NCBI RefSeq assembly: GCF_001679665.1
Contig: NZ_CP013244.1
Span: 1,302,001 to 1,366,000, forward strand
Length of the DNA stretch: 64,000 nt
Source of the DNA: Candidatus Viadribacter manganicus
GTDB taxonomy: Bacteria; Pseudomonadota; Alphaproteobacteria; Caulobacterales; Aquidulcibacteraceae
Reading direction: 5' to 3'
Part shown: in pieces, positions 1 to 64,000 of the stretch
Layout of the letters: each line of letters begins with the position of its first letter
How positions within the stretch are numbered: the first letter of the stretch is position 1
Position numbers and translations under genes: made by a program
Notes under the pieces: generated by a model
What the model was told of the DNA's origin: nothing
Seen by the model: the letters and a program-made list of their open reading frames with translations, nothing else
Database searches by the model: none

Positions 1-351
1 CCGTTCGCCAATCTTACTGACGAAATAAAAGCGCCCGGCTGAAAAGACGGCCATCAATAACGCGACGACACCAAGCCCCAGGAATGCACGATCGACGGCG
101 CCCTGATCACCAGCGACGAAACCATGATCAATGACACCGCGAAACGCTAGCGGCACAGCTAAACTTGCGGCCGCAGCTAAAAGCAAAAAAACGCCTGCGC
201 CAATGAGATCGAGGCGATGGCGCCAAAGATAGGGCGCCAAATCCTGCAAGGGCCGGATACTGCGCGCCCGCGCGCGCTTGCCAACCGCAAGATTGACGCT
301 GGCCGCGTGCTCTGCGCCATAGCTCGGTCGATCCGCGTTTGTGTTGGTCAT
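1..351 (-). CDS. ABC exporter (ATP-binding/permease), N-terminal part
   Basis: The first 117 codons of a gene that runs off the left edge. The frame opens at ATG 351 and reads a cytoplasmic lead followed by the motif RPLQDLAPYLWRHR, a first membrane helix rich in Leu/Ala, then PLAFRGVIDHGF and a second hydrophobic stretch. This is the usual start of the membrane domain of half-size exporters of the MsbA/ABCB type, in which each subunit carries six helices and one ATPase domain. The nucleotide-binding half lies outside the window, so the substrate cannot be inferred. A frame-shifted ORF covers the same DNA but lacks this pattern. Confidence 0.75.
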   Translation of the reverse strand, partial: MTNTNADRPSYGAEHAASVNLAVGKRARARSIRPLQDLAPYLWRHRLDLIGAGVFLLLAAAASLAVPLAFRGVIDHGFVAGDQGAVDRAFLGLGVVALLMAVFSAGRFYFVSKIGER

Positions 352-693
352 GACAGGATGTGACATGCGCGCGGCGCGCCGCCAAGACGGCTTTTAAACC
401 TTCGTCGCGATCTGGTGGTTGATTCAGCATGCGCGCAAACACCAGAGCGCCAGCCCTACACGCTTGGGGCCGTCACTCTTTGATTTTGTCTTCCCATCGC
501 TATCGCGTTCAGCGATGGCGACTCTGTGCTTCTCTGCACAATCCTTGCGTGGCTGAGCTGGCCCCCCGAACCTGCTGCTTGCCGAAGCATAGCTAGCATC
601 GCATCACCGACACCGAGGGCATGATTGGGCAACACCCGCGAAGAACAATCCCGACCTTCTGTGCTTTCGCACCGACGAAGCGATGAAGCTGCG
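352..693. other. Gene-free stretch
   Basis: No reading frame here shows a recognisable protein pattern. The open frames on the minus strand are rich in Arg, Ser and Cys, as expected for shadow frames of GC-rich DNA. The stretch separates the ABC exporter start on the minus strand from a decayed gene on the plus strand, so it may contain the exporter promoter and degraded coding DNA. Confidence 0.5.
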
Positions 694-904
694 ATGCCCA
701 AATTCGTGACCATCGGCCAGGGAGACGAAGCTGGATATGAGCAAACCCAGAAGATGTGCGCGCCGCTGCGCATGCCAACGACAAGGCGCCTATAAGACGC
801 GGCGCTTTGATCGGCATGGCCGGCGCTCCAGTGCGGGATTTGCAATCATCGAGGCGGCTAATTTGGAAAAAGCCATTCAAATCGCATCGCGCATCGAAAT
901 CTGA
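694..904 (+). pseudogene. YCII/DGPF-family protein remnant
   Basis: Three reading frames each carry part of one family. Frame one starts at ATG 694 with MPKFVTIGQGDEAGYEQT, the typical N-terminus of YCII-related proteins. A shift near 745 leads into a frame reading DVRAAAHANDKAP and GALIGMAGAPV, the family's central part. A further jump gives AGFAIIEAANLEKAIQIASR just before the TGA at 902-904, which is the family's last helix. The usual DGPF segment is missing, so there is at least one frameshift plus an internal deletion. YCII proteins are small ferredoxin-like-fold proteins of mostly unknown function. The order and identity of the pieces are seen; the family assignment is from motif recall. 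Confidence 0.6.
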
Positions 905-933
905 CCACTTTCGAGCTTGACACTCGCAAAGCC

Positions 934-953
934 TTGATTGATCGTTCAATCAA
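934..953. promoter_or_regulatory. Probable TetR-family operator
   Basis: TTGATTGA and TCAATCAA form perfect 8-bp arms around TCGT. The palindrome sits directly before ATG 955 of a gene that overlaps a TetR-family regulator gene. Palindromes of this TTGA-TCAA form are common TetR operators, so autoregulation is the natural reading. It also argues that the TTG at 934 is not a start codon. Confidence 0.6.
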
Positions 954-954
954 G

Positions 955-1554
955 ATGAAAAATATGCTCCGTTTGGCGTTGCTTTCTCTGATGCTTGGGT
1001 TGGCTAGTCCGGCCTACGGCCAAAGCGCCGAGCGCATCATTGGATGCGCGCGTAGCGAAGCAAATGGCACGCGTACGCTATGCCACGAGGTCGTGGTTGC
1101 AGCATCGACCGACGAGGTCTGGCAGCTCTTTGCATCCAGCGCCGGCATGCAAACCTGGCTTGCGCCGCTCGCCACCATGGATCTGCGCGTCGGCGGCCTC
1201 TGGGAAACCTCTTATCGCGCCGATGCGCGCGCAGGCGACCCCGGCAATATCCGCAATCGGGTGTTGAGTTTTATTCCGGGGCGCATGTTGAGCATCGCCG
1301 TTGATCGCGCCCCAGAGGGTTTTCCCGAACCCGAGCTGGTGCGCGATTTATGGACGGTGATTGAGCTTGAGGCCGTTGATGCATCGCACACGCGCGTGGC
1401 CGTCTCCATGATGGGGTTCGCAAGCAATCCTGGCCACGAGCGTCTCTATCAATTCTTCCAAGCCGGCAATGCGCTGACGCTGCAGATGCTGGAACAGCGG
1501 ATTGTAACCGGGCCAACCGATTGGGCGGCGCTAGCTGCAAGGTCTCGCCCATGA
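955..1554 (+). CDS. Exported SRPBCC (START/AHSA1-like) domain protein
   Basis: A 199-residue protein with a clear signal peptide (a run of Leu/Met ending in PAYGQ). The mature part opens with an SRPBCC pattern: a strand, then STDEVWQLFASSAGMQTWLAP, as in AHSA1-type ligand-binding helix-grip proteins. These folds bind hydrophobic ligands in a deep cavity. ATG 955 is preferred because the upstream TTG lies inside the operator palindrome. The stop overlaps the start of the TetR gene by four bases, so the pair is probably co-transcribed and repressed through the operator. The ligand cannot be predicted. An exported SRPBCC protein is less usual than a cytoplasmic one. Confidence 0.7.
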   Translation: MKNMLRLALLSLMLGLASPAYGQSAERIIGCARSEANGTRTLCHEVVVAASTDEVWQLFASSAGMQTWLAPLATMDLRVGGLWETSYRADARAGDPGNIRNRVLSFIPGRMLSIAVDRAPEGFPEPELVRDLWTVIELEAVDASHTRVAVSMMGFASNPGHERLYQFFQAGNALTLQMLEQRIVTGPTDWAALAARSRP

Positions 1555-2144
1555 GTGCGCGGGAAAAGATCATCGAAGCGGCGATGGAGCTCTTCTGGCT
1601 TAAGGGCTACAATTCGACCTCGATCGCCGATCTTTTGAGCCGAACACAGCTCAATTCCGGCAGCCTCTATCACGTTTTTCCCTCTAAGCAGGACGTGCTT
1701 ATCGGCGTGCTTGAAACCTACCGCGATGGCATTGAGGCGATGCTGCTTCAGCCGGCATGGTCGAAAGTTGACGATCCGATCGAGAAGATTTTCGCCCTGC
1801 TCGCCGCTTATCGTGGAATGATCGTAGAGAGCGAGTGCGCTTATGGCTGCCCGATCGGCTCGCTTGCGCTGGAATTGCATGAACCCGACCCGCCCGTGCG
1901 CGCCCTACTGGCGCAGAATTTCGACAAATGGACTGGCGCGATCGAGGCTTGTTTGAGCGACGCCAAAAAGCGCCTGCCCGCCGGAACGGATCGGCGCGCG
2001 CTGGCGCAATTTATTCTCACCACGATGGAAGGCGGGGTTATGCAGGCGCGCACCCATCGCGATGTCTCCTATTTCGATCGCGGCGTTGCGCAATTGCGCA
2101 CGCATTTCGATCTTTTGCAGAAAGCGGCAAAGCTCAAAGCTTAG
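1551..2144 (+). CDS. TetR/AcrR-family transcriptional regulator
   Basis: A 197-residue regulator. Residues 1-50 give the TetR DNA-binding domain: REKIIEAAMELFWLKGYNST, then the recognition helix followed by SGSLYHVFPSKQDVL. The C-terminal helical domain has CPIGSLALEL, which resembles the YxaF/LmrA-like subgroup whose ligands are often small aromatic or reactive compounds. The start at 1551 overlaps the preceding SRPBCC stop (ATGA), and a small membrane-protein gene follows after 16 bp. The palindrome at 934-953 is its likely binding site. Confidence 0.85.
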   Translation: MSAREKIIEAAMELFWLKGYNSTSIADLLSRTQLNSGSLYHVFPSKQDVLIGVLETYRDGIEAMLLQPAWSKVDDPIEKIFALLAAYRGMIVESECAYGCPIGSLALELHEPDPPVRALLAQNFDKWTGAIEACLSDAKKRLPAGTDRRALAQFILTTMEGGVMQARTHRDVSYFDRGVAQLRTHFDLLQKAAKLKA

Positions 2145-2160
2145 ACGAAAGGGGCAGAAC

Positions 2161-2553
2161 ATGGATGTGAATTGGTTGGCGGTGATTGCAGCGGCGATCA
2201 GCTCGTTCTTGCTTGGCGGAATTTGGTATGGCCCAGTTTTCGGCAAAGCTTGGATGAACGCGGCGGCGCTCGATGAAGCCGCGCTCAAAGCCCGGAATTT
2301 GGCGCTGGTGTTTGGCGGATCGTTTGTGTTGGCGCTTATCGCGTCCGCATCCTTTGCTGTGTTCTTAGGACCTGAAGTCGATGCAACAACCGGCGCGCTT
2401 TATGGCGCGACGGCGGGCGTGTGCTGGGTGGGCGCTTCATTCGGGATCAATTATCTGTTCGAGCGCAAGTCATTGGCGCTGTTTTTGATCAATGGCGGCT
2501 ATCACGCCATTCAATTTACGCTCATTGGCCTTGTCCTCGGCGCGTGGCGTTAG
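2161..2553 (+). CDS. DUF1761-like small membrane protein
   Basis: A 130-residue, four-helix membrane protein. It begins MDVNWLAVIAAAISSFLLGG and is followed by WYGPVFGKAWM, the signature of DUF1761 proteins. Three more hydrophobic segments follow, and the last ends with a GYHAIQF motif. A purine-rich GAAAGGGG lies about 10 bases before ATG 2161. It follows the TetR gene in the same direction and is probably part of that operon. The function of the family is not established. Confidence 0.75.
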   Translation: MDVNWLAVIAAAISSFLLGGIWYGPVFGKAWMNAAALDEAALKARNLALVFGGSFVLALIASASFAVFLGPEVDATTGALYGATAGVCWVGASFGINYLFERKSLALFLINGGYHAIQFTLIGLVLGAWR

Positions 2554-2691
2554 AAGCGCCGCGCGTTCCACGCCAAACATTGGCCTTGGCGTTCAAACCA
2601 GCCGCCGAGAGGGCGTGAACCGCTCCATGCCCCGTTCGCATCTTGGCTCAACAACCATGCGCAAGACACACCTTGGCGGCGCCTCTTCTCG

Positions 2692-5600
2692 CTAGGCGGG
2701 AGGCGCGCCGTCAGAGACGGTGACAGCCAGGACATTGTCATCGGAGTTGCGGTCGATGCGTTTATTGTAGGGATCTATCCCCGCAAACGTCGGCTCTCGG
2801 TCCACGGTAAAGCTTATCGTCTGACGCCCGCTCCGGATGGGCCGGCGTTCGAAGGTGATGACATCGTCGCGCGAGAATGCGCCCTCACCCGGTTCGGCGG
2901 TGAAGATGCCGAACTCGAACGCCTCGTTGAGCGGCGCTTCGGTTTCTGCGCCTTCGCCATCGGCGTAGAGCTTGCGCGCTTCGACCACCATGGTGACATC
3001 CCAGCGCCCATCGGCCCGCGCACGGGTCTCGGCCGACACCACACGCGCATCGTAAAGCGTGATGCGCTCGAAAAGATCGGTGATCAGCGCTTGGTGCGCC
3101 GGATTGGGCCCAACCTCTTCACGAAGGATGCGGACGAAATCCGACGAGCGCGGATACGGCGCGCCATGAAAGGCGTATTCTTCCAGCAAACGCTGCATGG
3201 CGCGGTTGACGGCGTCTTCGCCGACTTCGTTGCGCAGGAAGTACATAGCGAGGCCGCCCTTGCGGTAGTGGATATAACCTTGGTTCTCCACCCGCATCAG
3301 CGGCAATTCCTCGATCACTTCGCCGCCGCGCGAGCGGAGGTAGTTGTCGAGCTCTTGGCGAAGAAAGCGCCGGACCTGGTCGGGGCCGAGGATCTCTTCC
3401 ATCACCAGCAATGCCGAATACGAGGCAAACGTCTCCGACAGCATGGTCGAGCCCTGCATATCAGCGCCGATGATCTGATGCGCCCACCATTGGTGCGCGA
3501 CCTCGTGGGCGGTTACGTAAGTGACGTAATCTACCTTTTCGGTTTCGCGCTCAGCTGTCGCGTCATCGTAGCGCGCGATAAAGCCAATAGCCTCTGAATA
3601 CGGCACCGTGTTCGCGAACGATTGAGCGAACTGGGCGTAAGCTGGAAACTCGAGGATGCGCATCTGGCGAAACTGGAACGGCGAGAACTCGCGCTCGAAC
3701 ACTTCGAACGAGACCTTCATCGCCCGCATCATCCGCTCAACATTGTAAGGGTGATGGCGGTCGTAATAGACGGCCAGGTCGATATTGTTGTAGCGATCAC
3801 GCGCCACTTCGTAGTCTGCAGACTGGATCGAAAAGAAGTGCATGATCGGCGCTTCGGTGCGGAAGCGCGCGGTGACGCGCCCGTTCTCGGTTCGCTGAGA
3901 CACTTCATAGCCGGGCGCGATGGGAATTTGCCCCTCATCCGTCGTCACGGTTATATCGGCGTTCACCCAATCGGCGTCGTGGCGCAAATAATGGAACTCG
4001 CGCGCCGCATCGTCTTCAAGGCGGGCCATGCGCAGATCTGGCTCAAGACCGTAGCGGCGCCGGCGAGCCCGATCTTGCAACAGGCCGCTGCGGTCAAATC
4101 CCAACACCGGCGCTAACATGCGATCGTTCATGAAGGTGCCGTTATTGTTAACTGGGATCGCCCCGCCCCCATTGGTGAAGCCGCGCGCTTCATAGCGCGT
4201 CGTGAAGCGAATCTCGCGGCGCTCTTGAGGCTGCATCGGCGTATCGAGGCGCCAAATCTGGAATGGAAAGCTCTGCGCATGCTCGGCGAAGTCGTCGGCA
4301 AGTGTTGCGCCGTCGATGGCGACGCTGTCGAGTTCCAGATCTTGCGGCCACATCAGATGCACTTCGGTGAGCGGCGCGCCTGTACGATTTTCTACCGTGT
4401 AGGATCCCGTCGTCACCGCACGGTGCTGGCGCGGGAAAACTTGAACGCTCAAGACGACGTCCGTCACCTTAGGCTGAGGCGCGTCTTCGTATTGCAGAAG
4501 CGCGCGTTCCATGTCGGCCAGACGCGCCTCGCTCGCGAGATTGGAGCGATATTCGTTGAGCACATTGGTGTTGTAGTAAATCCAGCCACCGACGCTGGCG
4601 AAGCTCACGGCCAGCAGCGCAACCAACACGCCAGCGCCCCCCGCCAAACGCTGCGGCAGCCGCACCAGCTGCGGCAAGAGCCGCGTGTCGGCGCCGCGGC
4701 GCCAAAGCGCATAGGTGAGCACAATCAACACCAGCGCAAAGATCGACCAATAGAGCTGGAACCAAGCAACGCCGATCCAATAATGACTGTGCTCGTTCAT
4801 CTCCGAGAGCGGCGCACTCGGCGTGGCGCCGTAGAGATAGAGATTGTGATCGAAACCCAATTGCGAAAGCGTGATAGTGCCGATGAGATAGACCAGCATC
4901 ACGCCCCAGCCGATGAATTTGTGGGGCGTCAACACTTGCGCAAATATGGCGAGCGCCGCGAACGTGAAGCATGAAAAGAGCGACGGCAGTACGTACCAGA
5001 GCATGTACTGGCCGATATTGAAGGCGCCAAAACCCTTCAGCATCTGCACAAGAACGCCCGCGACCACGCTGACGCCAATGCACGCGGCGAGCACCGCAAA
5101 AAGCGCCAACACCTTGGGCGCAGCGAATGTCCAATCGGGCGCGGGCGTCGTGTCAACGATTTCATGCATCCGCTTTTCGCGGTCACGCCACACCAGCTCA
5201 CCAGCATAATAGGTAGCGATGATGATCGGAAAGATCGTGAAGCTGCCCATCAGAGCCTGCGTCATCAGCATCGTCACCGGATAGACGATGATGTCGCCGC
5301 GGATCGTGTCAGCATACCAAAGAGCGCCGTAGGCATTGAGCAGGCCCACCATCAAGAGCACGATGAAGGCGGGTCCCCTCAACACATAGCCGAACTCAAA
5401 GCGCGCGCGCGCCAGGACTTGCGACAAGGCGGCGCCAACAGAGAAACTGCGACGCGCGGCATGACCTGCGCTCGCAAGCAGCGGATCGGACGGTGTTTGC
5501 GCGTCAAGCTTGGCGCGCTTGCGGCTGGCCTTCGAGCCCTTCGAGGAAAATGAGAACAGCAGGTAGGCTGCGCCAAGCGAGACAAGCGCGACGCCCATCC

Positions 5601-6336
5601 AGATGCCGCGATTGATCAGCCATTGGCTTGAGAGCGGCGGCAATAAAGTATTGCGCTCTGCCGCGGTCCAATAGCGCGTCTCTTGGACAATAGCGCCCAA
5701 GCCGTAGGGCTCGAGCAGCGTAACCAGATCTTCGTGCTCAGGCCGGTTGAAGATGCCCTGCATTACAAAATAGAGCACGAGGAAAACAACAAGACCGATA
5801 TAGCTGCCCATCATCGAGCGCGTGAGGGTCGCGAGCGCGAAAAACATGCACGCGCACAGGAACAATGTCGGCACGCCAGCGACGAAGTACCCGTAAAGAT
5901 AGTGCATGGGGACAAACGGCCCCATCGTCTCGGGATCGACCCACGGCATGAACGAGCCAACCATCATGCCGATGGGTACGGCGGTCAGCACGATCATGCT
6001 GGCCATAAACGCGCCGGTGAAACGCCCGAACAAATAGTCGAACTTGGTCATGCGCGTCGATTGAATGATCGGGCCAAAGCCCGTCTCCACGTCACGCAAG
6101 ATGACGTTGGCCACGAAGGCGACGACGACGAACTGGGCGAATATCGCCATCACCGCCGTCGACATGATGATCGAGAACGGGCTGTTCTCGTGAATATTGC
6201 CGCCTCCGCCCCCGATCGAGACATTGTCGCTTGAGACCGCAAAGAACGTCATCAGGAAGAAGAACAGAAAGACGATCCAGAGCACGGGGCTCTTCAGCTG
6301 GTAGCGAAGCTCGAAGCCGGCGATTTTTCCGAACAT
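2692..6336 (-). CDS. ABC-2 type permease fused to M1-like aminopeptidase
   Basis: A 1214-residue protein. The N-terminal half (about 1-600) has around twelve hydrophobic helices in two ABC-2 permease-like blocks, including the segment with RDVETGFGPIIQSTRMTK. The C-terminal half is a gluzincin peptidase: HEVAHQWW places zinc ligands at His944 and His948 with Glu945, and the third ligand is Glu968 in SETFASYSALL. The His948-Glu968 gap is 19 residues, one longer than the classical M1 spacing. It follows the ABC ATPase gene by 14 bp, so the two form one transporter. Permease-peptidase fusions of this kind occur in several proteobacteria; the exported or processed substrate is unknown. Confidence 0.85.
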   Translation of the reverse strand: MFGKIAGFELRYQLKSPVLWIVFLFFFLMTFFAVSSDNVSIGGGGGNIHENSPFSIIMSTAVMAIFAQFVVVAFVANVILRDVETGFGPIIQSTRMTKFDYLFGRFTGAFMASMIVLTAVPIGMMVGSFMPWVDPETMGPFVPMHYLYGYFVAGVPTLFLCACMFFALATLTRSMMGSYIGLVVFLVLYFVMQGIFNRPEHEDLVTLLEPYGLGAIVQETRYWTAAERNTLLPPLSSQWLINRGIWMGVALVSLGAAYLLFSFSSKGSKASRKRAKLDAQTPSDPLLASAGHAARRSFSVGAALSQVLARARFEFGYVLRGPAFIVLLMVGLLNAYGALWYADTIRGDIIVYPVTMLMTQALMGSFTIFPIIIATYYAGELVWRDREKRMHEIVDTTPAPDWTFAAPKVLALFAVLAACIGVSVVAGVLVQMLKGFGAFNIGQYMLWYVLPSLFSCFTFAALAIFAQVLTPHKFIGWGVMLVYLIGTITLSQLGFDHNLYLYGATPSAPLSEMNEHSHYWIGVAWFQLYWSIFALVLIVLTYALWRRGADTRLLPQLVRLPQRLAGGAGVLVALLAVSFASVGGWIYYNTNVLNEYRSNLASEARLADMERALLQYEDAPQPKVTDVVLSVQVFPRQHRAVTTGSYTVENRTGAPLTEVHLMWPQDLELDSVAIDGATLADDFAEHAQSFPFQIWRLDTPMQPQERREIRFTTRYEARGFTNGGGAIPVNNNGTFMNDRMLAPVLGFDRSGLLQDRARRRRYGLEPDLRMARLEDDAAREFHYLRHDADWVNADITVTTDEGQIPIAPGYEVSQRTENGRVTARFRTEAPIMHFFSIQSADYEVARDRYNNIDLAVYYDRHHPYNVERMMRAMKVSFEVFEREFSPFQFRQMRILEFPAYAQFAQSFANTVPYSEAIGFIARYDDATAERETEKVDYVTYVTAHEVAHQWWAHQIIGADMQGSTMLSETFASYSALLVMEEILGPDQVRRFLRQELDNYLRSRGGEVIEELPLMRVENQGYIHYRKGGLAMYFLRNEVGEDAVNRAMQRLLEEYAFHGAPYPRSSDFVRILREEVGPNPAHQALITDLFERITLYDARVVSAETRARADGRWDVTMVVEARKLYADGEGAETEAPLNEAFEFGIFTAEPGEGAFSRDDVITFERRPIRSGRQTISFTVDREPTFAGIDPYNKRIDRNSDDNVLAVTVSDGAPPA

Positions 6337-6350
6337 AATCTGGCTCCGCG

Positions 6351-7229
6351 TTAAGCTGCAGCGCGCGAAGCGGCGATCTTGGAGAAATAGACGTCCTCAA
6401 GCCCGCCTTCGACGGGCGCGAAGTCCGGCCCAGGCTGCGTTGGCGAAAGCACGTGGATGACGGTGCGCCCGCCAACGAGGCGTTCGGAAATGACGGTGTG
6501 CTGGGCGCGCACTGTATCTAACGCCTCGCGCGCTATTGTCGTGCGCCACACCTGGCCCTGCACTGACTGGCGCAATTGCTCGGGCGCGCCTTCGCTGACG
6601 ACTTTGCCGCCAGCGAGGATCGCCATCTTCGAGCAGAGCTGAGCGACGTCTTCAACAATGTGGGTTGAGAGAATGACGACGACTTCATCGCCGATCGCGG
6701 CGAGCAGATTGAGAAAGCGGTTGCGCTCTTCAGGATCAAGGCCGGCTGTGGGTTCATCGACGATCACAAGCTTCGGTTGACCGATCAGCGCTTGGGCAAT
6801 GCCGAAGCGCTGGCGCATGCCGCCTGAATAGCCCGAGAGCGCCTTCTTGCGCACGTTCCAAAGATTGACTTGGTTCAAGAGCGCGTTGACGGTTTCGCGG
6901 CGCTCTTTGCCGTTGGCGATGCCCTTTAAGACAGCGAGGTGATCAAGCATCGCTTCAGCACTGACGCGCGGATAGACGCCGAAATCCTGTGGCAGGTAGC
7001 CCAGCGTCCGACGCAACAGATCGGGTTGTTTGATGACGTCGATGTCGCCGAAGCGGACGGCGCCGGAACTCGGCGTCTGGAGCGTCGCCACCACGCGCAT
7101 CAAGGTCGATTTGCCGGCGCCGTTCGGTCCCAAGAGACCAAACATCCCGGTTCCAATCGATAGCCTCACATCGTCCAGAGCAACCACGCCGTTCGGATAG
7201 CGGTGTGTGAGGTTCTCAATGTGCAGCAT
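6351..7229 (-). CDS. ABC transporter ATP-binding protein
   Basis: A 292-residue ATPase partner of the downstream permease-peptidase. The Walker A motif GPNGAGKST is at residues 34-42, the Q-loop is in LGYLPQDFG, the signature is LSGYSGGMRQR and the Walker B is LVIVDEPTAGLDP, followed by a switch His in LSTHI. ATG 7229 is preferred over ATG 7253 because it opens directly with the conserved LHIENLTHRY strand and has GGGGAACC upstream. The 14-bp gap to the permease gene indicates an operon. Confidence 0.92.
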   Translation of the reverse strand: MLHIENLTHRYPNGVVALDDVRLSIGTGMFGLLGPNGAGKSTLMRVVATLQTPSSGAVRFGDIDVIKQPDLLRRTLGYLPQDFGVYPRVSAEAMLDHLAVLKGIANGKERRETVNALLNQVNLWNVRKKALSGYSGGMRQRFGIAQALIGQPKLVIVDEPTAGLDPEERNRFLNLLAAIGDEVVVILSTHIVEDVAQLCSKMAILAGGKVVSEGAPEQLRQSVQGQVWRTTIAREALDTVRAQHTVISERLVGGRTVIHVLSPTQPGPDFAPVEGGLEDVYFSKIAASRAAA

Positions 7230-7412
7230 GGCGGTTCCCCGTTCGAGAGGCATCGACCCGCCTCTACTTTATCGATCTTCAATAATTTCGGCGCCCAAGG
7301 TCAAGCTATTTTATCGTTTAGCGATATAGGCGCGTATCGAGGCGACGAACGGCAGCCTTGGCGAGGTTTGACGTGAGCAGGTTGGATCAGATCCGCCGGA
7401 TCTTGGATTTCG

Positions 7413-9209
7413 TCACGTAGATCCCCCCGACCGCACGCGCCGGAAGAACAACGAACCAACATCCTCTGACTCGATGCGAAGACCAACTGGCCTTCCGGCA
7501 GCGTCGCGAACAAACGTGAGAGAGGGAACGAACCACTTGTCTGAGGAAAATGCGTCGGCTTGCTGCCGCGTTAGCCGGATATCACCCGCGGCGCGATGCC
7601 GTGCGACGATGCTTTGTCCAACCTGAAAGATTTCGTAGTCAGCCTCGATCTCATCGGAATGATATCGTCCTACAAGCTCCGCAATCTCACCGTTACTAAG
7701 AACGGCCTGCGTCGAGGGCACATAATCGTCTGTTGGCGCTTCAATCGGTCCGGGCGCAATCCCCAAAAAGAGGTTTTCGATGACACGCACGCGCTCATAG
7801 GTCGCGTCATTCCCGTCATTAGCTAGATAGATGACGCGAACATGATCGTCGGGAAAATCATGGACCGATGTTCTAAAGCCCGCCGCCAATCCCTGATGAC
7901 CGACCATTGCATGATCGCCGCGCCGGCCATGCCAATTGCCGAAGACATAATCTGTCTCAGTTCCCGTCGGCGAGGCCGAAGCCTGCGTGACAAGCCGCTG
8001 CACTTGCCCGCCCCCCAACGGATCAGTCCGATAGTTCTCGATCCAGCGTTGCAGATCATGTGCGCTGCACGCGAGACCGCTGGAGCCTAAGGTGATCGTT
8101 CTCTCAGTCGATGTGGAGATCGGCTCAGGAAATTGTCTTCGGAATGAGGTAACGCGAGCTGGAATTGCTGCGTCTCTCTCCAAAGAACACTCGCGCATAC
8201 CAAGAGGTGCAAAGATATTCTCTGTCGCCCAGAGATCGTAGGGTTGGCCCGTTACGCGTTCAATGATCTTCGCGAGGAGCACATAACCCGTGTTGGAGTA
8301 ACGCTGCTCTGCGCCAGGCGTGAAGTTCAACGATTGCTGACGAGCAGCCATCGCCACCACGTCGTCTATCGAAATTCCATCCTCGATATTTCGTCCAGTC
8401 AGTGCGAAGAGGCCATCCCAGTCACGTAGGCCGCTCGTATGCTCGAGAAGATGCTGAACGGTGATTGGCGTCCCATAGTCCGGCAGCTCTGGCAGATAAC
8501 GCCGCACATCATCATCGAGCCTGAGTTGGCCTCGTTCTACCAACAGAGCGACACCGTAAGCGGTGAATTGCTTCGAGACTGAAGCCAGATCGATAGGCGA
8601 TTGCAGCGAAAGCGGCCGGTGACCGTCGGAATTCTCCACCCCAATTGCGCCCTGGTAAGAGATCTCGCCATCCTGCATCACCACAAGCACGGCGCCTGGC
8701 CCGCCGGGCTCGTACCAACTTTCAAACAATTGGGCGGCTCGATCGGCGGGGCGGTATTGGGTACGCTCGTGTCGCGTCAATTCGATCGTGTACGAGACGT
8801 CCGAAGCATCCCACTCGAACATGGCGATCTGGATGGCGTATTCACCCGCTCTCGCGGCATCGATCGTAACGACTTCGGCCTGGCCCTCGCCATTTTGATC
8901 GAAGATGCCGACAACCGCACCCTCTGGGTCAAATACAACCGCCGCGAGATTGCCTTGCAGCTGCGGAATGCGCACCGCAGCGAAATCTCCAGCCTGCAAA
9001 CGCAGGGAGTAACGCTGAACCTGACCTCCCTGAAGCGTGGCGCTCATGGGTCGGCGAAGGCGCAACTGGGAGGTCGCGAGTTCGGGGTGCGGCGCAACAA
9101 AACGCGACGTTGGAAACAAGCTCGCGCCAGAGTGAGCTGCGGCAGGCCCTCCAGCGGCGACCAGTGAGCAACAAGCCAGCAAGCTCAAGCGCAAGACGTT
9201 CGTTCTCAT
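7413..9209 (-). CDS. Secreted beta-lactamase-family serine hydrolase
   Basis: About 598 residues with an N-terminal signal peptide ending near GGPAAAHS. A beta-rich region at about 45-150 resembles pre-peptidase domains. The class C beta-lactamase/D-alanyl-D-alanine peptidase domain follows: SVSK (Ser210, Lys213 counting from ATG 9209) is the SxxK nucleophile motif, YSNTGY supplies the Tyr-x-Asn motif, and GHQG replaces the KTG motif. ATG 9209 is chosen over 9215 because GGGGG then sits at good Shine-Dalgarno spacing. It likely acts in the periplasm on esters, amides or peptidoglycan fragments; which of these is not shown. Confidence 0.85.
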   Translation of the reverse strand: MRTNVLRLSLLACCSLVAAGGPAAAHSGASLFPTSRFVAPHPELATSQLRLRRPMSATLQGGQVQRYSLRLQAGDFAAVRIPQLQGNLAAVVFDPEGAVVGIFDQNGEGQAEVVTIDAARAGEYAIQIAMFEWDASDVSYTIELTRHERTQYRPADRAAQLFESWYEPGGPGAVLVVMQDGEISYQGAIGVENSDGHRPLSLQSPIDLASVSKQFTAYGVALLVERGQLRLDDDVRRYLPELPDYGTPITVQHLLEHTSGLRDWDGLFALTGRNIEDGISIDDVVAMAARQQSLNFTPGAEQRYSNTGYVLLAKIIERVTGQPYDLWATENIFAPLGMRECSLERDAAIPARVTSFRRQFPEPISTSTERTITLGSSGLACSAHDLQRWIENYRTDPLGGGQVQRLVTQASASPTGTETDYVFGNWHGRRGDHAMVGHQGLAAGFRTSVHDFPDDHVRVIYLANDGNDATYERVRVIENLFLGIAPGPIEAPTDDYVPSTQAVLSNGEIAELVGRYHSDEIEADYEIFQVGQSIVARHRAAGDIRLTRQQADAFSSDKWFVPSLTFVRDAAGRPVGLRIESEDVGSLFFRRVRSGGST

Positions 9210-9441
9210 CGCCATCCCCCAATCACAACAGCTAAGAGATGCGCACCATCACCGCCTTGGATGCATCTGGGCGCAGCTAGGTCGCGAAGTAGCTTCTCAC
9301 GAGGGGCCCGCCAGCGTCGCAGCAAGGAATTGTGCGGCCGGTCTAATCTCGTGGCTACCGCCAGCAAAAGCGCTCTGCGTGTTGCCGAGGCATGTCCGTC
9401 GCGGCTACGAGCCAGATATCAACCCAAGGCGACGGTGCAAA

Positions 9442-10113
9442 ATGAACAAGAGGGTTCTCATTGTCGGAAATAGCGACGGAATGGGCTTAGCGTTGACAAA
9501 GCGCCTAGTCGCACGAGGCGATAGCGTTCTTGGCGTATCAAGATCTGACTTCGCGCCATTGGGCATGCAGCACCAACAACACAAACTCGATATACGCACC
9601 CCTGGCTTCTACGATAAATTGTGCGAACTGATAGCCGAAGACCAATCCGTCGACATCGCGGTCTATTGCGCCGGAATGGGTGAACCCTTTGGGACATCTG
9701 ACGTCACCGCAGATGCCGACACGATCCGCGTAAATCTCGGCGGCCTTGCTGACACCGTTCGCGCCGTGCTGCCTGGGATGAGAGGTCGCAGGAAGGGGCA
9801 GATTGTCGGGGTGTCGAGCATTGGAGACATGGCGTCCGCCGCTGCGCCAGCTTATGGCGCTTCAAAAGCTGGTGTCACCGCTTACCTGCGCGGACTTCGC
9901 CGCCCTCTCGGCGCGCTTGGCGTTCGCGTGAGCGTCGTGCGGTTGGGCTTTGTCGCAACCAAGATGGCGAAAGCGGACTTTCGCCCATTCATGATCAGCG
10001 CCGATGCGGCCGCATCAATCTTGCTCAACGTGATAGACAAAGCGCCTGCCAGTAAAACCCACCCATGGACAATGCATGTGCTGACGCGAATGCTGTCGCC
10101 GTTCATGGCGTAA
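9442..10113 (+). CDS. Short-chain dehydrogenase/reductase (SDR)
   Basis: A 223-residue Rossmann protein. It begins MNKRVLIVGNSDGMGLAL, a variant of the TGxxxGxG dinucleotide-binding turn. VYCAGMG is in the place of the NAG motif. The catalytic set is the serine in VGVSSIGD and YGASK (Tyr-x-x-x-Lys). It probably carries out an NAD(P)-linked oxidoreduction of an alcohol or ketone. The start at 9442 is chosen because the preceding in-frame codons are Arg/Pro-rich and unlike protein. It is transcribed away from the upstream hydrolase gene. Confidence 0.85.
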   Translation: MNKRVLIVGNSDGMGLALTKRLVARGDSVLGVSRSDFAPLGMQHQQHKLDIRTPGFYDKLCELIAEDQSVDIAVYCAGMGEPFGTSDVTADADTIRVNLGGLADTVRAVLPGMRGRRKGQIVGVSSIGDMASAAAPAYGASKAGVTAYLRGLRRPLGALGVRVSVVRLGFVATKMAKADFRPFMISADAAASILLNVIDKAPASKTHPWTMHVLTRMLSPFMA

Positions 10114-10160
10114 GGCGCCGAGGTTCGGCCGCGAGCGCATGCGCTGCATGAAGCGCAGCA

Positions 10161-10207
10161 AAATCCCAACAGCGGCAGTTCCCGCTTCAGCGTCGCAAAG
10201 CCGACAT
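10161..10207 (+). repeat. Left copy of island-flanking direct repeat
   Basis: This 47-bp sequence matches 18668-18714 in the same orientation at 38 of 47 positions by hand alignment; both begin AAATCCCAA and both contain CGCAAAG. The two copies bracket the accessory genes between 10334 and 18643. It may be an old attachment-site duplication or a dispersed intergenic repeat. Confidence 0.5.
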
Positions 10208-10333
10208 CATTCGTCTGGGCATCGCAGGTAGCGGACATCAGTGCCGGCACTTAGTATTCGTGCCGATGCTCCGAGGTTCCTAACGCGGAATTCCCAAAGC
10301 CTTACCGCCTTGTCGGCGCACGCCGTCGAAGAC

Positions 10334-11188
10334 CTATGCCGATGCATTGTATAGAGCCACACGCTCTATAACGGCACGCACGTCAATCTCGCCCGTAGAG
10401 TTCAACAGATAGAGCGCAAACGAACGGCCCGCATGGTTCATGAGTGCCGTGCTCAAGCTAGCATTCATGGCCGCGCCAAGGATCATTCCGCCGACGGGCA
10501 ACGCCAGGAGCCAGCCGGCGGCCACGCTAGCCCCGGAAGACGCCGTCAGAACGCTCAATGCGATCTTTCGAGCGTCATCATCGCTAAGCGTGCGTTGCGC
10601 TCGCTGAGCCAGGTCCTTGAACATGTTCGTCATGGTCGGTGCCGTCACGACCAAATCCGCGCCTGGGCCAATCACACCGCCTACAATGCCTACCGCGCCC
10701 AGGGCGTGCGTGTATCCTTCGATCACGCGCAGCATCTCCGGTGGTATCGACGTCACCTGTCGCGCCGCGATCATTCCGGCAATCAATTGCGTCATCCGTG
10801 GAGCGCCGTCGCTCGCACGGAGCGCGGCCTGCAGCGCATGCGGCGACGCCTCGCGAAACGCATTGACGATCATGTCCGCGGTGGCCGCGTTTTCCATGGC
10901 TCCTTCCAGCAACCCAGCGCATACCATCCTGTCGAAAGCAGGCGTATCGGCGTCGAGCATAATGGCCACTTGTTTCACGGCGCGATCCGAACGCGCGGCT
11001 AACGTGAGCAGTGATTCCAATTCGGCACCGCCGGATATATCTACTTCGAAGACATCGCCACAACCTTCAAACAGATAGCGAATGTCGCTCGCGCTGCATC
11101 GTAGAGGGGCCTGTCCCACCTCCCATAGCGTGAAAGGCTCTTCCAGCGACGCTGCGATACGCGCCGATCCCGAGACAAGCGCGCGCAC
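10334..11188 (-). CDS. Unknown protein with hydrophobic C-terminal region
   Basis: A 284-residue protein with no recognised family. The first 120 residues are acidic and soluble. From about residue 165, glycine-rich hydrophobic segments (IVGGVIGPGADLVV and later GWLLALPVGGMILGAAM) suggest two or three membrane-inserting helices. The layout resembles DUF697/YcjF-type C-terminal membrane regions, but this is only a likeness. The GTG start at 11188 overlaps the TAG stop of the zinc-ribbon gene by one base (TAGTG), so the two are translationally coupled and probably function together. It is the last gene of the island operon on the minus strand. Confidence 0.6.
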   Translation of the reverse strand: MRALVSGSARIAASLEEPFTLWEVGQAPLRCSASDIRYLFEGCGDVFEVDISGGAELESLLTLAARSDRAVKQVAIMLDADTPAFDRMVCAGLLEGAMENAATADMIVNAFREASPHALQAALRASDGAPRMTQLIAGMIAARQVTSIPPEMLRVIEGYTHALGAVGIVGGVIGPGADLVVTAPTMTNMFKDLAQRAQRTLSDDDARKIALSVLTASSGASVAAGWLLALPVGGMILGAAMNASLSTALMNHAGRSFALYLLNSTGEIDVRAVIERVALYNASA

Positions 11189-12042
11189 TACTCGATCTCC
11201 ACCTGTGCGCCGAGCGCTTCGAGCTTTCGTCGCACAGTTCGCCAGATCGGTATGTCTTCGGGATCTGCCGGGTCAGGACCACGCACCGAGGCGATCGAGG
11301 ACGCGTGCATTGAACCAAAGATGTGAAGCTCGATGAAGTCGCTCTTATCTGAGCCCAGATCCCCGTTCATGAGGCGCTTGGCAAAGTCGTCCTCGGTCTC
11401 CGACCCACCCAACTGCGCGCCCAACTTTGCCATAACAACGCGCGCTCGATCTTCCCAGCCCGACCGGAACCCAACCGGCGGTTCTGAGCCTGCCACTACG
11501 TTGTGACGCGCAAGGAAATGAAATGGGTTTTCGGTGAACACCGTCGTGCGATGCGCAATCGTCTTCTCTTTTAATGTGATGGTGTAGGGCCCGTAATAGG
11601 TCAGCCCTCTGCCATCCAAACTCAGCGTGGCGATGTTTAGTTGATCGAAGAAGTAGGGACTGATCGCGCTCTCGGCCGCTATGCGCTGCTTATCGTACGT
11701 ATCCTCATTGGGCCGGCGGTGCCCCTGCTTCACCAGCTGATGATACGAATAGAAGAGCTGGGACTCGCTGGCGACCCAGTTATAGAGCGGCCCAAGGCGC
11801 CGGTTCATCACCGCTTTGGAGAGTTCGACGCGCTCGGCGAGTTGCTCAAAGATAGCTGTAGCGCCGTTGCGCACCGCGGTTTGACTGACTCTCTCGCAGC
11901 GAGCATTCAGCGCCTCGCGCTCAACGGCACGAGTTGCGTAGCGAACATTCGGAAATCCGACATCGTGCTTGCAGACGACACATTCCCGCTCGTCAGGGGC
12001 AACGCCCCATCGGCACTCAGAGCATTTGAATTCCGACGCCAA
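11188..12042 (-). CDS. Zinc-ribbon protein of unknown function
   Basis: A 284-residue protein that begins with a four-cysteine zinc ribbon: Cys7-x2-Cys10 and Cys21-x2-Cys24. The rest is mixed alpha/beta, with a charged helix at 35-75 and a strand-rich centre (LSLDGRGLTYYGPYTITLKE). The start is a TTG at 12042; an in-frame TGA lies 9-12 bases upstream, so no earlier start is possible, and TGAGG provides a weak Shine-Dalgarno. It is coupled by a one-base overlap to the hydrophobic protein gene at 10334-11188. No known family is recognised. Zinc ribbons of this kind can bind nucleic acid or partner proteins. Confidence 0.6.
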   Translation of the reverse strand: MASEFKCSECRWGVAPDERECVVCKHDVGFPNVRYATRAVEREALNARCERVSQTAVRNGATAIFEQLAERVELSKAVMNRRLGPLYNWVASESQLFYSYHQLVKQGHRRPNEDTYDKQRIAAESAISPYFFDQLNIATLSLDGRGLTYYGPYTITLKEKTIAHRTTVFTENPFHFLARHNVVAGSEPPVGFRSGWEDRARVVMAKLGAQLGGSETEDDFAKRLMNGDLGSDKSDFIELHIFGSMHASSIASVRGPDPADPEDIPIWRTVRRKLEALGAQVEIE

Positions 12043-12313
12043 CCTAAAACCTCAGCTGCCTACGACGTTATTACAAGTTGCGCCGCCGGGGACATCCCCA
12101 AAAGCGCCTGCGCAACCTCAAATGGCCGCGGCCGCCCCTTATCTGGGATGATCTCGATCGCCGTCGTTCCGCAGACCCCGCGCCTCCATCCCGTCAATCC
12201 CGGATGATCCCAAAAGCAGCCGCTGGCTTGAACGCGGCGCAAAACGGACGGTCGGCGTACAAAGTCCGGCGAGACGCCCTCTCTGCCGAGCTAGCAGCCA
12301 GCTCAGCACGCAG

Positions 12314-12970
12314 CTACGCGGACGGAAACGCCAGCGTCGTCATTTGGTCATCCAATTCGAACACCAGCACCATGAGGTCAGCCACGCTTAGATCTTTCAG
12401 AATGTCACGCCCATTGTCAGCCGGCGAATAGGTGAGATTGTACCACGTCACAGGACGAGCGTTGGCACTCTTGAAAGCAACGGTGCCATTGGTGTGAATC
12501 AGAAAATCGCGCACGCGACGAGCAAAAGCAAACGTAGCGGGCCATTGATTTATGTCGGGCCCAAAAGCGGCCTCCATGTCGGGCCGCCAACGTTCGTAAA
12601 AACGTTCATACGTGAGTGACGCGAGGCGCATCATCGCTGCATCAAAAGGACTATGGACTGCCTTGGGAAGAGCTACATCATCGGGTTTGCTAAGTGGCGC
12701 GGCGACGGTGACTTGGAGGGCAGCGATGCTCACGCCTTGAGCAATCGCAAACATCGGCGCGAAGGAGCTTAGTCTGAGCGCCCTATCGGGGAATTGCGTG
12801 CTTATCGTTTGCATGAAGTCGCCGGGTTTCCACGTGGCCATGACTTGCGCGCCCCCGGCCAACACAAGGAACGACGTGTTGAGCGCGCTTGTGAGCACCT
12901 GAAGGTCTAGCATCGGCTGAAATAGCCTGTGACCCGCAGTGACTTGTTCATCGCGAAGCTGATAGCTCAA
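12314..12970 (-). CDS. Hypothetical protein in the NACHT-FGS cluster
   Basis: A 218-residue protein with no recognised domain. It begins MSYQLRDEQVTAGHRLFQPM, has a moderately hydrophobic central stretch (MFAIAQGVSIAALQVTVAAP, about 73-92) and a tryptophan-rich second half. The composition fits a globular cytoplasmic or peripheral protein. It lies 90 bp downstream of the FGS lipoprotein gene on the same strand, inside the flanking repeats, so it is probably part of the same transcript. Codon use (GC-ending third positions) supports coding. Confidence 0.6.
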   Translation of the reverse strand: MSYQLRDEQVTAGHRLFQPMLDLQVLTSALNTSFLVLAGGAQVMATWKPGDFMQTISTQFPDRALRLSSFAPMFAIAQGVSIAALQVTVAAPLSKPDDVALPKAVHSPFDAAMMRLASLTYERFYERWRPDMEAAFGPDINQWPATFAFARRVRDFLIHTNGTVAFKSANARPVTWYNLTYSPADNGRDILKDLSVADLMVLVFELDDQMTTLAFPSA

Positions 12971-13060
12971 GGCAAAACACCTCCGCCCAGGCTCATGACC
13001 ACCGGATAACGGACCTTCGGTTCACCCAATGGTACATAGGCTCGAGGCCTTGGCCGCCCA

Positions 13061-14353
13061 CTACCGCTCACGCGCGACACGAAGGCCGCCTCCGTCGTGG
13101 GCCTCAGAAAATTGATCTACCGCGCCGCCGAGTTCGGATTCGCTTGAGTGCCAAGAGCCTCCCAAGAAGCGCATACTCTGCGAGTCCTCCAGGACAAGTT
13201 CTGAAACATTGCCGAGGACGTCGTAGAGACCAAAAGCGTTCGGCTGAAACGAGCCAACGGGGAGCGGCCCATTCAATCCGCACGCGCCGTAGGCCACGCC
13301 GTTGCGCGCGCCGCGGGCGCAACCCGGCGCATCATTGCCCCAGTAATAGTTCTGCTGCCGTCCACCCGGGAACGCAGCCACGCTCCATTCCTCGAAAGTC
13401 AGCCAACGATAACGATGCCCGGTTCGCTGACTAAGCCATTCCAGGTACACATCAGCGCCACCGCTTATGCCGACAACGGGATGCCTCGCGTCTCCCTCAA
13501 GCAGGCTCCCGCCGCTCGGGCAACCTCCGTCAGTGATGCAAGCATTCCACTGCCCGATCGTCACTTCATGTTGGCTGATAGCGATCGACAGGCCAGGAAT
13601 CCAAACCATAAACGGGCAATCGCCGCAGTCTCGAAATGGCTGCGGTGTCGGATACGATACCGATATGGGCGCGGCGCGGCTTCGCAGATCTCTGCACGGG
13701 GCGGAGACATCATGCACCGGACATTCGTCGATACGATCCTCCACCCCCGGCATCATCGGATCACGAAGCCAGCCATTGCGGCGCCCGTCTTCGCGCTCGA
13801 CGTAAACCCAGTCGATACTTTCGGCGCCAGCGTCTTCGTATCTTATTTCGGGAGAGTCTTCGCCGCCGGTGGAAACGTCGATGGGGCCGCCGCGTCGCCA
13901 ATATCTCATGGTCCCGCCGCCCTCGTCATCGTATTCGGCCCAGAGAAGATAAAGCACGTCGCCTACTTCAACTCCGCCGCCGGCGCGCGTGACGACGCCG
14001 CGCCGAGGTTGAATGTGCTGCTCATAGCGAACGGCGTTCACCCATTCGCCGACGGCAAGGCGGTCCATAACTGGGGCGCTGATGCGAGGCTCGGCATAGA
14101 CCGGCGTTTCACCATCCGCCAACCAGCGCCCCGGAAAATTAAGGCAACCTCTGTAGTTGCACCCCATCGATGCATGCTCGAAGCGAGCGTAGCCGCCTTC
14201 AACTATATCGAGCCCCGCGAGCGCTGGGTCAGTGGGATTTTCCTGCGCTTGTGGAGCGGCGTTTCCCTCATCGGGCCCCAACGCGCCGCTAATCTGCGCG
14301 CACGCGCTCACGAGAAGCACAAGCGCCGCCGCCAACGCCAAACGAACGTGCAT
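13061..14353 (-). CDS. Lipoprotein with FGE-sulfatase (SUMF1-like) domain
   Basis: A 430-residue lipoprotein: the signal sequence ends in LVSAC with the lipidated cysteine at 18. Residues about 50-190 form a beta-rich SH3-like region containing the motif YEQHIQPRRGVV. From about 235 an FGE/SUMF1-type domain follows, with HEVTIGQWNAC, the helix near YRWLTFEEW, YYWGND and the late GNVSEL and FLGGSWHSSE. At the place where catalytic FGE enzymes carry the paired cysteines the sequence reads GGSWHSS, so the domain is probably a ligand-binding fold, not an enzyme. It lies downstream of a cytosolic NTPase carrying the same kind of domain, a pairing that hints at shared ligand recognition on two sides of the membrane. 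Confidence 0.8.
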   Translation of the reverse strand: MHVRLALAAALVLLVSACAQISGALGPDEGNAAPQAQENPTDPALAGLDIVEGGYARFEHASMGCNYRGCLNFPGRWLADGETPVYAEPRISAPVMDRLAVGEWVNAVRYEQHIQPRRGVVTRAGGGVEVGDVLYLLWAEYDDEGGGTMRYWRRGGPIDVSTGGEDSPEIRYEDAGAESIDWVYVEREDGRRNGWLRDPMMPGVEDRIDECPVHDVSAPCRDLRSRAAPISVSYPTPQPFRDCGDCPFMVWIPGLSIAISQHEVTIGQWNACITDGGCPSGGSLLEGDARHPVVGISGGADVYLEWLSQRTGHRYRWLTFEEWSVAAFPGGRQQNYYWGNDAPGCARGARNGVAYGACGLNGPLPVGSFQPNAFGLYDVLGNVSELVLEDSQSMRFLGGSWHSSESELGGAVDQFSEAHDGGGLRVARER

Positions 14354-14386
14354 GCTCTTCCTTCCCGCGCGATTCGAGGGCAGATG

Positions 14387-14602
14387 CTAGGCGCGTGCGG
14401 AAGCGCCGTCACGGCGTGATGGGCGATCGCTAGGCAGAAAGATCACATCGTCCTGAAGCCAGAGCGCGACGTCCGGCGCCAGCATATCCGTGAAGGCGCT
14501 GGCCCTTTCAAACGGCGCGGGCTGCTGAATCCCCTCATCGGACGCCAGCACGGCTGAGCCGAAAAGCGGACGTCCCGGTACAAAGAAAAGCCCGTCGGTG
14601 AG
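14387..14602 (-). other. Open in-frame extension after the NACHT-FGS stop
   Basis: Directly after the TAA at 14603-14605 the same frame stays open for 71 codons up to TAG 14387-14389. The third positions are mostly G or C and the composition is protein-like (LFFVPGRPLFGS, then APDVALWLQDDVIFLP). There is no ATG or GTG until codon 18. It may be the original C-terminus of the NTPase, cut by a nonsense change, a small separate gene from GTG 14551, or chance. Confidence 0.35.
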
Positions 14603-16981
14603 TTACACCACTACCAAGCCAACTTTCGCAGAGCGGAAATCCGGATTCGCGCCGCCACTTTCGCCAACTCTAATGGGCAAGAGTCCGAGATACGCGCGAC
14701 TCTCGTCGTGCCATTCATGGGCCCACGAATAATCGAGCACAGGGGCGCCGGCCTCACACGCGTTCGCGTTGGACGCCAGCATCACCCGGTTTGACCATTT
14801 GCAATATTGAAAGGCGTCAAACCATGAAATGTTGGCGGCAGGTTCTGCGCCCCCAGCATCAAGCGCAAAGCCGTCGCGATCGAGCGCAATGCCCTGCACG
14901 CTCGTGTAGCCCAGCGCCGAAGGCGGATGATGGCCGAACCCGGTTTGCATGCGCCAACCGGTCTTTTTGCAGAAATCAGCAAAGGAGGCGCCGCTCACGT
15001 ATGACGGCGCACCGGCGTGGACTGCACCGACGTCGTAACCGCGCTTGAGGCGCGGCACCAGGAAACGGCACACATTGTAAGCGCCGATCAAATTGAAGCG
15101 CGCCAGCGCGATCGAGCGGTAGTCCGCCATCTCGATCGCTATGGCGCGTGACAAAAAGAATTCGAAGTATGAGTTATGCCGGAACGAGAACGCGCCATTG
15201 TCGGCTTCGACCAGCATCCCACATGCAAGCGCCGCTTCAGCAATATCATCTGGCGGCGCGACGCGGCTAAGCGCGCATAAGGAAAGCGTGTTCAACGCAT
15301 AGTCCACGTCTTTGCGGGCAATCCGATGATCGCGCAGCAATGTTGCCGAGATGGCAGTCTCATAAAGGCGGTCCAGGTCCACCACCCCGCCTTCGTCCAG
15401 CATAAGGGGCAGCGCTGTTTCAAGGAGTCGAAGTGTAAATGGCGCACGCGCGAACTGCGCAAGATCGGGCCTGCGCTCAACTTCGCGCGCCATCGCCTCA
15501 TTCAGGCCGGATAAGTATCGCCGGGCGTCGTTCTCTTTGACCTCCGTGAGTTTAAGGAATGCCGGGCGATCAGGGACAATGCCATTGAGCGCCATGGCGA
15601 TGGCGTCTTCGGTGCGGTCGACACAACCGTGGCTCCGCTGCTTTTCCAGGAACGGCAATGCCTCTTCGGCAAGGCCGGTATAGAACATGGTGCGGCAGGT
15701 CAACGCGATGCGCGCCCCACCTGGAATAGATTGCGCCAAGGCTTCGAGAGCTGACGCGTGCTCCGACAGATCGGTGTCGGTGGGGCGCATGATTTCATCA
15801 AGAGCGTCAAGCAAAAGCACAACTTCTCGCCGCCCAGCAGCTTCTGCCGCCAAATCCTGGTCCGGAGCATTCACCGCAAGTTCGCTCAATGCGGAGAACG
15901 AGTGGGGCGGCGCATTCCTCAGATCGCGGAACGAAATCAGTAGCGGCAACTCTTGTCGCTCGCTCGCGATCTCTGCTGCAAACCAACACATGAGGCCAGT
16001 TTTGCCGCTGCCGAAGTCTCCCAGGATGACGATGGAGCGCGGCGCCGGGCGATCGAGCCAATCCTGGAGCGCGGTTCGCGCGGAAACCTCATTGCCGTCT
16101 TCGGTGACTGCTTGAAGGTCAATCGGATCGCGCGCCCATGATTGAGACAAATGGTTCGCGGCAAGACCTGCCGCGTACCGCATACGCGCGCCCGCCGCGT
16201 TTGGCGCTGACCTGCCCTGGCGTTCGAGCATATCGAGGCGCAGCAGCTCCAGTGCGCGCACCAATGGCGCGACCACGGTATCAAGTTCTTGAGGTAGGGC
16301 TTCGACGCGCCGCGCGATTTCAGGAATACCGCGGGTCAGTTCCACGATTTCCACGATTTTGGTCGTGGTGAAGACCGCACAAAAACGCGTGTCGGTCTTC
16401 AGCGCTTCCATCAAGAAGGCAGCGAACGCATCGGCCCAGGCCGGAACGCCTTCGACCTTGCCGCAGAAGAGTGCTTCGAACTGTGCCGGCACAGCGACAC
16501 CACTAAGGGCTGCTGTCAATTCCGCTCGGACCGCCTCCTCCGCATCGGTCCGGATCTGCGCAAGCCGTGTTGGATCGAAGGCGTCGGCGGGGTTTAAGAA
16601 CGCCTCTTCGGCTGCCGCGTCGAGGCGCTTGGCGAGTTCTTCATCTACATTGTGCCTTCCGGCCTTATGAAGCTCTTCTGAAATCCAAGCCTGGGCGCGG
16701 TCGACAAAATGTTTAGCGTAAGGCGGAGAGAACCCCGCCCAATCCGGATCGGGATGCTTTTGGTACTTGCTGACCAGGAGATCGAGCGCTTGGAGCTGAG
16801 CGCTCCGCATCGCACGCAACGCGTCGTGATTGGCGGGAAGCCCTCGCCGTCCAGCAATACGGCGGACCACCTCTTGCGAAAACTCACAGAAGACGCGGTC
16901 CGAGCGGTTTCCGATGACGCCCTGCACCACGGCCGCAGCGCCACCCATCGCCAGCGCGCTTAGAGTGATTGGATCCGCCAC
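14603..16981 (-). CDS. NACHT/STAND-type NTPase with C-terminal FGS domain
   Basis: A 792-residue protein. Residues 1-300 are mainly helical. The NTPase core has Walker A GDFGSGKT at 321-328 and Walker B VVLLLDALDE at 387-396, followed by a TCRTMFY sensor motif and a winged-helix-like region ending in FRHNSYFEFFLSRAIA, all typical of NACHT proteins. The C-terminal 150 residues show FGE-sulfatase-like features (ISWFDAFQYCKWSNR). STAND NTPases with such sensor domains are known in bacterial conflict and antiphage systems. GTG 16981 has GAGGGG upstream. The gene overlaps the end of a frameshifted gene by 22 bases and is followed by an FGS lipoprotein gene. The effector domain is not identified; it may be the N-terminal helical region. 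Confidence 0.75.
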   Translation of the reverse strand: MADPITLSALAMGGAAAVVQGVIGNRSDRVFCEFSQEVVRRIAGRRGLPANHDALRAMRSAQLQALDLLVSKYQKHPDPDWAGFSPPYAKHFVDRAQAWISEELHKAGRHNVDEELAKRLDAAAEEAFLNPADAFDPTRLAQIRTDAEEAVRAELTAALSGVAVPAQFEALFCGKVEGVPAWADAFAAFLMEALKTDTRFCAVFTTTKIVEIVELTRGIPEIARRVEALPQELDTVVAPLVRALELLRLDMLERQGRSAPNAAGARMRYAAGLAANHLSQSWARDPIDLQAVTEDGNEVSARTALQDWLDRPAPRSIVILGDFGSGKTGLMCWFAAEIASERQELPLLISFRDLRNAPPHSFSALSELAVNAPDQDLAAEAAGRREVVLLLDALDEIMRPTDTDLSEHASALEALAQSIPGGARIALTCRTMFYTGLAEEALPFLEKQRSHGCVDRTEDAIAMALNGIVPDRPAFLKLTEVKENDARRYLSGLNEAMAREVERRPDLAQFARAPFTLRLLETALPLMLDEGGVVDLDRLYETAISATLLRDHRIARKDVDYALNTLSLCALSRVAPPDDIAEAALACGMLVEADNGAFSFRHNSYFEFFLSRAIAIEMADYRSIALARFNLIGAYNVCRFLVPRLKRGYDVGAVHAGAPSYVSGASFADFCKKTGWRMQTGFGHHPPSALGYTSVQGIALDRDGFALDAGGAEPAANISWFDAFQYCKWSNRVMLASNANACEAGAPVLDYSWAHEWHDESRAYLGLLPIRVGESGGANPDFRSAKVGLVVV

Positions 16982-17453
16982 AGCCCCTCGCGGTCATGAT
17001 CCAGCTTGGGTAGATTGACAGACGTATCGCGGTCAAGCGCGCTTAAAGGGCGCAAATCCGACGCCAGCACGATCCCTGCGTCGCACAGGGTGTTCTCTGA
17101 AACCAATGACCTCGTCGAGCCAGCCGGACATCCCAAGCGCTTTGCCAAGGACATTCTCAATGGGAAGGTCTCGCATCCTGCGCCGCTGTGGCACTCCAAC
17201 GATGCCTTGGCCTGCACGAAATCGCCGCGCGGGATAGAGCCGCCGTGAAGTGGAAGGGAGCCATCGTGGACAACGCGCTCGTCAATGGCGCGCGACGATC
17301 TAGCTGCGGCGCTTGATCCCAAGAGCGGTCTTTGACGTGGATCGCCGCATTGCGGACGTTCGAGTTGCTCCGCACGGACGACACCAACTCGTCGAGCGCG
17401 GGCTCGTGGCGCAGTTGATACCCCGCGACCATCGCGAATTGTCGGGGCTTCAA
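16960..17453 (-). pseudogene. Frameshifted unknown gene upstream of the NACHT gene
   Basis: Two overlapping minus-strand frames look coding in succession. Frame A starts at TTG 17453 with FAMVAGYQLRHEPALDELV and VRNAAIHVKDRSWDQAPQL. Frame B continues with AIDERVVHDGSLPLHGGSIP and ends in LDRDTSVNLPKLDHDREGLW before the TAA at 16960. The switch would lie near 17280-17300. Frame B overlaps the NACHT start by 22 bases, as in a coupled operon. Either a frameshift mutation, a sequencing error or programmed frameshifting would explain it. No family is recognised. Confidence 0.4.
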
Positions 17454-17473
17454 AGATTCAAATTACTGCCCAT

Positions 17474-18643
17474 GTGAAGAAGATGGACCCTAACAAATCT
17501 ACCCCCGTTGATTTACTCGGGACCGTCCTTTTGAGAACTCTCAAGCTGTTGGGCTTCGGCATAGCCGCGATGGGCTCGGCGGCGATGCTCTATATGTTCT
17601 CAGCCACGGTCATGGCGGCGCTCGGAAACGATGTCCTCTACTCGGCCTTCAGCATGGCCGATGGGCAGATCTCTTCCGCCGCGATACCAATTTTTGGGTT
17701 GGCCGGCCTCGCTGGAATGATCGTGCTTGTGCTAACCACCGATATGCTGGGTGCTTCTGTTGGTCGGCGCCTCAACAACGCGTCGCAATTCTTGGCCGAG
17801 GAATGCGAAAGGGCAACATGGGAGCGTTGTCGGCGGGATCTGCGTCGCAGCGATGGCGAAGATTCCGTGGTGCTGACCGAGCGATCGCGCGGGCCACGCG
17901 GTGGCGTCAGCGTGCACAAAGTGAAATTTGACATCGACGCCTACTCGTTAGCTGGGCGCAACGCGTTCGCAGTGCTGAAAGACAGCGCGCCGAGACTTCT
18001 GAGGTTTCCCGTCTGGACGTTCTTTCTGGGCGCGCTGGCCTACACCGTCGCCTTGACGCTCGTGGGCGTCGCCGCGATCGGCCTTTTGGCGGGTCAAGGA
18101 CTCATTCACATCAACGCTCAGCAAGGGGCTCTCATTGTCCTCGACGCCGTCCAGCGCGGCGGGTTGCTTGACCTTTACGAGTCATTCGGCTTTCCCGAGC
18201 CCTACACTGGGCCTTCACCAATAGAGCTAGACGCTTTGGAATTCGTTCTGCGCACACTGTCTTCAGTCTTGCTCGTCTCGTTCGTAATTTCTGGCGCGCG
18301 CCTTCTGCTGGCGGGCCGTGCTCTCAGAAGAGACTTCGACTTGGATGCTCTGACGGCGAGTGGACTTGCATGTCACACGTTGACGGTGATGCAGTTCGTT
18401 TCGCGCTTGAAAGCCTTATCTCGATACTTACAGCGCGGCGACGCTGTGGGCCTTGACGAGTCACGGCTCCAAGTCGAGCGAAACGCCTTGCTAATCCAGT
18501 TGGCGCCGATCGCCAAATCCATGCCGGAGCGGTTGGAGACGCCCACAAAATCTCGGCCATCCCCCCTGGAACGAAGCAAACTCGCGATCCTTGGTGAGGG
18601 CATTATAGGTGAGCGATCCGGGGCCGAGTGCCGGAAGGAGTGA
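17474..18643 (+). CDS. Unknown multi-pass membrane protein
   Basis: A 389-residue protein read divergently from the NACHT operon. Hydrophobic segments lie at about 20-50, 70-95, 180-215 and 265-290, suggesting four or five membrane helices. Between the second and third is a charged soluble loop of about 80 residues (ECERATWERCRRDLRR). The C-terminal 90 residues are charged and helical. The start may be GTG 17474 or ATG 17483. No known family is recognised. Its head-to-head position next to the NTPase operon makes it a candidate membrane effector or partner, but this is inference only. Confidence 0.6.
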   Translation: MKKMDPNKSTPVDLLGTVLLRTLKLLGFGIAAMGSAAMLYMFSATVMAALGNDVLYSAFSMADGQISSAAIPIFGLAGLAGMIVLVLTTDMLGASVGRRLNNASQFLAEECERATWERCRRDLRRSDGEDSVVLTERSRGPRGGVSVHKVKFDIDAYSLAGRNAFAVLKDSAPRLLRFPVWTFFLGALAYTVALTLVGVAAIGLLAGQGLIHINAQQGALIVLDAVQRGGLLDLYESFGFPEPYTGPSPIELDALEFVLRTLSSVLLVSFVISGARLLLAGRALRRDFDLDALTASGLACHTLTVMQFVSRLKALSRYLQRGDAVGLDESRLQVERNALLIQLAPIAKSMPERLETPTKSRPSPLERSKLAILGEGIIGERSGAECRKE

Positions 18644-18667
18644 GGACTGCCCCCGACGCCCAAAGGC

Positions 18668-18714
18668 AAATCCCAATAGCGGCCCTGCCCGATTCAACGC
18701 CGCAAAGCAGACGT
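18668..18714 (+). repeat. Right copy of island-flanking direct repeat
   Basis: Partner of 10161-10207, same orientation, 38 of 47 identical positions. It lies 24 bp after the stop of the membrane-protein gene, so the two copies enclose the whole NACHT-FGS cluster. No integrase or transposase gene is visible between them. Confidence 0.5.
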
Positions 18715-18937
18715 GAGGGGTTCAATAATCATGAGCGACTGCGGTTGGGTCTGACCACGGAGGATCTATCCCGCGAGCGCGACCGCACGCTTCGCCTTTG
18801 GAGCCGCGCGACGCTCGCACGCCCTGCTTCCGATCGCCAACCGAACGAAACCACATCATGCGTTAACACCGAAAGGTTTTGCTACTTTGCATACCCGCTG
18901 GCTGACCCGCCAAGGAGTTCTTGATGGGAACGACGCG

Positions 18938-19156
18938 ATGACGCGACGACCTAGTTCGACACGCGCGGAGCATGCTCGACTAATTCGAGGATCAGCAAAA
19001 ACAGGTGCGCGGGGACTGTTCAAAAACGTTTGGCGCGTCGCAGGCTGGCTACTGACGACAATGGCAATCGTCAACTTGGCGATTGGCGTATTTACTCTAG
19101 AGCTTTGGCGTCGTCGAAATCGCCCCACGCACCCTCGGCAAATGGCTTCATGCTAA
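18938..19156 (+). CDS. Small single-pass membrane protein
   Basis: A 72-residue protein: a basic N-terminus (MTRRPSSTRAEHARLIRG) followed by one hydrophobic helix (GWLLTTMAIVNLAIGVFTL) and a basic tail. A Shine-Dalgarno AAGGAG precedes a five-codon ORF at 18924 (MGTTR) whose TGA overlaps this ATG, which could give translational coupling. The 3-prime end overlaps the convergent gene at 19092-19469 by 65 bases. No family is recognised. Confidence 0.4.
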   Translation: MTRRPSSTRAEHARLIRGSAKTGARGLFKNVWRVAGWLLTTMAIVNLAIGVFTLELWRRRNRPTHPRQMASC

Positions 19157-19469
19157 AGCGCTCGCGCCCGATGAGAGCAGCGATGACGCAAGCTAGAACA
19201 AAACCGATCAGCGTGATGAGGTGGGCAATGGCGAATGGCCCGGGGTAAACCTCAGACCAATGCGCGCTCCATGAAATGAGCTTATGGGGCGCATAAAGAC
19301 GGAGCCCCGCAATATCGACCAAGGGCGCGCCAAGTGGAGCTTGGTGATCGAAAACCTCGGCCACGAAAGCGGTCGCGCCGATCGAGGCGGCGAGAAATAC
19401 GACGCTGCCCGCACCGATAGACGCTAATCGCCGCCGCATCATTTGCGCTCCATCGAGCGCGCGCATCAA
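19092..19469 (-). pseudogene. Probable N-terminal fragment of a TraG/VirD4-like coupling protein
   Basis: A 125-residue ORF with two membrane helices (about 14-34 and 83-103). Between them it reads APLGAPLVDIAGLRLYAPHK, and it ends with EGAWGDFDDAKAL. This order resembles the N-terminus of type IV coupling proteins, which have two helices and then a GSARWAD-like motif before the ATPase domain. The ATPase domain (several hundred residues) is absent, so the fragment would be non-functional. The assignment rests on pattern likeness only. It lies just outside the right flanking repeat and would be a trace of a conjugative element. Confidence 0.35.
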
Positions 19470-19882
19470 GCCATGTGCGAAAGGCGGCTTTCATCTGCGC
19501 GAGCACTCGCGCGCGAGCAAAGCCCGGCCCCTAGGCGCACCACAATAGGTCCCACTGGACCTATTGACAGAACCAAGATTTGTGCATGGACGCCGAAATG
19601 GCGCGAGAAGCGCAAGCAGCGGCGAAAATTCCGCAACACGTTCGAAGGGTCCCGTGTCTCGCGCCGTTACACGCCCCGCTAGACGTCGACCGTGCGCCAG
19701 CTCCCGCTGCGCAAGGTGCGCGTCTCGACCTGGTGTCCCCCAAAAGCCGCAAAGCTGTTGGCGGCGGCAGAGGTCTGCACCTTCGAGAAAATAGCACTGA
19801 TTGAAATTGCAGGGCGCACGCCCCCTTGGCGTACTTCGACGCCGATGCGAGGATGAATCTCGGCGACGATACGGGACAAAAT
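19470..19882. other. Gene-poor stretch with a strong palindrome
   Basis: No convincing gene. A minus-strand frame at 19679-19879 reads protein-like (FAAFGGHQVETRTL) but has no recognised family and no downstream partner. The stretch may hold decayed mobile-element DNA. The notable feature is the 24-bp palindrome listed separately. Confidence 0.4.
19543..19566. promoter_or_regulatory. Perfect 10-bp inverted repeat, candidate operator
   Basis: CAATAGGTCC and GGACCTATTG are perfect arms around CACT. The site lies about 75 bp upstream of the minus-strand fragment at 19092-19469, a position suited to transcriptional control. It is not followed by a T-run in either direction, so a repressor site is more likely than a terminator. 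The cognate regulator is not obvious in the window. Confidence 0.45.
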
Positions 19883-20605
19883 ATGCGCCTTTGCCTTCTT
19901 GGCGCGACCGGTAATAGCGGTCGGCGGGTTTTATCTTTAGCGCTGGCGCGCGGCCACCAGGTCACCGCGCTCGTACGCCGGCCCGGCGCCCTTGCCGAGG
20001 CGCCAAACCTCACCAGCCAAATCTTGGATTATGAGAATGATGAAGCGCTCTGCGCTGCACTCGCCGATCATGATGTCATCATCAATTGCGCCGGCTACGT
20101 CACAGAGGGCGAGCGCTTTACCTCGCTTGTTGGCCGCATCATCAAAGCTGCAGATAAAGCCCAAGGCCCTCGCGGCCGGTTTTGGTTGTTCGGCGGCGCT
20201 GCGCTCTTGAATGTGCCCGGGTCAAATTTGATCGGTCTCGACCTTCCGGGCGTTCCAAAATTCTATGAGGCGCACCAGACCAATTATAATGCTGTTCGCG
20301 CCACTCACTTGGATTGGTCGATGCTCTGTCCAGGCCCGATGATTGACGCCCCCGACGGCCAAGGCACGCCCGGTCTTATAGTATCGGCCGATCAATGGCC
20401 TTTGCCGCGCCCCGCATTCAGTCGGTTTTTGCCGCGTGTGGCGACTTCACTGGCGTTCAAACAACGATTGCCCGAGCTCACCATCTATTATGAAGACGCA
20501 GCAAAAATTATTCTCGACCACTTAGAGCGCAATGGACGCTTCGCCCGCAAACGCGTCGGCGTTGCGCTACCCAAAGGCGAGCGTCGCTTTAAAGCGACGC
20601 GATAA
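19883..20605 (+). CDS. NAD(P)-binding atypical SDR-type protein
   Basis: A 240-residue protein beginning MRLCLLGATGNSGRRVLSLA, the GxTGxxG dinucleotide-binding turn of atypical SDRs (NmrA/HSCARG-like). Further family features are ALVRRPG after the second strand and IINCAGY after the fourth. Members act as redox sensors or reductases of small substrates. ATG 19883 is chosen because the conserved first strand begins there; ATG 19853 is a possible alternative. It precedes a DUF3237 gene by 32 bp in the same direction and may be co-transcribed with it. Confidence 0.75.
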   Translation: MRLCLLGATGNSGRRVLSLALARGHQVTALVRRPGALAEAPNLTSQILDYENDEALCAALADHDVIINCAGYVTEGERFTSLVGRIIKAADKAQGPRGRFWLFGGAALLNVPGSNLIGLDLPGVPKFYEAHQTNYNAVRATHLDWSMLCPGPMIDAPDGQGTPGLIVSADQWPLPRPAFSRFLPRVATSLAFKQRLPELTIYYEDAAKIILDHLERNGRFARKRVGVALPKGERRFKATR

Positions 20606-20637
20606 GCTACCGCTCGCCATAGGCTCTAGACTCACTC

Positions 20638-21099
20638 ATGATAGAACTTGCCCACACCCACCTTATGACTTTGACGCTTGATGTCGACTTTGCCGGCATG
20701 GTCAATGTTGGAACAATTCCCGCAGGCGTGCGCCGGATCGCGCCGGTCAGCGCCGGCGCTTTTAACGGCGAACGTTTGCGCGGGCGCGTTCAAGGCGGCG
20801 CCGATTGGGTCATTCATCGCCCCGACAGCGTCATGACCATCGATGTGCGCTTAACGCTCACAACTGAAGATCAAGCTGCGATTTATCTTGCCTATAAGGG
20901 GCGCTTTTTGGCAGCGCCCGAGGCGATGGCCAGATTTGCCCGCGGCGCCCAACTTCGCCCTGATGAATATTCGCTCGTGATCAGCGCCGCTTTTGAATGC
21001 GGCGATCCACGTTATGCGTGGCTGAACAATTGCCTCGCTGTCGGCGTCGGCGCCCAGATCAAAACCGGCGTTGTCTACCAGATTTTCGACATCGGCTGA
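20638..21099 (+). CDS. DUF3237 family protein
   Basis: A 153-residue protein with the DUF3237 pattern: an opening strand with LDVDFAGMVNVGTIPAGVRR, then GAFNGERLRGRVQGGADW, a strand ending in IDVRLTL and the closing FECGDPRYAWLNN. The family forms a beta-barrel of unknown function, often next to aromatic or terpenoid catabolism genes. It lies between an atypical SDR and a DUF1330 protein, so the three may serve a small catabolic module, although substrates are not shown. Confidence 0.8.
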   Translation: MIELAHTHLMTLTLDVDFAGMVNVGTIPAGVRRIAPVSAGAFNGERLRGRVQGGADWVIHRPDSVMTIDVRLTLTTEDQAAIYLAYKGRFLAAPEAMARFARGAQLRPDEYSLVISAAFECGDPRYAWLNNCLAVGVGAQIKTGVVYQIFDIG

Positions 21100-21215
21100 G
21101 TTTGGAAAGACCCATCCAAGATAGCGACAGAGCCTGCATATTTTTCGGCGATTATTGCTATGATCACCCAAGCTTCCAGCACGCCCGAGCGCGGCGCGCG
21201 GCAACGGAGACAAAG

Positions 21216-21644
21216 ATGTCTGGCTTTATCGATCCGACCAAAGAACGTTTTGGCTTGTTTCGCGCCGACGCGCGTCCAGGTCCGATCAACATGCTCAATC
21301 TTGTACGGTTCAGGGCGCAGGCAAACTACCCCGATGCGCGAAACGTGACCGGCGCTGAGGCCTACGCCGCCTATGGACGCGAAAGTAATGCGGTGTTCGC
21401 ACGCGTTGGCGGACGCATCATTTGGCGCGGTACATTTGAGCTCACGCTCACAGGTCCAGAAACTGAGACCTGGGATGAGTGCTTTATCGCAGAATATCCA
21501 AGCGTCGAAGCGTTCGTGGAGATGATCCGCGATCCAATCTACAAACAAGCCGTCAAACATCGCCAAGCGGCTGTCGAAGATTCGCGCCTCATCAGACTTG
21601 CCCCGGCAGCCACAGGCGCCGGCTTTGGATCAACTGATAGCTGA
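21216..21644 (+). CDS. DUF1330-like protein
   Basis: A 142-residue protein. The motifs PINMLNLVRFRAQANYP and YAAYGRESNAVFARVGG, then a strand with IAEYPSVEAFVEMIRDPIYK and HRQAAVEDSRLI, match the ferredoxin-like DUF1330 fold. These proteins resemble antibiotic-biosynthesis monooxygenase folds; function is unclear. ATG 21216 is chosen because the conserved part starts there and GGAGACAAAG lies upstream. It follows the DUF3237 gene in the same direction. Confidence 0.75.
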   Translation: MSGFIDPTKERFGLFRADARPGPINMLNLVRFRAQANYPDARNVTGAEAYAAYGRESNAVFARVGGRIIWRGTFELTLTGPETETWDECFIAEYPSVEAFVEMIRDPIYKQAVKHRQAAVEDSRLIRLAPAATGAGFGSTDS

Positions 21645-21683
21645 GCTTAAGCCTCTTGTGATTGAACAGGCCTCGTCCGAACG

Positions 21684-22067
21684 TCACGCCAGTGGCGGCC
21701 ACTCGGACATAATCGTCGCAACATCAAAATAATCGCGCCAATAGGTGATGAGCCCAGCTTTGACTTCAAATACCCCAGTCACTGGCAGCTCGACCCATTT
21801 ATCGTGCAGCCGATGGCGATCGAGCCGTTCGACGAACACCAGATCGCCGGCGTCAGCGACGCGTTTAAGCTCAAACCGATTTTCAAGCACAGGCGCAAAA
21901 AACGGCTCAAGCACAGCGCGGATGCCCGCCGGTCCCTTCACCGCACCGAAGGGCGGTGGGTTGATGTAATCGCAATCAGACGAGACCAAGTGCAAGGCTG
22001 CAGCATAGTCAGACCGCTCCATCGCTTCTAAGAACTCCAGAACAATCTGTTTTGACGCCCGCGCCAT
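21684..22067 (-). CDS. SnoaL-like/limonene-epoxide-hydrolase-type protein
   Basis: A 127-residue NTF2-fold protein. It opens with a helix (IVLEFLEAMERSDY) and then YINPPPFGAVKGPAGIRAVL. The pattern ERLDRHRL and YWRDYFD near the C-terminus matches the Arg/Asp set of limonene-1,2-epoxide hydrolase-like enzymes, which open epoxides with water. ATG 22067 is preferred over an upstream start because the preceding codons do not fit the fold. It converges on the DUF1330 gene. Confidence 0.75.
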   Translation of the reverse strand: MARASKQIVLEFLEAMERSDYAAALHLVSSDCDYINPPPFGAVKGPAGIRAVLEPFFAPVLENRFELKRVADAGDLVFVERLDRHRLHDKWVELPVTGVFEVKAGLITYWRDYFDVATIMSEWPPLA

Positions 22068-22264
22068 CTTTGGCTCCGCTGATTGATGCTTGCCATTGAA
22101 GCGCACCCAACATCGCTGGCGCAATTACCTCTGAGGTAACCGACATAAAGCCTCTGCAAAACGCAGCTCTGCTCGAAAGCTGGACCAGAGATTGCGTCGT
22201 TTGGCAGACTAGAATTGCCGGCTAAAATGCTAGACCAGACGCATTGCTAGGCAGGGGGAAGAAC

Positions 22265-22816
22265 ATGAAGGCGCTTCTATTGGCCGCCATGGCGGTGATT
22301 TCGATTTCAGCTTGCGCGCCCCAAGGCGATGATGAGCACGCGGATTTAGGCCAAGCGTGCACCGCCGCAGCCACGACCTCGTGGCAGGGCCTGGAAATTG
22401 AAGCCTCCACACGCGGCCCAGATTGCGCGCGCGCGGCCGTGACGTTGGTGTTTCGCGCCGCCAATTCGGGTGAAATCGCGCGCATGGAAACCCACCGCGC
22501 CATGGATGTAGCGCCGCTTGCCGCCATAAACGATGCGGCCGGCATGCAAGCAGCGCTCAGCGCCTGGATTGATCAGACAAACCCAGAATTCGCCACCAGC
22601 GCCAATCTGCCCGATTGGCAGAGCAACGCAGAAACGCCCATGCGCGGCGATTTTGCGTTCGTGCCGAGCGAAGGTACGAGCCGAGAAGCCTATGATGTGC
22701 TGCGCGCGCGATCGGCCCCGCTATTTTGTTACGTCCGGGGCCTGGAGAGCATCAACTGCCTGGCGCTCGTCGACGGCGAGCTCGATAGCATCGGCGTGCA
22801 GACGTTCCCGGGTTGA
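22265..22816 (+). CDS. Putative lipoprotein of unknown function
   Basis: A 183-residue protein whose signal sequence ends with a lipobox-like VISISAC, so it is probably attached to a membrane. The mature part is acidic, with several cysteines (QACTAA, GPDCAR, LFCYVRGLESINC) that could form disulfides. No family is recognised. GGGGGAAGAAC before ATG 22265 gives a good Shine-Dalgarno. It stands alone between divergent and convergent genes. Confidence 0.6.
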   Translation: MKALLLAAMAVISISACAPQGDDEHADLGQACTAAATTSWQGLEIEASTRGPDCARAAVTLVFRAANSGEIARMETHRAMDVAPLAAINDAAGMQAALSAWIDQTNPEFATSANLPDWQSNAETPMRGDFAFVPSEGTSREAYDVLRARSAPLFCYVRGLESINCLALVDGELDSIGVQTFPG

Positions 22817-22921
22817 GGCAAAGTCCGTTTCGATCACGCCTTCGATCGCGCCTTGGCTGCGCCGCCACGAGCGGCGCTGGGTGATGTTCACGCCGCGCCC
22901 TGTCCTGCGGCGCGGCAAAAT

Positions 22922-24316
22922 TCAGCGGTGCGAAAATTGCGCCGGGACTTCGACCCGAAAACAAGCGCCGCCGCGCGCTGCACAGGAGGCCCTGACCTCC
23001 CCGCCCAGCAATCTGGCCAGACGTTGGCTGAGCGCAAGCCCAAGACCCATACCCTCAAAGTAGCGCGTCTTGGCGCTCTCGGGTTGACTGAAGGGCTCAA
23101 ACAAATTCTGCAAGCGGTTAGGATCTAAACTGACGCCATCGTCCTCAATTTCGATCACCAGCCAATTTAAGCCCTCAGAAATCTTCTGGGATATGCGCAC
23201 CTCGATATGGCCGTTCACCGTGGATTGGGCCGCATTCAAGAGCAGTCCTCGCAGACAAAGACTGAGCTTGTCGCCATCGCTCAACCAAACCCCTGGCGGG
23301 GTGGTGTCGACAATGCTGATCTCATCGCCATTGGCGCGCACGAGCTGATCGACTGCATCGATCGCCTCTTGCACCAACTCCGTCGGCTGGCATTCATCAA
23401 GCTCAACCGCGAGCTTTCCCGCATCGATCGCTGCAAGCTTTAGAACGTCATTGATCATCGTGCGCAACTTCAGCGCCGCCTCAAGCACGCGCCGATTGTC
23501 CCCCGCCTTGTCGCCGGCGCCATTATGGTCGGCGTCCTCAATCAACATTTCGCTATAGCCAATGATGGCATTAAGCGGCGTGCGCAATTCATGACTGACA
23601 TTGGCCATGAACTCAGATTTTGAGCGGGACACTTCCTCGGCGGCCGCCTGCCCTTGGCGCGCATCGTTGGCGCGATTGGCCGCTTCGATGAGCAGTGCGC
23701 TGGATTTTCCAACAACGGCGCGAAAGTTAGCGACCGAAAGGCTCGCCGCCAGAGCAAGCAAGGTCATCATCGCCGCGTTCCAGAACGAGACCTCCTCCAT
23801 GCGCATCCAATCATTGGGCGCAGATCCCAACGTTTCATAACTGGATGGCGGCAAAAGCTCGCGTCCAAAGTGAAGCCCCGCATAGGTCAAGGTCACGACC
23901 AAGACCCAAATCATGCCCACCCGCACGCCCAGCAACAACGAGCCCAGCAACGGCACTAATATGAGAAAGAACGAGGTTGTCGATACAACACCGCCCAGCG
24001 CCCCAGCCGTCAAAGTCACCACCGAATAGAGTGTGACAAGGTAGCCCTGGCAGAGCAGGTCAAGATTGATTTTGGAACGGAGCGCTAAATACGGGAAAGG
24101 CGCAAACGCAAACGGGGTGAGCGCGCAAAGAAACGCCACAAACGGGCGACCGCCAATGACACTGGCGTTGGTCAGCACAACCCAAACGCTTGCGATGATG
24201 ATCGTCAGCAAAGCTGTGAGGGTTAAGAGCCGCTTACGCGTCTCATGAAGCAAAGAAGCGTCAGATCTGGCGGCGCCGGATAATCGGTCCCATACCGCGT
24301 CGAGATAGGCATCCAT
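22922..24316 (-). CDS. Membrane-bound sensor histidine kinase
   Basis: A 464-residue kinase. The N-terminal 220 residues contain about five to six membrane helices. A short coiled stretch leads to the HisKA motif HELRTPLNAIIGYSEM with the phospho-acceptor at His242. The HATPase domain follows, with N-box-like LRGLLLNAAQ, IEDDGVSLD and the G2 box GMGLGLAL. No periplasmic sensor loop of size is visible, so sensing may be within the membrane. No partner response regulator is adjacent on this strand; the chemotaxis operon begins downstream. The substrate regulator is therefore unknown. Confidence 0.9.
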   Translation of the reverse strand: MDAYLDAVWDRLSGAARSDASLLHETRKRLLTLTALLTIIIASVWVVLTNASVIGGRPFVAFLCALTPFAFAPFPYLALRSKINLDLLCQGYLVTLYSVVTLTAGALGGVVSTTSFFLILVPLLGSLLLGVRVGMIWVLVVTLTYAGLHFGRELLPPSSYETLGSAPNDWMRMEEVSFWNAAMMTLLALAASLSVANFRAVVGKSSALLIEAANRANDARQGQAAAEEVSRSKSEFMANVSHELRTPLNAIIGYSEMLIEDADHNGAGDKAGDNRRVLEAALKLRTMINDVLKLAAIDAGKLAVELDECQPTELVQEAIDAVDQLVRANGDEISIVDTTPPGVWLSDGDKLSLCLRGLLLNAAQSTVNGHIEVRISQKISEGLNWLVIEIEDDGVSLDPNRLQNLFEPFSQPESAKTRYFEGMGLGLALSQRLARLLGGEVRASCAARGGACFRVEVPAQFSHR

Positions 24317-24547
24317 GCCACATGCACTAGCGTATCAAGCCTAAAGAGGCCCAAACACCGAAGGGCGCCTGCAGTCTTCTTGCGCCCGCCTATCGGGGCC
24401 GCCGATCTGCACGCCGCCGGCAAAGTCGCGCAAGGCCAAAGCGCCCGATGCTGCGAGCAAGGCGCGCAACTGCAATTACCCCGACATTTACCAAGTCTCG
24501 CACCGGCCAGCGCTCATAACCCGGAGCGGTGGCATTGGCCCTAAAAC

Positions 24548-25000
24548 CTAGGTCGCAAACCGGGCGCTAAGGCGGGTCAATTCTGCAAGCACGGCGGTGC
24601 GGAGCGCCGGACTATTTGAGATCGCCGCCGATCTTAGCGCCACCATAGCTTCCAAATGCACCCGCACCGCTTGGCGCGGCACCAAAAGCAAACTTTCCGC
24701 AGACAATAAGCTGCACAGCGAATGTGCAACCCGGCTGACTTCAGTCAAACCAAACGCCCCCGCCTCGGCAAAGATCTCATCGCTGATCGGATAACAGGAC
24801 GCCAGATCGTCCAAATTATCGTTCGCAGTCAAACTCTGCAGTTTGGCGATCTTGGCGTCGATAGCGGCCATGCCATCGTCGCGCATCATCTCGATGTTCG
24901 CAGACGCCTGCTCAAGCGCGGCGCCTATTTTTATCCCGCCCGGCTCGCCGATGAGATCGCGCAGGCTAACTTCCGGATAGAAACGTCGCACAACACTCAT
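24548..25000 (-). CDS. cheE: Chemotaxis operon protein, CheE-like
   Basis: A 150-residue helical protein at the end of the chemotaxis operon. It reads DLIGEPGGIKIGAALEQA early and then long helices up to LTRLSARF. In the Caulobacter-type cluster the gene after the third cheY is cheE, and the name here rests mainly on that position; no catalytic motif is visible. Its start overlaps the cheY stop by four bases. Translational coupling along this operon suggests that the products are needed in linked amounts. Confidence 0.6.
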   Translation of the reverse strand: MSVVRRFYPEVSLRDLIGEPGGIKIGAALEQASANIEMMRDDGMAAIDAKIAKLQSLTANDNLDDLASCYPISDEIFAEAGAFGLTEVSRVAHSLCSLLSAESLLLVPRQAVRVHLEAMVALRSAAISNSPALRTAVLAELTRLSARFAT

Positions 25001-25593
25001 AACATCACACGCTGCGGCTTGATCATAGCATCGACCTCGTCTTGAGACAGATTGGGCTCACTGGCCTCGCCCAATGGCGTTCTGAGATCGGAATTTCGCC
25101 GCCCGTCGCTGCCATCGGGCGGACCTTCATATTTAAAGCGCCGATCCGGCCCGATATATTTGCCGACCTCAACGAACGGGCGCTTGTCGCGCGCCACCCA
25201 CATAAGACGCTGCAACAATGTCGTCGGCGACAACGGCTTTGAGACGATGAAATTGGCGCCGGTGTCGCGCCCGCGTGCGATGTCTGATTTGCGTAAATGG
25301 CCCGCCACCAACAGCACCGGCACATAAGCCGAGCGGCCGCCCGAATGACGCAATGAGGAAATAAACTGATAGCCAGCGCCGTCGCCGACCCTTGGATCAA
25401 TGACGATCAAATCGACTTTTCGATGCGACAAATGCTTTTCCGCATCGGCGATCTTGTCAAAACGGCTAATCGCCGAAACGCCAAAGCCCTTCAGAATCTG
25501 CGAGGTGACATCCAGAGCGTGGGCGCTGCTTTCGATCACCATGACGGCGACTTTTGAAAGATTGATCTTAGCATTGGGATCAAGGTTGCTCAT
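24997..25593 (-). CDS. Chemotaxis receiver-domain protein (third cheY of the operon)
   Basis: A 198-residue protein with an N-terminal receiver domain. VAVMVIESSAHAL stands where CheY has the DD pair, so the first acidic pair is degenerate (Glu-Ser). LIVIDPRVGDGAG carries a likely phospho-acceptor Asp, and VSKPLSP supplies the Lys-Pro. The C-terminal tail has the motif GPDRRFKYEGPP, typical of this operon's third CheY-like protein. ATG 25593 has GGGAGG at ideal spacing and overlaps the cheU stop (ATGA). Confidence 0.8.
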   Translation of the reverse strand: MSNLDPNAKINLSKVAVMVIESSAHALDVTSQILKGFGVSAISRFDKIADAEKHLSHRKVDLIVIDPRVGDGAGYQFISSLRHSGGRSAYVPVLLVAGHLRKSDIARGRDTGANFIVSKPLSPTTLLQRLMWVARDKRPFVEVGKYIGPDRRFKYEGPPDGSDGRRNSDLRTPLGEASEPNLSQDEVDAMIKPQRVML

Positions 25594-25967
25594 AAAACCT
25601 CCCACCCCTCTTCGTAGAATTCGCTGTCTTCACCGGCCAAGCGAGCGCGCACATCGCCAAGCGTTATCCGCGCCAGCGCCTCGGCGACGCCAATGCGTGC
25701 TGCAACCGGGGCCAATCGGCTGAGCTCGCCGGTATAATCGCGCAGCGCCGCAATCTGCTGCAGCATGGCATCAAGATTTTGCAGCTCCGACACGACCCGT
25801 TCGTCGACATTGGCCTGAACCGCAACCGCACAGATCGCGCCCTCAATCCGCAGACCCAAAACGCGAATGCGCTCCAATTCATTGGCGAGCAGCGCGCAGA
25901 CTTCTCCAATCCCCATCTCGTCGCTGGCGTGGGGCTCAGCATCTAAAAGAGCTTCGCGCGCGCCCAT
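25590..25967 (-). CDS. cheU: Chemotaxis operon protein, CheU-like
   Basis: A 125-residue, almost wholly helical protein (GEVCALLANELERIRVLGLR, then a second long helix). Its place between cheD and the third cheY is that of cheU in the Caulobacter-type operon. The start overlaps the cheD stop (TGATG). Function is not established for the family. The name is positional. Confidence 0.55.
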   Translation of the reverse strand: MGAREALLDAEPHASDEMGIGEVCALLANELERIRVLGLRIEGAICAVAVQANVDERVVSELQNLDAMLQQIAALRDYTGELSRLAPVAARIGVAEALARITLGDVRARLAGEDSEFYEEGWEVL

Positions 25968-26524
25968 CAAAAGAGCTCCACCGAGCCGGCCGCATCATTG
26001 ACCGGCGCTGGGCTGCGCCGGCGTTCGGCTGAGAACGCTTCAACATGCGTCGAGGCCAACAGCATCTGACCTGCACGCCCGCTGGTTGGCCAAAACCGCA
26101 CGCGGCGCGCCTGGGCGCCGCCTAAGCTTTGCGCGGTGCAGGCAATGCGCTCCATGCTCAAAAACCGGAGGGCAAATTCTGCATTCTTTTGACCGACATC
26201 GGAAAGATTATGAACAACATGCGCGCCGCCAAAAAGCTTGGCTTGTAAACGCGTGCGCTGAGCTCCCTGTTGCAAAAGCCCGTTGATCAAAAGCTCCATG
26301 GCGTTGACGCCATATTTCATTTCTTCGCCAACGCCCTCTTCCTCGCCCGGCAACAGAAAATGGTTCATGCCGCCGACTTCGGCGATGGGGTCCCAAAGAC
26401 AGGTGGCGACGCACGATCCTAAAATCGTCGTCAACATCACCTGCGGATCGCGCACGATCATGTATTCGCCTTGCACGACATGAATGACGCGCTGGCGCGA
26501 AGTGGAAGAAGCAGCGCTTGTCAT
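25967..26524 (-). CDS. cheD: Chemoreceptor glutamine deamidase CheD
   Basis: A 185-residue CheD. It deamidates specific glutamines on chemoreceptors and modulates CheC/CheA signalling in other species. The catalytic Cys and His appear in LGSCVATCLWD and GGMNHFLLP, and KLFGGAHVV is the family's third conserved block. ATG 26524 overlaps the stop of the second cheY gene by four bases. Its likely target is the receptor encoded at the start of this operon. Confidence 0.92.
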   Translation of the reverse strand: MTSAASSTSRQRVIHVVQGEYMIVRDPQVMLTTILGSCVATCLWDPIAEVGGMNHFLLPGEEEGVGEEMKYGVNAMELLINGLLQQGAQRTRLQAKLFGGAHVVHNLSDVGQKNAEFALRFLSMERIACTAQSLGGAQARRVRFWPTSGRAGQMLLASTHVEAFSAERRRSPAPVNDAAGSVELF

Positions 26525-26910
26525 GTCAAAGGCCCAAACACTTCTTCGATCTTCTGGCGAAGCTGGGCCGGCGAAAACGGCTTGGTGATGTAATTGTTGA
26601 CGCCAAATTGCTGGGCTCTTTGCACCAGATCTTTGTCGGCCCGACCGGTCAGCATGATGAAGGCGGATTTTTTTGTCGCCTCATGTGCGCGCACAGCGCG
26701 CAAGAACCCCAAACCGTCAAGCTTGGGCATATTAAAATCCGAGATCACAAGGTGCGAGGGACGCACCATCAAGGATTTGAAACCCTCTTCGCCATCGGCG
26801 GCGTCTTCGATGTCGCGAAAGCCGATCTCCTGCAGCGCTGAGCGAATGAGCGCCCGCATCGTCATTTGATCGTCGACAACCAGGACCTTGATTTGAGTGG
26901 CCGCAGGCAT
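26521..26910 (-). CDS. cheY: Chemotaxis response regulator CheY (second copy)
   Basis: A 129-residue single-domain receiver. VLVVDDQMTMRALIRSAL gives the acidic pair, VISDFNMPKLDGLGF the phospho-acceptor Asp, IMLTGRA the Thr, and ITKPFSP the Lys. No output domain is present, so it acts by binding the flagellar switch or serving as a phosphate sink. ATG 26910 lies 2 bases from the cheB stop, with GGAG inside the cheB end. Confidence 0.92.
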   Translation of the reverse strand: MPAATQIKVLVVDDQMTMRALIRSALQEIGFRDIEDAADGEEGFKSLMVRPSHLVISDFNMPKLDGLGFLRAVRAHEATKKSAFIMLTGRADKDLVQRAQQFGVNNYITKPFSPAQLRQKIEEVFGPLT

Positions 26911-26911
26911 C

Positions 26912-27931
26912 TTAAGCCGCTCCCTTGAGTTCAAGCGCGCAAAGATCGAGCGCCGCTGGACCAATGGCGCCAAGCGGCAATTGACGCTCGACAGCGCCAA
27001 GCTCGAACGCCGCGCGCGGCATGCCATAAACAACGCTGGTTGCTTCATTCTGGCCGATCGTGGCCGCGCCCGCTTCGCGCATCGCCTTTAAACCTTTTGC
27101 CCCGTCAGCGCCCATGCCGGTCAAAATCACACCGACGGCGCGCTTGCCAAATTGCGCGCACACAGAAGCGAAAAGAACATCGACCGATGGTCGGTGACCA
27201 TTGACCGGACCTGCCTCAACTAACCGACAGCGCGGATTGGCGCCGCCGACCGCTTCAAGGTGCGCTGCCCCGCCAGGGGCCAAATAGACATGGCCAGGCA
27301 AGATCGGCGCGCCATCAACCGCTTCACGCACCTGCGGGGCGCACAACCGATCAAGCCGGGCGGCGAAACTTGTGGTGAAGCTTGCCGGCATGTGTTGGGT
27401 GATAAGCGTTGGCGGGCAATTTTCCGGAAAGCTCGAGAGCATCGTCAGCAAGGCTTCAACCCCGCCGGTTGATGAGCCGATGGCTAAAATACGCGATGAA
27501 GGGCGATATCCGTTCGGTCGCTTGGGCGCCTGGGCCACATGATCGCCGAGCGGGCGCACCCGCGCCCGCGCTGCAGCTTTGACCTTTTCACAAAGATCGT
27601 GGAAATCAGGCTTGCCGACACAATCAACCGCGCCAATTTCAAGCGCCTGGATCGAGATCGCAGCGCCCTGCTGGGTCAAAGTCGAGACCATGATCACCGG
27701 CGTTGGCCGCAGCCGCATGATCTTTTCAAGAAACTCGATGCCGCTCATGTGCGGCATCTCAACATCCAGCGTCACCACGTCTGGATTGAGCTCTTTGATC
27801 GCCTGACGTGCTTCAAGCGGGTCACCTGCCTCACCGACAACAAGGATTTCGCTGTCCTTCGACAAGACGCGCCGGATGAGGCCACGGATCGTGGCAGAAT
27901 CATCAACGATAAGCACACGCACCGCACTCAT
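26912..27931 (-). CDS. cheB: Protein-glutamate methylesterase CheB
   Basis: A 339-residue two-domain enzyme. The N-terminal receiver has [14 protein letters not shown] and [13 protein letters not shown]. The C-terminal esterase shows the catalytic Ser in [11 protein letters not shown], His in ITQHMPASF and Asp in [11 protein letters not shown]. It removes methyl groups from receptors when phosphorylated by CheA, opposing CheR. The start overlaps the cheR stop by four bases. Confidence 0.96.
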
Positions 27932-28797
27932 GGGCGCGCTCCGGCCAACTTATAAATTGTAAGACCGGCGCTTTCAAAACCCGGGACATCAATGCGCTCG
28001 GAATGGCCGATATAAACTCGTCCATCCTCGTGAAGCGAAGATTTGAACCGGTTCCACAAGAAGGCTTGGGTGGCGTCCTCAAAATAGATGACGACGTTGC
28101 GGCAGAATATGACGTCAAAGCGACCCTTCATCGGCCAATCGCCAATGAGATTGAGTTCTTTAAAACGCACCAAAGCGCGCGCCTCATCACTGATGCGCCA
28201 AGATTGGCCGTCGCCTTGGCGCTCAAACCAACGCTCGCGCATATTGGCGCCGATCGGCGATATCGCCTCGGTTGAATAAATCCCGGCCCGCCCGCGCGCG
28301 ACCACGTTAGGATCAATGTCGGTTGCAAGGATGCGCACATCGTAGCGGCCAAGCTCGGGCGCCAGCGCCAAAAGTGTGAGCGCCATCGAATAAGGTTCTT
28401 CGCCGCTTGAGCAGGCCGCTGACCAGAGCCGCACCCGGGCGCCGGCTTTGGCCGCCGCCACAAGACGCGGGCCAATCTCGGTCCTTAAATGTTCAAAATG
28501 ATGCGGCTCGCGGAAAAAGCGCGTCACATTGGTGGTGAGCGCTGCGATCATTTCATGGCTTTCGCGCGCGCCCTCTTCAGATTGGATGAAGCTGCAATAC
28601 TCATCAAAGCTCGCCAAGCCGAGCTTGCGCAAGCGCTTGGCCAGACGCGAATAGACCAAAGTGGCTTTACCGGGCGAGAGTGAAATGCCCGAGACTTCAC
28701 GCAGATGGCCTGCGATCTGCTCGAAGTTGCGAGCCGTGAGCTTGTACTCGCCTTCAATCAGCGAGCTTTTGCGTGAGGAATGCGCTAAAGCGGTCAT
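27928..28797 (-). CDS. cheR: Chemoreceptor methyltransferase CheR
   Basis: A 289-residue S-adenosylmethionine-dependent methyltransferase that methylates receptor glutamates. The N-terminal helical domain is followed by [14 protein letters not shown] and the SAM-binding block [18 protein letters not shown], then LATDID and [11 protein letters not shown]. The stop overlaps the cheB start and the start overlaps the cheW stop. The receptor encoded upstream ends in a WQEF pentapeptide-like tail, which could dock CheR. Confidence 0.96.
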
Positions 28798-29258
28798 GCT
28801 GCGCTCGCGAGCTCTTCGGCCGGCAAGATGTCATCAAGCGCGATCCAAGAACTCATCCGCCCATCTTGGGTGATGATGCCTTGCACAAATCTCGAGACCG
28901 TGTCGCAACCGACATTCGGCGTTGGCTGCACCGAAGCGCGCTCAGTCGCCAAAATCTCCGACACCGCATCGACCAAAAGTCCGACAAGACGCGTGCCGAT
29001 GTGCACCACGATGATGACGCTGCGCGCATCAGGCGCGGCCGCGCCCAGACCCAATCTTGCTTTCAAATCCAAAATCGGCAGCACCGCGCCGCGCAGATTG
29101 ATGACCCCGCGCACGAAAGGCGGCGAATGGGGCAAAGATGTCGCCGGCGTCCAGCCGCGAATTTCACGCACCGCCATGATGTCGAGGCAATATTCTTGCT
29201 CACCGACGCGGAACGAAATCAGCTCCAGCATATCGCTTCCCAGATCCATATTGCTCAT
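28794..29258 (-). CDS. cheW: Chemotaxis coupling protein CheW
   Basis: A 154-residue SH3-like adaptor that links receptors to CheA. Conserved blocks are [40 protein letters not shown] and [12 protein letters not shown] 29258 is preferred since an earlier ATG lies inside the end of cheA. The gene starts 4 bp after the cheA stop and ends overlapping cheR. Confidence 0.94.
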
Positions 29259-29262
29259 CCGA

Positions 29263-31458
29263 TCAACTCGCTTTGGCCAAATTTGCATGACGCTCAATCA
29301 GGCGCTTTTCGACCAGAGCCTCAACATCAACGATGAGCGCAACGCTGCCATCGCCAAGAATGGTGGCCGCTGCAATGCCGCTGATGCGCTGATAATTGGC
29401 CTCAAGACTTTTGATCACCACTTGGCGCTGGCCTTGAATATTGTCGGCAACGAGCGCGGCTCGGCCGATGCCTTCGCATTCAACCAAGAGCACAACCCCC
29501 TCGCAGGCAAAGATCGGCGTCGTGCGCAAGCCGAGCGCAACGCCAATATCAATGAGCGGCACGTGCGCGCCGCGCACCGCCAGCACCGCGCCAGTTGGGC
29601 CGAGCGCACGCACGTCCTCGGGCTTGGGACGCAAGGTCTCAACGATCGCCGTCAACGGCGCGACCAAGGTTTGATCGCCGGCCGTGATCACCATGCCGTC
29701 CAGCACCGCCAAAGTGAGCGGCAGCGATAAAGTAAAGGTCGAGCCCTTGCCGGGAACCGAGCTTATCGAAATGCGCCCGCCCAAGGCCTGGATCGAGCGC
29801 TTGACCACATCCATGCCAACGCCGCGACCGGATATGTTCGAGACCGCCGAGGCGGTCGAAAAACCAGGCAAGAAGATCAAATTGTCGATTTCATCATCGG
29901 ACAAATTAGCGTCAGCCGCGATCAGGCCTCGGTTGACCGCAAGTTCTCGCACACGCGTGCGATTAATGCCTTTGCCGTCATCTGAAACTTCAATGACGAT
30001 GCGTCCTGAACGATGCTGGGCGCTTAGGCGCACAATGCCTTCGCCGGGCTTGCCGGCCGCGAGCCGCTCGGCCGGCGTTTCAACGCCGTGATCGATCGCA
30101 TTGCGCAACATGTGGGTGATTGGATCTGAAAGGCGCTCGATAATGGTCTTGTCGACTTCAGTCGCCTCGCCTTCCATCACCAGACGGATTTCTTTGCCGG
30201 TCGAACTTGCAACCTCGCGCGCCAGACGCGGCATGCGTTGAAACACCGATTTCACGGGCTGGGCACGGATCGCCATGACGCAATCTTGAATCTCGCGCGT
30301 CAGCTGCTCGAGTTCATCCAAGCCGATCGAGACATGCGAGCGGCCGCTGGCGTCTTGTTCTGCAACGCGCTGGGCCAGCATCGCCTGATTGACGACAAGC
30401 TCGCCAACAAGATCGATGAGCCGGTCAACACGCGCCAGATCAACCCGGATGGTGGCGCCGGTCTGGGCGCTTTGGGGAACGTTGCGGCCGCTTGCATCGG
30501 CGGGCGCTGCCTTCTCCTCGGCCTCTGCCATAATCGCCGCGCTTGAGTCTAAGCTCTTAGACAAAGCAGGCAAGTCGGGCCCGATCGACTTGTCTTGGGC
30601 GCTCAATGCAAGCTCTGCGATTGGCGCAGCGCCATAGGTTTGGGCGCCCGCATTCGCGCCTTGGTCTAGGCTCGAAGCACGCGAGAGTTCGATCGGGCAA
30701 TCATCGCCGACAAAATCAAACACCTCACGGATGGCCTCTTCACTGAGATGGCTCGCCAAGTCGACGATCCAGAAAAGCGCTGGCGCTTCTGGATCCATAT
30801 CCTCAAACGAAAACCCGTCATTGGCGCAACATGTGACGTTGATCTCGCCAAGGCGCGCAAGCTCGCGCAAAAACAAAACCGCATCATGGCCCTTGGCGTA
30901 CATCGCTGCATGCGGGCGCATGCAAAGCCGCCATTGCGCCGGCGCCGCAGCTTCCGCCAGCGGCTCAAGATCGACGCCCACCGGCTCATCAAAACTGAAC
31001 TTTACCGGCGCAAATCCCCATTCATCGACGCCGGCTGCCGGCGCTGGCTCAACGTGTGCAGAAGACTTGCCTTCGAGCGCGGTCAATGCCGCCAGCTCTT
31101 GCGACATCGTCTGCGTACGCGCCTCATCGATCGCGCCTTGCCCCTTTGCCGCAAGCACATGATCGGCAAGGATGTCAGAGGCGCGCAGCATCGTCTTGAT
31201 GACGTCAGGGTTGGGCTCGAGCGCGCCCGATCGCATGGCGTCAAGCGCGGTCTCAAAGACATGCGCAAACTCAACCATGGCCTCATAGCCAAAGGCGCCG
31301 GCGCCGCCCTTGACCGAGTGCACGGCGCGAAACACCGCATTGATGGTCTCATTGTCGCCGCCGCCGCCGGCAAGCGCCAACAAGCCCTCTTCAAGGCTCG
31401 CTAAAAGCTCGTCGCACTCTTGAAAATAAGTGGCGCGGATCGCATCAAGCGGGTCCAT
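29263..31458 (-). CDS. cheA: Chemotaxis histidine kinase CheA
   Basis: A 731-residue kinase. The P1 domain has the phospho-acceptor His47 in [14 protein letters not shown] variable linker of about 200 residues follows, then P3 dimerisation ([20 protein letters not shown]), P4 ATPase with [19 protein letters not shown] and GRGVGMDVV, and the P5 CheW-like domain ([13 protein letters not shown] to the end). It passes phosphate to the CheY proteins and CheB. It sits 12 bp after the first cheY gene. Confidence 0.96.
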
Positions 31459-31470
31459 AATATCGATCCC

Positions 31471-31836
31471 TTAAGCCGAAACCCGCCGGATGACGTCGAT
31501 CAAGGTGTCGGCTTTGAAGGGCTTGACGATCCAGCCGGTCGCGCCCGCATCACGCGCCCGCGCCTTCTTTTCAGCGCTGCTTTCCGTCGACAAGACGATG
31601 ATTGGCGTTGCCCGATAAGTATCGTCGCGGCGCACGCCTTCGATAAAGCCATAGCCGTCAAGATTGGGCATGTTGATGTCGGTGATGATGACATCAGGAC
31701 GCGCATCGGTGAGCGCGCGCAGACCATCTTGGCCGTCTTCGGCCTGGACCACGTTGAAGCCGGCGCCGTTCAGCACCATCAGCAACATTTCGCGCATCAT
31801 GCGCGAATCATCGACCGTCAGTATCGTCTTCGTCAT
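31471..31836 (-). CDS. cheY: Chemotaxis response regulator CheY (first copy)
   Basis: A 121-residue receiver domain with ILTVDDSRMMREML, VIITDINMPNLDGYGF, IVLSTESS and WIVKPFKADTL, the full set of Asp pair, phospho-acceptor Asp, Ser/Thr and Lys. The start at 31836 overlaps the stop of the STAS gene by one base (TGATG). It is probably the main phospho-acceptor from CheA for switch control. Confidence 0.93.
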   Translation of the reverse strand: MTKTILTVDDSRMMREMLLMVLNGAGFNVVQAEDGQDGLRALTDARPDVIITDINMPNLDGYGFIEGVRRDDTYRATPIIVLSTESSAEKKARARDAGATGWIVKPFKADTLIDVIRRVSA

Positions 31837-32105
31837 CACGCAGCCTCGCGCCAAAGAAGTTCGCTGCACGCCATAAGAGTGGCGCTCTCACTAAAAGCCG
31901 CGGACGGATCAACCACCGACCAGGCAAGGCCATCCCGCTTCCAGCTTTGCTGCGCCGCCAATAGGATCTGCACGCAAAGCCCGCCCATGCGCTCGACACA
32001 GCTTGCATCGATCACAAGCTCTTGGCCTTTAAAGCTCGCAAGTTCGGCATAAAGCGGCGCAGCGGCGCGAAGATCCAGCACCGGGCCAAGTTCAACACGC
32101 GCCAT
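31836..32105 (-). CDS. cheX: STAS-domain protein, CheX position
   Basis: An 89-residue STAS-domain protein (LDLRAAAPLYAELASFKGQ, then LVIDASCVERMGGLCVQILL). STAS domains mediate protein contacts and are often regulated by phosphorylation. In the Caulobacter-type cluster the gene between the receptor and first cheY is cheX, which is not the CheX phosphatase of other bacteria. Start and stop each overlap the neighbours by one base (TAATG and TGATG). Confidence 0.8.
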   Translation of the reverse strand: MARVELGPVLDLRAAAPLYAELASFKGQELVIDASCVERMGGLCVQILLAAQQSWKRDGLAWSVVDPSAAFSESATLMACSELLWREAA

Positions 32106-34228
32106 TAGAATTCCTGCCAATCATCATCGCCCTTGAGCGCAGCGCCGCCATGGCTGGCAAATTGCGCCACGCGCTGGCGTTGTTGCAGCACCGCTGGACG
32201 CGCTGGCGTTTTGGTCTTGGAAACGCTTGGCGCTGGCCCCGCCCCGACTTGGAAGCGCGAGATCAATCCAACCAACTCTTCGGCTTCTTGGGTCAATGAA
32301 TGGCTGGCGGCGGTCGATTGTTCGACCATCGCCGCGTTCTGCTGGGTGACCTGATCCATCTGATTGATGGCGGTGTTGACCTGGGCCAAGGCGGTGGCTT
32401 GCTCTTGGGCAGAAGCTGCAATCTCAGAGACAAGACCATTGATCTCGTTCACCTTGAAGACGATCTCGCCCAAGGCTTTGCCGGCCTCACCGACAAGCTC
32501 AACGCCGGTCTCGACATGTTGCGAGCTTGCCGAAATGAGATCTTTGATCTCCTTGGCGGCATTGGAAGATCGTTGCGCCAAGGCGCGCACTTCTGAGGCG
32601 ACGACGGCAAAGCCGCGCCCGGCATCTCCGGCCCGCGCCGCCTCAACACCAGCATTGAGCGCCAGCAAATTGGTCTGGAAGGCGATCTCATCGATAACGC
32701 CGATGATCTGCGAGATCTGCTTTGAAGACTTTTCAATCTCGGCCATTGCCGCGACCGTCTGCTGAACAACTTGGCCTGAAGCCTCAGCATTCGAGCGCGT
32801 CGTCGCCACCACCTGATTGGCTTGCTTGGAGCCTTCAGCCGTCTTGCGCACGGTTGCTGTGATTTCATCAAGCGCGGCAGCCGTCTCTTCCAAGCTTGCC
32901 GCCTGCTGCTCAGTACGACGTGACAAATCATCAGAGGCCTGGCCGATTTCACCGGCGCCGCTTCTGATGCCGCCGGCATTGACGACAATGGTCTTCATCG
33001 CCTCTTGAAGCTTGCCGATTGCATCGTTGAAATCGGTCTGAAGCTTGCGATAGGCGCCTGGCACTTCGCCCGAAAGGCGGAAGGTCAAATCGCCATTCGA
33101 CAAGCGCGCCAGCGCCTCACCGAAGGTATCCACCACAAGCGCCTCGGCCTCGCGTTGGGCAGCTTGCGTCGCCTCGATGCGCGCTGCATCGGCTTGGGTC
33201 TTATCGCGCTCGCGCTGTTCTGCATCGCGCTTGCGCTGCAACAGGCCTTCTTTGAATTTGGCCAGGGTCGCCGCAACTTTGCCGGTCTCATGGAGATCAG
33301 AGGTATAAGGAATAACGGCGTCATCATTGCCGCTATTGAGCTCATCCATAGCAACGCCAAGATCGCGGAAGCGTCGTCCAAGTCCGGTTGAGACCATGTA
33401 AGCTATGGCGCCTGCGGCGCTCATCGTCAGGCCAACAAGCGCAAGCTGCATCCAAAGCTGCAGCCAAAGCCCATCGATGCGACGCGCGAGCAAAGCGTCA
33501 AGATCGGCGGCTGCCGCGGTCCAAACCTCGCCAGTCACGCGCGGAAAGTTCTCTTCGGTGCTCGATGAAGCAATCGAGGTTGAACCACGAATAGCGCTGC
33601 GCTCTTCGGCGACCATTTCAAGGCCTGCGCGGCGCAGTTCATCTTGCGCGCGGGCAAGCGCCGCAGAAATAACGCCCGCTTCGTCAGCTTCAATGGCGCG
33701 CCCAAGAGCTGCGGCCGCGTCATTGCTCACGGCCTCAAGGCCGGCCAATGCATGATACAATTGATAAGGACGTTCTGGATCGCCGCTGGCTTCAACGGCC
33801 GCGTCAACGAGGCCCTCTTCTACGATCATCCGCGGAATGCGCACCGAAATGGCGTCCTGCAGATTGTAGCTTGCAAGTTCAGGATCCAAAGTGAGGTTGG
33901 ATCCATCGGCGACCGCCGCCATCAAGGCCAAAGCCGCTTGATCGCGCTCAAGTTCGCCTTCGGCGCCGGCAAACGCGTTATATTCATCGGCCGCGCCAAA
34001 GCGCTCATTCAACGCTGCATTGGCGGGGTTAACATTGCCCGAACGCCAGGCTGCAAAAATCTCTTCCAGATAACGCGCGCCGTCGCGCTCTTTTTCAGAA
34101 AAGTTGATCTGATGCAAAGCGGTCGTCGTCAGCGCCGCAACGCCGACGCCGGTCGCAGCCACAAACAGCGCTGACATGATCGAAAGGCGAGCGCCAATCG
34201 ACAAGTGCGAATTGAGTTTCTTCAACAT
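32105..34228 (-). CDS. Methyl-accepting chemotaxis protein
   Basis: A 707-residue receptor. One membrane helix lies near 15-37 and a second near 265-290, enclosing a periplasmic sensor domain of about 225 residues. A HAMP-like region follows, then the signalling hairpin tip with [20 protein letters not shown]. The C-terminus DDDWQEF resembles the pentapeptide that tethers CheR and CheB. It is the first gene of the operon; the intergenic space at 34229-34373 should hold the operon promoter. The ligand is not predictable. Confidence 0.94.
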
Positions 34229-34373
34229 GCTTTGTCCTCTGGATGGCGGTGCAAGCGCCGGCGGTTTATGGGTTTAAAAGCAGAGCTAGGACCGGCGCAG
34301 ACGCCAAGTTCCAAGCCGAAGCATCGAGCCTGCTCGATCGGCGAGACATCGGTCCGAAGAAGAGCGGCGCCCA

Positions 34374-35615
34374 TCAAAAGGCCGCCGAAAAACGAAGCGT
34401 CGTCACCACCACATCGTCGCGATCGCGCGCACCGCCCGGCTGATGAATGAATTGAATATCGGGCTGGATCGTGAGGTGACCGATGGTGTCGGCGTAGGTC
34501 ACTTCAAGAGCTGATTCCGCATCAGCGCTGAGCGCGCCAAGATCGCGCTCATTGGCTTGATATTTAGCGCTGAGATAGCCTTGATTGACCCCGATCGAGA
34601 TGACGCTGGCGGGGCGATTGTCCCAAACCTCCTGGACAACCAAGCCCGCCTGCCAACCGCCGTCAAAAGGCGTCGTATCGCCCTCGGAGGCGCCGACGCG
34701 CAAAAATCCGCTGAGCGCGCGCGGCGCTCCGGCCTCGCCGATGAGCAAACGCTCAAGCGTGATGTAGGCGCCATAAGCGCGCCGACGCTGAGGGTCGCCG
34801 GCAAGATTGAGATCACGGATATCGTCTTGGCGATCACTATAGGCCCAGGCCCCGAGATTGATGTGGGTGGACCCAAGCCAACTCCATTCGCCAATGATCA
34901 AGGCGCCGGCGTCAAACGATGTGTCGACGCCGCCTGGATCGCCCAAGACGCCGGCAGCGGCGTTCAAAACCGCGAGCTTGATTTGGCTTTGCGCTGAAAG
35001 TTCAAATGCAGCGCGCACAGCAAGCGCCGTCGAGGGAAAGATCGATGGACCGTTCGCACCGGTCGCGGCCAGTTCAGAGCCAATGCCAAAGGCCGGCGCG
35101 ATCAGAAGAGCGGCGCTCTCATTGGAATAAAATTCGCTGTTGAGATCATAAAGCCCAGCGCGCAGGCTGAGCGGGCCAAAGCCGCGCTCAATCCACAATT
35201 CGTATAATCTGGCGCTTTGACGCGCGACTTCGATATTGTCGACGCCCTGCAGCGTCGCGATCTCATCATTGGGCGCGTCGCCGGAATTGTTGAGCGCGTG
35301 AACAAAGATGGTCGTGTCTTGCCAGCCCGTCAGGCGCGCCATGTCAAAGCGCAGCGACACATCCAAATTATCGAGCACATAGGCGTCGCGCCGAGCCCCC
35401 GCGACCGGCGCGACTACATCTAGAGTGTATTCAAAAGCCGCTTCCACGCCGGCTGGCGCCGTCGCCTCGGCGCGCGCTTCGAAGGGCGCAGCAACGGCAA
35501 CAAAACCCACAAGCGCGCAAAGGCGATGGCGTCGTCTGATCGACGGCTGTGATCCAAGATCATCTCGCCCGCCGCCGTCCGGCGTTGGTCTGTTTGCTGT
35601 CCCTGCACTGCGCAT
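34374..35615 (-). CDS. OprB-like carbohydrate porin
   Basis: About 413 residues: a basic lead and signal peptide (LCALVGFVAVAAPFEARAEA), then a beta-strand-rich outer-membrane barrel with FGPLSLRAGLYDLNSEF, GLVVQEVW and a C-terminal strand ending in Phe (TLRFSAAF). The pattern fits OprB-type carbohydrate-selective porins. The exact start is uncertain (ATG 35615 or TTG 35630; the signal peptide may start later). It lies upstream of the chemotaxis operon in the same direction, separated by 145 bp. A palindrome at 35714-35732 may control it. Confidence 0.75.
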   Translation of the reverse strand: MRSAGTANRPTPDGGGRDDLGSQPSIRRRHRLCALVGFVAVAAPFEARAEATAPAGVEAAFEYTLDVVAPVAGARRDAYVLDNLDVSLRFDMARLTGWQDTTIFVHALNNSGDAPNDEIATLQGVDNIEVARQSARLYELWIERGFGPLSLRAGLYDLNSEFYSNESAALLIAPAFGIGSELAATGANGPSIFPSTALAVRAAFELSAQSQIKLAVLNAAAGVLGDPGGVDTSFDAGALIIGEWSWLGSTHINLGAWAYSDRQDDIRDLNLAGDPQRRRAYGAYITLERLLIGEAGAPRALSGFLRVGASEGDTTPFDGGWQAGLVVQEVWDNRPASVISIGVNQGYLSAKYQANERDLGALSADAESALEVTYADTIGHLTIQPDIQFIHQPGGARDRDDVVVTTLRFSAAF

Positions 35616-35713
35616 AAAGCGGCTCGCCAATCACAAGATCTCGACGTCGCGCGTCGATGCCTTGCATTTTGCCGAGCCCAGTTAATGGGCGGTTTTTGAG
35701 TGACTTTTCTCAA

Positions 35714-35732
35714 TGACAAATATCATTTGTCA
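35714..35732. promoter_or_regulatory. Palindrome upstream of the porin gene
   Basis: TGACAAAT and ATTTGTCA are perfect 8-bp arms around ATC, about 100 bp upstream of the porin start and about 145 bp before the divergent receiver gene. A second short inverted repeat (ACCCA-AAA-TGGGT) follows. This looks like a dimeric repressor or activator site; the regulator is not known. Confidence 0.45.
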
Positions 35733-35875
35733 CAACCCAAAATGGGTCGCGCGATATGGCTGAAGGCCACAAACCCTGCGTCATCGTCCCCAGCGGAAGC
35801 GACGCGCCCAACCCCAGCTCACGCCTGAGATCACATTAACCACATGCGAACGCTTCGCTGACATAAAGTCAGCTC

Positions 35876-36274
35876 ATGCAAATCCTGGTTGCAAAAGCCG
35901 ATGAGCTAACCGGACGAGCACTTTGCGCTGCATTAGAGACACAAGGTGTTTGGTGCAGGTTAGCCCTTGGCGGCGCCGGCATGATCGCAGCCTTGCAAAG
36001 CGAAAAGTTTGACGGCGTCGTCTTTGATCTGCTGATGCACGAAATCAGCGGCGATGAGGCCTGGCGCCTCGCAGAAGAAATGTTTGAGACCCTGCCCCCG
36101 GCCGTGGCGCTGTCACAAACACCGGTCAGAGACATACCTCTTCTGTGCACACGGCTTAAGATTGGCGACTGCATCAATGCGGCCGCGTCAGCCGAACAGA
36201 TCTTAGAGCGTCTCATTAGCGTCCAGGCGCGCAATGGCGCGTTTGAGGCCCCCTCCTCGCGCGCAAGCGCTTAG
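35876..36274 (+). CDS. Degenerate receiver-domain protein
   Basis: A 132-residue protein with the alternating strand/helix pattern of a receiver (MQILVAKADELTGRAL, then KFDGVVFDLLMHEISG). The phospho-acceptor Asp in VVFDLL is present. The acidic pair after strand one is reduced to a single Asp, and the conserved Lys-Pro near the C-terminus is missing. It may therefore act without phosphorylation or be a pseudo-receiver. It stands next to the porin and chemotaxis region but is read in the opposite direction. Confidence 0.6.
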   Translation: MQILVAKADELTGRALCAALETQGVWCRLALGGAGMIAALQSEKFDGVVFDLLMHEISGDEAWRLAEEMFETLPPAVALSQTPVRDIPLLCTRLKIGDCINAAASAEQILERLISVQARNGAFEAPSSRASA

Positions 36275-36330
36275 GCAACGGCGCAAGCCACGTCACTCGC
36301 GCCCGTCAGCTAAGGCCAAATTGTGCAGCT

Positions 36331-37245
36331 TTATGCTTGTGAGCTTGCGATCATGGGCGCTCGCGCTGGAAAGCTAAAATGCACCGTTATCATAAGTAAG
36401 AGCGCAGCTGCACTCGCCAACACGCTGCCCTCTGGCCCTACATCACCACCCGTAAGCAAAGGCTCTCCTAAGACCGTGGTGTGAACCAAAGCAGCGTGTG
36501 AAGCAGCGCCGCTATTGGAAAATCCAAAAAGCGTGCTCTGGCTAAAATTCCAGGCGCCATGAAAGCCCCAGGCCAACCAAAGCGATCCGGTGCGCTTTAG
36601 CGAATAAACCAGCGCAAACCCAAAAAGTCCGGCATTGATGAGGCCAAGTGGGCTCTCGCCCGCATTGGCTAAATGCCCTGCTCCAAATGCCAGGCTTGAT
36701 AAGATTGCAGCAGGCCAAAACCCAAGCGCTTGCGTCGCCTGAATAAACCCGTATCCGCGCGCCAAGGCCTCTTCATGCATAGATTGTACAAGCCAAACCG
36801 CGAGCCAAGAGAGCGCCATCACGGCCATGGCGGACGCCGAGATGGTGTGAGGCTCGATCCGCAACATGCCTAAGCCCGCAAGTAAGCCGCCAATCAGCCC
36901 CATCAATCCAAGACCAAGCACTGCGCCGAGCCCAAAGCGCTTGGCCCAACCGTCTAAAGACCAGCCGCTCAAAGAAAATTTGCCGCGCGTGAAAACCAGC
37001 ATCGCCAGCGTCGGTAAAAGCGCCAAACTCACCAGCAACATCAGATGCCCAAGGAGCGCCGCGGCAAGACCGTCTTGTAACTGCGCCGTCAACGTTTGAC
37101 CGGTCACGCTGCGCCCAATGGTGGACGCGATGATAAGAATTACGAACGCCAGCGCATAATAGCCAAGCGCCAGAGCCGCCGAGCCAGCGCGCGCCTTTAG
37201 TCCGGCTTTGGCTTCGAACTTCATCTCACTAGGCTCGCCGCTCAT
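36331..37245 (-). CDS. CPBP-family intramembrane metalloprotease
   Basis: A 304-residue protein with about eight membrane helices. The ABI/CPBP motifs are visible: HEEALARGYGF (EExxxR), AFGAGH (FxxxH) and WGFHGAWNF (HxxxN). These membrane-embedded residues bind zinc in homologues that process CAAX-like or bacteriocin-related peptides. GAGGGG lies upstream of ATG 37245. The gene is isolated and the substrate is unknown. Confidence 0.88.
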   Translation of the reverse strand: MSGEPSEMKFEAKAGLKARAGSAALALGYYALAFVILIIASTIGRSVTGQTLTAQLQDGLAAALLGHLMLLVSLALLPTLAMLVFTRGKFSLSGWSLDGWAKRFGLGAVLGLGLMGLIGGLLAGLGMLRIEPHTISASAMAVMALSWLAVWLVQSMHEEALARGYGFIQATQALGFWPAAILSSLAFGAGHLANAGESPLGLINAGLFGFALVYSLKRTGSLWLAWGFHGAWNFSQSTLFGFSNSGAASHAALVHTTVLGEPLLTGGDVGPEGSVLASAAALLLMITVHFSFPARAPMIASSQA

Positions 37246-37494
37246 CTCCCATCCCCTCTTGCAGCATCTGCGGCGAGCGCGCTTTCAAAGTTCGCGACAG
37301 AGCGTTTGCAAAACCTACACTCGAAAATGACGAGCAAAAAACTCTAAGATCCAAACCGGCCAAGATCGCTCCAATCGGGCGGATGGCGCGCCGCCCCATA
37401 GATGAGCCAACACGTCCCCGTGAGCTTTGACCTTGGACTTCGTTCTGCTCTAATCTCCAAAGAACAGTGACGCAAAGCAGGCAGAGGAAAGATC

Positions 37495-37938
37495 ATGAAA
37501 GCGCGTGTGTTGGCCGTCATCACGGGCCTTGTGTTGAGCGCCATGGTTTCAACGCCAGCGCGCGCTGATGAAGTTTGGGCGCTGCCGAGCGGCAATCAAC
37601 TCACCTATGATCGCGACGTCGGCAATGTCGCCGTCCTTACCTATCGCGCCGAACAAGGCCTCAACCCCGGACAGATTTTCGTTGTCGGACTGGGCGGACA
37701 ATATGAGGGGCGCAGGTCATACCAAGCCTATTGGGTCGAAGCCGATGATGCAGGCCCTGCCTGCGCTGCAAGCCTTGTCGACGCAGAAGGGCGCACCTGG
37801 CGGCGCTGGGGATTAGCGCGCGTGGCGTTTGCCAGCCCGAGCTTTCCTTCGCGCCTTACACTGTCGCGAGGTGAGTGCCTCAACGGGCCAAGTGGACGCA
37901 TCGTTGCGCGTCCGGTTGTCGGCGCCGGGGTTCGCTAA
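37495..37938 (+). CDS. Small secreted protein of unknown function
   Basis: A 147-residue protein with a signal peptide (VLAVITGLVLSAMVSTPARA cleaved before DEVW). The mature 120 residues are strand-rich with two cysteines (PACAASL and GECLNGP) that could pair. AGAGGAAAG lies just before the ATG. A membrane-protein gene follows after 6 bp, suggesting co-transcription. No family is recognised. Confidence 0.65.
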   Translation: MKARVLAVITGLVLSAMVSTPARADEVWALPSGNQLTYDRDVGNVAVLTYRAEQGLNPGQIFVVGLGGQYEGRRSYQAYWVEADDAGPACAASLVDAEGRTWRRWGLARVAFASPSFPSRLTLSRGECLNGPSGRIVARPVVGAGVR

Positions 37939-37944
37939 ACCATC

Positions 37945-38355
37945 ATGAGTGATGGCGGCGAGCTTTTGGCTCTGGTGCGCTCTGCCGATCAGCAGACCGC
38001 CGCGCTCTTTGGACAGATGATTTCGATCACCTTCGCCATGATCGCGGGCATCTATTATTTCCTCAACCGCGCCCGCATTGAATTAAAGCTCTTCGCTTTC
38101 ACCTGCTACGGCGTTGGCATGTTGGCCTTCTTCGGCATGATGCTGCGTGAATCTAACATCAAGCGCATCGCGCTCGAAGCCATTGAAGCCATGCCCGCCA
38201 CGCAACGATCAAGCGTCGTTGAAGGCTTGCGCGAGCTCAGTCAGTCCTGGCTGTTTAAAGACACCTCGATCTTTTTGAACGCCGCCCATTATGTGTTGTG
38301 GATCAGCGTCATCTACCTTTTGTTCTTCTGGAAGCGGCCGAACATCATCGTCTAA
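37945..38355 (+). CDS. Small integral membrane protein
   Basis: A 136-residue protein with three hydrophobic segments (QMISITFAMIAGIYYFL, FAFTCYGVGMLAFFGMML and YVLWISVIYLLFFW) and short charged loops. It starts 6 bp after the secreted protein gene and probably shares its transcript. No family is recognised. Confidence 0.65.
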   Translation: MSDGGELLALVRSADQQTAALFGQMISITFAMIAGIYYFLNRARIELKLFAFTCYGVGMLAFFGMMLRESNIKRIALEAIEAMPATQRSSVVEGLRELSQSWLFKDTSIFLNAAHYVLWISVIYLLFFWKRPNIIV

Positions 38356-38567
38356 GGACCAGCGCCTTCGCTTTTTAAAAGCCGGCGTCACCAGGTAGCG
38401 GAGGTGACATTGGCGCCTTGACGAAAGCACGGCGCGCTCAGCTGAGAAACGCCGATCGCGATCGAGATTGCGGCGCTTTGATCCTAGCACTCGGCGCCGG
38501 CCTCTATCGGGCGACCATATTGGGCTGACAGCGCCAGACGCTGTGCGCGCTGCCGGCGCCCATCAGA

Positions 38568-38939
38568 TTAAAGCGTGAGTTGCGAAAACTGCGCCAAGCT
38601 GCTCGTGGCCAACGCCAACAGCCAAAGCAATGGACCAAGCGCGCCTGGAAAGACCCGCGCGTGACCGGACGCCAGCACAAAAACGATAAAGCCAATATCA
38701 ATCAGCGACGACAAAACCGCGTTGATCCAATAGCCCAACACATCGTTGGTCCAGTTCATCGTCACCGCAATCGCTGTCACACAAATCGCCGCACAAAGAA
38801 GTGTCCAAGCATTTTGGCGCAGCCGCGCCTTGACCGGGCCTGCTGGCTGACCGGCCGCAAGTCGCCAAGCATCTGCTGCAGCGCCAATGTGCAGAACGCC
38901 CCATAAAACATAAAGCACTGCGCTCACTTGATAGAGCAT
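38568..38939 (-). CDS. Four-helix membrane protein of unknown function
   Basis: A 123-residue protein with four hydrophobic helices, opening VSAVLYVLWGVLHIGAAADA and later AVLSSLIDIGFIVFVLASGH. The compact four-helix layout with a Gly/His in helix one resembles several small DUF membrane families, but none is firmly recognised. It is divergent from a MarR-family gene with 121 bp between them, so MarR may control it. Confidence 0.6.
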   Translation of the reverse strand: MLYQVSAVLYVLWGVLHIGAAADAWRLAAGQPAGPVKARLRQNAWTLLCAAICVTAIAVTMNWTNDVLGYWINAVLSSLIDIGFIVFVLASGHARVFPGALGPLLWLLALATSSLAQFSQLTL

Positions 38940-39060
38940 CGGCCACGCCCCTTCTGATTTGCTGGGCGCCGCTCAAAACGCCGCGCCTAACCCCGTGCAT
39001 TTACCACGGATATAGGATGAGCCGGAGACGCACAAGAAGAAGTATGCAATATCACCGGTC

Positions 39061-39510
39061 ATGCATTGGGCTGACGAACTGCATCTTTTGCTGTTGCGCC
39101 TCTCTGGGCTCATCAATCGCCCAGACATTGACGAGCGCCTGCTTGCAGACGCAGGCATCGAACTTGAACGGGCCTTGTTTCCGCTTTTATCGCGCATCGG
39201 CGTCTTCGGGCCGATCAGCGTTGTTGAATTGGCGGCCCAGGCTGGGCGCGACCACTCGACCGTCAGTCGCCAAGTCGAGCGCCTTGAAGAGCTGGGTTTG
39301 GTCGAGCGGCGCCCAAGCTTGAGCGACCGCCGCGTTCGGCTGCTGGCGCCGACGTCAAAGGGCCACGAGATCTTAAAACGCCTCGCCAAAGTGCGCCGGA
39401 AAAAAATCAAAGCGCGTCTGGCGGACTTTACCGACACCGAGCGAGACCAATTGATCGAGCTCTTGCGGCGATTTTCCGCCGATGAGCAAGGCCCGCGCCA
39501 ACCAGAGTGA
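39061..39510 (+). CDS. MarR-family transcriptional regulator
   Basis: A 149-residue winged-helix regulator. GPISVVELAAQAGRDHSTVS is the recognition-helix region and LVERRPSLSDRRVRLLAPT is the MarR wing with the DxR pattern. MarR proteins are dimers that release DNA on binding phenolic or oxidising ligands. It is divergent from a small membrane-protein gene and precedes a GST-like gene, either of which could be its target. Confidence 0.88.
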   Translation: MHWADELHLLLLRLSGLINRPDIDERLLADAGIELERALFPLLSRIGVFGPISVVELAAQAGRDHSTVSRQVERLEELGLVERRPSLSDRRVRLLAPTSKGHEILKRLAKVRRKKIKARLADFTDTERDQLIELLRRFSADEQGPRQPE

Positions 39511-39610
39511 AGGTGCACTGGCGCCTAAAAAGACCCACCAAAGGCCGGGTCGAGGATCGACGAAGCCGAGCGCTTCCCGCGCCCGCGCACAACGCCTAAG
39601 CTTGCTTTCA

Positions 39611-40684
39611 ATGGCAAAGCTTCATCGCCTGCACGGGCTTACCCTCTCTTATTTCACTGGAAAGCTTGAAGCCTATCTGCGCGTCAAAGGCCTGGCTTAC
39701 GAATTTATCGAAATGGACAGCGCCGATTTTCGCAAATGCGCCCAAATGACGGGCATTGCGCAGATGCCTCAATTGGAAACCCCGTCGGGCGAATGGTTGA
39801 CGGACACAAGCGCCATTATCGCAAGCTTCGAAGCCTTGAACACGGCGCCAGCGCTTCAGCCCAGCACGCCGCTGGCGCGCTTTTTCAGTCTTCTTCTGGA
39901 AGATTATTTCGACGAATGGCTTTGGCGCCCGGCGCTCTATTATCGCTGGCGCTTCAATGATGATGCGCGATTGATGAGCGCACAGATTGCACGCTCGCTT
40001 CTGCGCGACATCCCCGGGCCGTTCTTCGCAAAAAGGCTCTATATCTTACATCGTCAAAGACGGGTTTTCCTGCACGATGATGGGATAACGCGCGCCAACG
40101 CCAAGGCGGTCGAAGCCTTGTTCTTATCGACCCTAGAGATGCTAGAACCCATCTTCGCCTTGCGGCCTTACCTTTTCGGCCATCGCCCGTGCGAAGCCGA
40201 CTTTGCTCTTTTCGGTTCTGTCTTTCGACATTTCTCACATGACCCGACACCCCAGGACTTGATGCGTCAACACGCGCCGCAGACCTTGGCCTGGGCGGCA
40301 AGATTATGGGCGACAACGCCGGCGACGCTTCATAGCGCAGCTCCTATCGATGCGACGCCGACCGATCTTGACGGGTTTTTTGAGGAGCTTGGGGCAAGCT
40401 ATCTGCCCTATCTTGGCGCCAATGCTGAGGCCTTACGAACCCGTCAGCGGCGCGTGCGCGCCAACCTAAAGGGCGGCGTCTTTGTAACCAAACCCTCGCT
40501 TTATCACCTCCACTGCCTCAACGTTTTAAAGCGCGCCTTCGCTGCACTTGAAGCGGCCGACCAACATATCGTCGCCGTTCGCATCGGCGCCTCTGCCGCG
40601 CTGCTGAAAGGCCCGGTCAGTGAAATTGGCCTTGCACTTGAGACGCGTAAATCCAATCCCACCGATCGGGCCTGGCGTCATTGA
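39611..40684 (+). CDS. Glutathione S-transferase-like protein, extended
   Basis: A 357-residue protein. Residues 1-80 are a thioredoxin-fold GST N-domain (HRLHGLTLSYFTGKLEAYLR and IAQMPQLETPSGEWLTDTSA, which includes the cis-Pro and the glutathione-binding Asp-Thr-Ser). A helical C-domain follows with FGHRPCEADFALFG. It is about 130 residues longer than a standard GST. Its start is 100 bp after the MarR gene in the same direction. It probably conjugates or transfers glutathione; the substrate is unknown. Confidence 0.78.
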   Translation: MAKLHRLHGLTLSYFTGKLEAYLRVKGLAYEFIEMDSADFRKCAQMTGIAQMPQLETPSGEWLTDTSAIIASFEALNTAPALQPSTPLARFFSLLLEDYFDEWLWRPALYYRWRFNDDARLMSAQIARSLLRDIPGPFFAKRLYILHRQRRVFLHDDGITRANAKAVEALFLSTLEMLEPIFALRPYLFGHRPCEADFALFGSVFRHFSHDPTPQDLMRQHAPQTLAWAARLWATTPATLHSAAPIDATPTDLDGFFEELGASYLPYLGANAEALRTRQRRVRANLKGGVFVTKPSLYHLHCLNVLKRAFAALEAADQHIVAVRIGASAALLKGPVSEIGLALETRKSNPTDRAWRH

Positions 40685-40806
40685 TGTGGGCGCCCTCGTC
40701 AAAATCTACGGGTCCACAGCACTCATTTTTGGCTATCGCGCGCGCAACAGCGCCAAACTGCAACCCAGGCGGCGCCCTGCGCGTAGCTCTCTTGATGAGG
40801 ACGCAA

Positions 40807-41478
40807 ATGGTGAGACTTATTCTGATCGCGATTTTTTCAAGCTTCGCGGCAACGGCGAACGCCGCCATCTCGGATGAGGCCGCGCGCGCCTGCGGGGTAA
40901 CGTCCCAAACCATAGCCGCCTCGCACGCGGCAGCGCCGGTCTTGGCGCGCTTTGAACGCGACGCCGCTTTCGCCGATCGGGGCGCAGGCCCAATCCGGAT
41001 CATCGAATTTGCCGATTATTCGTGCCCCGCCTGCCGGGCGCTTCACCCACATTGGATCGCGTTCGCACGCGCCAACCTGGACGTTCGAATATCGGTGGTT
41101 GAATATCCCATCTATGGCCGCACCATCGTGTCGCGCGCCACCGGCAATCAAACCTTGAATGCCTCGCGCATCGCCATCGCCGCCGCCGCGCAAGGCAAAC
41201 AACTGGCCTTCCATGACGCCTTGATGCGCATTCCTGGACGTGTCGACGATGGCGCCATCCGTCTCGCGGCCGAACGCGCCGGCCTTGATCTGCCCCAAGC
41301 GCTGAGGCGCGCCAATTCCGCCCCCGTCATCGCCCAAGCCGATCGAAATCTAGCGCTTGCGGAGCGCTTAGGCTTTGTCGGCACGCCCCATGTCGTTGTC
41401 GACGGCATCCTCCTGTCGTTACAGCGTGGGTGGACGTTGGAACAAGTAAATTGCCTGGTCGCTGCAGCACGCCGCTAG
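40807..41478 (+). CDS. DsbA-family thioredoxin-like protein
   Basis: A 223-residue exported protein with a signal peptide ending at TANA. The CPAC active site (Cys73, Cys76) is in EFADYSCPACRALHP, and the cis-Pro loop is FVGTPHVVVDG. This is the DsbA/DsbG-like class that forms or isomerises disulfides in the periplasm. ATG 40807 is preferred over 40795, as GAGGA then sits 7 bases upstream. A 122-bp gap separates it from the GST gene. Confidence 0.85.
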   Translation: MVRLILIAIFSSFAATANAAISDEAARACGVTSQTIAASHAAAPVLARFERDAAFADRGAGPIRIIEFADYSCPACRALHPHWIAFARANLDVRISVVEYPIYGRTIVSRATGNQTLNASRIAIAAAAQGKQLAFHDALMRIPGRVDDGAIRLAAERAGLDLPQALRRANSAPVIAQADRNLALAERLGFVGTPHVVVDGILLSLQRGWTLEQVNCLVAAARR

Positions 41479-41835
41479 CCGGAATGGGCAAGCCAAACAT
41501 TTCGCCAACGCAGGATGACGCCATTGAAGACCTGCAAATCTTGCACGCCCACACGCCGCTGCGGGCATCTCAGATTTGCTTGCGCCGCTTTCAATAAGCG
41601 CCTCACATGATGGGCTTTTGCACGCGCTTATCGCAGGCGCGCCCGCTGACATGATGCACATGCGAACACGCATTTTCATCATCAAGACGCGCCAGGCGCC
41701 AAACCGCGCAGACGGCTAAACGCGCACCAGAATGCGCCCTACACTTGGAAACCCTCGATCATTCGGCGATACAATAGTCGCAATAATCTAAGAGCGATGA
41801 GCTCCTAGATGCTCGACCATGGCGGGGGCGCATAA
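41479..41835. other. Gene-free stretch
   Basis: No frame shows a protein-like pattern; the longest minus-strand frame is Met/Cys/Ala-rich without a recognisable fold. The stretch probably holds the promoter of the CHAP-caspase pair. No clear palindrome or repeat was noticed. Confidence 0.45.
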
Positions 41836-42615
41836 ATGGGTAAAATTCTACGCCGAACCTTTCTGGCCAGCGCTGGCGCGGGCATGTTCGCAGCCAGCGC
41901 CAAGGCTCAATCAGACGACACCTTCGATGAAGACCAACGCGGCGATCCAGACATCGCCTACGAGACCGTGCGTGTGGATCCTGAAAAAGTTGCAGCGCTG
42001 TCTTCAAATCAGGTTCGCGCAACCTTCAATCCGGCAAACGCAGACTTTGCGACCTCGCTTTTGGCGACAGCTGACCGATTTGTCGGCGTCAGCCGCGCCA
42101 ACAATGAAAACCAGGTCATTGCGTTTCTCGATCTCTTTGACCTTCCCTTTCGCGACAATCGCGGCGAGTTCGTTCCCTATTGCGCCACCGGACTGGCCTA
42201 CACCGCAGCGCTTGCCTATTACGAATTCTGGAATGTGGGTCAGACCACAACCAATGTGATGACCATTCGCCAGTCCCTGCCGGAACTGATGCGCTATCAC
42301 TTTTATCCTTCACCTTCGGTCATCGACATGTACTACACAGCGCGCGGCATGCGGCGCTGGCGCGATGCAAGCAACGCCGACGCGCGCCCGACGCCAAAGC
42401 CAGGATGGCTGGTTGTCTACAGCTTCGGACGCGAAGCCGACCATGTGGGCATCGTTGAATCGGCCGACGCGACAACGCTCAACACCATCGAATTCAACAC
42501 CACCAACGGTCTCTCAGGCAGCCAACGCAATGGCGGCATGGTGGCAAGACGCACACGACCCTACGGTCAAAACGTCAAAGGCTTTATCGCAACCGACGCT
42601 CGGCGCCTGCCATGA
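41836..42615 (+). CDS. Exported CHAP/NlpC-like cysteine hydrolase
   Basis: A 259-residue protein with a twin-arginine-like leader (RRTFLASAGAGMFAASAKAQ). The hydrolase part has Cys116 in FVPYCATGLAY and His203 in EADHVGIV, followed by a strand and a GGMVARRTRP block before the C-terminal GFIATD. This Cys-His order and spacing fits CHAP amidase/endopeptidase domains that cut peptidoglycan peptides. The TGA overlaps the start of the caspase-OmpA gene by four bases, so the two are coupled. Both are exported, so they may act together in the periplasm. Confidence 0.7.
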   Translation: MGKILRRTFLASAGAGMFAASAKAQSDDTFDEDQRGDPDIAYETVRVDPEKVAALSSNQVRATFNPANADFATSLLATADRFVGVSRANNENQVIAFLDLFDLPFRDNRGEFVPYCATGLAYTAALAYYEFWNVGQTTTNVMTIRQSLPELMRYHFYPSPSVIDMYYTARGMRRWRDASNADARPTPKPGWLVVYSFGREADHVGIVESADATTLNTIEFNTTNGLSGSQRNGGMVARRTRPYGQNVKGFIATDARRLP

Positions 42616-44015
42616 TGACCAGAGCGCCGGGCCTTCTTTTGATGCTGCTTACACTTTTGTTTGCCGCGCCGTCGGCTGCGCGGCCTTTGGCTGTGGACGT
42701 CAATGGCGCCCCGCGTGTGCTTTACCAGGAACGCCACGCCTTACTTATCAGCGCCGCCCATTACGAACACGCTGAGACATGGCCTGCGCTTAGCGAAATT
42801 CCGAACGATACAGCAAGGCTTGAAGTAGCGCTGATGGCGCAGGGATACGAAGTCGAAACGCTGCCTGACCCCCATTCCGAACAGCTGCTTGTTCGCATGC
42901 AGGCCTTCATGGCGCGCTATGGATCGCCGGATTCCGCTATTCTCATTGTCTATTCGGGGCATGGCTGGACCGATCCGGCCACACAGCTAGGCTACATCGT
43001 GCCCGTCAATGCGCCAGATCCGGCCAGCGATCGCAGCGGCTTTCTGGCATCAGCGGTGTCGCTCAATATGGTGCGGGCGCTGGCCAGCGAGTCACGCGCC
43101 AAACACACGCTGTTTGTGTTTGATTCGTGCTTCTCAGGCTCGATCTTCACCACCCGATCGCACAATGGCGCCCCCTCGCCGCGGCAACGCGATGTCGCCG
43201 CCTTCACCCGGCTTTCGCAGCCTACCGTGCAGATCCTGACCTCAGGCAGCGCCAACGAACGGGTGCCGGGCCACAGCATCTTTATGGATGCCTTCATCAG
43301 CGCGGTCGGCGGCAATTCCCAGCCTGACATTGACGCAGACGGCGTCCTCACCTTCGACGAGATCGAGTTTTGGTTTCGCCACGTCGTCCAATTACCCAAT
43401 CAAACACCGCAATCAGGTTTCCTCACCTCATTCACCAATGACGGTCAATTTGTACTTCGCTCAAGTGCGCTTGCCCCCGGTGAGACCGCAGAAACCGCAG
43501 ATGACGAATTTTGGGACAGCCTCGTTGATGGCCCCATCACCAGCGCAAGCGCACGCCAATATCTTGCCTATTTTCCGCTCGGCGCTCATGCCGCCCAGGC
43601 GCAATACTTTTTGCAAAGGCCGCAAACGCCAATCATCCTCGAAGGCGTAGCTGCTGGTACAAATCAGCCATGTTCTGGCGTTCGCCGCGAAGGCGTCGTT
43701 TATTTTGCCTGGAACCGCACCAATCTCAGTGCAGAGGCCGCAACCACCTTAGATGATTTTCGTCAGCACGCGGACGCTACCGAATGGATCGTTGTAAACG
43801 GCCACACCGATACGCTCGCAGCCGATCAATTTTCGATGGATCTTTCCCGGCGCGCGGCCATAACCGTGAGCGATTATCTCAGCGCCAACGGCTTTGCCCG
43901 CGGCCTTTTGACAACGATCGCGTCAGGAGAGCTAAGCCCGGCCAGACCCACCGCAGATGGCGTTCGAGAGCCACTCAACCGACGCGTCACGATCACGGCG
44001 TGCGTGCGTAACTAA
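42612..44015 (+). CDS. Secreted caspase-like peptidase fused to OmpA domain
   Basis: A 467-residue protein with a signal peptide. Residues 38-260 are a C14 caspase fold: His117 in IVYSGHGWTD and Cys173 in FVFDSCFSGS form the catalytic dyad. The C-terminal 110 residues are an OmpA-like peptidoglycan-binding domain (VVYFAWNRTNLSAEA and VVNGHTDTLAADQFSMDLS). A caspase tethered to the cell wall is unusual, and it is translationally coupled to a CHAP-like hydrolase. The peptidase substrate is unknown. Roles in envelope remodelling or in abortive defence are both possible. Confidence 0.85.
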   Translation: MMTRAPGLLLMLLTLLFAAPSAARPLAVDVNGAPRVLYQERHALLISAAHYEHAETWPALSEIPNDTARLEVALMAQGYEVETLPDPHSEQLLVRMQAFMARYGSPDSAILIVYSGHGWTDPATQLGYIVPVNAPDPASDRSGFLASAVSLNMVRALASESRAKHTLFVFDSCFSGSIFTTRSHNGAPSPRQRDVAAFTRLSQPTVQILTSGSANERVPGHSIFMDAFISAVGGNSQPDIDADGVLTFDEIEFWFRHVVQLPNQTPQSGFLTSFTNDGQFVLRSSALAPGETAETADDEFWDSLVDGPITSASARQYLAYFPLGAHAAQAQYFLQRPQTPIILEGVAAGTNQPCSGVRREGVVYFAWNRTNLSAEAATTLDDFRQHADATEWIVVNGHTDTLAADQFSMDLSRRAAITVSDYLSANGFARGLLTTIASGELSPARPTADGVREPLNRRVTITACVRN

Positions 44016-44265
44016 ACGCCCGACAATTGGGGTTAGCGCACCTACGCCTAGATTATTGTCCCGCGCGTTTGCTCAAAAGCATCCGCGAGCTCAGGGCCGA
44101 CACCTCCGCCCAGAGACGAGCCCCAAAGAGTTGAGCGTTGCACAAGGCCACGCCGCTCCTTGCCTCAGCGACCTCCCGGGGGACCTTGACGTCATGCGCA
44201 TCATGCATCCACGCTCACATTGGTGACGGCGACCCCCATCGACCGTGCGCTTAAACGAGGTGGGC

Positions 44266-45813
44266 ATGAAATTCGTCGCTTTCATCAGTTATGCGCATGC
44301 GGATCAACGATTCGCAAAAAAGCTGCACACCGCTCTAGAGCAGTATCGAATTCCAGCGGCGCTGCGATCGGGGGCGCGCTGCCGCGAAGACGGCGGCATC
44401 GGTCGTCTATTTAGAGATGACGATGAGCTGGGCGCCGGCGATAGCCTTGGCGCGGCGCTTGAGGGGGCGATTGACGAGTCTGCAAATATGATCGTGATCG
44501 CAAGCCCAGCTTCAGCCACCTCTAAGTGGGTCGACAAAGAAGTTCGACGTTTCAAGCGCAGACAGGACGGTTCGAAAGTCTTAGCCGTCATCGTTGCAGG
44601 ATCGCCAGGCGCAAATACGAGCGAAGAGTGCTTTTGCCCCTCGCTCAAAGTGCAGATCGACGGCAACGGCGAACCCACCACAATTCTTGACGAGCCGCTT
44701 GCGCCCAACGCGAGCAAAGAGCCGTTCCGCAAACTGGTCGTCCGGCTCGTCGCTGCGCTTTCGGGTCTCGATTTTGACGTGCTTTGGCAAAGGAACGCCA
44801 GGCGCCAGCGTGGTCGTATGATGGCGCTTGCAGGCGCAATCGTGGGGCTGACGCTGGTTGGCGCGATAAGCGTTCAATTGACTGTTCGATCTCAATTGGC
44901 CGGAGAAGTCCAACGCGCGACCTCCTCGCTACAAAATCGTCGCGAGCGAGATCAGGCCGCTCAAGCAGCTTGGGCTCTATTCGACGGCGCCGCCAGATAC
45001 GGCGCAGATGTGACACCGCTTGAAGCGGCTGCGACAGGCACATTGATGGCGCTTAATGCTGCGCCGAGCGCCACCGACACGGATCGCTATACGCCAGAAC
45101 AGGCAAACACATTGCTTCGAGCAAGCGGCCTGCTGATCATCCCCGAACGGATTTTTATTTTAGATGCGGATCTGGACGGGAATGGATCTGCGCAGGAGAT
45201 GCAAGGCCCCATCCCGATCCTCGAATTTGCCCAAGGGCAACGCTGCGTCCGTGGAGGACTCTCGTCAGACAATAGCAGGCTTTTGATGGGCTGCGCTTTG
45301 CCAAGCACGAACGAATGGGGCGATCCTATCGATGTGTACTCAGTGTATTCCTTGGCGCCAGGGCAAACGCAGACGCAGCGCGAGGCGACAATCGAATATC
45401 ACGACCTCCCGCTTAGCGATGACCCAAGCAGCACTGTTGGCGCCCGCTATGTCTTTTCTCAAGAGTACGACCAAATTCTCATCCGCCCATCGAGCAATCG
45501 CGATGAGATCGTGTCTCGCATTACAATATATGCCTGGGGCATTGCGCACCGACGCTTCGTATTCGCGAACTCTAATGGACGTTGGCTCGTGCGCGTAAAC
45601 CCTTTTACTGTTTGGGAAGTGAGTGAAGACTCGATCCAGCGCGCCCAACAAGACGAACCCGTAAGGCTGCTCTGCGCCAATATCGGCATTTTAAGTCGTG
45701 GAGCGGTTCAGCAAATGTACCCACACGCTGCTTTCTTAAGGCATGCTGACGGGGAGTATGTCGCCATCCAAGCAATAGAAGAAAAATGCCGCGCTTTGGG
45801 ATATAACGCCTAG
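44266..45813 (+). CDS. TIR-domain protein with transmembrane helix and sensor region
   Basis: A 515-residue protein. The TIR domain (about 1-150) starts MKFVAFISYAHADQRFAKKL and has SPASATSKWVDKEVRRF, where the Glu may be the NADase catalytic residue. One membrane helix lies at about 186-207. The remaining 300 residues are beta-rich and may form a propeller-like sensor, though no repeat was clear. ATG 44266 has GAGG upstream. Bacterial TIR proteins often deplete NAD in antiphage defence or signal via modified nucleotides; here this is inferred only. It lies 250 bp after the caspase-OmpA gene, same strand. Confidence 0.75.
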   Translation: MKFVAFISYAHADQRFAKKLHTALEQYRIPAALRSGARCREDGGIGRLFRDDDELGAGDSLGAALEGAIDESANMIVIASPASATSKWVDKEVRRFKRRQDGSKVLAVIVAGSPGANTSEECFCPSLKVQIDGNGEPTTILDEPLAPNASKEPFRKLVVRLVAALSGLDFDVLWQRNARRQRGRMMALAGAIVGLTLVGAISVQLTVRSQLAGEVQRATSSLQNRRERDQAAQAAWALFDGAARYGADVTPLEAAATGTLMALNAAPSATDTDRYTPEQANTLLRASGLLIIPERIFILDADLDGNGSAQEMQGPIPILEFAQGQRCVRGGLSSDNSRLLMGCALPSTNEWGDPIDVYSVYSLAPGQTQTQREATIEYHDLPLSDDPSSTVGARYVFSQEYDQILIRPSSNRDEIVSRITIYAWGIAHRRFVFANSNGRWLVRVNPFTVWEVSEDSIQRAQQDEPVRLLCANIGILSRGAVQQMYPHAAFLRHADGEYVAIQAIEEKCRALGYNA

Positions 45814-45934
45814 CTCCGCCACCAACGGCGTTCGATCAGGTCGCTAAGCGGGTTGTCCGCAGCACACTTTGCGCGGACGGGCTAAACGCCGCCCCGACAC
45901 CTATCGAGGGATCGCAGCAAGAGCCAAAGATCAG

Positions 45935-46720
45935 TCACCGCACTGGCCCAGCCAATTGTTCGAGCGCCACTAGTCGCTCTTCATTTGTGGGATGGGTTGA
46001 AAGCCAGGCCAAGGGCTGAGCGGCGTTGTCAGCGCTCATGCGTCGCCAAAACGAAACCGCATCGGCTGGCGCATAACCGGCGCTGCGCATGACATCAACA
46101 CCCAGCCGGTCAGCTTCAAGTTCGTGCTGGCGCGAATACGGCAGCACCACCCCATACATAAGACCAAGCCCTAACGCCGCCGCCGCTTCATCGGCGTGCT
46201 CTCCCATTTCTTCAGACAACAAAACTTGCGCTGCACGCACGCCGACGCTGACGGCGAGCTGTTGGCTTAATCGCTCCGCCGCATGGCGCGCGGCGACGTG
46301 ACCAATCTCATGGCCCATCACTGCGGCGATCTCGCCATCGGAAGCGGCCAAATCAATCAAGCCGCGGAAAAACCCAACCTTGCCGCCCGGCAAAACGAAC
46401 GCATTGACCTCAGCGCTTTCGAACGCGACGAACTCCCAATTCACATTGGTCAAACCCGACGCATCGGCGATGGCGCGCCCTATCGCACCCAGCCTTTGTT
46501 GTATGCGCTCATCTTCAACACGAGGCGTCTGCGCTTGCAGATCAAGCCAGGCTTGATGAGATAATTGCGCCAGCATTTCATCGGAGACCAAAACCAATTG
46601 TCGCCGCCCGGTCGCCAAATTCTCCGAACATGCGCCCAGCGGCGCCAAAACCGCACCGGCGCCAAGCACTTGCAACAACCGACGGCGCGGCAAACTATTT
46701 AAACGATGCATCAAACTCAT
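45935..46720 (-). CDS. M48-family metalloprotease, lipoprotein
   Basis: A 261-residue protein with a basic leader and lipobox APLGAC (Cys31). The zinc site is HEIGH at 137-141, with the third ligand Glu in HELEADRLGVDVM. This pattern fits BepA/LoiP/YcaL-type periplasmic M48 peptidases that degrade misassembled outer-membrane proteins. It is encoded on the opposite strand from the neighbouring TIR gene and shows no operon partner. Confidence 0.88.
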   Translation of the reverse strand: MSLMHRLNSLPRRRLLQVLGAGAVLAPLGACSENLATGRRQLVLVSDEMLAQLSHQAWLDLQAQTPRVEDERIQQRLGAIGRAIADASGLTNVNWEFVAFESAEVNAFVLPGGKVGFFRGLIDLAASDGEIAAVMGHEIGHVAARHAAERLSQQLAVSVGVRAAQVLLSEEMGEHADEAAAALGLGLMYGVVLPYSRQHELEADRLGVDVMRSAGYAPADAVSFWRRMSADNAAQPLAWLSTHPTNEERLVALEQLAGPVR

Positions 46721-46909
46721 GACGCAGACCTAGGCGCCAAGAACGTCGCCGACAAGATTCGAACGCCGGTCGCGGCGCCTCGACATGAAGACCCCAACGA
46801 ACCGCCCCAAGCAACATATCGCAAGCCATGTTGGGCGCTCATGCTTGCTATTGGGGTTTTCAATTCCACCGCTCCTTTGCCTCCTGCTGAAGCGCCTTAC
46901 TTTAGTGTA

Positions 46910-46956
46910 GCGGACCGGGCCCCTCTGGCGATCGACCGATCGTGATGTCGGACTGC
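46910..46956 (+). ncRNA. ybhL-leader-like RNA motif, copy 1
   Basis: Outer stem GCGGACCG/CGGACTGC (one mismatch), conserved GGGCCCCTCTGG, a variable hairpin (CGATC-GACC-GATCG) and conserved GATGTCG. It matches copies at 52387-52434 and 54511-54557 in sequence and structure. It ends about 70 bases before ATG 47025, so it should lie in the 5-prime leader of that small gene. Confidence 0.65.
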
Positions 46957-47024
46957 ATGAAGGTGGGGCCGCACGCGGCAAAAGCACAGCGCCCCCTCTA
47001 AGAGCGATAAAAGGGAGCACGCAC

Positions 47025-47240
47025 ATGAACGTTATTCAGCGCCTTCTGATACGCGACGAGATTGACGCGCTCGAACTCGATCTGGCGCGGGCGCATGATC
47101 GCAGCCCTAACGAAGAACTTGAAATTCGCCAAAAGATAGCGCGCCTCGAACGCTTGATCGCACAACCGGCTCTACATCGCCGATCAGCGCCGCCCGCAAA
47201 GCCCTTCACTGGCGCCGAAGGCGCGGGGCCCCGCCAATAG
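47025..47240 (+). CDS. Small helical protein, possibly YdcH/DUF465-like
   Basis: A 71-residue protein with two predicted amphipathic helices (LIRDEIDALELDLARAHD and NEELEIRQKIARLERLIAQ) joined by a Ser-Pro-Asn turn, then a disordered basic tail. The helical-hairpin layout resembles DUF465/YdcH proteins, one of which is encoded after another copy of the same RNA motif at 54511. GGGAGC lies upstream of the ATG. Its leader carries RNA motif copy 1. Confidence 0.6.
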   Translation: MNVIQRLLIRDEIDALELDLARAHDRSPNEELEIRQKIARLERLIAQPALHRRSAPPAKPFTGAEGAGPRQ

Positions 47241-47406
47241 CGGCAATGCTCTGGTCTTACACCGCGAGAAAAGCTTGAGCATGGCGCGCCATGGCCCGAT
47301 CACTGTGACTTTGGCGTGCAACCTGCGCACCGGTCAAGGTCGACGTGATTCGGTTCTCTTGGCTGCGCCTCATCAAGTTTCGACCGGTTGATGCTGCCCG
47401 TCACAC

Positions 47407-48693
47407 TTAGACTGACTTCGATTTCGATTCATTGGCCGCCGAACCGAAGATGCCCTTGGCCATAAGCGAGGTCTCGCCGTCACGGCGCAGCTGAAACACT
47501 TCGGCGCGCAATTCATGCACGCGCTTATCGTCCGGCGCTGCAAGCGCGGCCAACTCGGCCAAGTGGCAAGCGACACGCACCTCGGTTTGCGCCAAGGCGC
47601 GGGCGCGTTCAGCAAGCTTGACCGCCCCGCCCGCAAGCGAGGCGATTTCCGCCCCAAGCATTGCCTCTTGCGCCGGCTTTAAATTGGCTGGATTGCCATC
47701 ATACCAACCCCCGTAAAGGCGCCAGATATTACGCACGACAAATTCAGGCTCATCATAGAGCGGCCTCAGATAAGGCTTCTCCAGCGCCGCCGGATCAACC
47801 TTGACGCTGTGGATGATATCGTTGAGCCGCGCGCCCTGGTTCATCAGTGCGATCGTTTCATCAACAAGCTTGTCGAGCGTGTCCGCCACGTCTGTCAGCA
47901 CGCTTTTGATGCGCGCGCGTCCCCCGATCGGCAAACCGTGCGCCGGCAAGAATAAGTCTGCATCGCGGCTCGCCATATCGCGAAGCGCGGCTGCCCATTC
48001 GCGCGGATAACGTTGCACCTTCTGGGGATTGCCGGCGTTGGGAAAATTCCAGATGAAAAAATCGCCAGCACAAATGGCTTTGTGCTTGTCGATCCAAGCC
48101 CAACTATGATCGTCGGTTTCGCCCTTGGCGTGATGCAACTCGATCGCAAGCCCGCCGACATCCATAGACATTGTGTCAAGGTAAGTGCGCTCGGGCTTAG
48201 GCGAGCTTTCCGGCAAAAATTGCGTTTCCCCAGAGATGTCATAACCGGCGCGGCGAAATTGGCCGAATTGGCGTTCATTGACGATGTGATTATAGCCATT
48301 GGTCAGGGCATAACGCTCAAAGCGCCGCGCGACATTGGCGTGCCCGCATACGCAAGGACGCGGATGATTGGCGCTGGCGGCGTCGGCCATAAAGGCTCCG
48401 CACCCGCCTACATGATCGACATGGCCGTGCGTGTAGACGATGGTGTTGAAACGATCCTTTTTCCAGCGTCTTATTTGCTCAACGACGCGCGAGCCGCCCG
48501 GCGGATTTGAGGTGTCGAAGGCGACCAGACCGTCATCGGTTTCAAATAAGATCGAATGAGAGAACGCCTCCACCATCGCCACACCGGGCCTAAGTTCGGA
48601 AAGCTGGTGATTGATGCGATTGATCGGACCAACTTGCGCAGCCGATTCCGCGCCGTCGATGATCGCGCTCGACATCGCCAACAAATCCGCCAT
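47407..48693 (-). CDS. MBL-fold hydrolase with alkyl-sulfatase-like dimerisation domain
   Basis: A 428-residue protein. The metallo-beta-lactamase motif THGHVDHVGG gives zinc ligands His89, His91, Asp93 and His94, and later LHHAKGETDDHSW, CAGDFF and LPAHG complete the sites. The C-terminal 150 residues (YGGWYDGNPANLKPA) resemble the dimerisation domain of SdsA-type alkylsulfatases. The enzyme probably hydrolyses an alkyl sulfate or related ester in the cytoplasm, as no signal peptide is seen. Confidence 0.85.
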   Translation of the reverse strand: MADLLAMSSAIIDGAESAAQVGPINRINHQLSELRPGVAMVEAFSHSILFETDDGLVAFDTSNPPGGSRVVEQIRRWKKDRFNTIVYTHGHVDHVGGCGAFMADAASANHPRPCVCGHANVARRFERYALTNGYNHIVNERQFGQFRRAGYDISGETQFLPESSPKPERTYLDTMSMDVGGLAIELHHAKGETDDHSWAWIDKHKAICAGDFFIWNFPNAGNPQKVQRYPREWAAALRDMASRDADLFLPAHGLPIGGRARIKSVLTDVADTLDKLVDETIALMNQGARLNDIIHSVKVDPAALEKPYLRPLYDEPEFVVRNIWRLYGGWYDGNPANLKPAQEAMLGAEIASLAGGAVKLAERARALAQTEVRVACHLAELAALAAPDDKRVHELRAEVFQLRRDGETSLMAKGIFGSAANESKSKSV

Positions 48694-48972
48694 TTTAACC
48701 CTCGCTAGAATGAGGCTTTATCCTGCGCCGATTTAAAGCCCCCGGCAATTGAAGGGCGGCGGCGCAACAAAGCTCCGGCAAAACAAGGACGGGTTCGCAT
48801 AAATCCCCCCTGGCGGCGCACCGCGCTCTTTGACGAACGTGCAGATGCCTGCGCCGCGCTTCAGCGAACTTGTGCGCTATTTCACAAATCGAACCGCAGC
48901 ATCACGCCCGCTCTTGCCGGACTCGCCCGCCCCGCTCTAATGGCGCTCAAAATGACCTCGCCCAGGAAAAAC

Positions 48973-50757
48973 ATGTCGCTTGATCCAGACGACAAAGAAA
49001 GACGGGCCATCGAGCTTGCGCTGGCGCAATTCAATCAAAGGTCCTGGAGCGACCACTTTGTCGCGCGTTTGGCCGCCATTGGCGTGTCGTCGCTGTTTGT
49101 AGCCTGGCTCGTCAGCCCCCAATGGGGCGCTTTCACCGCCGCTTGCGCGATGGTTGGATTTTTCTGGGATGCTTACGCCACGCGGACGCTTCACCGCGCG
49201 ATCGCGGGGTTTGCATCCTTCAACCTCGAACAAGCACGCGCTAAACGCAGAGCCATCATCGCCATCGTCACGGTCGGCAGCGCCATCTATTGCCTGCCCT
49301 ACGCCGCTTTGGCTTTAGCGCCTGAGCCTGGTCCCATTCTCGGCATGATCTTCGCGACCGGGGCGATGTCGCTCATTATCGGTCAGCACGTGCTGACAAG
49401 GTCAATGTCGCTCTGGACATTGCCGACACCGACTTTTGCACTGGGCGCCAACGCCATGATGCTCGCCGGCGCCGATGCAGCTTTGGGATGCGCCGCCTTC
49501 GCCTTGATCGCAGCCGCCAATGCCTACACTTTGGCGATGGCCGCCTGGCGCGCCTCGCAAGATCTCATCGATGCACAACTCAATGCAGAGTACGCTGCCG
49601 AAACCTTGGATCAGCAGGTGATTGTGCGCACCCGCGAACTTGCCTCCGCAATGGCCGAAGCCAAAGCCGCCAATGAGCAAAAATCTGCTTTCTTGAGCGC
49701 CGCCAGCCATGACCTTCGCCAGCCTTTGCAGGCCGCGACCGCCTATATGTCGGTGATTGAATCCAGAGCCGAAGCCGATATCGGCGCCATCGCTACAAAA
49801 GCGCTGACCGCGCTTGATGTCACCAATGACATTCTTGGCGCGCTTTTGGATGTCTCGCGCTTAAACGCCGGCGCGGTCGAGCTACGCACCAGAGACTTCT
49901 CAGCCGATAGCTTTCTGGCGCGACTAAAGCTCCAGTTCGAAACCGCAGCAGCCGACAAGAACTTGGACTTCATATGCAGCTTTTCGCCTTTAATGCTCCA
50001 CTGTGATCCCGACATGCTCGAACGCATTGTCGCAAACTATCTCTCCAACGCCATCCGCTACACACAGGCCGGCGCCGTCGAGCTCAGCTGCAGCCGCCGC
50101 GGTCACGTTGCGCGCCTCCAGGTTCGCGACACCGGCATCGGCATCGCCGCTGACAAATTGGACGCGATCTTCGATGAGTTCGTGCAATTAAATAATCTCG
50201 CCCGCTCCAGAACACATGGCTACGGACTTGGATTGTCGGTGGCAAAGCGCATTGGCGCCCTTATCAATTGCGCGACAGGGGTTGAATCTAAGCTTGGCGA
50301 AGGATCAACGTTTTGGGTCGACGTCCCGATCACCGACACCGCCCCTCGACCACTTGAATTGGCCGCCAGCGAGGCGCCTGCGCGCAAATTTACCCATGTG
50401 CTTTTAATCGAGGACGACGAGATGGTGGCTAGCGCCACAAATCTGGCGCTTGAAAATGAAGGCTATAAGCCCAAGCACGTCATGTCGGCGAAAGCAGCGC
50501 TCTTGGCCCTCGCCCATGGCTATCGACCCGATGTCATCATCTCCGACTTTCGCCTTCCCGACGGCTATGGCGCCGATCTCATCAACACACTGCGCCTTAA
50601 GACGGCGTCACCTATTCCAAGCCTATTGCTGACAGGCGACACTGTCCTTGGTGACGCTGAAGCCGAACGAGCCGGCATTCCGATCCTTCATAAGCCGGTC
50701 CCAGCACGTGTGCTGTTTGAAGCGCTGAGCAAATTAAAAGCAGCGCCAAGCCCCTAG
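48973..50757 (+). CDS. Hybrid histidine kinase with C-terminal receiver
   Basis: About 594 residues from ATG 48973 (AGGA upstream); ATG 48940 is an alternative. The N-terminal 190 residues have about six membrane helices, followed by a coiled coil. The HisKA motif is SHDLRQPLQAATAYM, with the His at 257 counted from 48940. The ATPase has LSNAIRYTQ, RDTGIGI and GYGLGLSV. A receiver domain (VLLIEDDEMVASA, VIISDFRLPDG, HKPV) ends the protein, suggesting a phosphorelay. The stop overlaps the convergent MAPEG gene by four bases. Confidence 0.9.
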   Translation: MSLDPDDKERRAIELALAQFNQRSWSDHFVARLAAIGVSSLFVAWLVSPQWGAFTAACAMVGFFWDAYATRTLHRAIAGFASFNLEQARAKRRAIIAIVTVGSAIYCLPYAALALAPEPGPILGMIFATGAMSLIIGQHVLTRSMSLWTLPTPTFALGANAMMLAGADAALGCAAFALIAAANAYTLAMAAWRASQDLIDAQLNAEYAAETLDQQVIVRTRELASAMAEAKAANEQKSAFLSAASHDLRQPLQAATAYMSVIESRAEADIGAIATKALTALDVTNDILGALLDVSRLNAGAVELRTRDFSADSFLARLKLQFETAAADKNLDFICSFSPLMLHCDPDMLERIVANYLSNAIRYTQAGAVELSCSRRGHVARLQVRDTGIGIAADKLDAIFDEFVQLNNLARSRTHGYGLGLSVAKRIGALINCATGVESKLGEGSTFWVDVPITDTAPRPLELAASEAPARKFTHVLLIEDDEMVASATNLALENEGYKPKHVMSAKAALLALAHGYRPDVIISDFRLPDGYGADLINTLRLKTASPIPSLLLTGDTVLGDAEAERAGIPILHKPVPARVLFEALSKLKAAPSP

Positions 50758-51167
50758 CGCACCCACAACGCCATCACCGCCCCGGCAAGCGCGCCCAGCA
50801 CCAAAGCCATGCTCGCTAAAAATTGGATGACAAAGCCCAGCTCGCGCTTACTGGGATCGGCCATATAACCCAGCCCATAAAAGATCCGCCCGACGATCCA
50901 AACCAGACCAATCGCGGCAGTGATGACGCCACTTTGATCCTGCGCCAGCCAAAACAAATGGCAAAGCCACAAGCCCGGCAAAAACATCGGCAGCCATTCC
51001 AGAGTATTTGCCTGCACGCGAAGAGCCCGCTCCAAGCGCGGATCGCCTGTCATCGCCGGCGCCTTGATGCCAGATGCGCGCCGCGCCGCACCAACGACGA
51101 TTACGGTCCAAAGATAGACCAGCAAGGCCACAACGGTGACGATGGCGACATAGGCGTGTGCTTGCAT
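50754..51167 (-). CDS. MAPEG-family membrane protein
   Basis: A 137-residue, four-helix membrane protein. RALRVQANTLEWLPMFLPGL contains the MAPEG pattern (Arg-x-x-x-Asn-x-x-Glu), and the last segment has GRIFYGLGYMAD. Eukaryotic relatives use glutathione in leukotriene or prostaglandin synthesis; bacterial roles are unclear. ATG 51167 is chosen because the helices begin there; the longer ORF start is unlikely. It is divergent from a LysR gene and is a likely LysR target. Confidence 0.85.
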   Translation of the reverse strand: MQAHAYVAIVTVVALLVYLWTVIVVGAARRASGIKAPAMTGDPRLERALRVQANTLEWLPMFLPGLWLCHLFWLAQDQSGVITAAIGLVWIVGRIFYGLGYMADPSKRELGFVIQFLASMALVLGALAGAVMALWVR

Positions 51168-51408
51168 AATTGGCCCTTGGCTTTTTTCAGCGCAACGCAA
51201 TGGCATGCTTTGTCGCCGTTCAAAAGCCTTCCTCTTGGCGAGCGCAGCGCTCGCCCCCGCCCCTGGCGCCGGTGAGCTGGCGCCTGAAAGCCAGAGCCTG
51301 GCCGCAAGCTCACGCTTGATCAATGTCAAGCCGCAACGGCTAATGGCGCGTTCTGTCGCTGCGCAAACGCCATTTCATTTGCCCAAGATCTCTCTTACCT
51401 CTTGGATC

Positions 51409-52299
51409 ATGCCGGCCCAAAAACCACGTTTGGTCAATCTCGACCTTGATCTGTTGCGCGCCTTCGTCGCGGTCGCTGAATCGCAAAGCTTTACCCGCGC
51501 CGGCGCCCGCCTTGGCCGCACCCAATCGACCATCAGCCTGCAAATCAAACGGCTTGAAGAGAGCGTCAATGCCGAGCTTTTTTCCCGCGACCCGCGCAAC
51601 GTCACTTTGACCGGTCACGGCGAAGCGCTTTTGGTGCAAGCGCGGCGGCTCTTGCGGCTCAATGATGAGATTATCGGTGAGATGTTCGAGCATTCTTTGG
51701 AGGGCGAAGTGCGCTTTGGCGCGCCCGAAGATTTCGCCACCACTCATCTACCTGGCATTTTAGGCGATTATGCCCGCGCCTACCCTCATGTCAGTCTTCA
51801 AGTCACCTGCGATTTGACTCTGCGTCTGATGGATAAATTGAGCCAAGGCGAACTTGACCTGGCTTTGATCAAACGCGAACCCATGGGCGCAGATGGCGGC
51901 GTGCCGGTTTGGCGTGAAGAATTGGTCTGGGTTGGCGCCGGTGAAGATGTCTTGCCGGCCGCAGCGCCCGCGCCTTTGATCGTCGCCCCAGCGCCATGCG
52001 TTTATCGCAAGCGCGCCACCAGCGCGCTCGATAAAGCCAACCGCCCCTGGCGCATCGCCTATACCAGCCCCTCGCTTGCCGGCCAGCAAGCCGCCTTACG
52101 CGCAGGCCTTGGCGTCACCGCATTGCCGACCGAAATGGTCCCCGCCGATTTGGTAAAGTTCGGGCCCGAGCAAGGCTTTCCAGCGCTTGCCGATGTTGAA
52201 ATCGCGCTGATGCGCGCCGGCAAAAGCTTGCCGGTAGCAGCCGAGCGTCTGGCCAATTTTATTCTGGCAAGCCTTAATGCCTCACGTCTGCAAAGCTGA
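51409..52299 (+). CDS. LysR-family transcriptional regulator
   Basis: A 296-residue LysR regulator. The N-terminal winged helix-turn-helix reads LDLLRAFVAVAESQSFTRAG and LGRTQSTISLQIKRLEE, and the effector-binding domain starts near VRFGAPEDFATTHL. It is divergent from the MAPEG gene with 241 bp between. The next gene downstream is read from its own structured leader, so it is probably not part of the same operon. Confidence 0.92.
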   Translation: MPAQKPRLVNLDLDLLRAFVAVAESQSFTRAGARLGRTQSTISLQIKRLEESVNAELFSRDPRNVTLTGHGEALLVQARRLLRLNDEIIGEMFEHSLEGEVRFGAPEDFATTHLPGILGDYARAYPHVSLQVTCDLTLRLMDKLSQGELDLALIKREPMGADGGVPVWREELVWVGAGEDVLPAAAPAPLIVAPAPCVYRKRATSALDKANRPWRIAYTSPSLAGQQAALRAGLGVTALPTEMVPADLVKFGPEQGFPALADVEIALMRAGKSLPVAAERLANFILASLNASRLQS

Positions 52300-52386
52300 C
52301 GCGATGGCAAATTTCGATCGCTAAGATTGAGAACATCAATCACTCCCAGGCTTTTGCTGGCCGCATCCGTCACCATCTCTCACTGG

Positions 52387-52434
52387 CCAGGCCGGGCCCC
52401 TCTGGCAGCGCAATGCGCTGCGATGTCGGACTGG
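52387..52434 (+). ncRNA. ybhL-leader-like RNA motif, copy 2
   Basis: Outer stem CCAGGCCG/CGGACTGG (one mismatch at the same place as copy 1), conserved GGGCCCCTCTGG, hairpin GCAGCGC-AAT-GCGCTGC, and conserved GATGTCG. It precedes a Bax-inhibitor-1 (YbhL-type) gene by about 115 bases, the position for which the alphaproteobacterial ybhL leader family was named. Confidence 0.75.
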
Positions 52435-52435
52435 A

Positions 52436-52517
52436 GGATTGCGAGGCGGATGAGCCGTTTTCGGCCCTCATCTTGCCTCCCGCTCCCCCACGGGGAACGC
52501 GCCTCCGCCCGCAATCC
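52436..52517 (+). promoter_or_regulatory. Branched RNA structure between ybhL-like motif and start codon
   Basis: GGATTGCG (52436-52443) and GGCGGA (52445-52450) pair with TCCGCC (52504-52509) and CGCAATCC (52510-52517), a 14-bp stem with one bulged base. Inside it are two hairpins: TGAGCCG-TTTT-CGGCCCTCA and TCCCC-CAC-GGGGA. The block lies 32 bases before ATG 52550 and could act as an expression platform for the motif upstream. Confidence 0.5.
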
Positions 52518-52549
52518 TACGATTGGATCAAGATCTAGGAGCAGGGCAC

Positions 52550-53281
52550 ATGGCCTTTGAAGATGTTCAGCCTAAAACCCCACCTGCGCGCGCTATAGCC
52601 GCCGATGCATTAGATGTCGGCTTGCGCCGTCACATGCTGGCGATTTTCAATTTTATGTTTGCCGGGCTCGCCTTAAGCGGCGCGGTTGGCTTTTTTCTCA
52701 TCCAATCCGGCGCCAGCGCACTCTTTTTCTCATCCGGACAAATGACGCCGTTAGGCTGGGGCGCAGTCTTTGCCCCGCTCGGGCTCTTGATGTTCGCCTC
52801 ATGGAAAAGCCAAAGCCTCAGCCTCAGCGCCACGCACGCAACCTATTGGGGCCTTGCGACATTGCAGGGAATAAGCCTTGCGCTGCTTTTTCAAAGTTTC
52901 ACCGGCCAAAGCATCGCCCAAATCTTCTTCATCACCGCCGCCGCATTCGGTGCGCTTAGCCTTTATGGCTACACAACCAAACGCGCGCTTTCAGGCATTG
53001 GCGTCTTCTTGATGATTGGCCTTGCCGGCGTCGTTATCGCCTCATTGGTCAATATCTTTATTCAATCCAGCTTGCTGCAATTTGTGGCCGCCGCCATCGG
53101 CGTTTTGGTGTTCGCCGGCCTCACCGCTTTCGACACACAGCGTCTCAAAGACGAATATATTGCCGGACTGAACGGCGATGTTGCGATGAAAGCTGCGATC
53201 TGGGGGGCGCTTAGCCTCTATCTCAACTTCATCAACCTCTTCCAAATGCTGCTGACCCTGTTCGGTCAACGCGAAGAATAA
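52550..53281 (+). CDS. Bax inhibitor-1/YccA-YbhL-family membrane protein
   Basis: A 243-residue protein with seven membrane helices. Family hallmarks are FNFMFAGLALSGAVGFFL near the start, TKRALSGIGVFLMIGL in the middle and AFDTQRLKDEYIAG before the last helix. Bacterial members (YetJ, YbhL, YccA) include pH-dependent calcium channels and FtsH modulators. AGGAG lies 8 bases before ATG 52550. Its leader contains RNA motif copy 2, and a TerC-family gene follows after 81 bp. Confidence 0.92.
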   Translation: MAFEDVQPKTPPARAIAADALDVGLRRHMLAIFNFMFAGLALSGAVGFFLIQSGASALFFSSGQMTPLGWGAVFAPLGLLMFASWKSQSLSLSATHATYWGLATLQGISLALLFQSFTGQSIAQIFFITAAAFGALSLYGYTTKRALSGIGVFLMIGLAGVVIASLVNIFIQSSLLQFVAAAIGVLVFAGLTAFDTQRLKDEYIAGLNGDVAMKAAIWGALSLYLNFINLFQMLLTLFGQREE

Positions 53282-53362
53282 TTTTTCATTTCTGAAAACT
53301 GACGGGCGTACGCGCTGGACTTGCGCGCGCGCCCGATCGGCTGGTGCGGAGATCAAACGCCG

Positions 53363-54400
53363 ATGGATTTTTTGACACAAGAATATGCAAGCCAGCCGCT
53401 TTGGCTTTGGTTCAGCTTTTTAAGCTTCATCGGCTTTTTGCTTTGGCTCGATCTTGGCCTCTTAAATCGCAAAGACGGCGTTGTCTCGCCGACCAAGAGC
53501 GCGCTCATGTGGGCCGGCTTTGCCTCTATCGCGATAGCATTCGGCTTTTATGTCGGCTTGGTGTTTGAACCCGACCCGCAATATTACGCATCGGCGGACA
53601 ATCTCAACCAACAAGCCGTGGTGCAATATTTCACCGGCTATCTGCTCGAGACCGCGCTTGCCTTCGACAACATCTTCGTTGTCTCGCTCATCTTCGGCTA
53701 TTTTGCCGTGCCGCGCGAATATCAACACCGGGTGCTGTTCTGGGGCATTATCGGCGCCATCGTCTTTCGCGCCATCTTCATTTCCGCCGGCGCGGCCGTG
53801 GTCAATTCATGGACCTGGGTGCTCTACATCTTCGCTGCGCTTTTGATTTTCACCGGTTGGAAAATGCTGACCGGTCATGGCCAAGATCTAAAACTTGAAG
53901 ACAATCGCTTCTTGGCCTTCGTACGTCGGCGCCTGCGCGTCACCGACACCATCGACAACCATAATTTCTTCGTCAAAAGACCCCACCCGGTCAGTGGCAA
54001 GACCGTGCTTTTCGCCACGCCGCTATTTTTGGCGCTGATCATGGTTGAGGCCGCCGACATCGTCTTTGCGGTCGATTCAGTGCCCGCGATCTTCGCCGTC
54101 ACGCGCGATCCCTTCATTGTCTACACATCGAACATCTTCGCCATTTTGGGCTTGCGTTCGATGTATTTCATGCTCGCCGCCGCTGTTGAGCGATTTAAAT
54201 ATCTAAAATATGGACTTTCACTCGTTCTGGTGCTCATCGGCGTCAAGATCATCTGGAACTTCGGTCTCTCCAAAGCTCTAGGTTGGGCGCCTTATCTTGA
54301 ACCGCATTGGGCCTTGATCATGACCCTTGGCCTGCTTGGCGGATCGATCATCTATTCGCTCTGGCGCACGCGCAAAACACCAGCGCTTGAGCAGAGCTGA
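53363..54400 (+). CDS. TerC/Alx-family membrane protein
   Basis: A 345-residue protein with eight or nine membrane helices. Conserved acidic motifs are GYLLETALAFDNIFVVSLI and MVEAADIVFAVDSVPAIFA, the metal-coordinating pairs of TerC proteins, which export manganese or protect against metal overload. ATG 53363 begins right at the conserved part. It is 81 bp downstream of the Bax-inhibitor-like gene, so both may be driven from the structured leader; a strong hairpin follows the stop. Confidence 0.9.
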   Translation: MDFLTQEYASQPLWLWFSFLSFIGFLLWLDLGLLNRKDGVVSPTKSALMWAGFASIAIAFGFYVGLVFEPDPQYYASADNLNQQAVVQYFTGYLLETALAFDNIFVVSLIFGYFAVPREYQHRVLFWGIIGAIVFRAIFISAGAAVVNSWTWVLYIFAALLIFTGWKMLTGHGQDLKLEDNRFLAFVRRRLRVTDTIDNHNFFVKRPHPVSGKTVLFATPLFLALIMVEAADIVFAVDSVPAIFAVTRDPFIVYTSNIFAILGLRSMYFMLAAAVERFKYLKYGLSLVLVLIGVKIIWNFGLSKALGWAPYLEPHWALIMTLGLLGGSIIYSLWRTRKTPALEQS

Positions 54401-54408
54401 AGACGTAA

Positions 54409-54437
54409 GCTGCGGCTGGAGGTGATCCAGCCGCAGC
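54409..54437 (+). terminator. Strong hairpin after the TerC gene
   Basis: A perfect 12-bp stem (GCTGCGGCTGGA / TCCAGCCGCAGC) closes the loop GGTGA nine bases after the TerC stop, followed by CTTCATCATC rather than a run of T. It probably ends or stabilises the ybhL-terC transcript and insulates the next leader. Confidence 0.65.
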
Positions 54438-54510
54438 CTTCATCATCGCCATTTGCTTATCTCATCGGCGCATCACTTTAACGCCCACATCAATGACCCA
54501 AATGAAGACC

Positions 54511-54557
54511 GTAGGTTCGGGCCCCTCTGGCGGCGTGCGCTGCGATGTCGAACCTAC
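54511..54557 (+). ncRNA. ybhL-leader-like RNA motif, copy 3
   Basis: Perfect 9-bp outer stem GTAGGTTCG/CGAACCTAC, conserved GGGCCCCTCTGG, hairpin GCGGC-GTGC-GCTGC (one G-U pair) and conserved GATGTCG. The outer-stem bases differ from copies 1 and 2 on both strands in a way that keeps pairing, which is evidence for a selected RNA structure. It ends about 48 bases before ATG 54606. Confidence 0.7.
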
Positions 54558-54605
54558 ATCGCGCGCGACGACAATCCTGCGTCAGCGGCGAGAAAGGACC
54601 ATGAT

Positions 54606-54734
54606 ATGATCCGCACAATAAGCGCCGTGCATGCGGCTTTACGCGCCAAAAAGCCAAAGCCCGCGAGGGCACAGCGGGCCAATCAGAACAACACAAACGC
54701 GGCTCGCGAAAAGCCAGTGACGGAGCGCAAATGA
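54606..54734 (+). CDS. Small basic protein
   Basis: A 42-residue ORF, Lys/Arg/Ala-rich (VHAALRAKKPKPARAQRA), without cysteines or a membrane segment. AGAAAGGACC lies upstream. Its TGA overlaps the ATG of the DUF465 gene by four bases, so it may be a real short protein or a leader that couples translation. It is the first ORF after RNA motif copy 3. Confidence 0.45.
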   Translation: MIRTISAVHAALRAKKPKPARAQRANQNNTNAAREKPVTERK

Positions 54735-54910
54735 TGGACGCGCGCATCGAGACCTTGAAACAACGCCACGCCAAGCTTGATCGGGAGATAGTGCAAGAAC
54801 AGGCGCGTCCAGTCTTTGACCCAGCACACGTCGGGGCCTTGAAACGCCGCAAGCTTGCCCTTCGCGACGTGATCGTCCTTTACGAAAAGACGCGCCCGAG
54901 CGCGCTTTAA
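54731..54910 (+). CDS. DUF465 (YdcH-like) small coiled protein
   Basis: A 59-residue helical hairpin: RIETLKQRHAKLDREIVQEQ, a DPAH turn, and ALKRRKLALRDVIVLYEK. This is the DUF465/YdcH pattern (helix, short turn, LKxxKLxLKD helix). Function is unknown. ATG 54731 overlaps the previous stop; a second ATG at 54734 is possible. It is probably co-transcribed with the zinc-ribbon gene 26 bp downstream. Confidence 0.75.
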   Translation: MMDARIETLKQRHAKLDREIVQEQARPVFDPAHVGALKRRKLALRDVIVLYEKTRPSAL

Positions 54911-54936
54911 AGCCAGATGAGATCTTGGAGTTCTAT

Positions 54937-55293
54937 ATGCCGTTATTGATGTGCCCCAATTGCAGCGCCAGTATGCAAGCCCTGCAACGCGGCGGTGTTG
55001 AGTTCGACATGTGCCCCTCGTGCCGCGGCGTCTGGTTAGATCGCGGCGAACTTGAAAAAGTCATCGCCAATGCGCGCGAAGAAAATCACGCCGCCCCAAG
55101 CGAGCCACGCAGCCATTCAAGCGCCAGCCCCAGCCGGCCCCAAGCGCCGCCAAGCTCTTACGGCGAACGCGGCGAATATGGGGAGCGGGGTGAATATGGA
55201 GAACGCGGCGAATATGGCGAGCGTGGTCAAAGCCAACATGGCTATCCACCGCGCCGCAAACGCGGCTTTGATCTTTTCGATATCTTTGATTGA
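54937..55293 (+). CDS. TFIIB-type zinc-ribbon protein with hexapeptide repeats
   Basis: A 118-residue protein. The N-terminus has CPNCSASM and MCPSCRGVWLDRGELEK, the zf-TFIIB pattern with four cysteines. The middle is Ser/Pro-rich; then the hexamer YGERGE repeats about four times, and the C-terminus is FDLFDIFD. GGAG precedes ATG 54937 at good spacing. Such proteins are common but uncharacterised. The repeats give a flexible polar linker to an acidic aromatic tail that could bind a partner. Confidence 0.8.
   Translation: MPLLMCPNCSASMQALQRGGVEFDMCPSCRGVWLDRGELEKVIANAREENHAAPSEPRSHSSASPSRPQAPPSSYGERGEYGERGEYGERGEYGERGQSQHGYPPRRKRGFDLFDIFD
55159..55230 (+). repeat. 18-bp in-frame tandem repeat
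   Basis: Four units of 18 bp coding for YGERGE (last unit YGERGQ) inside the zinc-ribbon gene. The units differ at synonymous positions, so the protein repeat seems maintained and is not a recent expansion. Confidence 0.75.
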
Positions 55294-55298
55294 AGCGG

Positions 55299-55601
55299 TC
55301 AAAAGCGCTCGGCGCGCATCACCTCAACATCACTTGCGCTGACGATGCCGGGATAGATTTTGAAATAATCACCGAGCCAAGTCAGCGCCGCCTCCGCCGC
55401 TTGCTCATCGCCAATAGCGATGAGCAAGTTGAGGCCCTTCTCATCGACACCGCTTTGGCGCCAAACCCCATGCGCGCCAGAGCCTTCAAATCCTTCAAAC
55501 ACGCTCCAGCCCTTAAAGCCCGAGGCGCCAAGCATTGCCTCAATGCGCTCTCGCGCATGTGGCTCGACAAAGATCTCAAGCTTTCGCCGCACAACCAACA
55601 T
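55299..55601 (-). CDS. PII-like SbtB-type regulatory protein
   Basis: A 100-residue ferredoxin-like protein. The pattern GWSVFEGFEGSGAHGVW is the T-loop region and YPGIVSASDVEVM the C-terminal strand, as in SbtB-type PII-like proteins that bind adenine nucleotides and regulate SbtA. It starts 4 bp after the SbtA gene stop. ATG 55601 is chosen over an earlier in-frame ATG because the latter lies within the sbtA end. Confidence 0.8.
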   Translation of the reverse strand: MLVVRRKLEIFVEPHARERIEAMLGASGFKGWSVFEGFEGSGAHGVWRQSGVDEKGLNLLIAIGDEQAAEAALTWLGDYFKIYPGIVSASDVEVMRAERF

Positions 55602-55605
55602 CGCT

Positions 55606-56661
55606 CTATCCCCAGACGATGCGCGCCAACGCATAATAAAGTGGAATGCCAACCAACAGATTGAATGGAAACGTGACGCCTAGCGAGAGCGACACGTAAA
55701 TCCCGGCGTCCGCTTGCGGCAGCGCCATCCGCATTGCCGCCGGCGCTGCGATATAAGACGCTGAAGCAGCAAGCACCGCCATCAACGTCGCATCACCCAG
55801 CGACAGACCCAAAAAGCGTGCGCAAGCAAGCGCTGTTAAAGCGCCCAGCACCGGCCATATCAGCGCAAAACCAACCAAACCGAGATTAAGGCGCGGCGCC
55901 GCAGCCATGCGCCGGGAGACAACAAGGCCCATCTCCAGCAGGAAAAGACAAAGCGCGCCTTGAAAGAGCGGCCCGACAAACACTTCAAGCCGGGTCATGC
56001 CGCGCTCGCCGGTCAATACACCGATGATGAAACTGCCAACCAACATCAGCGCTGCGCCATTCAACAGCACCTCACGCCAAAGATGCGGCTTTACCCCAAG
56101 ATCGCCGCTTTGAGCGCGCCCGCCCACGATCACCAAAGCGGCAAGGATCGCCGGCGTTTCCATCAACGCCAAAACCGCAATCATATAGCCGCCGAACTCA
56201 ACGCCAATGGCGCGCAGATATTCGCTCGCCGCTGCAAACGTCACCACTGAAACACTGCCATAATGGGCAGCCGTCGCCGCCGCCGTGGCGCGATCAAGTT
56301 TAGAGATCCATCTCAACACGCTAAAAGCCAGGAAGGGTGCAGCGAAACTCATCGCCAAACCAAGTCCGCCGGCGCTCAGCATCTGGGCGCTCAAACCGGC
56401 CGCTGCCGCTTCAACCCCGCCTTTAAAACCAATGCAGAGCATCAAATAAAGCGCCAAAGTTTTGGCGACCTGATCTGGCACGTTAAGATCGGATTTTAGC
56501 CAGCCGGCAAAAGCGCCCAAAGCAAAGAACAGCACCGCCGGTGCAATAAGATTGGCGCCGGCGCCGGCAATAAGATCAGCTAGCACATCAAGGCTCCATC
56601 CATCGGGCGCGGCTGATGCATGAATTTGCCGGGCCAAGGCGGTGAGATTTCTCAATAGCAA
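55606..56661 (-). CDS. sbtA: Sodium-dependent bicarbonate permease SbtA family
   Basis: A 351-residue protein with about ten membrane helices. The pattern LALYLMLCIGFKGGVEAAAAG, then AATAAHYGSVSVVTFAAA and the mirror-like second half (AVLAASASYIAAPAAMRMAL) fits SbtA (DUF897), a sodium/bicarbonate symporter first known from cyanobacteria. The start is uncertain (TTG 56661 or 56655; no ATG upstream). It is followed after 4 bp by an SbtB-like gene, the usual regulator. It may supply bicarbonate for anaplerotic carboxylation. Confidence 0.85.
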   Translation of the reverse strand: MLLRNLTALARQIHASAAPDGWSLDVLADLIAGAGANLIAPAVLFFALGAFAGWLKSDLNVPDQVAKTLALYLMLCIGFKGGVEAAAAGLSAQMLSAGGLGLAMSFAAPFLAFSVLRWISKLDRATAAATAAHYGSVSVVTFAAASEYLRAIGVEFGGYMIAVLALMETPAILAALVIVGGRAQSGDLGVKPHLWREVLLNGAALMLVGSFIIGVLTGERGMTRLEVFVGPLFQGALCLFLLEMGLVVSRRMAAAPRLNLGLVGFALIWPVLGALTALACARFLGLSLGDATLMAVLAASASYIAAPAAMRMALPQADAGIYVSLSLGVTFPFNLLVGIPLYYALARIVWG

Positions 56662-56749
56662 TGATCTCTTGGCTCAATGATCGGCTGAAAAACCTGGATC
56701 AAGCGGCGCAAAGGCCGGCGCTTTAGCTTTGGTGCTTCATCCAAAGCCA

Positions 56750-56769
56750 GATCAGTCTCGAGACTGATC
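56750..56769. promoter_or_regulatory. 20-bp perfect palindrome upstream of sbtA
   Basis: GATCAGTCTCGAGACTGATC is self-complementary over 20 bp. It lies about 90 bp upstream of sbtA and 217 bp upstream of the divergent SOUL gene. A second inverted repeat, GCTTTGG/CCAAAGC, lies at 56726-56747. The palindrome is a likely regulator-binding site for sbtA; no regulator is adjacent. Confidence 0.5.
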
Positions 56770-56985
56770 GGCGTCTATGCCGCTTGTGTAGACCGATCGG
56801 CCACAAGCGGCGCAAGGTGGCGATTGGCGCGGCGCTAGTGATCAGCGCTGCACTGGTGTTAGCAGCTTATCTTAAGCGCGCGCCAGGCGCGTGCTTAAAG
56901 ACTTTGGCGCAGGTCCAGAACACCGACTTTGGCGCGCTTGCACTCAAATGTGATCTTTTCAGCTTCGCTAAACGTAACCACCGCC

Positions 56986-57612
56986 ATGAGATTATTTGCA
57001 ATCGTGTTCAGCCTTTTTGGACTGACAATTATGGCTTCGCCTGCACAGGCCGTTGAAGAACCACGCTGGAGCTTGGTCTATGAAGATGGGCCATTTCAGA
57101 TCCGCGATTATGCGCCCATTGTCGTGGCCGAGACCCGCGTGAGCGGTGATCGCGCCGGCGCCATCAATGAAGGGTTTCGCAAACTTGCGCGCTACATATT
57201 CGGCGCCAACGAACCCAATCGCAACATCGCCATGACCGCGCCGGTGGCGCAGCGCCAAGCCAATCTGAGCGGCCAACGCATCGCCATGACCGCGCCGGTG
57301 GCGCAGACCGGTTCAGGCCAAGATTGGATTGTAAGCTTTTACATGCCCCCCAGCATGCGCCTGGAAGACGCCCCTCGCCCGCTTGATCAAGACGTCAGCC
57401 TCCACCAGAGCCCGGCCAGGCGCATCGCCATCGTCCGCTTTAGCGGCTTTGCCAGCCAGGATAATCTTGAACGTCACGCCCAAAGGCTGCGCCAAAATCT
57501 CGCCGCGCGCGGCCAAACAGCTTTGGGACCAATAAGCTATAATTTCTATGATCCGCCGTGGACCTTGCCCTGGACGCGGCGCAACGAAGTGATGGTGGAA
57601 ATCCAAAGCTAA
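56986..57612 (+). CDS. SOUL-family heme-binding protein, exported
   Basis: A 208-residue protein with a signal peptide (MRLFAIVFSLFGLTIMASPA). The SOUL pattern is complete: WSLVYEDGPFQIRDYAP, then IAMTAPVAQ twice, VSFYMPPSM, and YNFYDPPWTLPWTRRNEV at the end. SOUL proteins bind heme or tetrapyrroles. ATG 56986 starts directly at the signal peptide. The gene is divergent from sbtA. Confidence 0.88.
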   Translation: MRLFAIVFSLFGLTIMASPAQAVEEPRWSLVYEDGPFQIRDYAPIVVAETRVSGDRAGAINEGFRKLARYIFGANEPNRNIAMTAPVAQRQANLSGQRIAMTAPVAQTGSGQDWIVSFYMPPSMRLEDAPRPLDQDVSLHQSPARRIAIVRFSGFASQDNLERHAQRLRQNLAARGQTALGPISYNFYDPPWTLPWTRRNEVMVEIQS

Positions 57613-57691
57613 GCGCAGAACCCGCGCAGAATTTGAAGCTCAAGCCTCGCTTTTGCTTTGAACGCGGCATCCGACTTTGCAACGGCGCCGC

Positions 57692-58177
57692 TCAGCCTTG
57701 TCTCACCCCAGACGGCTCTGCGCTTTGGCTCTGACCAAAATCGCCCAGACGCTCATAATAGCGCCCGACCGCGTCAAAACATTCATCGCCGATCTGTTGA
57801 AAGTTCGGATCGTCGAATTTGAACGCCGATTGAACTTCGCCATCGCGCAACTCGATCAAAAGCCCGCGCCGCAAAAGCTCATTGACCTTGCGCCGCACCG
57901 TCTCGCGCGCCAAAGACGATTTATCGGCAATGGCGTGTCGCGAAATTCTGCCCCGCACCTCATTGGGCGGGCGCGGATCATTCAATAAGTGCGGTCTTTG
58001 CTGAGCGCCGGCCATCAACGGTCGCATCGTCGCTTCATTGACAATGAGAAAAATCAGCACCGCCTCTAGATCGATATCAGGCACGCGCGAACGCAACGTC
58101 CACAACATGTCGAGCAATAATTCATTGGCGGCGTAGGCACGCGGGCGGACATGATCGGGCAGCTGATCTTCGCTCAT
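57692..58177 (-). CDS. Helix-turn-helix regulatory protein
   Basis: A 161-residue protein. Residues 75-125 contain a winged-helix-like unit: ISRHAIADKSSLARETVRRK and LLRRGLLIELRDGEVQSAF, similar to MarR/GntR-type DNA-binding domains. An N-terminal helical region (NELLLDMLWTLRSR) precedes it. ATG 58177 is preferred over an upstream TTG. No ligand domain is present; its targets are unknown. Confidence 0.65.
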   Translation of the reverse strand: MSEDQLPDHVRPRAYAANELLLDMLWTLRSRVPDIDLEAVLIFLIVNEATMRPLMAGAQQRPHLLNDPRPPNEVRGRISRHAIADKSSLARETVRRKVNELLRRGLLIELRDGEVQSAFKFDDPNFQQIGDECFDAVGRYYERLGDFGQSQSAEPSGVRQG

Positions 58178-58459
58178 TGAAGATGGGATAAATCCAAGCT
58201 GCAAAGCCTTCCAGTCGGCGGCGCAGCAAGCTTGTGAACACCGAAACGAAATGATGGTTACGTTTTCGCGGCAACAAAAAAAACCCAGGTGAGCCGCGGC
58301 GATTGACCAAAGGTCAATTGCGAAAACCTCGCCAGCTTCTGCGCGCCAGCGCCAATAAACGCCCCGGGTGGGCTTTAGCGCCTCTCTTCGAATCCTCCCT
58401 TAACGTTTGGCGCGCCATCGTCGGCGCCGACCCCCCTCTCAACGCGCAGCCAAGCCCAA

Positions 58460-59839
58460 ATGCTTATCGCCGCCCCGCCCCACGATCAGAACGCCGCCAA
58501 CGCCTCACAGCCAGATCCCCTGATGCGCGCAGCGCAGAACGACAAGAATAGAGCTTGGCTGCGCTGGCTGGTGACGCTTGTCGTTTCCGGATTTTTGTTC
58601 GCCTATTTGCCGTTCTGGATCGGCGCGCTCTGGCTTTTCGCGACGCTTTTGGCCGAGACAGTTTCAGCCACAGCCCGCGCCCGTCTTGCAAAAGGCGATT
58701 GTGGCGTCGCGCGCGTTTATGTTGGCGCCATTTTCGCGGTCTCGACATTGTGGATCGCGCACGCGCTCATGCTCTGGGCCCAGAACGACGACCTTGCCCG
58801 CATCGCAGCGCTCATGGATCTCTTCACCGTCGCGCTCTATGGCGCTGTCGGGGGCCATAAAGACCAACGCATCTTGCTTGCGCTGACGGCGCCGCCGCTT
58901 CTTGCCCTTGCAAGTCTTCTCATTGGATTTGCCTGGAGCCAGGCGCCGGCGCCGCTCGCCCTCATCGCCAGCATAGCCACGTTGGGCGCATGCTTGACCA
59001 TCGCCGCGAACGGGCTTGCCATGCACCGCTCTGACCAGCTTTTGCTCAGCGCCAATGTCGAGGTCGCAAAAGAACGCGACGCGCTTGAAACCCGCGTGCT
59101 TGAACGCACCCAAGACCTCCAGAAGGCGCACGCGGCCTTACAAGCAGCAAGCCGCGCCAAGTCCGAATTTTTGCGGGTGATGAGCCATGAATTGCGAACG
59201 CCTTTAAATGGCATATTGGGCTATGCTGAATTGCTGGCCGAAGACATTGAGGCCGGCGAAGCCAAGCAGGATGACGCTCTCAAAATCGCAGCCTCAGGGC
59301 GGCGATTGCTCCGCCTCATCAATGATGTTCTAGATCTTGCTTCGCTTGAAGCTGGCCAAATCTCCACCGGGCGCGAAAACACCGATTTGAGCGCCTTGTT
59401 GGCCGCAGCGCAGCACTCAGCCTCTGAAATCGCCGCGCAAAATCAAAACCAGATTACGATCAATATCGCACCAGAAGCGCTTTTCGTCGCCACCGACGCC
59501 AAAAGATTACTGCAGATCGTCCGTCACGTTCTCGATAACGCCTGCAAATTCACCAATGGCGGCCAAATTAAAATCAGCGCCGATATTAAAACCAGCGCCG
59601 AAGGCCCCAAGCTCATAATCGCCATCGAAGACACTGGCGTCGGTATGGCGAAGGAGGATTTGCAACGCATCTTTGAGCCCTTTGAGCAAGCAAGCCAAGG
59701 CATGGCGCGCAGCCATGAAGGCGCCGGTCTTGGATTGGCGATTACCCAAAGGCTGACGACATTGCTGGGCGGGACGCTCGATGTGACCAGCACATTGGGC
59801 CAAGGCGCCAAGGTGGTGCTAGAGCTTCCAGCCGACTAA
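58460..59839 (+). CDS. Membrane-bound sensor histidine kinase
   Basis: A 459-residue kinase. About six membrane helices (35-190) are followed by a coiled coil and SHELRTPLNGILGYAELLAED, with the phospho-acceptor at His243. The ATPase has HVLDNACKFTN, EDTGVGM and GAGLGLAI. A partner regulator is not adjacent. The layout resembles the kinase at 22922-24316, so the two may be paralogues. The TTG/ATG choice at the start is not certain. Confidence 0.88.
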   Translation: MLIAAPPHDQNAANASQPDPLMRAAQNDKNRAWLRWLVTLVVSGFLFAYLPFWIGALWLFATLLAETVSATARARLAKGDCGVARVYVGAIFAVSTLWIAHALMLWAQNDDLARIAALMDLFTVALYGAVGGHKDQRILLALTAPPLLALASLLIGFAWSQAPAPLALIASIATLGACLTIAANGLAMHRSDQLLLSANVEVAKERDALETRVLERTQDLQKAHAALQAASRAKSEFLRVMSHELRTPLNGILGYAELLAEDIEAGEAKQDDALKIAASGRRLLRLINDVLDLASLEAGQISTGRENTDLSALLAAAQHSASEIAAQNQNQITINIAPEALFVATDAKRLLQIVRHVLDNACKFTNGGQIKISADIKTSAEGPKLIIAIEDTGVGMAKEDLQRIFEPFEQASQGMARSHEGAGLGLAITQRLTTLLGGTLDVTSTLGQGAKVVLELPAD

Positions 59840-59887
59840 GCTTGGCCCCGCGTGGTCGCTTCGCCAATATCGCAGCCCAAGCGCTGA

Positions 59888-60085
59888 CTAATCTTCTTTG
59901 CCGGCGCCTTCTGACTGGCAATTTGGCACAGTCATCGCACCGCTCATAAGCTCGACGATGCGAACGCCGGTATGGGCCAGGGCCTTGGCGTCGCGCGCCG
60001 CGTGTTCGGCCTCTGCAAAGGTTTCAACATGTTTGAACGTCTTGGCGCCCAGAGGCGAGATCGACCTGATTTGATAAAGCGGCAT
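59888..60085 (-). CDS. Small protein of unknown function
   Basis: A 65-residue protein: a strand-like start (MPLYQIRSISPLGAKTF), a helix with FAEAEHAARDAKALAHTG, and a strand (VRIVELMSG) before a polar tail. The strand-helix-strand layout is protein-like and codon use fits. No family is recognised. It converges on the histidine kinase gene. Confidence 0.45.
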   Translation of the reverse strand: MPLYQIRSISPLGAKTFKHVETFAEAEHAARDAKALAHTGVRIVELMSGAMTVPNCQSEGAGKED

Positions 60086-60257
60086 CAGCGCACCGAGGAA
60101 TCTCTAACCCTTTTTAGCGGCGCCGATCGCAAGCAGGCGATGCAAGCCAAAGCTTTGGGCGACCGCATTTAAGGCATCTGGGATTTGCGCAATTTGCTTC
60201 TGCAAGCGCGATGAAAAGCGCTGAGGTCTGAAAACACGATTTCAGCGCCCGTCAAAC

Positions 60258-60275
60258 GCAGGTCAAAAGACCTGC
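60258..60275. other. Small perfect hairpin in intergenic DNA
   Basis: GCAGGTC and GACCTGC are perfect 7-bp arms around AAAA. It lies 95 bp beyond the porin stop, with no T-run, and may be a secondary terminator or RNA-processing hairpin. Confidence 0.35.
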
Positions 60276-60328
60276 AACCGCGCGCCTGCCCGCTTAGCCA
60301 ACGCAGGCGCGCATCAAGCGTAAGATCA

Positions 60329-60358
60329 GCGGAGCAAGGCTTTAAAGCCCTGCTCCGC
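60329..60358 (-). terminator. Hairpin downstream of the porin gene
   Basis: GCGGAGCA pairs with TGCTCCGC, and the inner GGCTTT with AAAGCC, separated by an A-C mismatch. The stem sits 12 bases after the stop of the porin gene on the minus strand, where a terminator is expected. A clear T-run is absent, so termination may be partly Rho-dependent. Confidence 0.6.
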
Positions 60359-60370
60359 CGATGCAACGGA

Positions 60371-61534
60371 TCAAAAATCCAATTGCGCGCGCGCTTGCAC
60401 GATATCGATATCGCGATCCAGCGCTGGGTTGATCGCATCGACTTCAGAATGCACGAAATTGCCCATCAGTCGGAAATTGCGACCAAGATACCAATTCAGA
60501 CCAACGGTATAATCATCGGCCGTGCCGCTGGCGCCGACGCCGGCTTCGGAAAGATCAAGCGAGCTCACGCGCCCAGCCAGTTCAAGCGCGCCCCAGGCAT
60601 GCTCGGGACGGGGACCTGCAAACACGCCCACCGCATCGCCATAACGACGTTGTTCGCCGGTGAGCACCCAGCCGGCTTGAACATAATAGCCGTCGGCCGT
60701 GACATCGGCGCCGATCGAACGTTCGAAATTCGACGACACGAACTGGGCCTGCACCAAGAACGGCCCAGTCGAATAGGCCGCCTCAAGATTGTAGCTCATC
60801 GAGGTGTCGAGATTGGTCAAAACACCTGAAGTGATCGCAACCGGCGCCAGCGAAGCTTCCGGCGTTGAACTGATCGTGCGCGTGTCGGCGCTGGCAAATT
60901 CGCGCCGATCAAGGCCGAGGCCAAAATGCAGCGTGTGTTGGCGACGCTCGATCGGGCTCCAGGTCGCACGCACCGAGACACCATCGCCCTTTTCGGCGGG
61001 GTTATTATCTTCAGCGTCGATGGCGTCGGTGAAATAGCCGCCCGAAAGACCAAAATGGCGCCCTTCATAGCTTGCGCCCAATCCGACGCCAAAACCTGGC
61101 GCCAGAGCCTGCACCAGCGAGCGCTCCATGAACATCGTCTCGTTCGAGCTTCCAACGTCTTCCATACTAAAAGGCGCGATGAAATTGCCGGCCTTGATGG
61201 TGAGATCGTCATTGACGTCGTAGCTCAGCCAGACGTTGCGCCAGCCGCCGCCATTTGAAAATTCGCGGTCAACGCGCAAACGCCAATCATCATAACGGAC
61301 GCTGAGTTCAAGACGCGCGCGACGCACCGCTTCATCGTCAATATCAACGCCGGTATCGTCGACTTGCGCTGCATCCAAGTGCAAGCGGCCGCCAAGATTG
61401 ATCGAGAAATCACCGGCTTCGTAGCTTAGGCCGCTGGCGCCGGCTTCAAGACCTTCATCGGCATGGGCCGCGCCCGCTCCCAATGCGCAGCACAACATCG
61501 CTGCGCCGACCACGTCACGTACCGAAATTGCCAT
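60371..61534 (-). CDS. Phosphate-selective porin O/P-like outer-membrane protein
   Basis: A 387-residue barrel protein with a signal peptide (AAMLCCALGAGAAHA). Family features are FSINLGGRLHLDAAQVDD, VDREFSNGGGWRNVWLSY, KAGNFIAPFSMEDVGSSNE and the C-terminal DIDIVQARAQLDF. This is the OprO/OprP pattern, commonly linked to phosphate or pyrophosphate uptake. ATG 61534 starts directly at the signal peptide. A hydrolase gene lies 13 bp upstream on the same strand. Confidence 0.85.
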   Translation of the reverse strand: MAISVRDVVGAAMLCCALGAGAAHADEGLEAGASGLSYEAGDFSINLGGRLHLDAAQVDDTGVDIDDEAVRRARLELSVRYDDWRLRVDREFSNGGGWRNVWLSYDVNDDLTIKAGNFIAPFSMEDVGSSNETMFMERSLVQALAPGFGVGLGASYEGRHFGLSGGYFTDAIDAEDNNPAEKGDGVSVRATWSPIERRQHTLHFGLGLDRREFASADTRTISSTPEASLAPVAITSGVLTNLDTSMSYNLEAAYSTGPFLVQAQFVSSNFERSIGADVTADGYYVQAGWVLTGEQRRYGDAVGVFAGPRPEHAWGALELAGRVSSLDLSEAGVGASGTADDYTVGLNWYLGRNFRLMGNFVHSEVDAINPALDRDIDIVQARAQLDF

Positions 61535-61547
61535 TACATTTTTCCCC

Positions 61548-62375
61548 TCAGATGAGCGACAAATCAACGTCGTTTGCAAACCGATCGAAGACACGGCGCG
61601 GTAAAGAACTGATTTCAACAGCTTCAGCAAAGCTGTGCGCAACGCCGGCCATGAGTTCAAAACTGGGCGCAGCGTTTTCGCCGGCGACCGCGGCCATCGC
61701 ATCGACCCAGCGCCGGGCGCGCTCGACGCGCGTTAAACCCTGACTTCGATCAAGTCCCGCGCTTTGACGCAAAGAATGATCGCGCTCCAGATCTTGGCCG
61801 CCGACCAGAACGTGCTGCGGCACTTTAAGCGCCGATTTAAGATCAAACTGAAGCGGCGTGCGTTTGGGATTTAACCCACGCGGATAGCGACGCTCTTCAT
61901 TGGGAAAACTATACCAGCCGGCGCTGACATGAACGGCGCTGCGCACCCGATCGGGATGGGCGAATACAAACCGATGTGAAAATTGCGCCCCGCCTGAAAA
62001 CCCGAACAATAAAATCTTATGGGTGTCGGCGCGCGATAAACGCCCCACCGCATGCAGCATGTCGAAAAGCGCAAGATCGGCCCTCGCGCCGGTTCGCTCA
62101 TCAGCCAATTGCTGATATTGGCCGTAGAGCTCTTTTTCAAAGAGCGGCGCAAGGATGCTCAGCCCGTAACGCTCAGCCTCATCAATCAGCCGATAGGTGT
62201 GCGCGGCCGCATTGCGCGCGATGCCGTGCACCGAGACCACAAGCGGCGCGCCGGCCACTTCGTTTCTGGCGCGATAAAAAAAGAACCGCCGCGGCGCCGG
62301 TCCAGGAATTTCATAATAGCCAACCTTGCCGCTCGGCAAAGTTTCGTCGGCTTTGATGATCTGCATTGGACTCAT
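61548..62375 (-). CDS. Alpha/beta hydrolase (PHB-depolymerase-like)
   Basis: A 275-residue protein. VVSVHGIARN is the oxyanion region, LLFGFSGGAQFSHR has the nucleophile Ser in GxSxG, VGGQDLERD supplies the Asp region and MAGVAHSFA the His. The class resembles poly-hydroxybutyrate depolymerase-like esterases. ATG 62375 overlaps the ABC transporter stop by four bases, and the gene is followed by a porin gene after 13 bp, so ABC-hydrolase-porin may form one operon. No signal peptide is visible. Confidence 0.8.
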   Translation of the reverse strand: MSPMQIIKADETLPSGKVGYYEIPGPAPRRFFFYRARNEVAGAPLVVSVHGIARNAAAHTYRLIDEAERYGLSILAPLFEKELYGQYQQLADERTGARADLALFDMLHAVGRLSRADTHKILLFGFSGGAQFSHRFVFAHPDRVRSAVHVSAGWYSFPNEERRYPRGLNPKRTPLQFDLKSALKVPQHVLVGGQDLERDHSLRQSAGLDRSQGLTRVERARRWVDAMAAVAGENAAPSFELMAGVAHSFAEAVEISSLPRRVFDRFANDVDLSLI

Positions 62376-64000
62376 GAACTTGCGCCCTCTCGCCCAGAGG
62401 CGCCGCCATCGATAAGCGCCAAGCGCACAGCCGACATAGCTTGCGCACGCACACCGCCCGCTTCGATCACCCATGTGCTAGTCGCGCGTTGGCGCCATGG
62501 CGTAGATTGCGCCGCCATCACGATGGCGCCTGGATAATGCATCAGTCGCTCACCGATGCGCGATGCGGTCTCAGCATCGAAATCCTTGTCGACTTCATCC
62601 AGAACCAAAAGCGCAGGCGCCCCCAACATGGCGCGCGCCAATTGCAGCTTTTGACGCTCAGCAGCTGAAAGTTCGGGCGCGCCTTCGCTGAGTTTAAAGC
62701 CAAGCCCGCCGCTCAAGCGCCCGATCGTTGCTTGCAGTTCGCATGCTTCAATGACCGCAGCGATCTCCTCTTGCGATGCATTCGGAGCCCGATAGGTGAG
62801 GTTCATCGCCAACGAACCCACCAGCAGCGGTGTTGCAGCACCGGCAAAACCAATGGCGCCGCGCAAGCTCCCCACTTTAAGATCACGCGCATCGCGGCCC
62901 AGCACTCTAACGCGCCCGCGATCAGGCTCGCTAAGGCGCGCTGCAATGGCCAACAAGGTCGACTTTCCAGCGCCGCTTTCACCGCTGATGGCGACAATCT
63001 CGCCGCGGCGAATGTCCATGCTCACGTCCGCGAACAACGCGTTAACCGCAACCTCGCGCAAAGATAACACAAGGGCGTCGTCGGTCTTAGCCGAACGGGC
63101 CGCCCGCGGATGCGCGACGGCCAATTCAACACCAAGCGTCTGTTTCAGCTTTGCAATCGAAACACTTGCCCTGCGCCACAATTCAAAGGCAACGCCCAAA
63201 TCGCGCACCGCGCCGGCCAATAAGCCGCTGACCGAGATCGCCGCGACCACCGCGCCAACGCTCAACACCCCATCGCGCACTTCAAATGCGCCGATGGCCA
63301 AGGCCGCAAACACCAATCCAAGTCCGGTCATATGAACGATGGCCGCCATCGCGCCCGACACTTGCGCAAGCTTCAAACTGGCTTCGACCAAAGCCTCATT
63401 GCGCTTTTCCAGGCGCTTGCTCTCGCGACCAAACCGGTTGAAGGCGCGAATGGCGCCTGCAGCGCGGATGCTACGCGAGACAAAAGCTGCGATCGCGCCG
63501 CGCCTTTTGCGCGTCTGCTTAATCGCCCGGCTCAACGGCCCCGAAAGAAAAAGCACCGCCAAAGCGCCAACCAACACGATCGCGCCTGCCGCCATGGCCA
63601 AAAATGGGCTGCGCCAAGAAAGCGCCGCCAACAACAAGAACGTGCTCGCCGTCGCCGAGATCAAACGAACCAGCCCATCGCTGACCCATTTTTTGAGCGC
63701 TGTAAGATCGCCGACAAACGGCAATAACAGCCCCCCTTGCCCGCGTTGGGCGAGCACATCCGGCGACACATGCAAGAGATGATCGAACAATTGGCCGCGA
63801 AGCTCGCCGATATAACCAAGGCCGAGCTTTTCACCGGCCCAAGCGCGAAACACTTCCAAAGCCGCCCCGGCGCCGGCCAGCAGCACAAAAACCAAAGCAA
63901 GCTCGATCGCGCGCACGCCGATGAATTGATCGGCGACCAAAGCATCAACGCCAAGCTGGACGCAAAACGCCGCCCCCGCCGCGATCGCAGCGAGCGCAAG
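62372..64000 (-). CDS. ABC exporter (permease/ATPase fusion), C-terminal part
   Basis: At least 542 residues of a half-size ABC exporter; the frame stays open to the right window edge, so the first part of the membrane domain is missing. Membrane helices are followed by the coupling region, then the ATPase: Walker A GESGAGKST, GFAGAATPLL at the Q-loop position, SAAERQKLQLARAML as signature and LLVLDEVDKDFD as Walker B. The usual LSGGQ signature is changed to LSAAE and the switch His to Gln (MAAQST), so ATP hydrolysis may be atypical. Confidence 0.85.
   Translation of the reverse strand, partial: LALAAIAAGAAFCVQLGVDALVADQFIGVRAIELALVFVLLAGAGAALEVFRAWAGEKLGLGYIGELRGQLFDHLLHVSPDVLAQRGQGGLLLPFVGDLTALKKWVSDGLVRLISATASTFLLLAALSWRSPFLAMAAGAIVLVGALAVLFLSGPLSRAIKQTRKRRGAIAAFVSRSIRAAGAIRAFNRFGRESKRLEKRNEALVEASLKLAQVSGAMAAIVHMTGLGLVFAALAIGAFEVRDGVLSVGAVVAAISVSGLLAGAVRDLGVAFELWRRASVSIAKLKQTLGVELAVAHPRAARSAKTDDALVLSLREVAVNALFADVSMDIRRGEIVAISGESGAGKSTLLAIAARLSEPDRGRVRVLGRDARDLKVGSLRGAIGFAGAATPLLVGSLAMNLTYRAPNASQEEIAAVIEACELQATIGRLSGGLGFKLSEGAPELSAAERQKLQLARAMLGAPALLVLDEVDKDFDAETASRIGERLMHYPGAIVMAAQSTPWRQRATSTWVIEAGGVRAQAMSAVRLALIDGGASGREGASS

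Follow-up and report, generated by a model that had tools for sequence, protein, structure and literature searches.

Overlapping genes for an apparently exported caspase, a member of the protease family that underlies programmed cell death in animals, and for a likely wall hydrolase suggest a protease-controlled switch for wall cutting. They lie in the window, that is the whole stretch of 64,000 nucleotides of Candidatus Viadribacter manganicus that was analysed, where a CHAP-type hydrolase gene, a gene for a caspase fused to an OmpA-family domain and a gene for a TIR protein follow one another on the same strand (Table 1). We tentatively favour the reading that the first two genes make up a periplasmic unit of their own, where the CHAP protein is a target of the caspase and is probably activated by it, with the TIR protein as an independent neighbour; the adjacent TIR gene is probably a separate matter.

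Table 1. Features of the locus, in positions of the window.
Feature	Position	Strand	Basis and remarks
CHAP-type hydrolase gene	41836..42615	+	259 aa; ORF calls, PF05257
Cys116 codon of CHAP, presumed nucleophile	42181..42183	+	by eye; outside Pfam match
His203 codon of CHAP, presumed catalytic	42442..42444	+	inside Pfam match
ATGA overlap, CHAP stop/caspase start	42612..42615	+	ORF reading
Caspase-OmpA fusion gene	42612..44015	+	467 aa; ORF calls, Pfam
Apparent Sec signal peptide, residues 1-23, without lipobox Cys	42612..42680	+	sequence and hydropathy, by eye
Caspase domain, residues 36-284	42717..43463	+	PF00656; predicted fold similar to MALT1
Catalytic His117 codon	42960..42962	+	at least 90% conserved in alignments A2, A5
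Catalytic Cys173 codon	43128..43130	+	invariant in alignments A2, A5
FW..YL..(Y/F)PxG helical module, residues 299-335	43506..43616	+	alignment A1; helices in model
OmpA-family domain, residues 364-456	43701..43979	+	PF00691; alignment A6
TIR - membrane helix - beta-rich tail gene	44266..45813	+	515 aa; ORF calls, Pfam
TIR domain, residues 6-111	44281..44598	+	PF13676 (TIR_2); phmmer alignment
Predicted membrane helix, residues 185-205	44818..44880	+	hydropathy

ORF calls and Pfam scores place the three genes, with their domains, where the original prediction had put them, and all three reading frames are intact. The CHAP and caspase genes, proposed to be coupled, overlap by 4 bases, in which stop and start share the ATGA. 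The caspase stop is separated from the TIR start by a 250-base gap on the same strand, and for the TIR start the ATG at 44266 is likelier than the GTG at 44245 because GAGG directly precedes it. No terminator-like site was found on the plus strand between the caspase and TIR genes, and the two such sites in the region are below the counts in shuffled sequence. Codon use was compared with a reference set of 20 genes that has a mean of 0.261 and an sd of 0.054: the caspase gene (0.239) and the TIR gene (0.267) fall inside the reference range, and the CHAP gene (0.365) comes close to its maximum of 0.374.

The caspase domain scored 52.3 bits against Peptidase_C14 (PF00656; cut-off 21.4) and its predicted fold matches MALT1 (4i1r) with a Z of 22.1 and an rmsd of 2.2 over 193 residues. 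A complete caspase fold with a His/Cys dyad is predicted, and alignment A2, which comprises 36 of 76 loci together with L105 and the window, agrees with the His117 and Cys173 that had been claimed as the dyad. The helical module behind the domain is common to several related caspases. Export signals of the caspase and of the CHAP protein were judged by eye and hydropathy: the caspase appears to be exported to the cell envelope, and the CHAP N-terminus has a twin-arginine-like start (RRTFLASAGAG, by eye). The window caspase belongs to a large group of apparently exported caspases whose C-terminal ends are interchangeable; of the 38 members scanned only one, that of the window, ends in OmpA. A FastTree of caspase domains placed the window near L112, L219, L225 and L226; supports range from 0.0 to 0.12, and no conclusion was drawn from the placement.

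The OmpA-family domain scored 39.2 bits against PF00691 (cut-off 27.2). Asp400 is kept in this domain while Ala415 replaces the conserved Arg and Ser408 replaces the Asn (alignment A6); the six other OmpA domains of the alignment all have Arg in that column. OmpA of A. baumannii is described to bind diaminopimelate via Asp271 and Arg286 (PMC5974059). The original prediction of a peptidoglycan anchor on the caspase thus holds for the OmpA-family domain itself, but anchoring to the wall is putative and is weakened by the loss of the canonical peptidoglycan-binding Arg. The neighbouring Arg413 and Arg414 could make up for the lost Arg. In the structure model the OmpA part has a pLDDT below 50 because the alignment leaves it uncovered.

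Assignment of the upstream protein to the CHAP family is marginal. Its match to PF05257 (27.9 bits, cut-off 26) covers residues 173-221 only, which is the His half of the domain and half the profile, and its single-sequence structure model has a mean pLDDT of 32.1. A phage lysin matches residues 189-243 (E 5e-7), and this resemblance of the CHAP half to a lysin is in favour of the two-gene unit. Homologues were found in its own genome only (1 of 61 genomes and 1 of 385 genomes of the class), with 0 matches in viral contigs. Twelve plasmid and two phage records match over the C-terminal third or less, and the genomes, plasmids and viral contigs searched hold no full-length homologue.

The caspase region occurs in 2 of 299 genomes of the order, the own genome included and the other being a 31% caspase in G022, and in 30 of 385 genomes of the class, again with the own genome. 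By tblastn, the 29 other loci of the class have no CHAP, OmpA or TIR match in their flanking sequence of 1.5 kb. The caspase-OmpA protein matches 18 plasmid records, none over 80% of its length, and as a single query the fusion gave 0 hits in genome contigs and 0 in viral contigs. No second copy of the CHAP and caspase-OmpA pair was found in the genome sets searched, which weighs against the two-gene unit. The downstream M48 gene has close relatives (78-89%) in four same-genus genomes and the upstream DsbA gene in two. No empty insertion site could be demonstrated in the four same-genus genomes because gene order around these relatives is not shared.

Neighbours of related caspases were also considered. 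For 36 of the 76 loci, the survey recorded same-strand neighbours at most 400 bases from the caspase. Eight different proteins among the 36 neighbours were scanned with Pfam or NCBIfam in a first pass (upstream in L111, L112, L113, L114, L122 and L147, downstream in L114 and L115), with an additional NCBIfam scan of the L115 upstream protein; the remaining ones were compared with home-made OmpA, TIR, M23 and CHAP models only, of which the M23 and CHAP models were each built from one sequence. A second set of 20 Pseudomonadota neighbourhoods yielded 19 for inspection, as the gene picker gave no caspase ORF in L222.

In Nitrosomonas (L112) a Peptidase_M23 gene (41.4 bits) lies directly upstream of a related caspase, and in L224 a polysaccharide deacetylase gene (118.8 bits) does so with a gap of about 70 bases. 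This recurrence of unrelated wall or polysaccharide enzymes argues for the two-gene unit, as do two OmpA genes, one immediately upstream of a related caspase in Desulfatibia (L122, 66.2 bits) and one upstream of a more distantly related caspase in L173. The two-gene reading is weakened, however, because M23 matches occur in only 1 of 96 loci, where the model was itself built on the one protein that it matches, because the home-made CHAP model gave 0 matches in these loci and because the CHAP assignment is marginal. It is further weakened by the overlap in L112, which is start-dependent (the likelier Met start leaves a gap of about 46 bases), by the un-CHAP-like upstream protein of L219, by the missing OmpA Arg and by the fact that most related caspases have other partner genes or none obvious. 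OmpA genes are present in 7 of the 96 loci, only two of them (L122 and L147) among the 67 closer caspases, and are on the opposite strand in L147, L159, L162 and L166. Their enrichment near caspases is modest and confounded by kinship, since about seven OmpA-domain matches apart from the caspase in the own genome (3.73 Mb) give an expected background of about 2 per 1.04 Mb. Recurrence of caspases with wall-acting or OmpA neighbours elsewhere is supported, but the cases are few. The L219 upstream protein had been considered by eye as a second papain-like partner (MCVAAV, SGHAVV). Searches gave no support: it showed no CHAP similarity and no Pfam family above chance, and among 130 genomes of its order it occurs in its own only.

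The two-gene unit is suggested by the 4-base ATGA overlap on the same strand with export-type starts on both proteins, and by the complete caspase fold with conserved His117 and Cys173. In the proposed mechanism both proteins would be exported, CHAP perhaps by Tat and the caspase by Sec. The caspase, a His/Cys protease according to alignment and prediction, would act in the periplasm and might cleave after Arg or Lys by analogy to orthocaspases. It would preferentially partner with the CHAP wall hydrolase translated alongside it. CHAP would most likely be its substrate, which it may activate by trimming the charged leader behind the signal. Envelope stress could then lead to a local peptidoglycan cut and in the extreme to lysis. 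The OmpA-type end would be a targeting domain acquired in this lineage, which perhaps keeps the protease near the wall only weakly, and the TIR protein would take no part as an independent neighbour. The idea that a caspase activates a hydrolase follows canu, where it is established that a bacterial caspase proteolytically activates its partner hydrolase (PMC12799240). The likeness is a works-like model, as the canu partner is described as a cytosolic nuclease with gating loops (PMC12799240) and is not homologous to CHAP. Secreted prokaryotic metacaspases are similar in that a caspase domain comes with a domain, or with an operon partner, for binding or cutting the wall. Asplund-Samuelsson et al. 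2012 count 14 of 671 sequences with cell-wall binding, 4 metacaspases with the wall hydrolase domain Amidase_2 and 14 metacaspase operons with OmpA (PMC3501461), of which the OmpA operons and the Amidase_2 domains speak for the two-gene unit. There OmpA is an operon partner whereas it is fused in the window, and the available text of the survey names no CHAP domain (PMC3501461). No description of a CHAP, caspase and OmpA set was found in the open-licence literature searched. A caspase gene overlapping a wall hydrolase gene offers a concrete substrate hypothesis for exported caspases, and if partnering with unrelated wall-acting enzymes repeats, proteolytic control of wall cutting would have evolved more than once.

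It is possible, though we think it unlikely, that the CHAP protein and the caspase are co-expressed for envelope upkeep, in wall remodelling or periplasmic protein quality control, with no death, defence or substrate relation between them. The OmpA, M23 and deacetylase partners would fit ordinary envelope biology, and PADLOC gave no convincing system model for the locus (best caspase match E 2e-4) and no match for ten other window proteins. Absence of this caspase from the 298 other genomes of the order and of the CHAP protein from 60 other relatives would be odd for upkeep, however, and the caspase dyad is retained.

Somewhat less probable still is a chance neighbourhood, in which a one-off and possibly decaying fusion lies beside unrelated CHAP and TIR genes. 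The single known copy of the pair, the OmpA domain without the Arg and Asn of its binding motif and the changed gene order around the locus in four same-genus genomes are consistent with this. Against it stand the 4-base overlap, the intact frames, the retained dyad and the codon use, which is within the reference range for caspase and TIR and close to the maximum for CHAP.

The TIR domain scored 52.4 bits against PF13676 (TIR_2), and in the phmmer alignment its Glu92 (44539-44541) is aligned with the presumably catalytic Glu in the SKWCLMEL motif of flax L6. The claimed single membrane helix agrees with the one clear hydrophobic stretch seen by hydropathy, whose best 19-residue window begins at residue 185. 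The N-terminal side of this helix is Arg-rich (charge read by eye), which suggests a topology with the TIR domain in the cytosol and the tail in the periplasm. By sequence comparison the gene is a member of a lineage-wide TIR-helix-variable-tail family, which 21 of the 61 genomes searched possess, counting the own genome.

A three-gene immune cassette, with TIR and caspase in one pathway and CHAP as the killing enzyme, is improbable. It would resemble type IV Thoeris, where TIR and caspase-like genes are adjacent and the TIR product activates the caspase-like protease (PMC12847820); the common strand and the lack of plus-strand terminator-like sites before the TIR gene agree with it. In type IV Thoeris the TIR product that the caspase senses is N7-cADPR. 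So do L114, L115 and L223, the only TIR matches near a caspase in the 96 loci, all within about 120 bases. Two cyanobacterial MAGs have TIR-TPR genes beside related caspases, but their tails are unrelated to that of the window TIR protein. The scores of L114 and L115 are inflated, as both were included in building the TIR model. The apparently exported caspase with its OmpA domain, which differs from type IV Thoeris, would be beyond the reach of a cytosolic TIR product. No caspase match was found in short stretches flanking 19 TIR homologues of the order. With the 250-base gap, the lineage-wide TIR family and no TIR match in the stretch examined at 64 of 67 related-caspase loci, the claim of one joint cassette is not supported, while apparently exported CHAP and caspase-OmpA proteins followed by TIR are borne out. 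A type IV Thoeris reading of the locus is unlikely, and a rhizobial plasmid locus (L063: TIR, caspase, DUF1273, TIR) is a closer look-alike. We consider very improbable a trans-envelope death or defence switch in which the exported caspase senses wall or outer-membrane damage and activates CHAP beyond the membrane, and the TIR protein with its periplasmic tail adds a cytosolic NAD-depleting arm. Such a switch, if real, would transfer to the extracytoplasmic space what caspase-nuclease and TIR-caspase systems do in the cytosol, where the function-proven caspases of canu and type IV Thoeris act (PMC12799240, PMC12847820).

The EACC1-caspase two-gene system described by Kaur et al. 2020 (PMC7159879) resembles the CHAP-caspase pair in its small upstream gene, N-terminal caspase with a variable C-terminal domain and envelope-proximal setting. 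The window differs in its upstream gene, which codes for a CHAP hydrolase and not a one-helix EACC1 protein, and in the apparent signal peptide of its caspase. An EACC1-like model from four cyanobacterial loci, whose small proteins have no Pfam or NCBIfam match, picks up six loci from cyanobacteria but misses the window. Membership in this system was rejected, as the caspase scores 63.6 bits against NF047832, its best NCBIfam match (cut-off 140), and its upstream gene matches CHAP. NF047832 is also the best NCBIfam match of L111, L112 and L114, all with scores far below 140.

The window lies in a complete contig of 3.73 Mb. The original prediction placed a CHAP hydrolase, a caspase-OmpA fusion and a TIR protein consecutively on one strand, and both the open reading frames and their Pfam domains agree with it, all four matches exceeding their gathering scores (table). 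The end of the CHAP gene and the start of the caspase-OmpA gene have the bases ATGA in common. The CHAP start, MGKILRRTFLASAGAG, resembles a twin-arginine signal, and the caspase N-terminus has a hydrophobic stretch with a plausible signal-peptidase site at its end and no lipobox Cys (by eye and hydropathy); these two proteins are presumably exported. We favour a periplasmic two-gene unit in which the CHAP protein, as partner or substrate, would be acted on by the caspase, and in which it may cut the cell wall. A precedent that works alike is canu, where a pro-nuclease is activated by a caspase (PMC12799240).

Genes of the window and of the compared loci (gaps and overlaps in bases)
Locus	Feature	Position	Strand	Size or arrangement	Score (bits)
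Window	CHAP gene	41836-42615	+	ORF, 259 aa	Pfam CHAP 27.9
Window	Caspase-OmpA gene	42612-44015	+	ORF, 467 aa	Pfam Peptidase_C14 52.3; OmpA 39.2
Window	TIR gene	44266-45813	+	ORF, 515 aa counted from ATG	Pfam TIR_2 52.4
Window	FGE-sulfatase lipoprotein	13061-14353	-		
Window	NACHT protein, FGE-like end	14603-16981	-		
L112 (Nitrosomonas MAG)	Exported-looking Peptidase_M23			Directly upstream of caspase	41.4
L224	Polysaccharide deacetylase			Directly upstream of caspase, gap about 70	118.8
L122 (Desulfatibia MAG)	OmpA protein			Upstream of caspase, gap about 70	66.2
L173	OmpA protein			Upstream of caspase row	
L114 (cyanobacterial MAG)	TIR-TPR gene			Downstream of caspase, gap about 133	
L115 (cyanobacterial MAG)	TIR-TPR gene			Downstream of caspase, gap about 66	
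L223	TIR-STAND-WD40 gene			Convergent with caspase	
L219	Orphan exported-looking protein	7020-7994	-	Ends 3-4 before exported caspase gene	
L234 (viral-collection contig)	Caspase gene	about 5569-7500		Among P2-type phage tail-like genes (by eye)	
L063 (Rhizobium binae conjugative plasmid p4)	TIR, caspase, DUF1273, second TIR	4627-6996		In a row	
L103 (same-genus genome G053)	TIR_2 protein	8193-9926			
L108, L109 (own genome)	TIR-rich stretch	3.396-3.420 Mb			

An AlphaFold2 model of the caspase, built from 22 sequences, has a mean pLDDT of 70.9 over the caspase part, with 151 residues at 90 or above. Its fold matches that of the human MALT1 paracaspase (Z 22.1; rmsd 2.2 across 193 residues), in agreement with Foldseek (E 3e-10), and the matched model residues 36-284 correspond to p20 and p10. 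The predicted dyad His117/Cys173 is upheld by an alignment of 38 relatives (A2), in which Cys173 is invariant and His117 conserved in at least 90%, and the protein presumably acts as a protease. Asp171, also conserved, stands just before Ser172-Cys173. Specificity for Arg or Lys is likely by analogy, because basic residues are the cleavage position (P1) of orthocaspases. Confidence is low in residues 171-200 (block means 67, 62 and 70), the loop following the Cys, where the window protein carries a short insertion compared with its relatives in alignment A3.

No close caspase homologues were found, with matches in 2 of 299 genomes of the order and 30 of 385 of the class (own genome counted in both); among 398 Pseudomonadota genomes searched with a profile, 18 had a strong match, own included. 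When a profile of the window protein and three class relatives (A1) was searched against 84,980 species genomes, 76 loci were recovered from cyanobacteria, Nitrosomonas, Rhodospirillaceae, other Alphaproteobacteria, Desulfatibia, Acidobacteria and others. Many of the related caspases have a signal-like N-terminal stretch, and their C-terminal ends vary: among 38 scanned, FGE-sulfatase occurs in four, PDZ, TPR and SH3 in three each, GUN4, Sel1, PEGA and other ends once each, and OmpA only in the window protein itself. The OmpA end is therefore one more swap at a variable position. Elsewhere in the window, the NACHT gene beside the FGE-sulfatase lipoprotein gene has, as a pair with it, no PADLOC match.

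Capture of the OmpA domain from the own lineage would fit the sequence comparison (A6), because the domain shares 44% identity with OmpA barrels encoded in its own genome and 27-32% with OmpA proteins adjoining other caspases. The predicted wall anchor is weakened. The domain belongs to the OmpA family and retains Asp400 of the GHTD motif, but Ala415 replaces the xRA-motif Arg found in all six other aligned domains, and Ser408 replaces the Asn of YN. The counterparts of the GHTD and xRA positions in A. baumannii OmpA, Asp271 and Arg286, bind diaminopimelate (PMC5974059). By its sequence the domain is thus non-canonical. Arg413 and Arg414 adjoin Ala415 and could compensate, so that wall anchoring of the caspase is a possibility.

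Neighbours of related caspases were counted with local models in 96 loci (1.04 Mb), 67 of which have a caspase of at least 120 bits. OmpA matches occur in seven loci (two within the 67-locus set), TIR in three (all within it, each no farther than about 120 bases from the caspase frame), M23 in one and CHAP in none of the 96. The TIR model was built with the mutually related L114 and L115 included. Any single partner is thus rare; the recurrence lies in the type of partner. If the caspase of L112 begins at its earliest possible start, the M23 gene overlaps it by some ten bases; the likelier Met start leaves a gap of about 46. In six cyanobacterial loci (L111, L113, L114, L115, L117 and L124) a small exported or one-helix protein is encoded just upstream of an exported caspase, with a four-base overlap in L113, L114 and L115. 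These proteins resemble EACC1, the one-helix protein of EACC1-caspase systems, in place and topology and are possibly its relatives; those scanned have no Pfam or NCBIfam match, and family models leave EACC1 unconfirmed. A similar-looking small protein lies 1 base upstream of a caspase in the viral-collection contig L233 (by eye). The upstream protein of L219 is papain-like by eye only, and the caspase of L234 is possibly a phage-carried defence or counter-defence gene.

The CHAP protein is an orphan, homologues outside the own genome being absent from 61 relatives and from 385 class genomes. Partial matches to its C-terminal part were found in 12 plasmid and two phage records, the best being a phage lysin (E 5e-7). 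A 2012 survey already described caspases that are exported and carry wall domains, as well as caspase operons that contain OmpA (PMC3501461). Within the searches made, an OmpA domain fused to a caspase, with its binding motif altered, is apparently new, as is a wall-hydrolase gene overlapping a caspase gene, with the M23 gene as a counterpart at another locus.

The original prediction read the TIR gene as part of the same cell-death or immune row, and TIR and caspase are indeed joined in type IV Thoeris (PMC12847820). There the partners must share one compartment, which fits L063, a type IV Thoeris-like row, better than the window. The TIR protein has a single hydrophobic stretch from about residue 185 (hydropathy, by eye), and because arginines stand N-terminal of it, the protein probably has its TIR domain in the cytosol and its tail in the periplasm. 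None of 19 TIR homologues has a caspase neighbour within the sequence stretches compared, and when absence of TIR was scored on the caspase group in place of the CHAP-caspase pair, 64 of 67 loci had no TIR match. A TIR-caspase link in the window is improbable, and the two-gene unit of CHAP and caspase remains our preferred reading.

The TIR gene itself belongs to a lineage-wide modular family. TIR matches occur in 21 of 61 genomes searched (own counted, with three), and the 19 homologues, full or partial, combine a common TIR and membrane helix with divergent WD40, TPR, FGE-like and other tails; the window tail has no match beyond its own gene in the 61 genomes. In the TIR-rich stretch of the own genome, two genes encode TIR-helix proteins, each about 960 aa long and one of them WD40-tailed; a second short TIR gene is also present, as is a gene that looks patatin-like by eye. 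In the same-genus genome, the TIR_2 protein lies about 1 kb from a homologue of the window's upstream DsbA neighbour.
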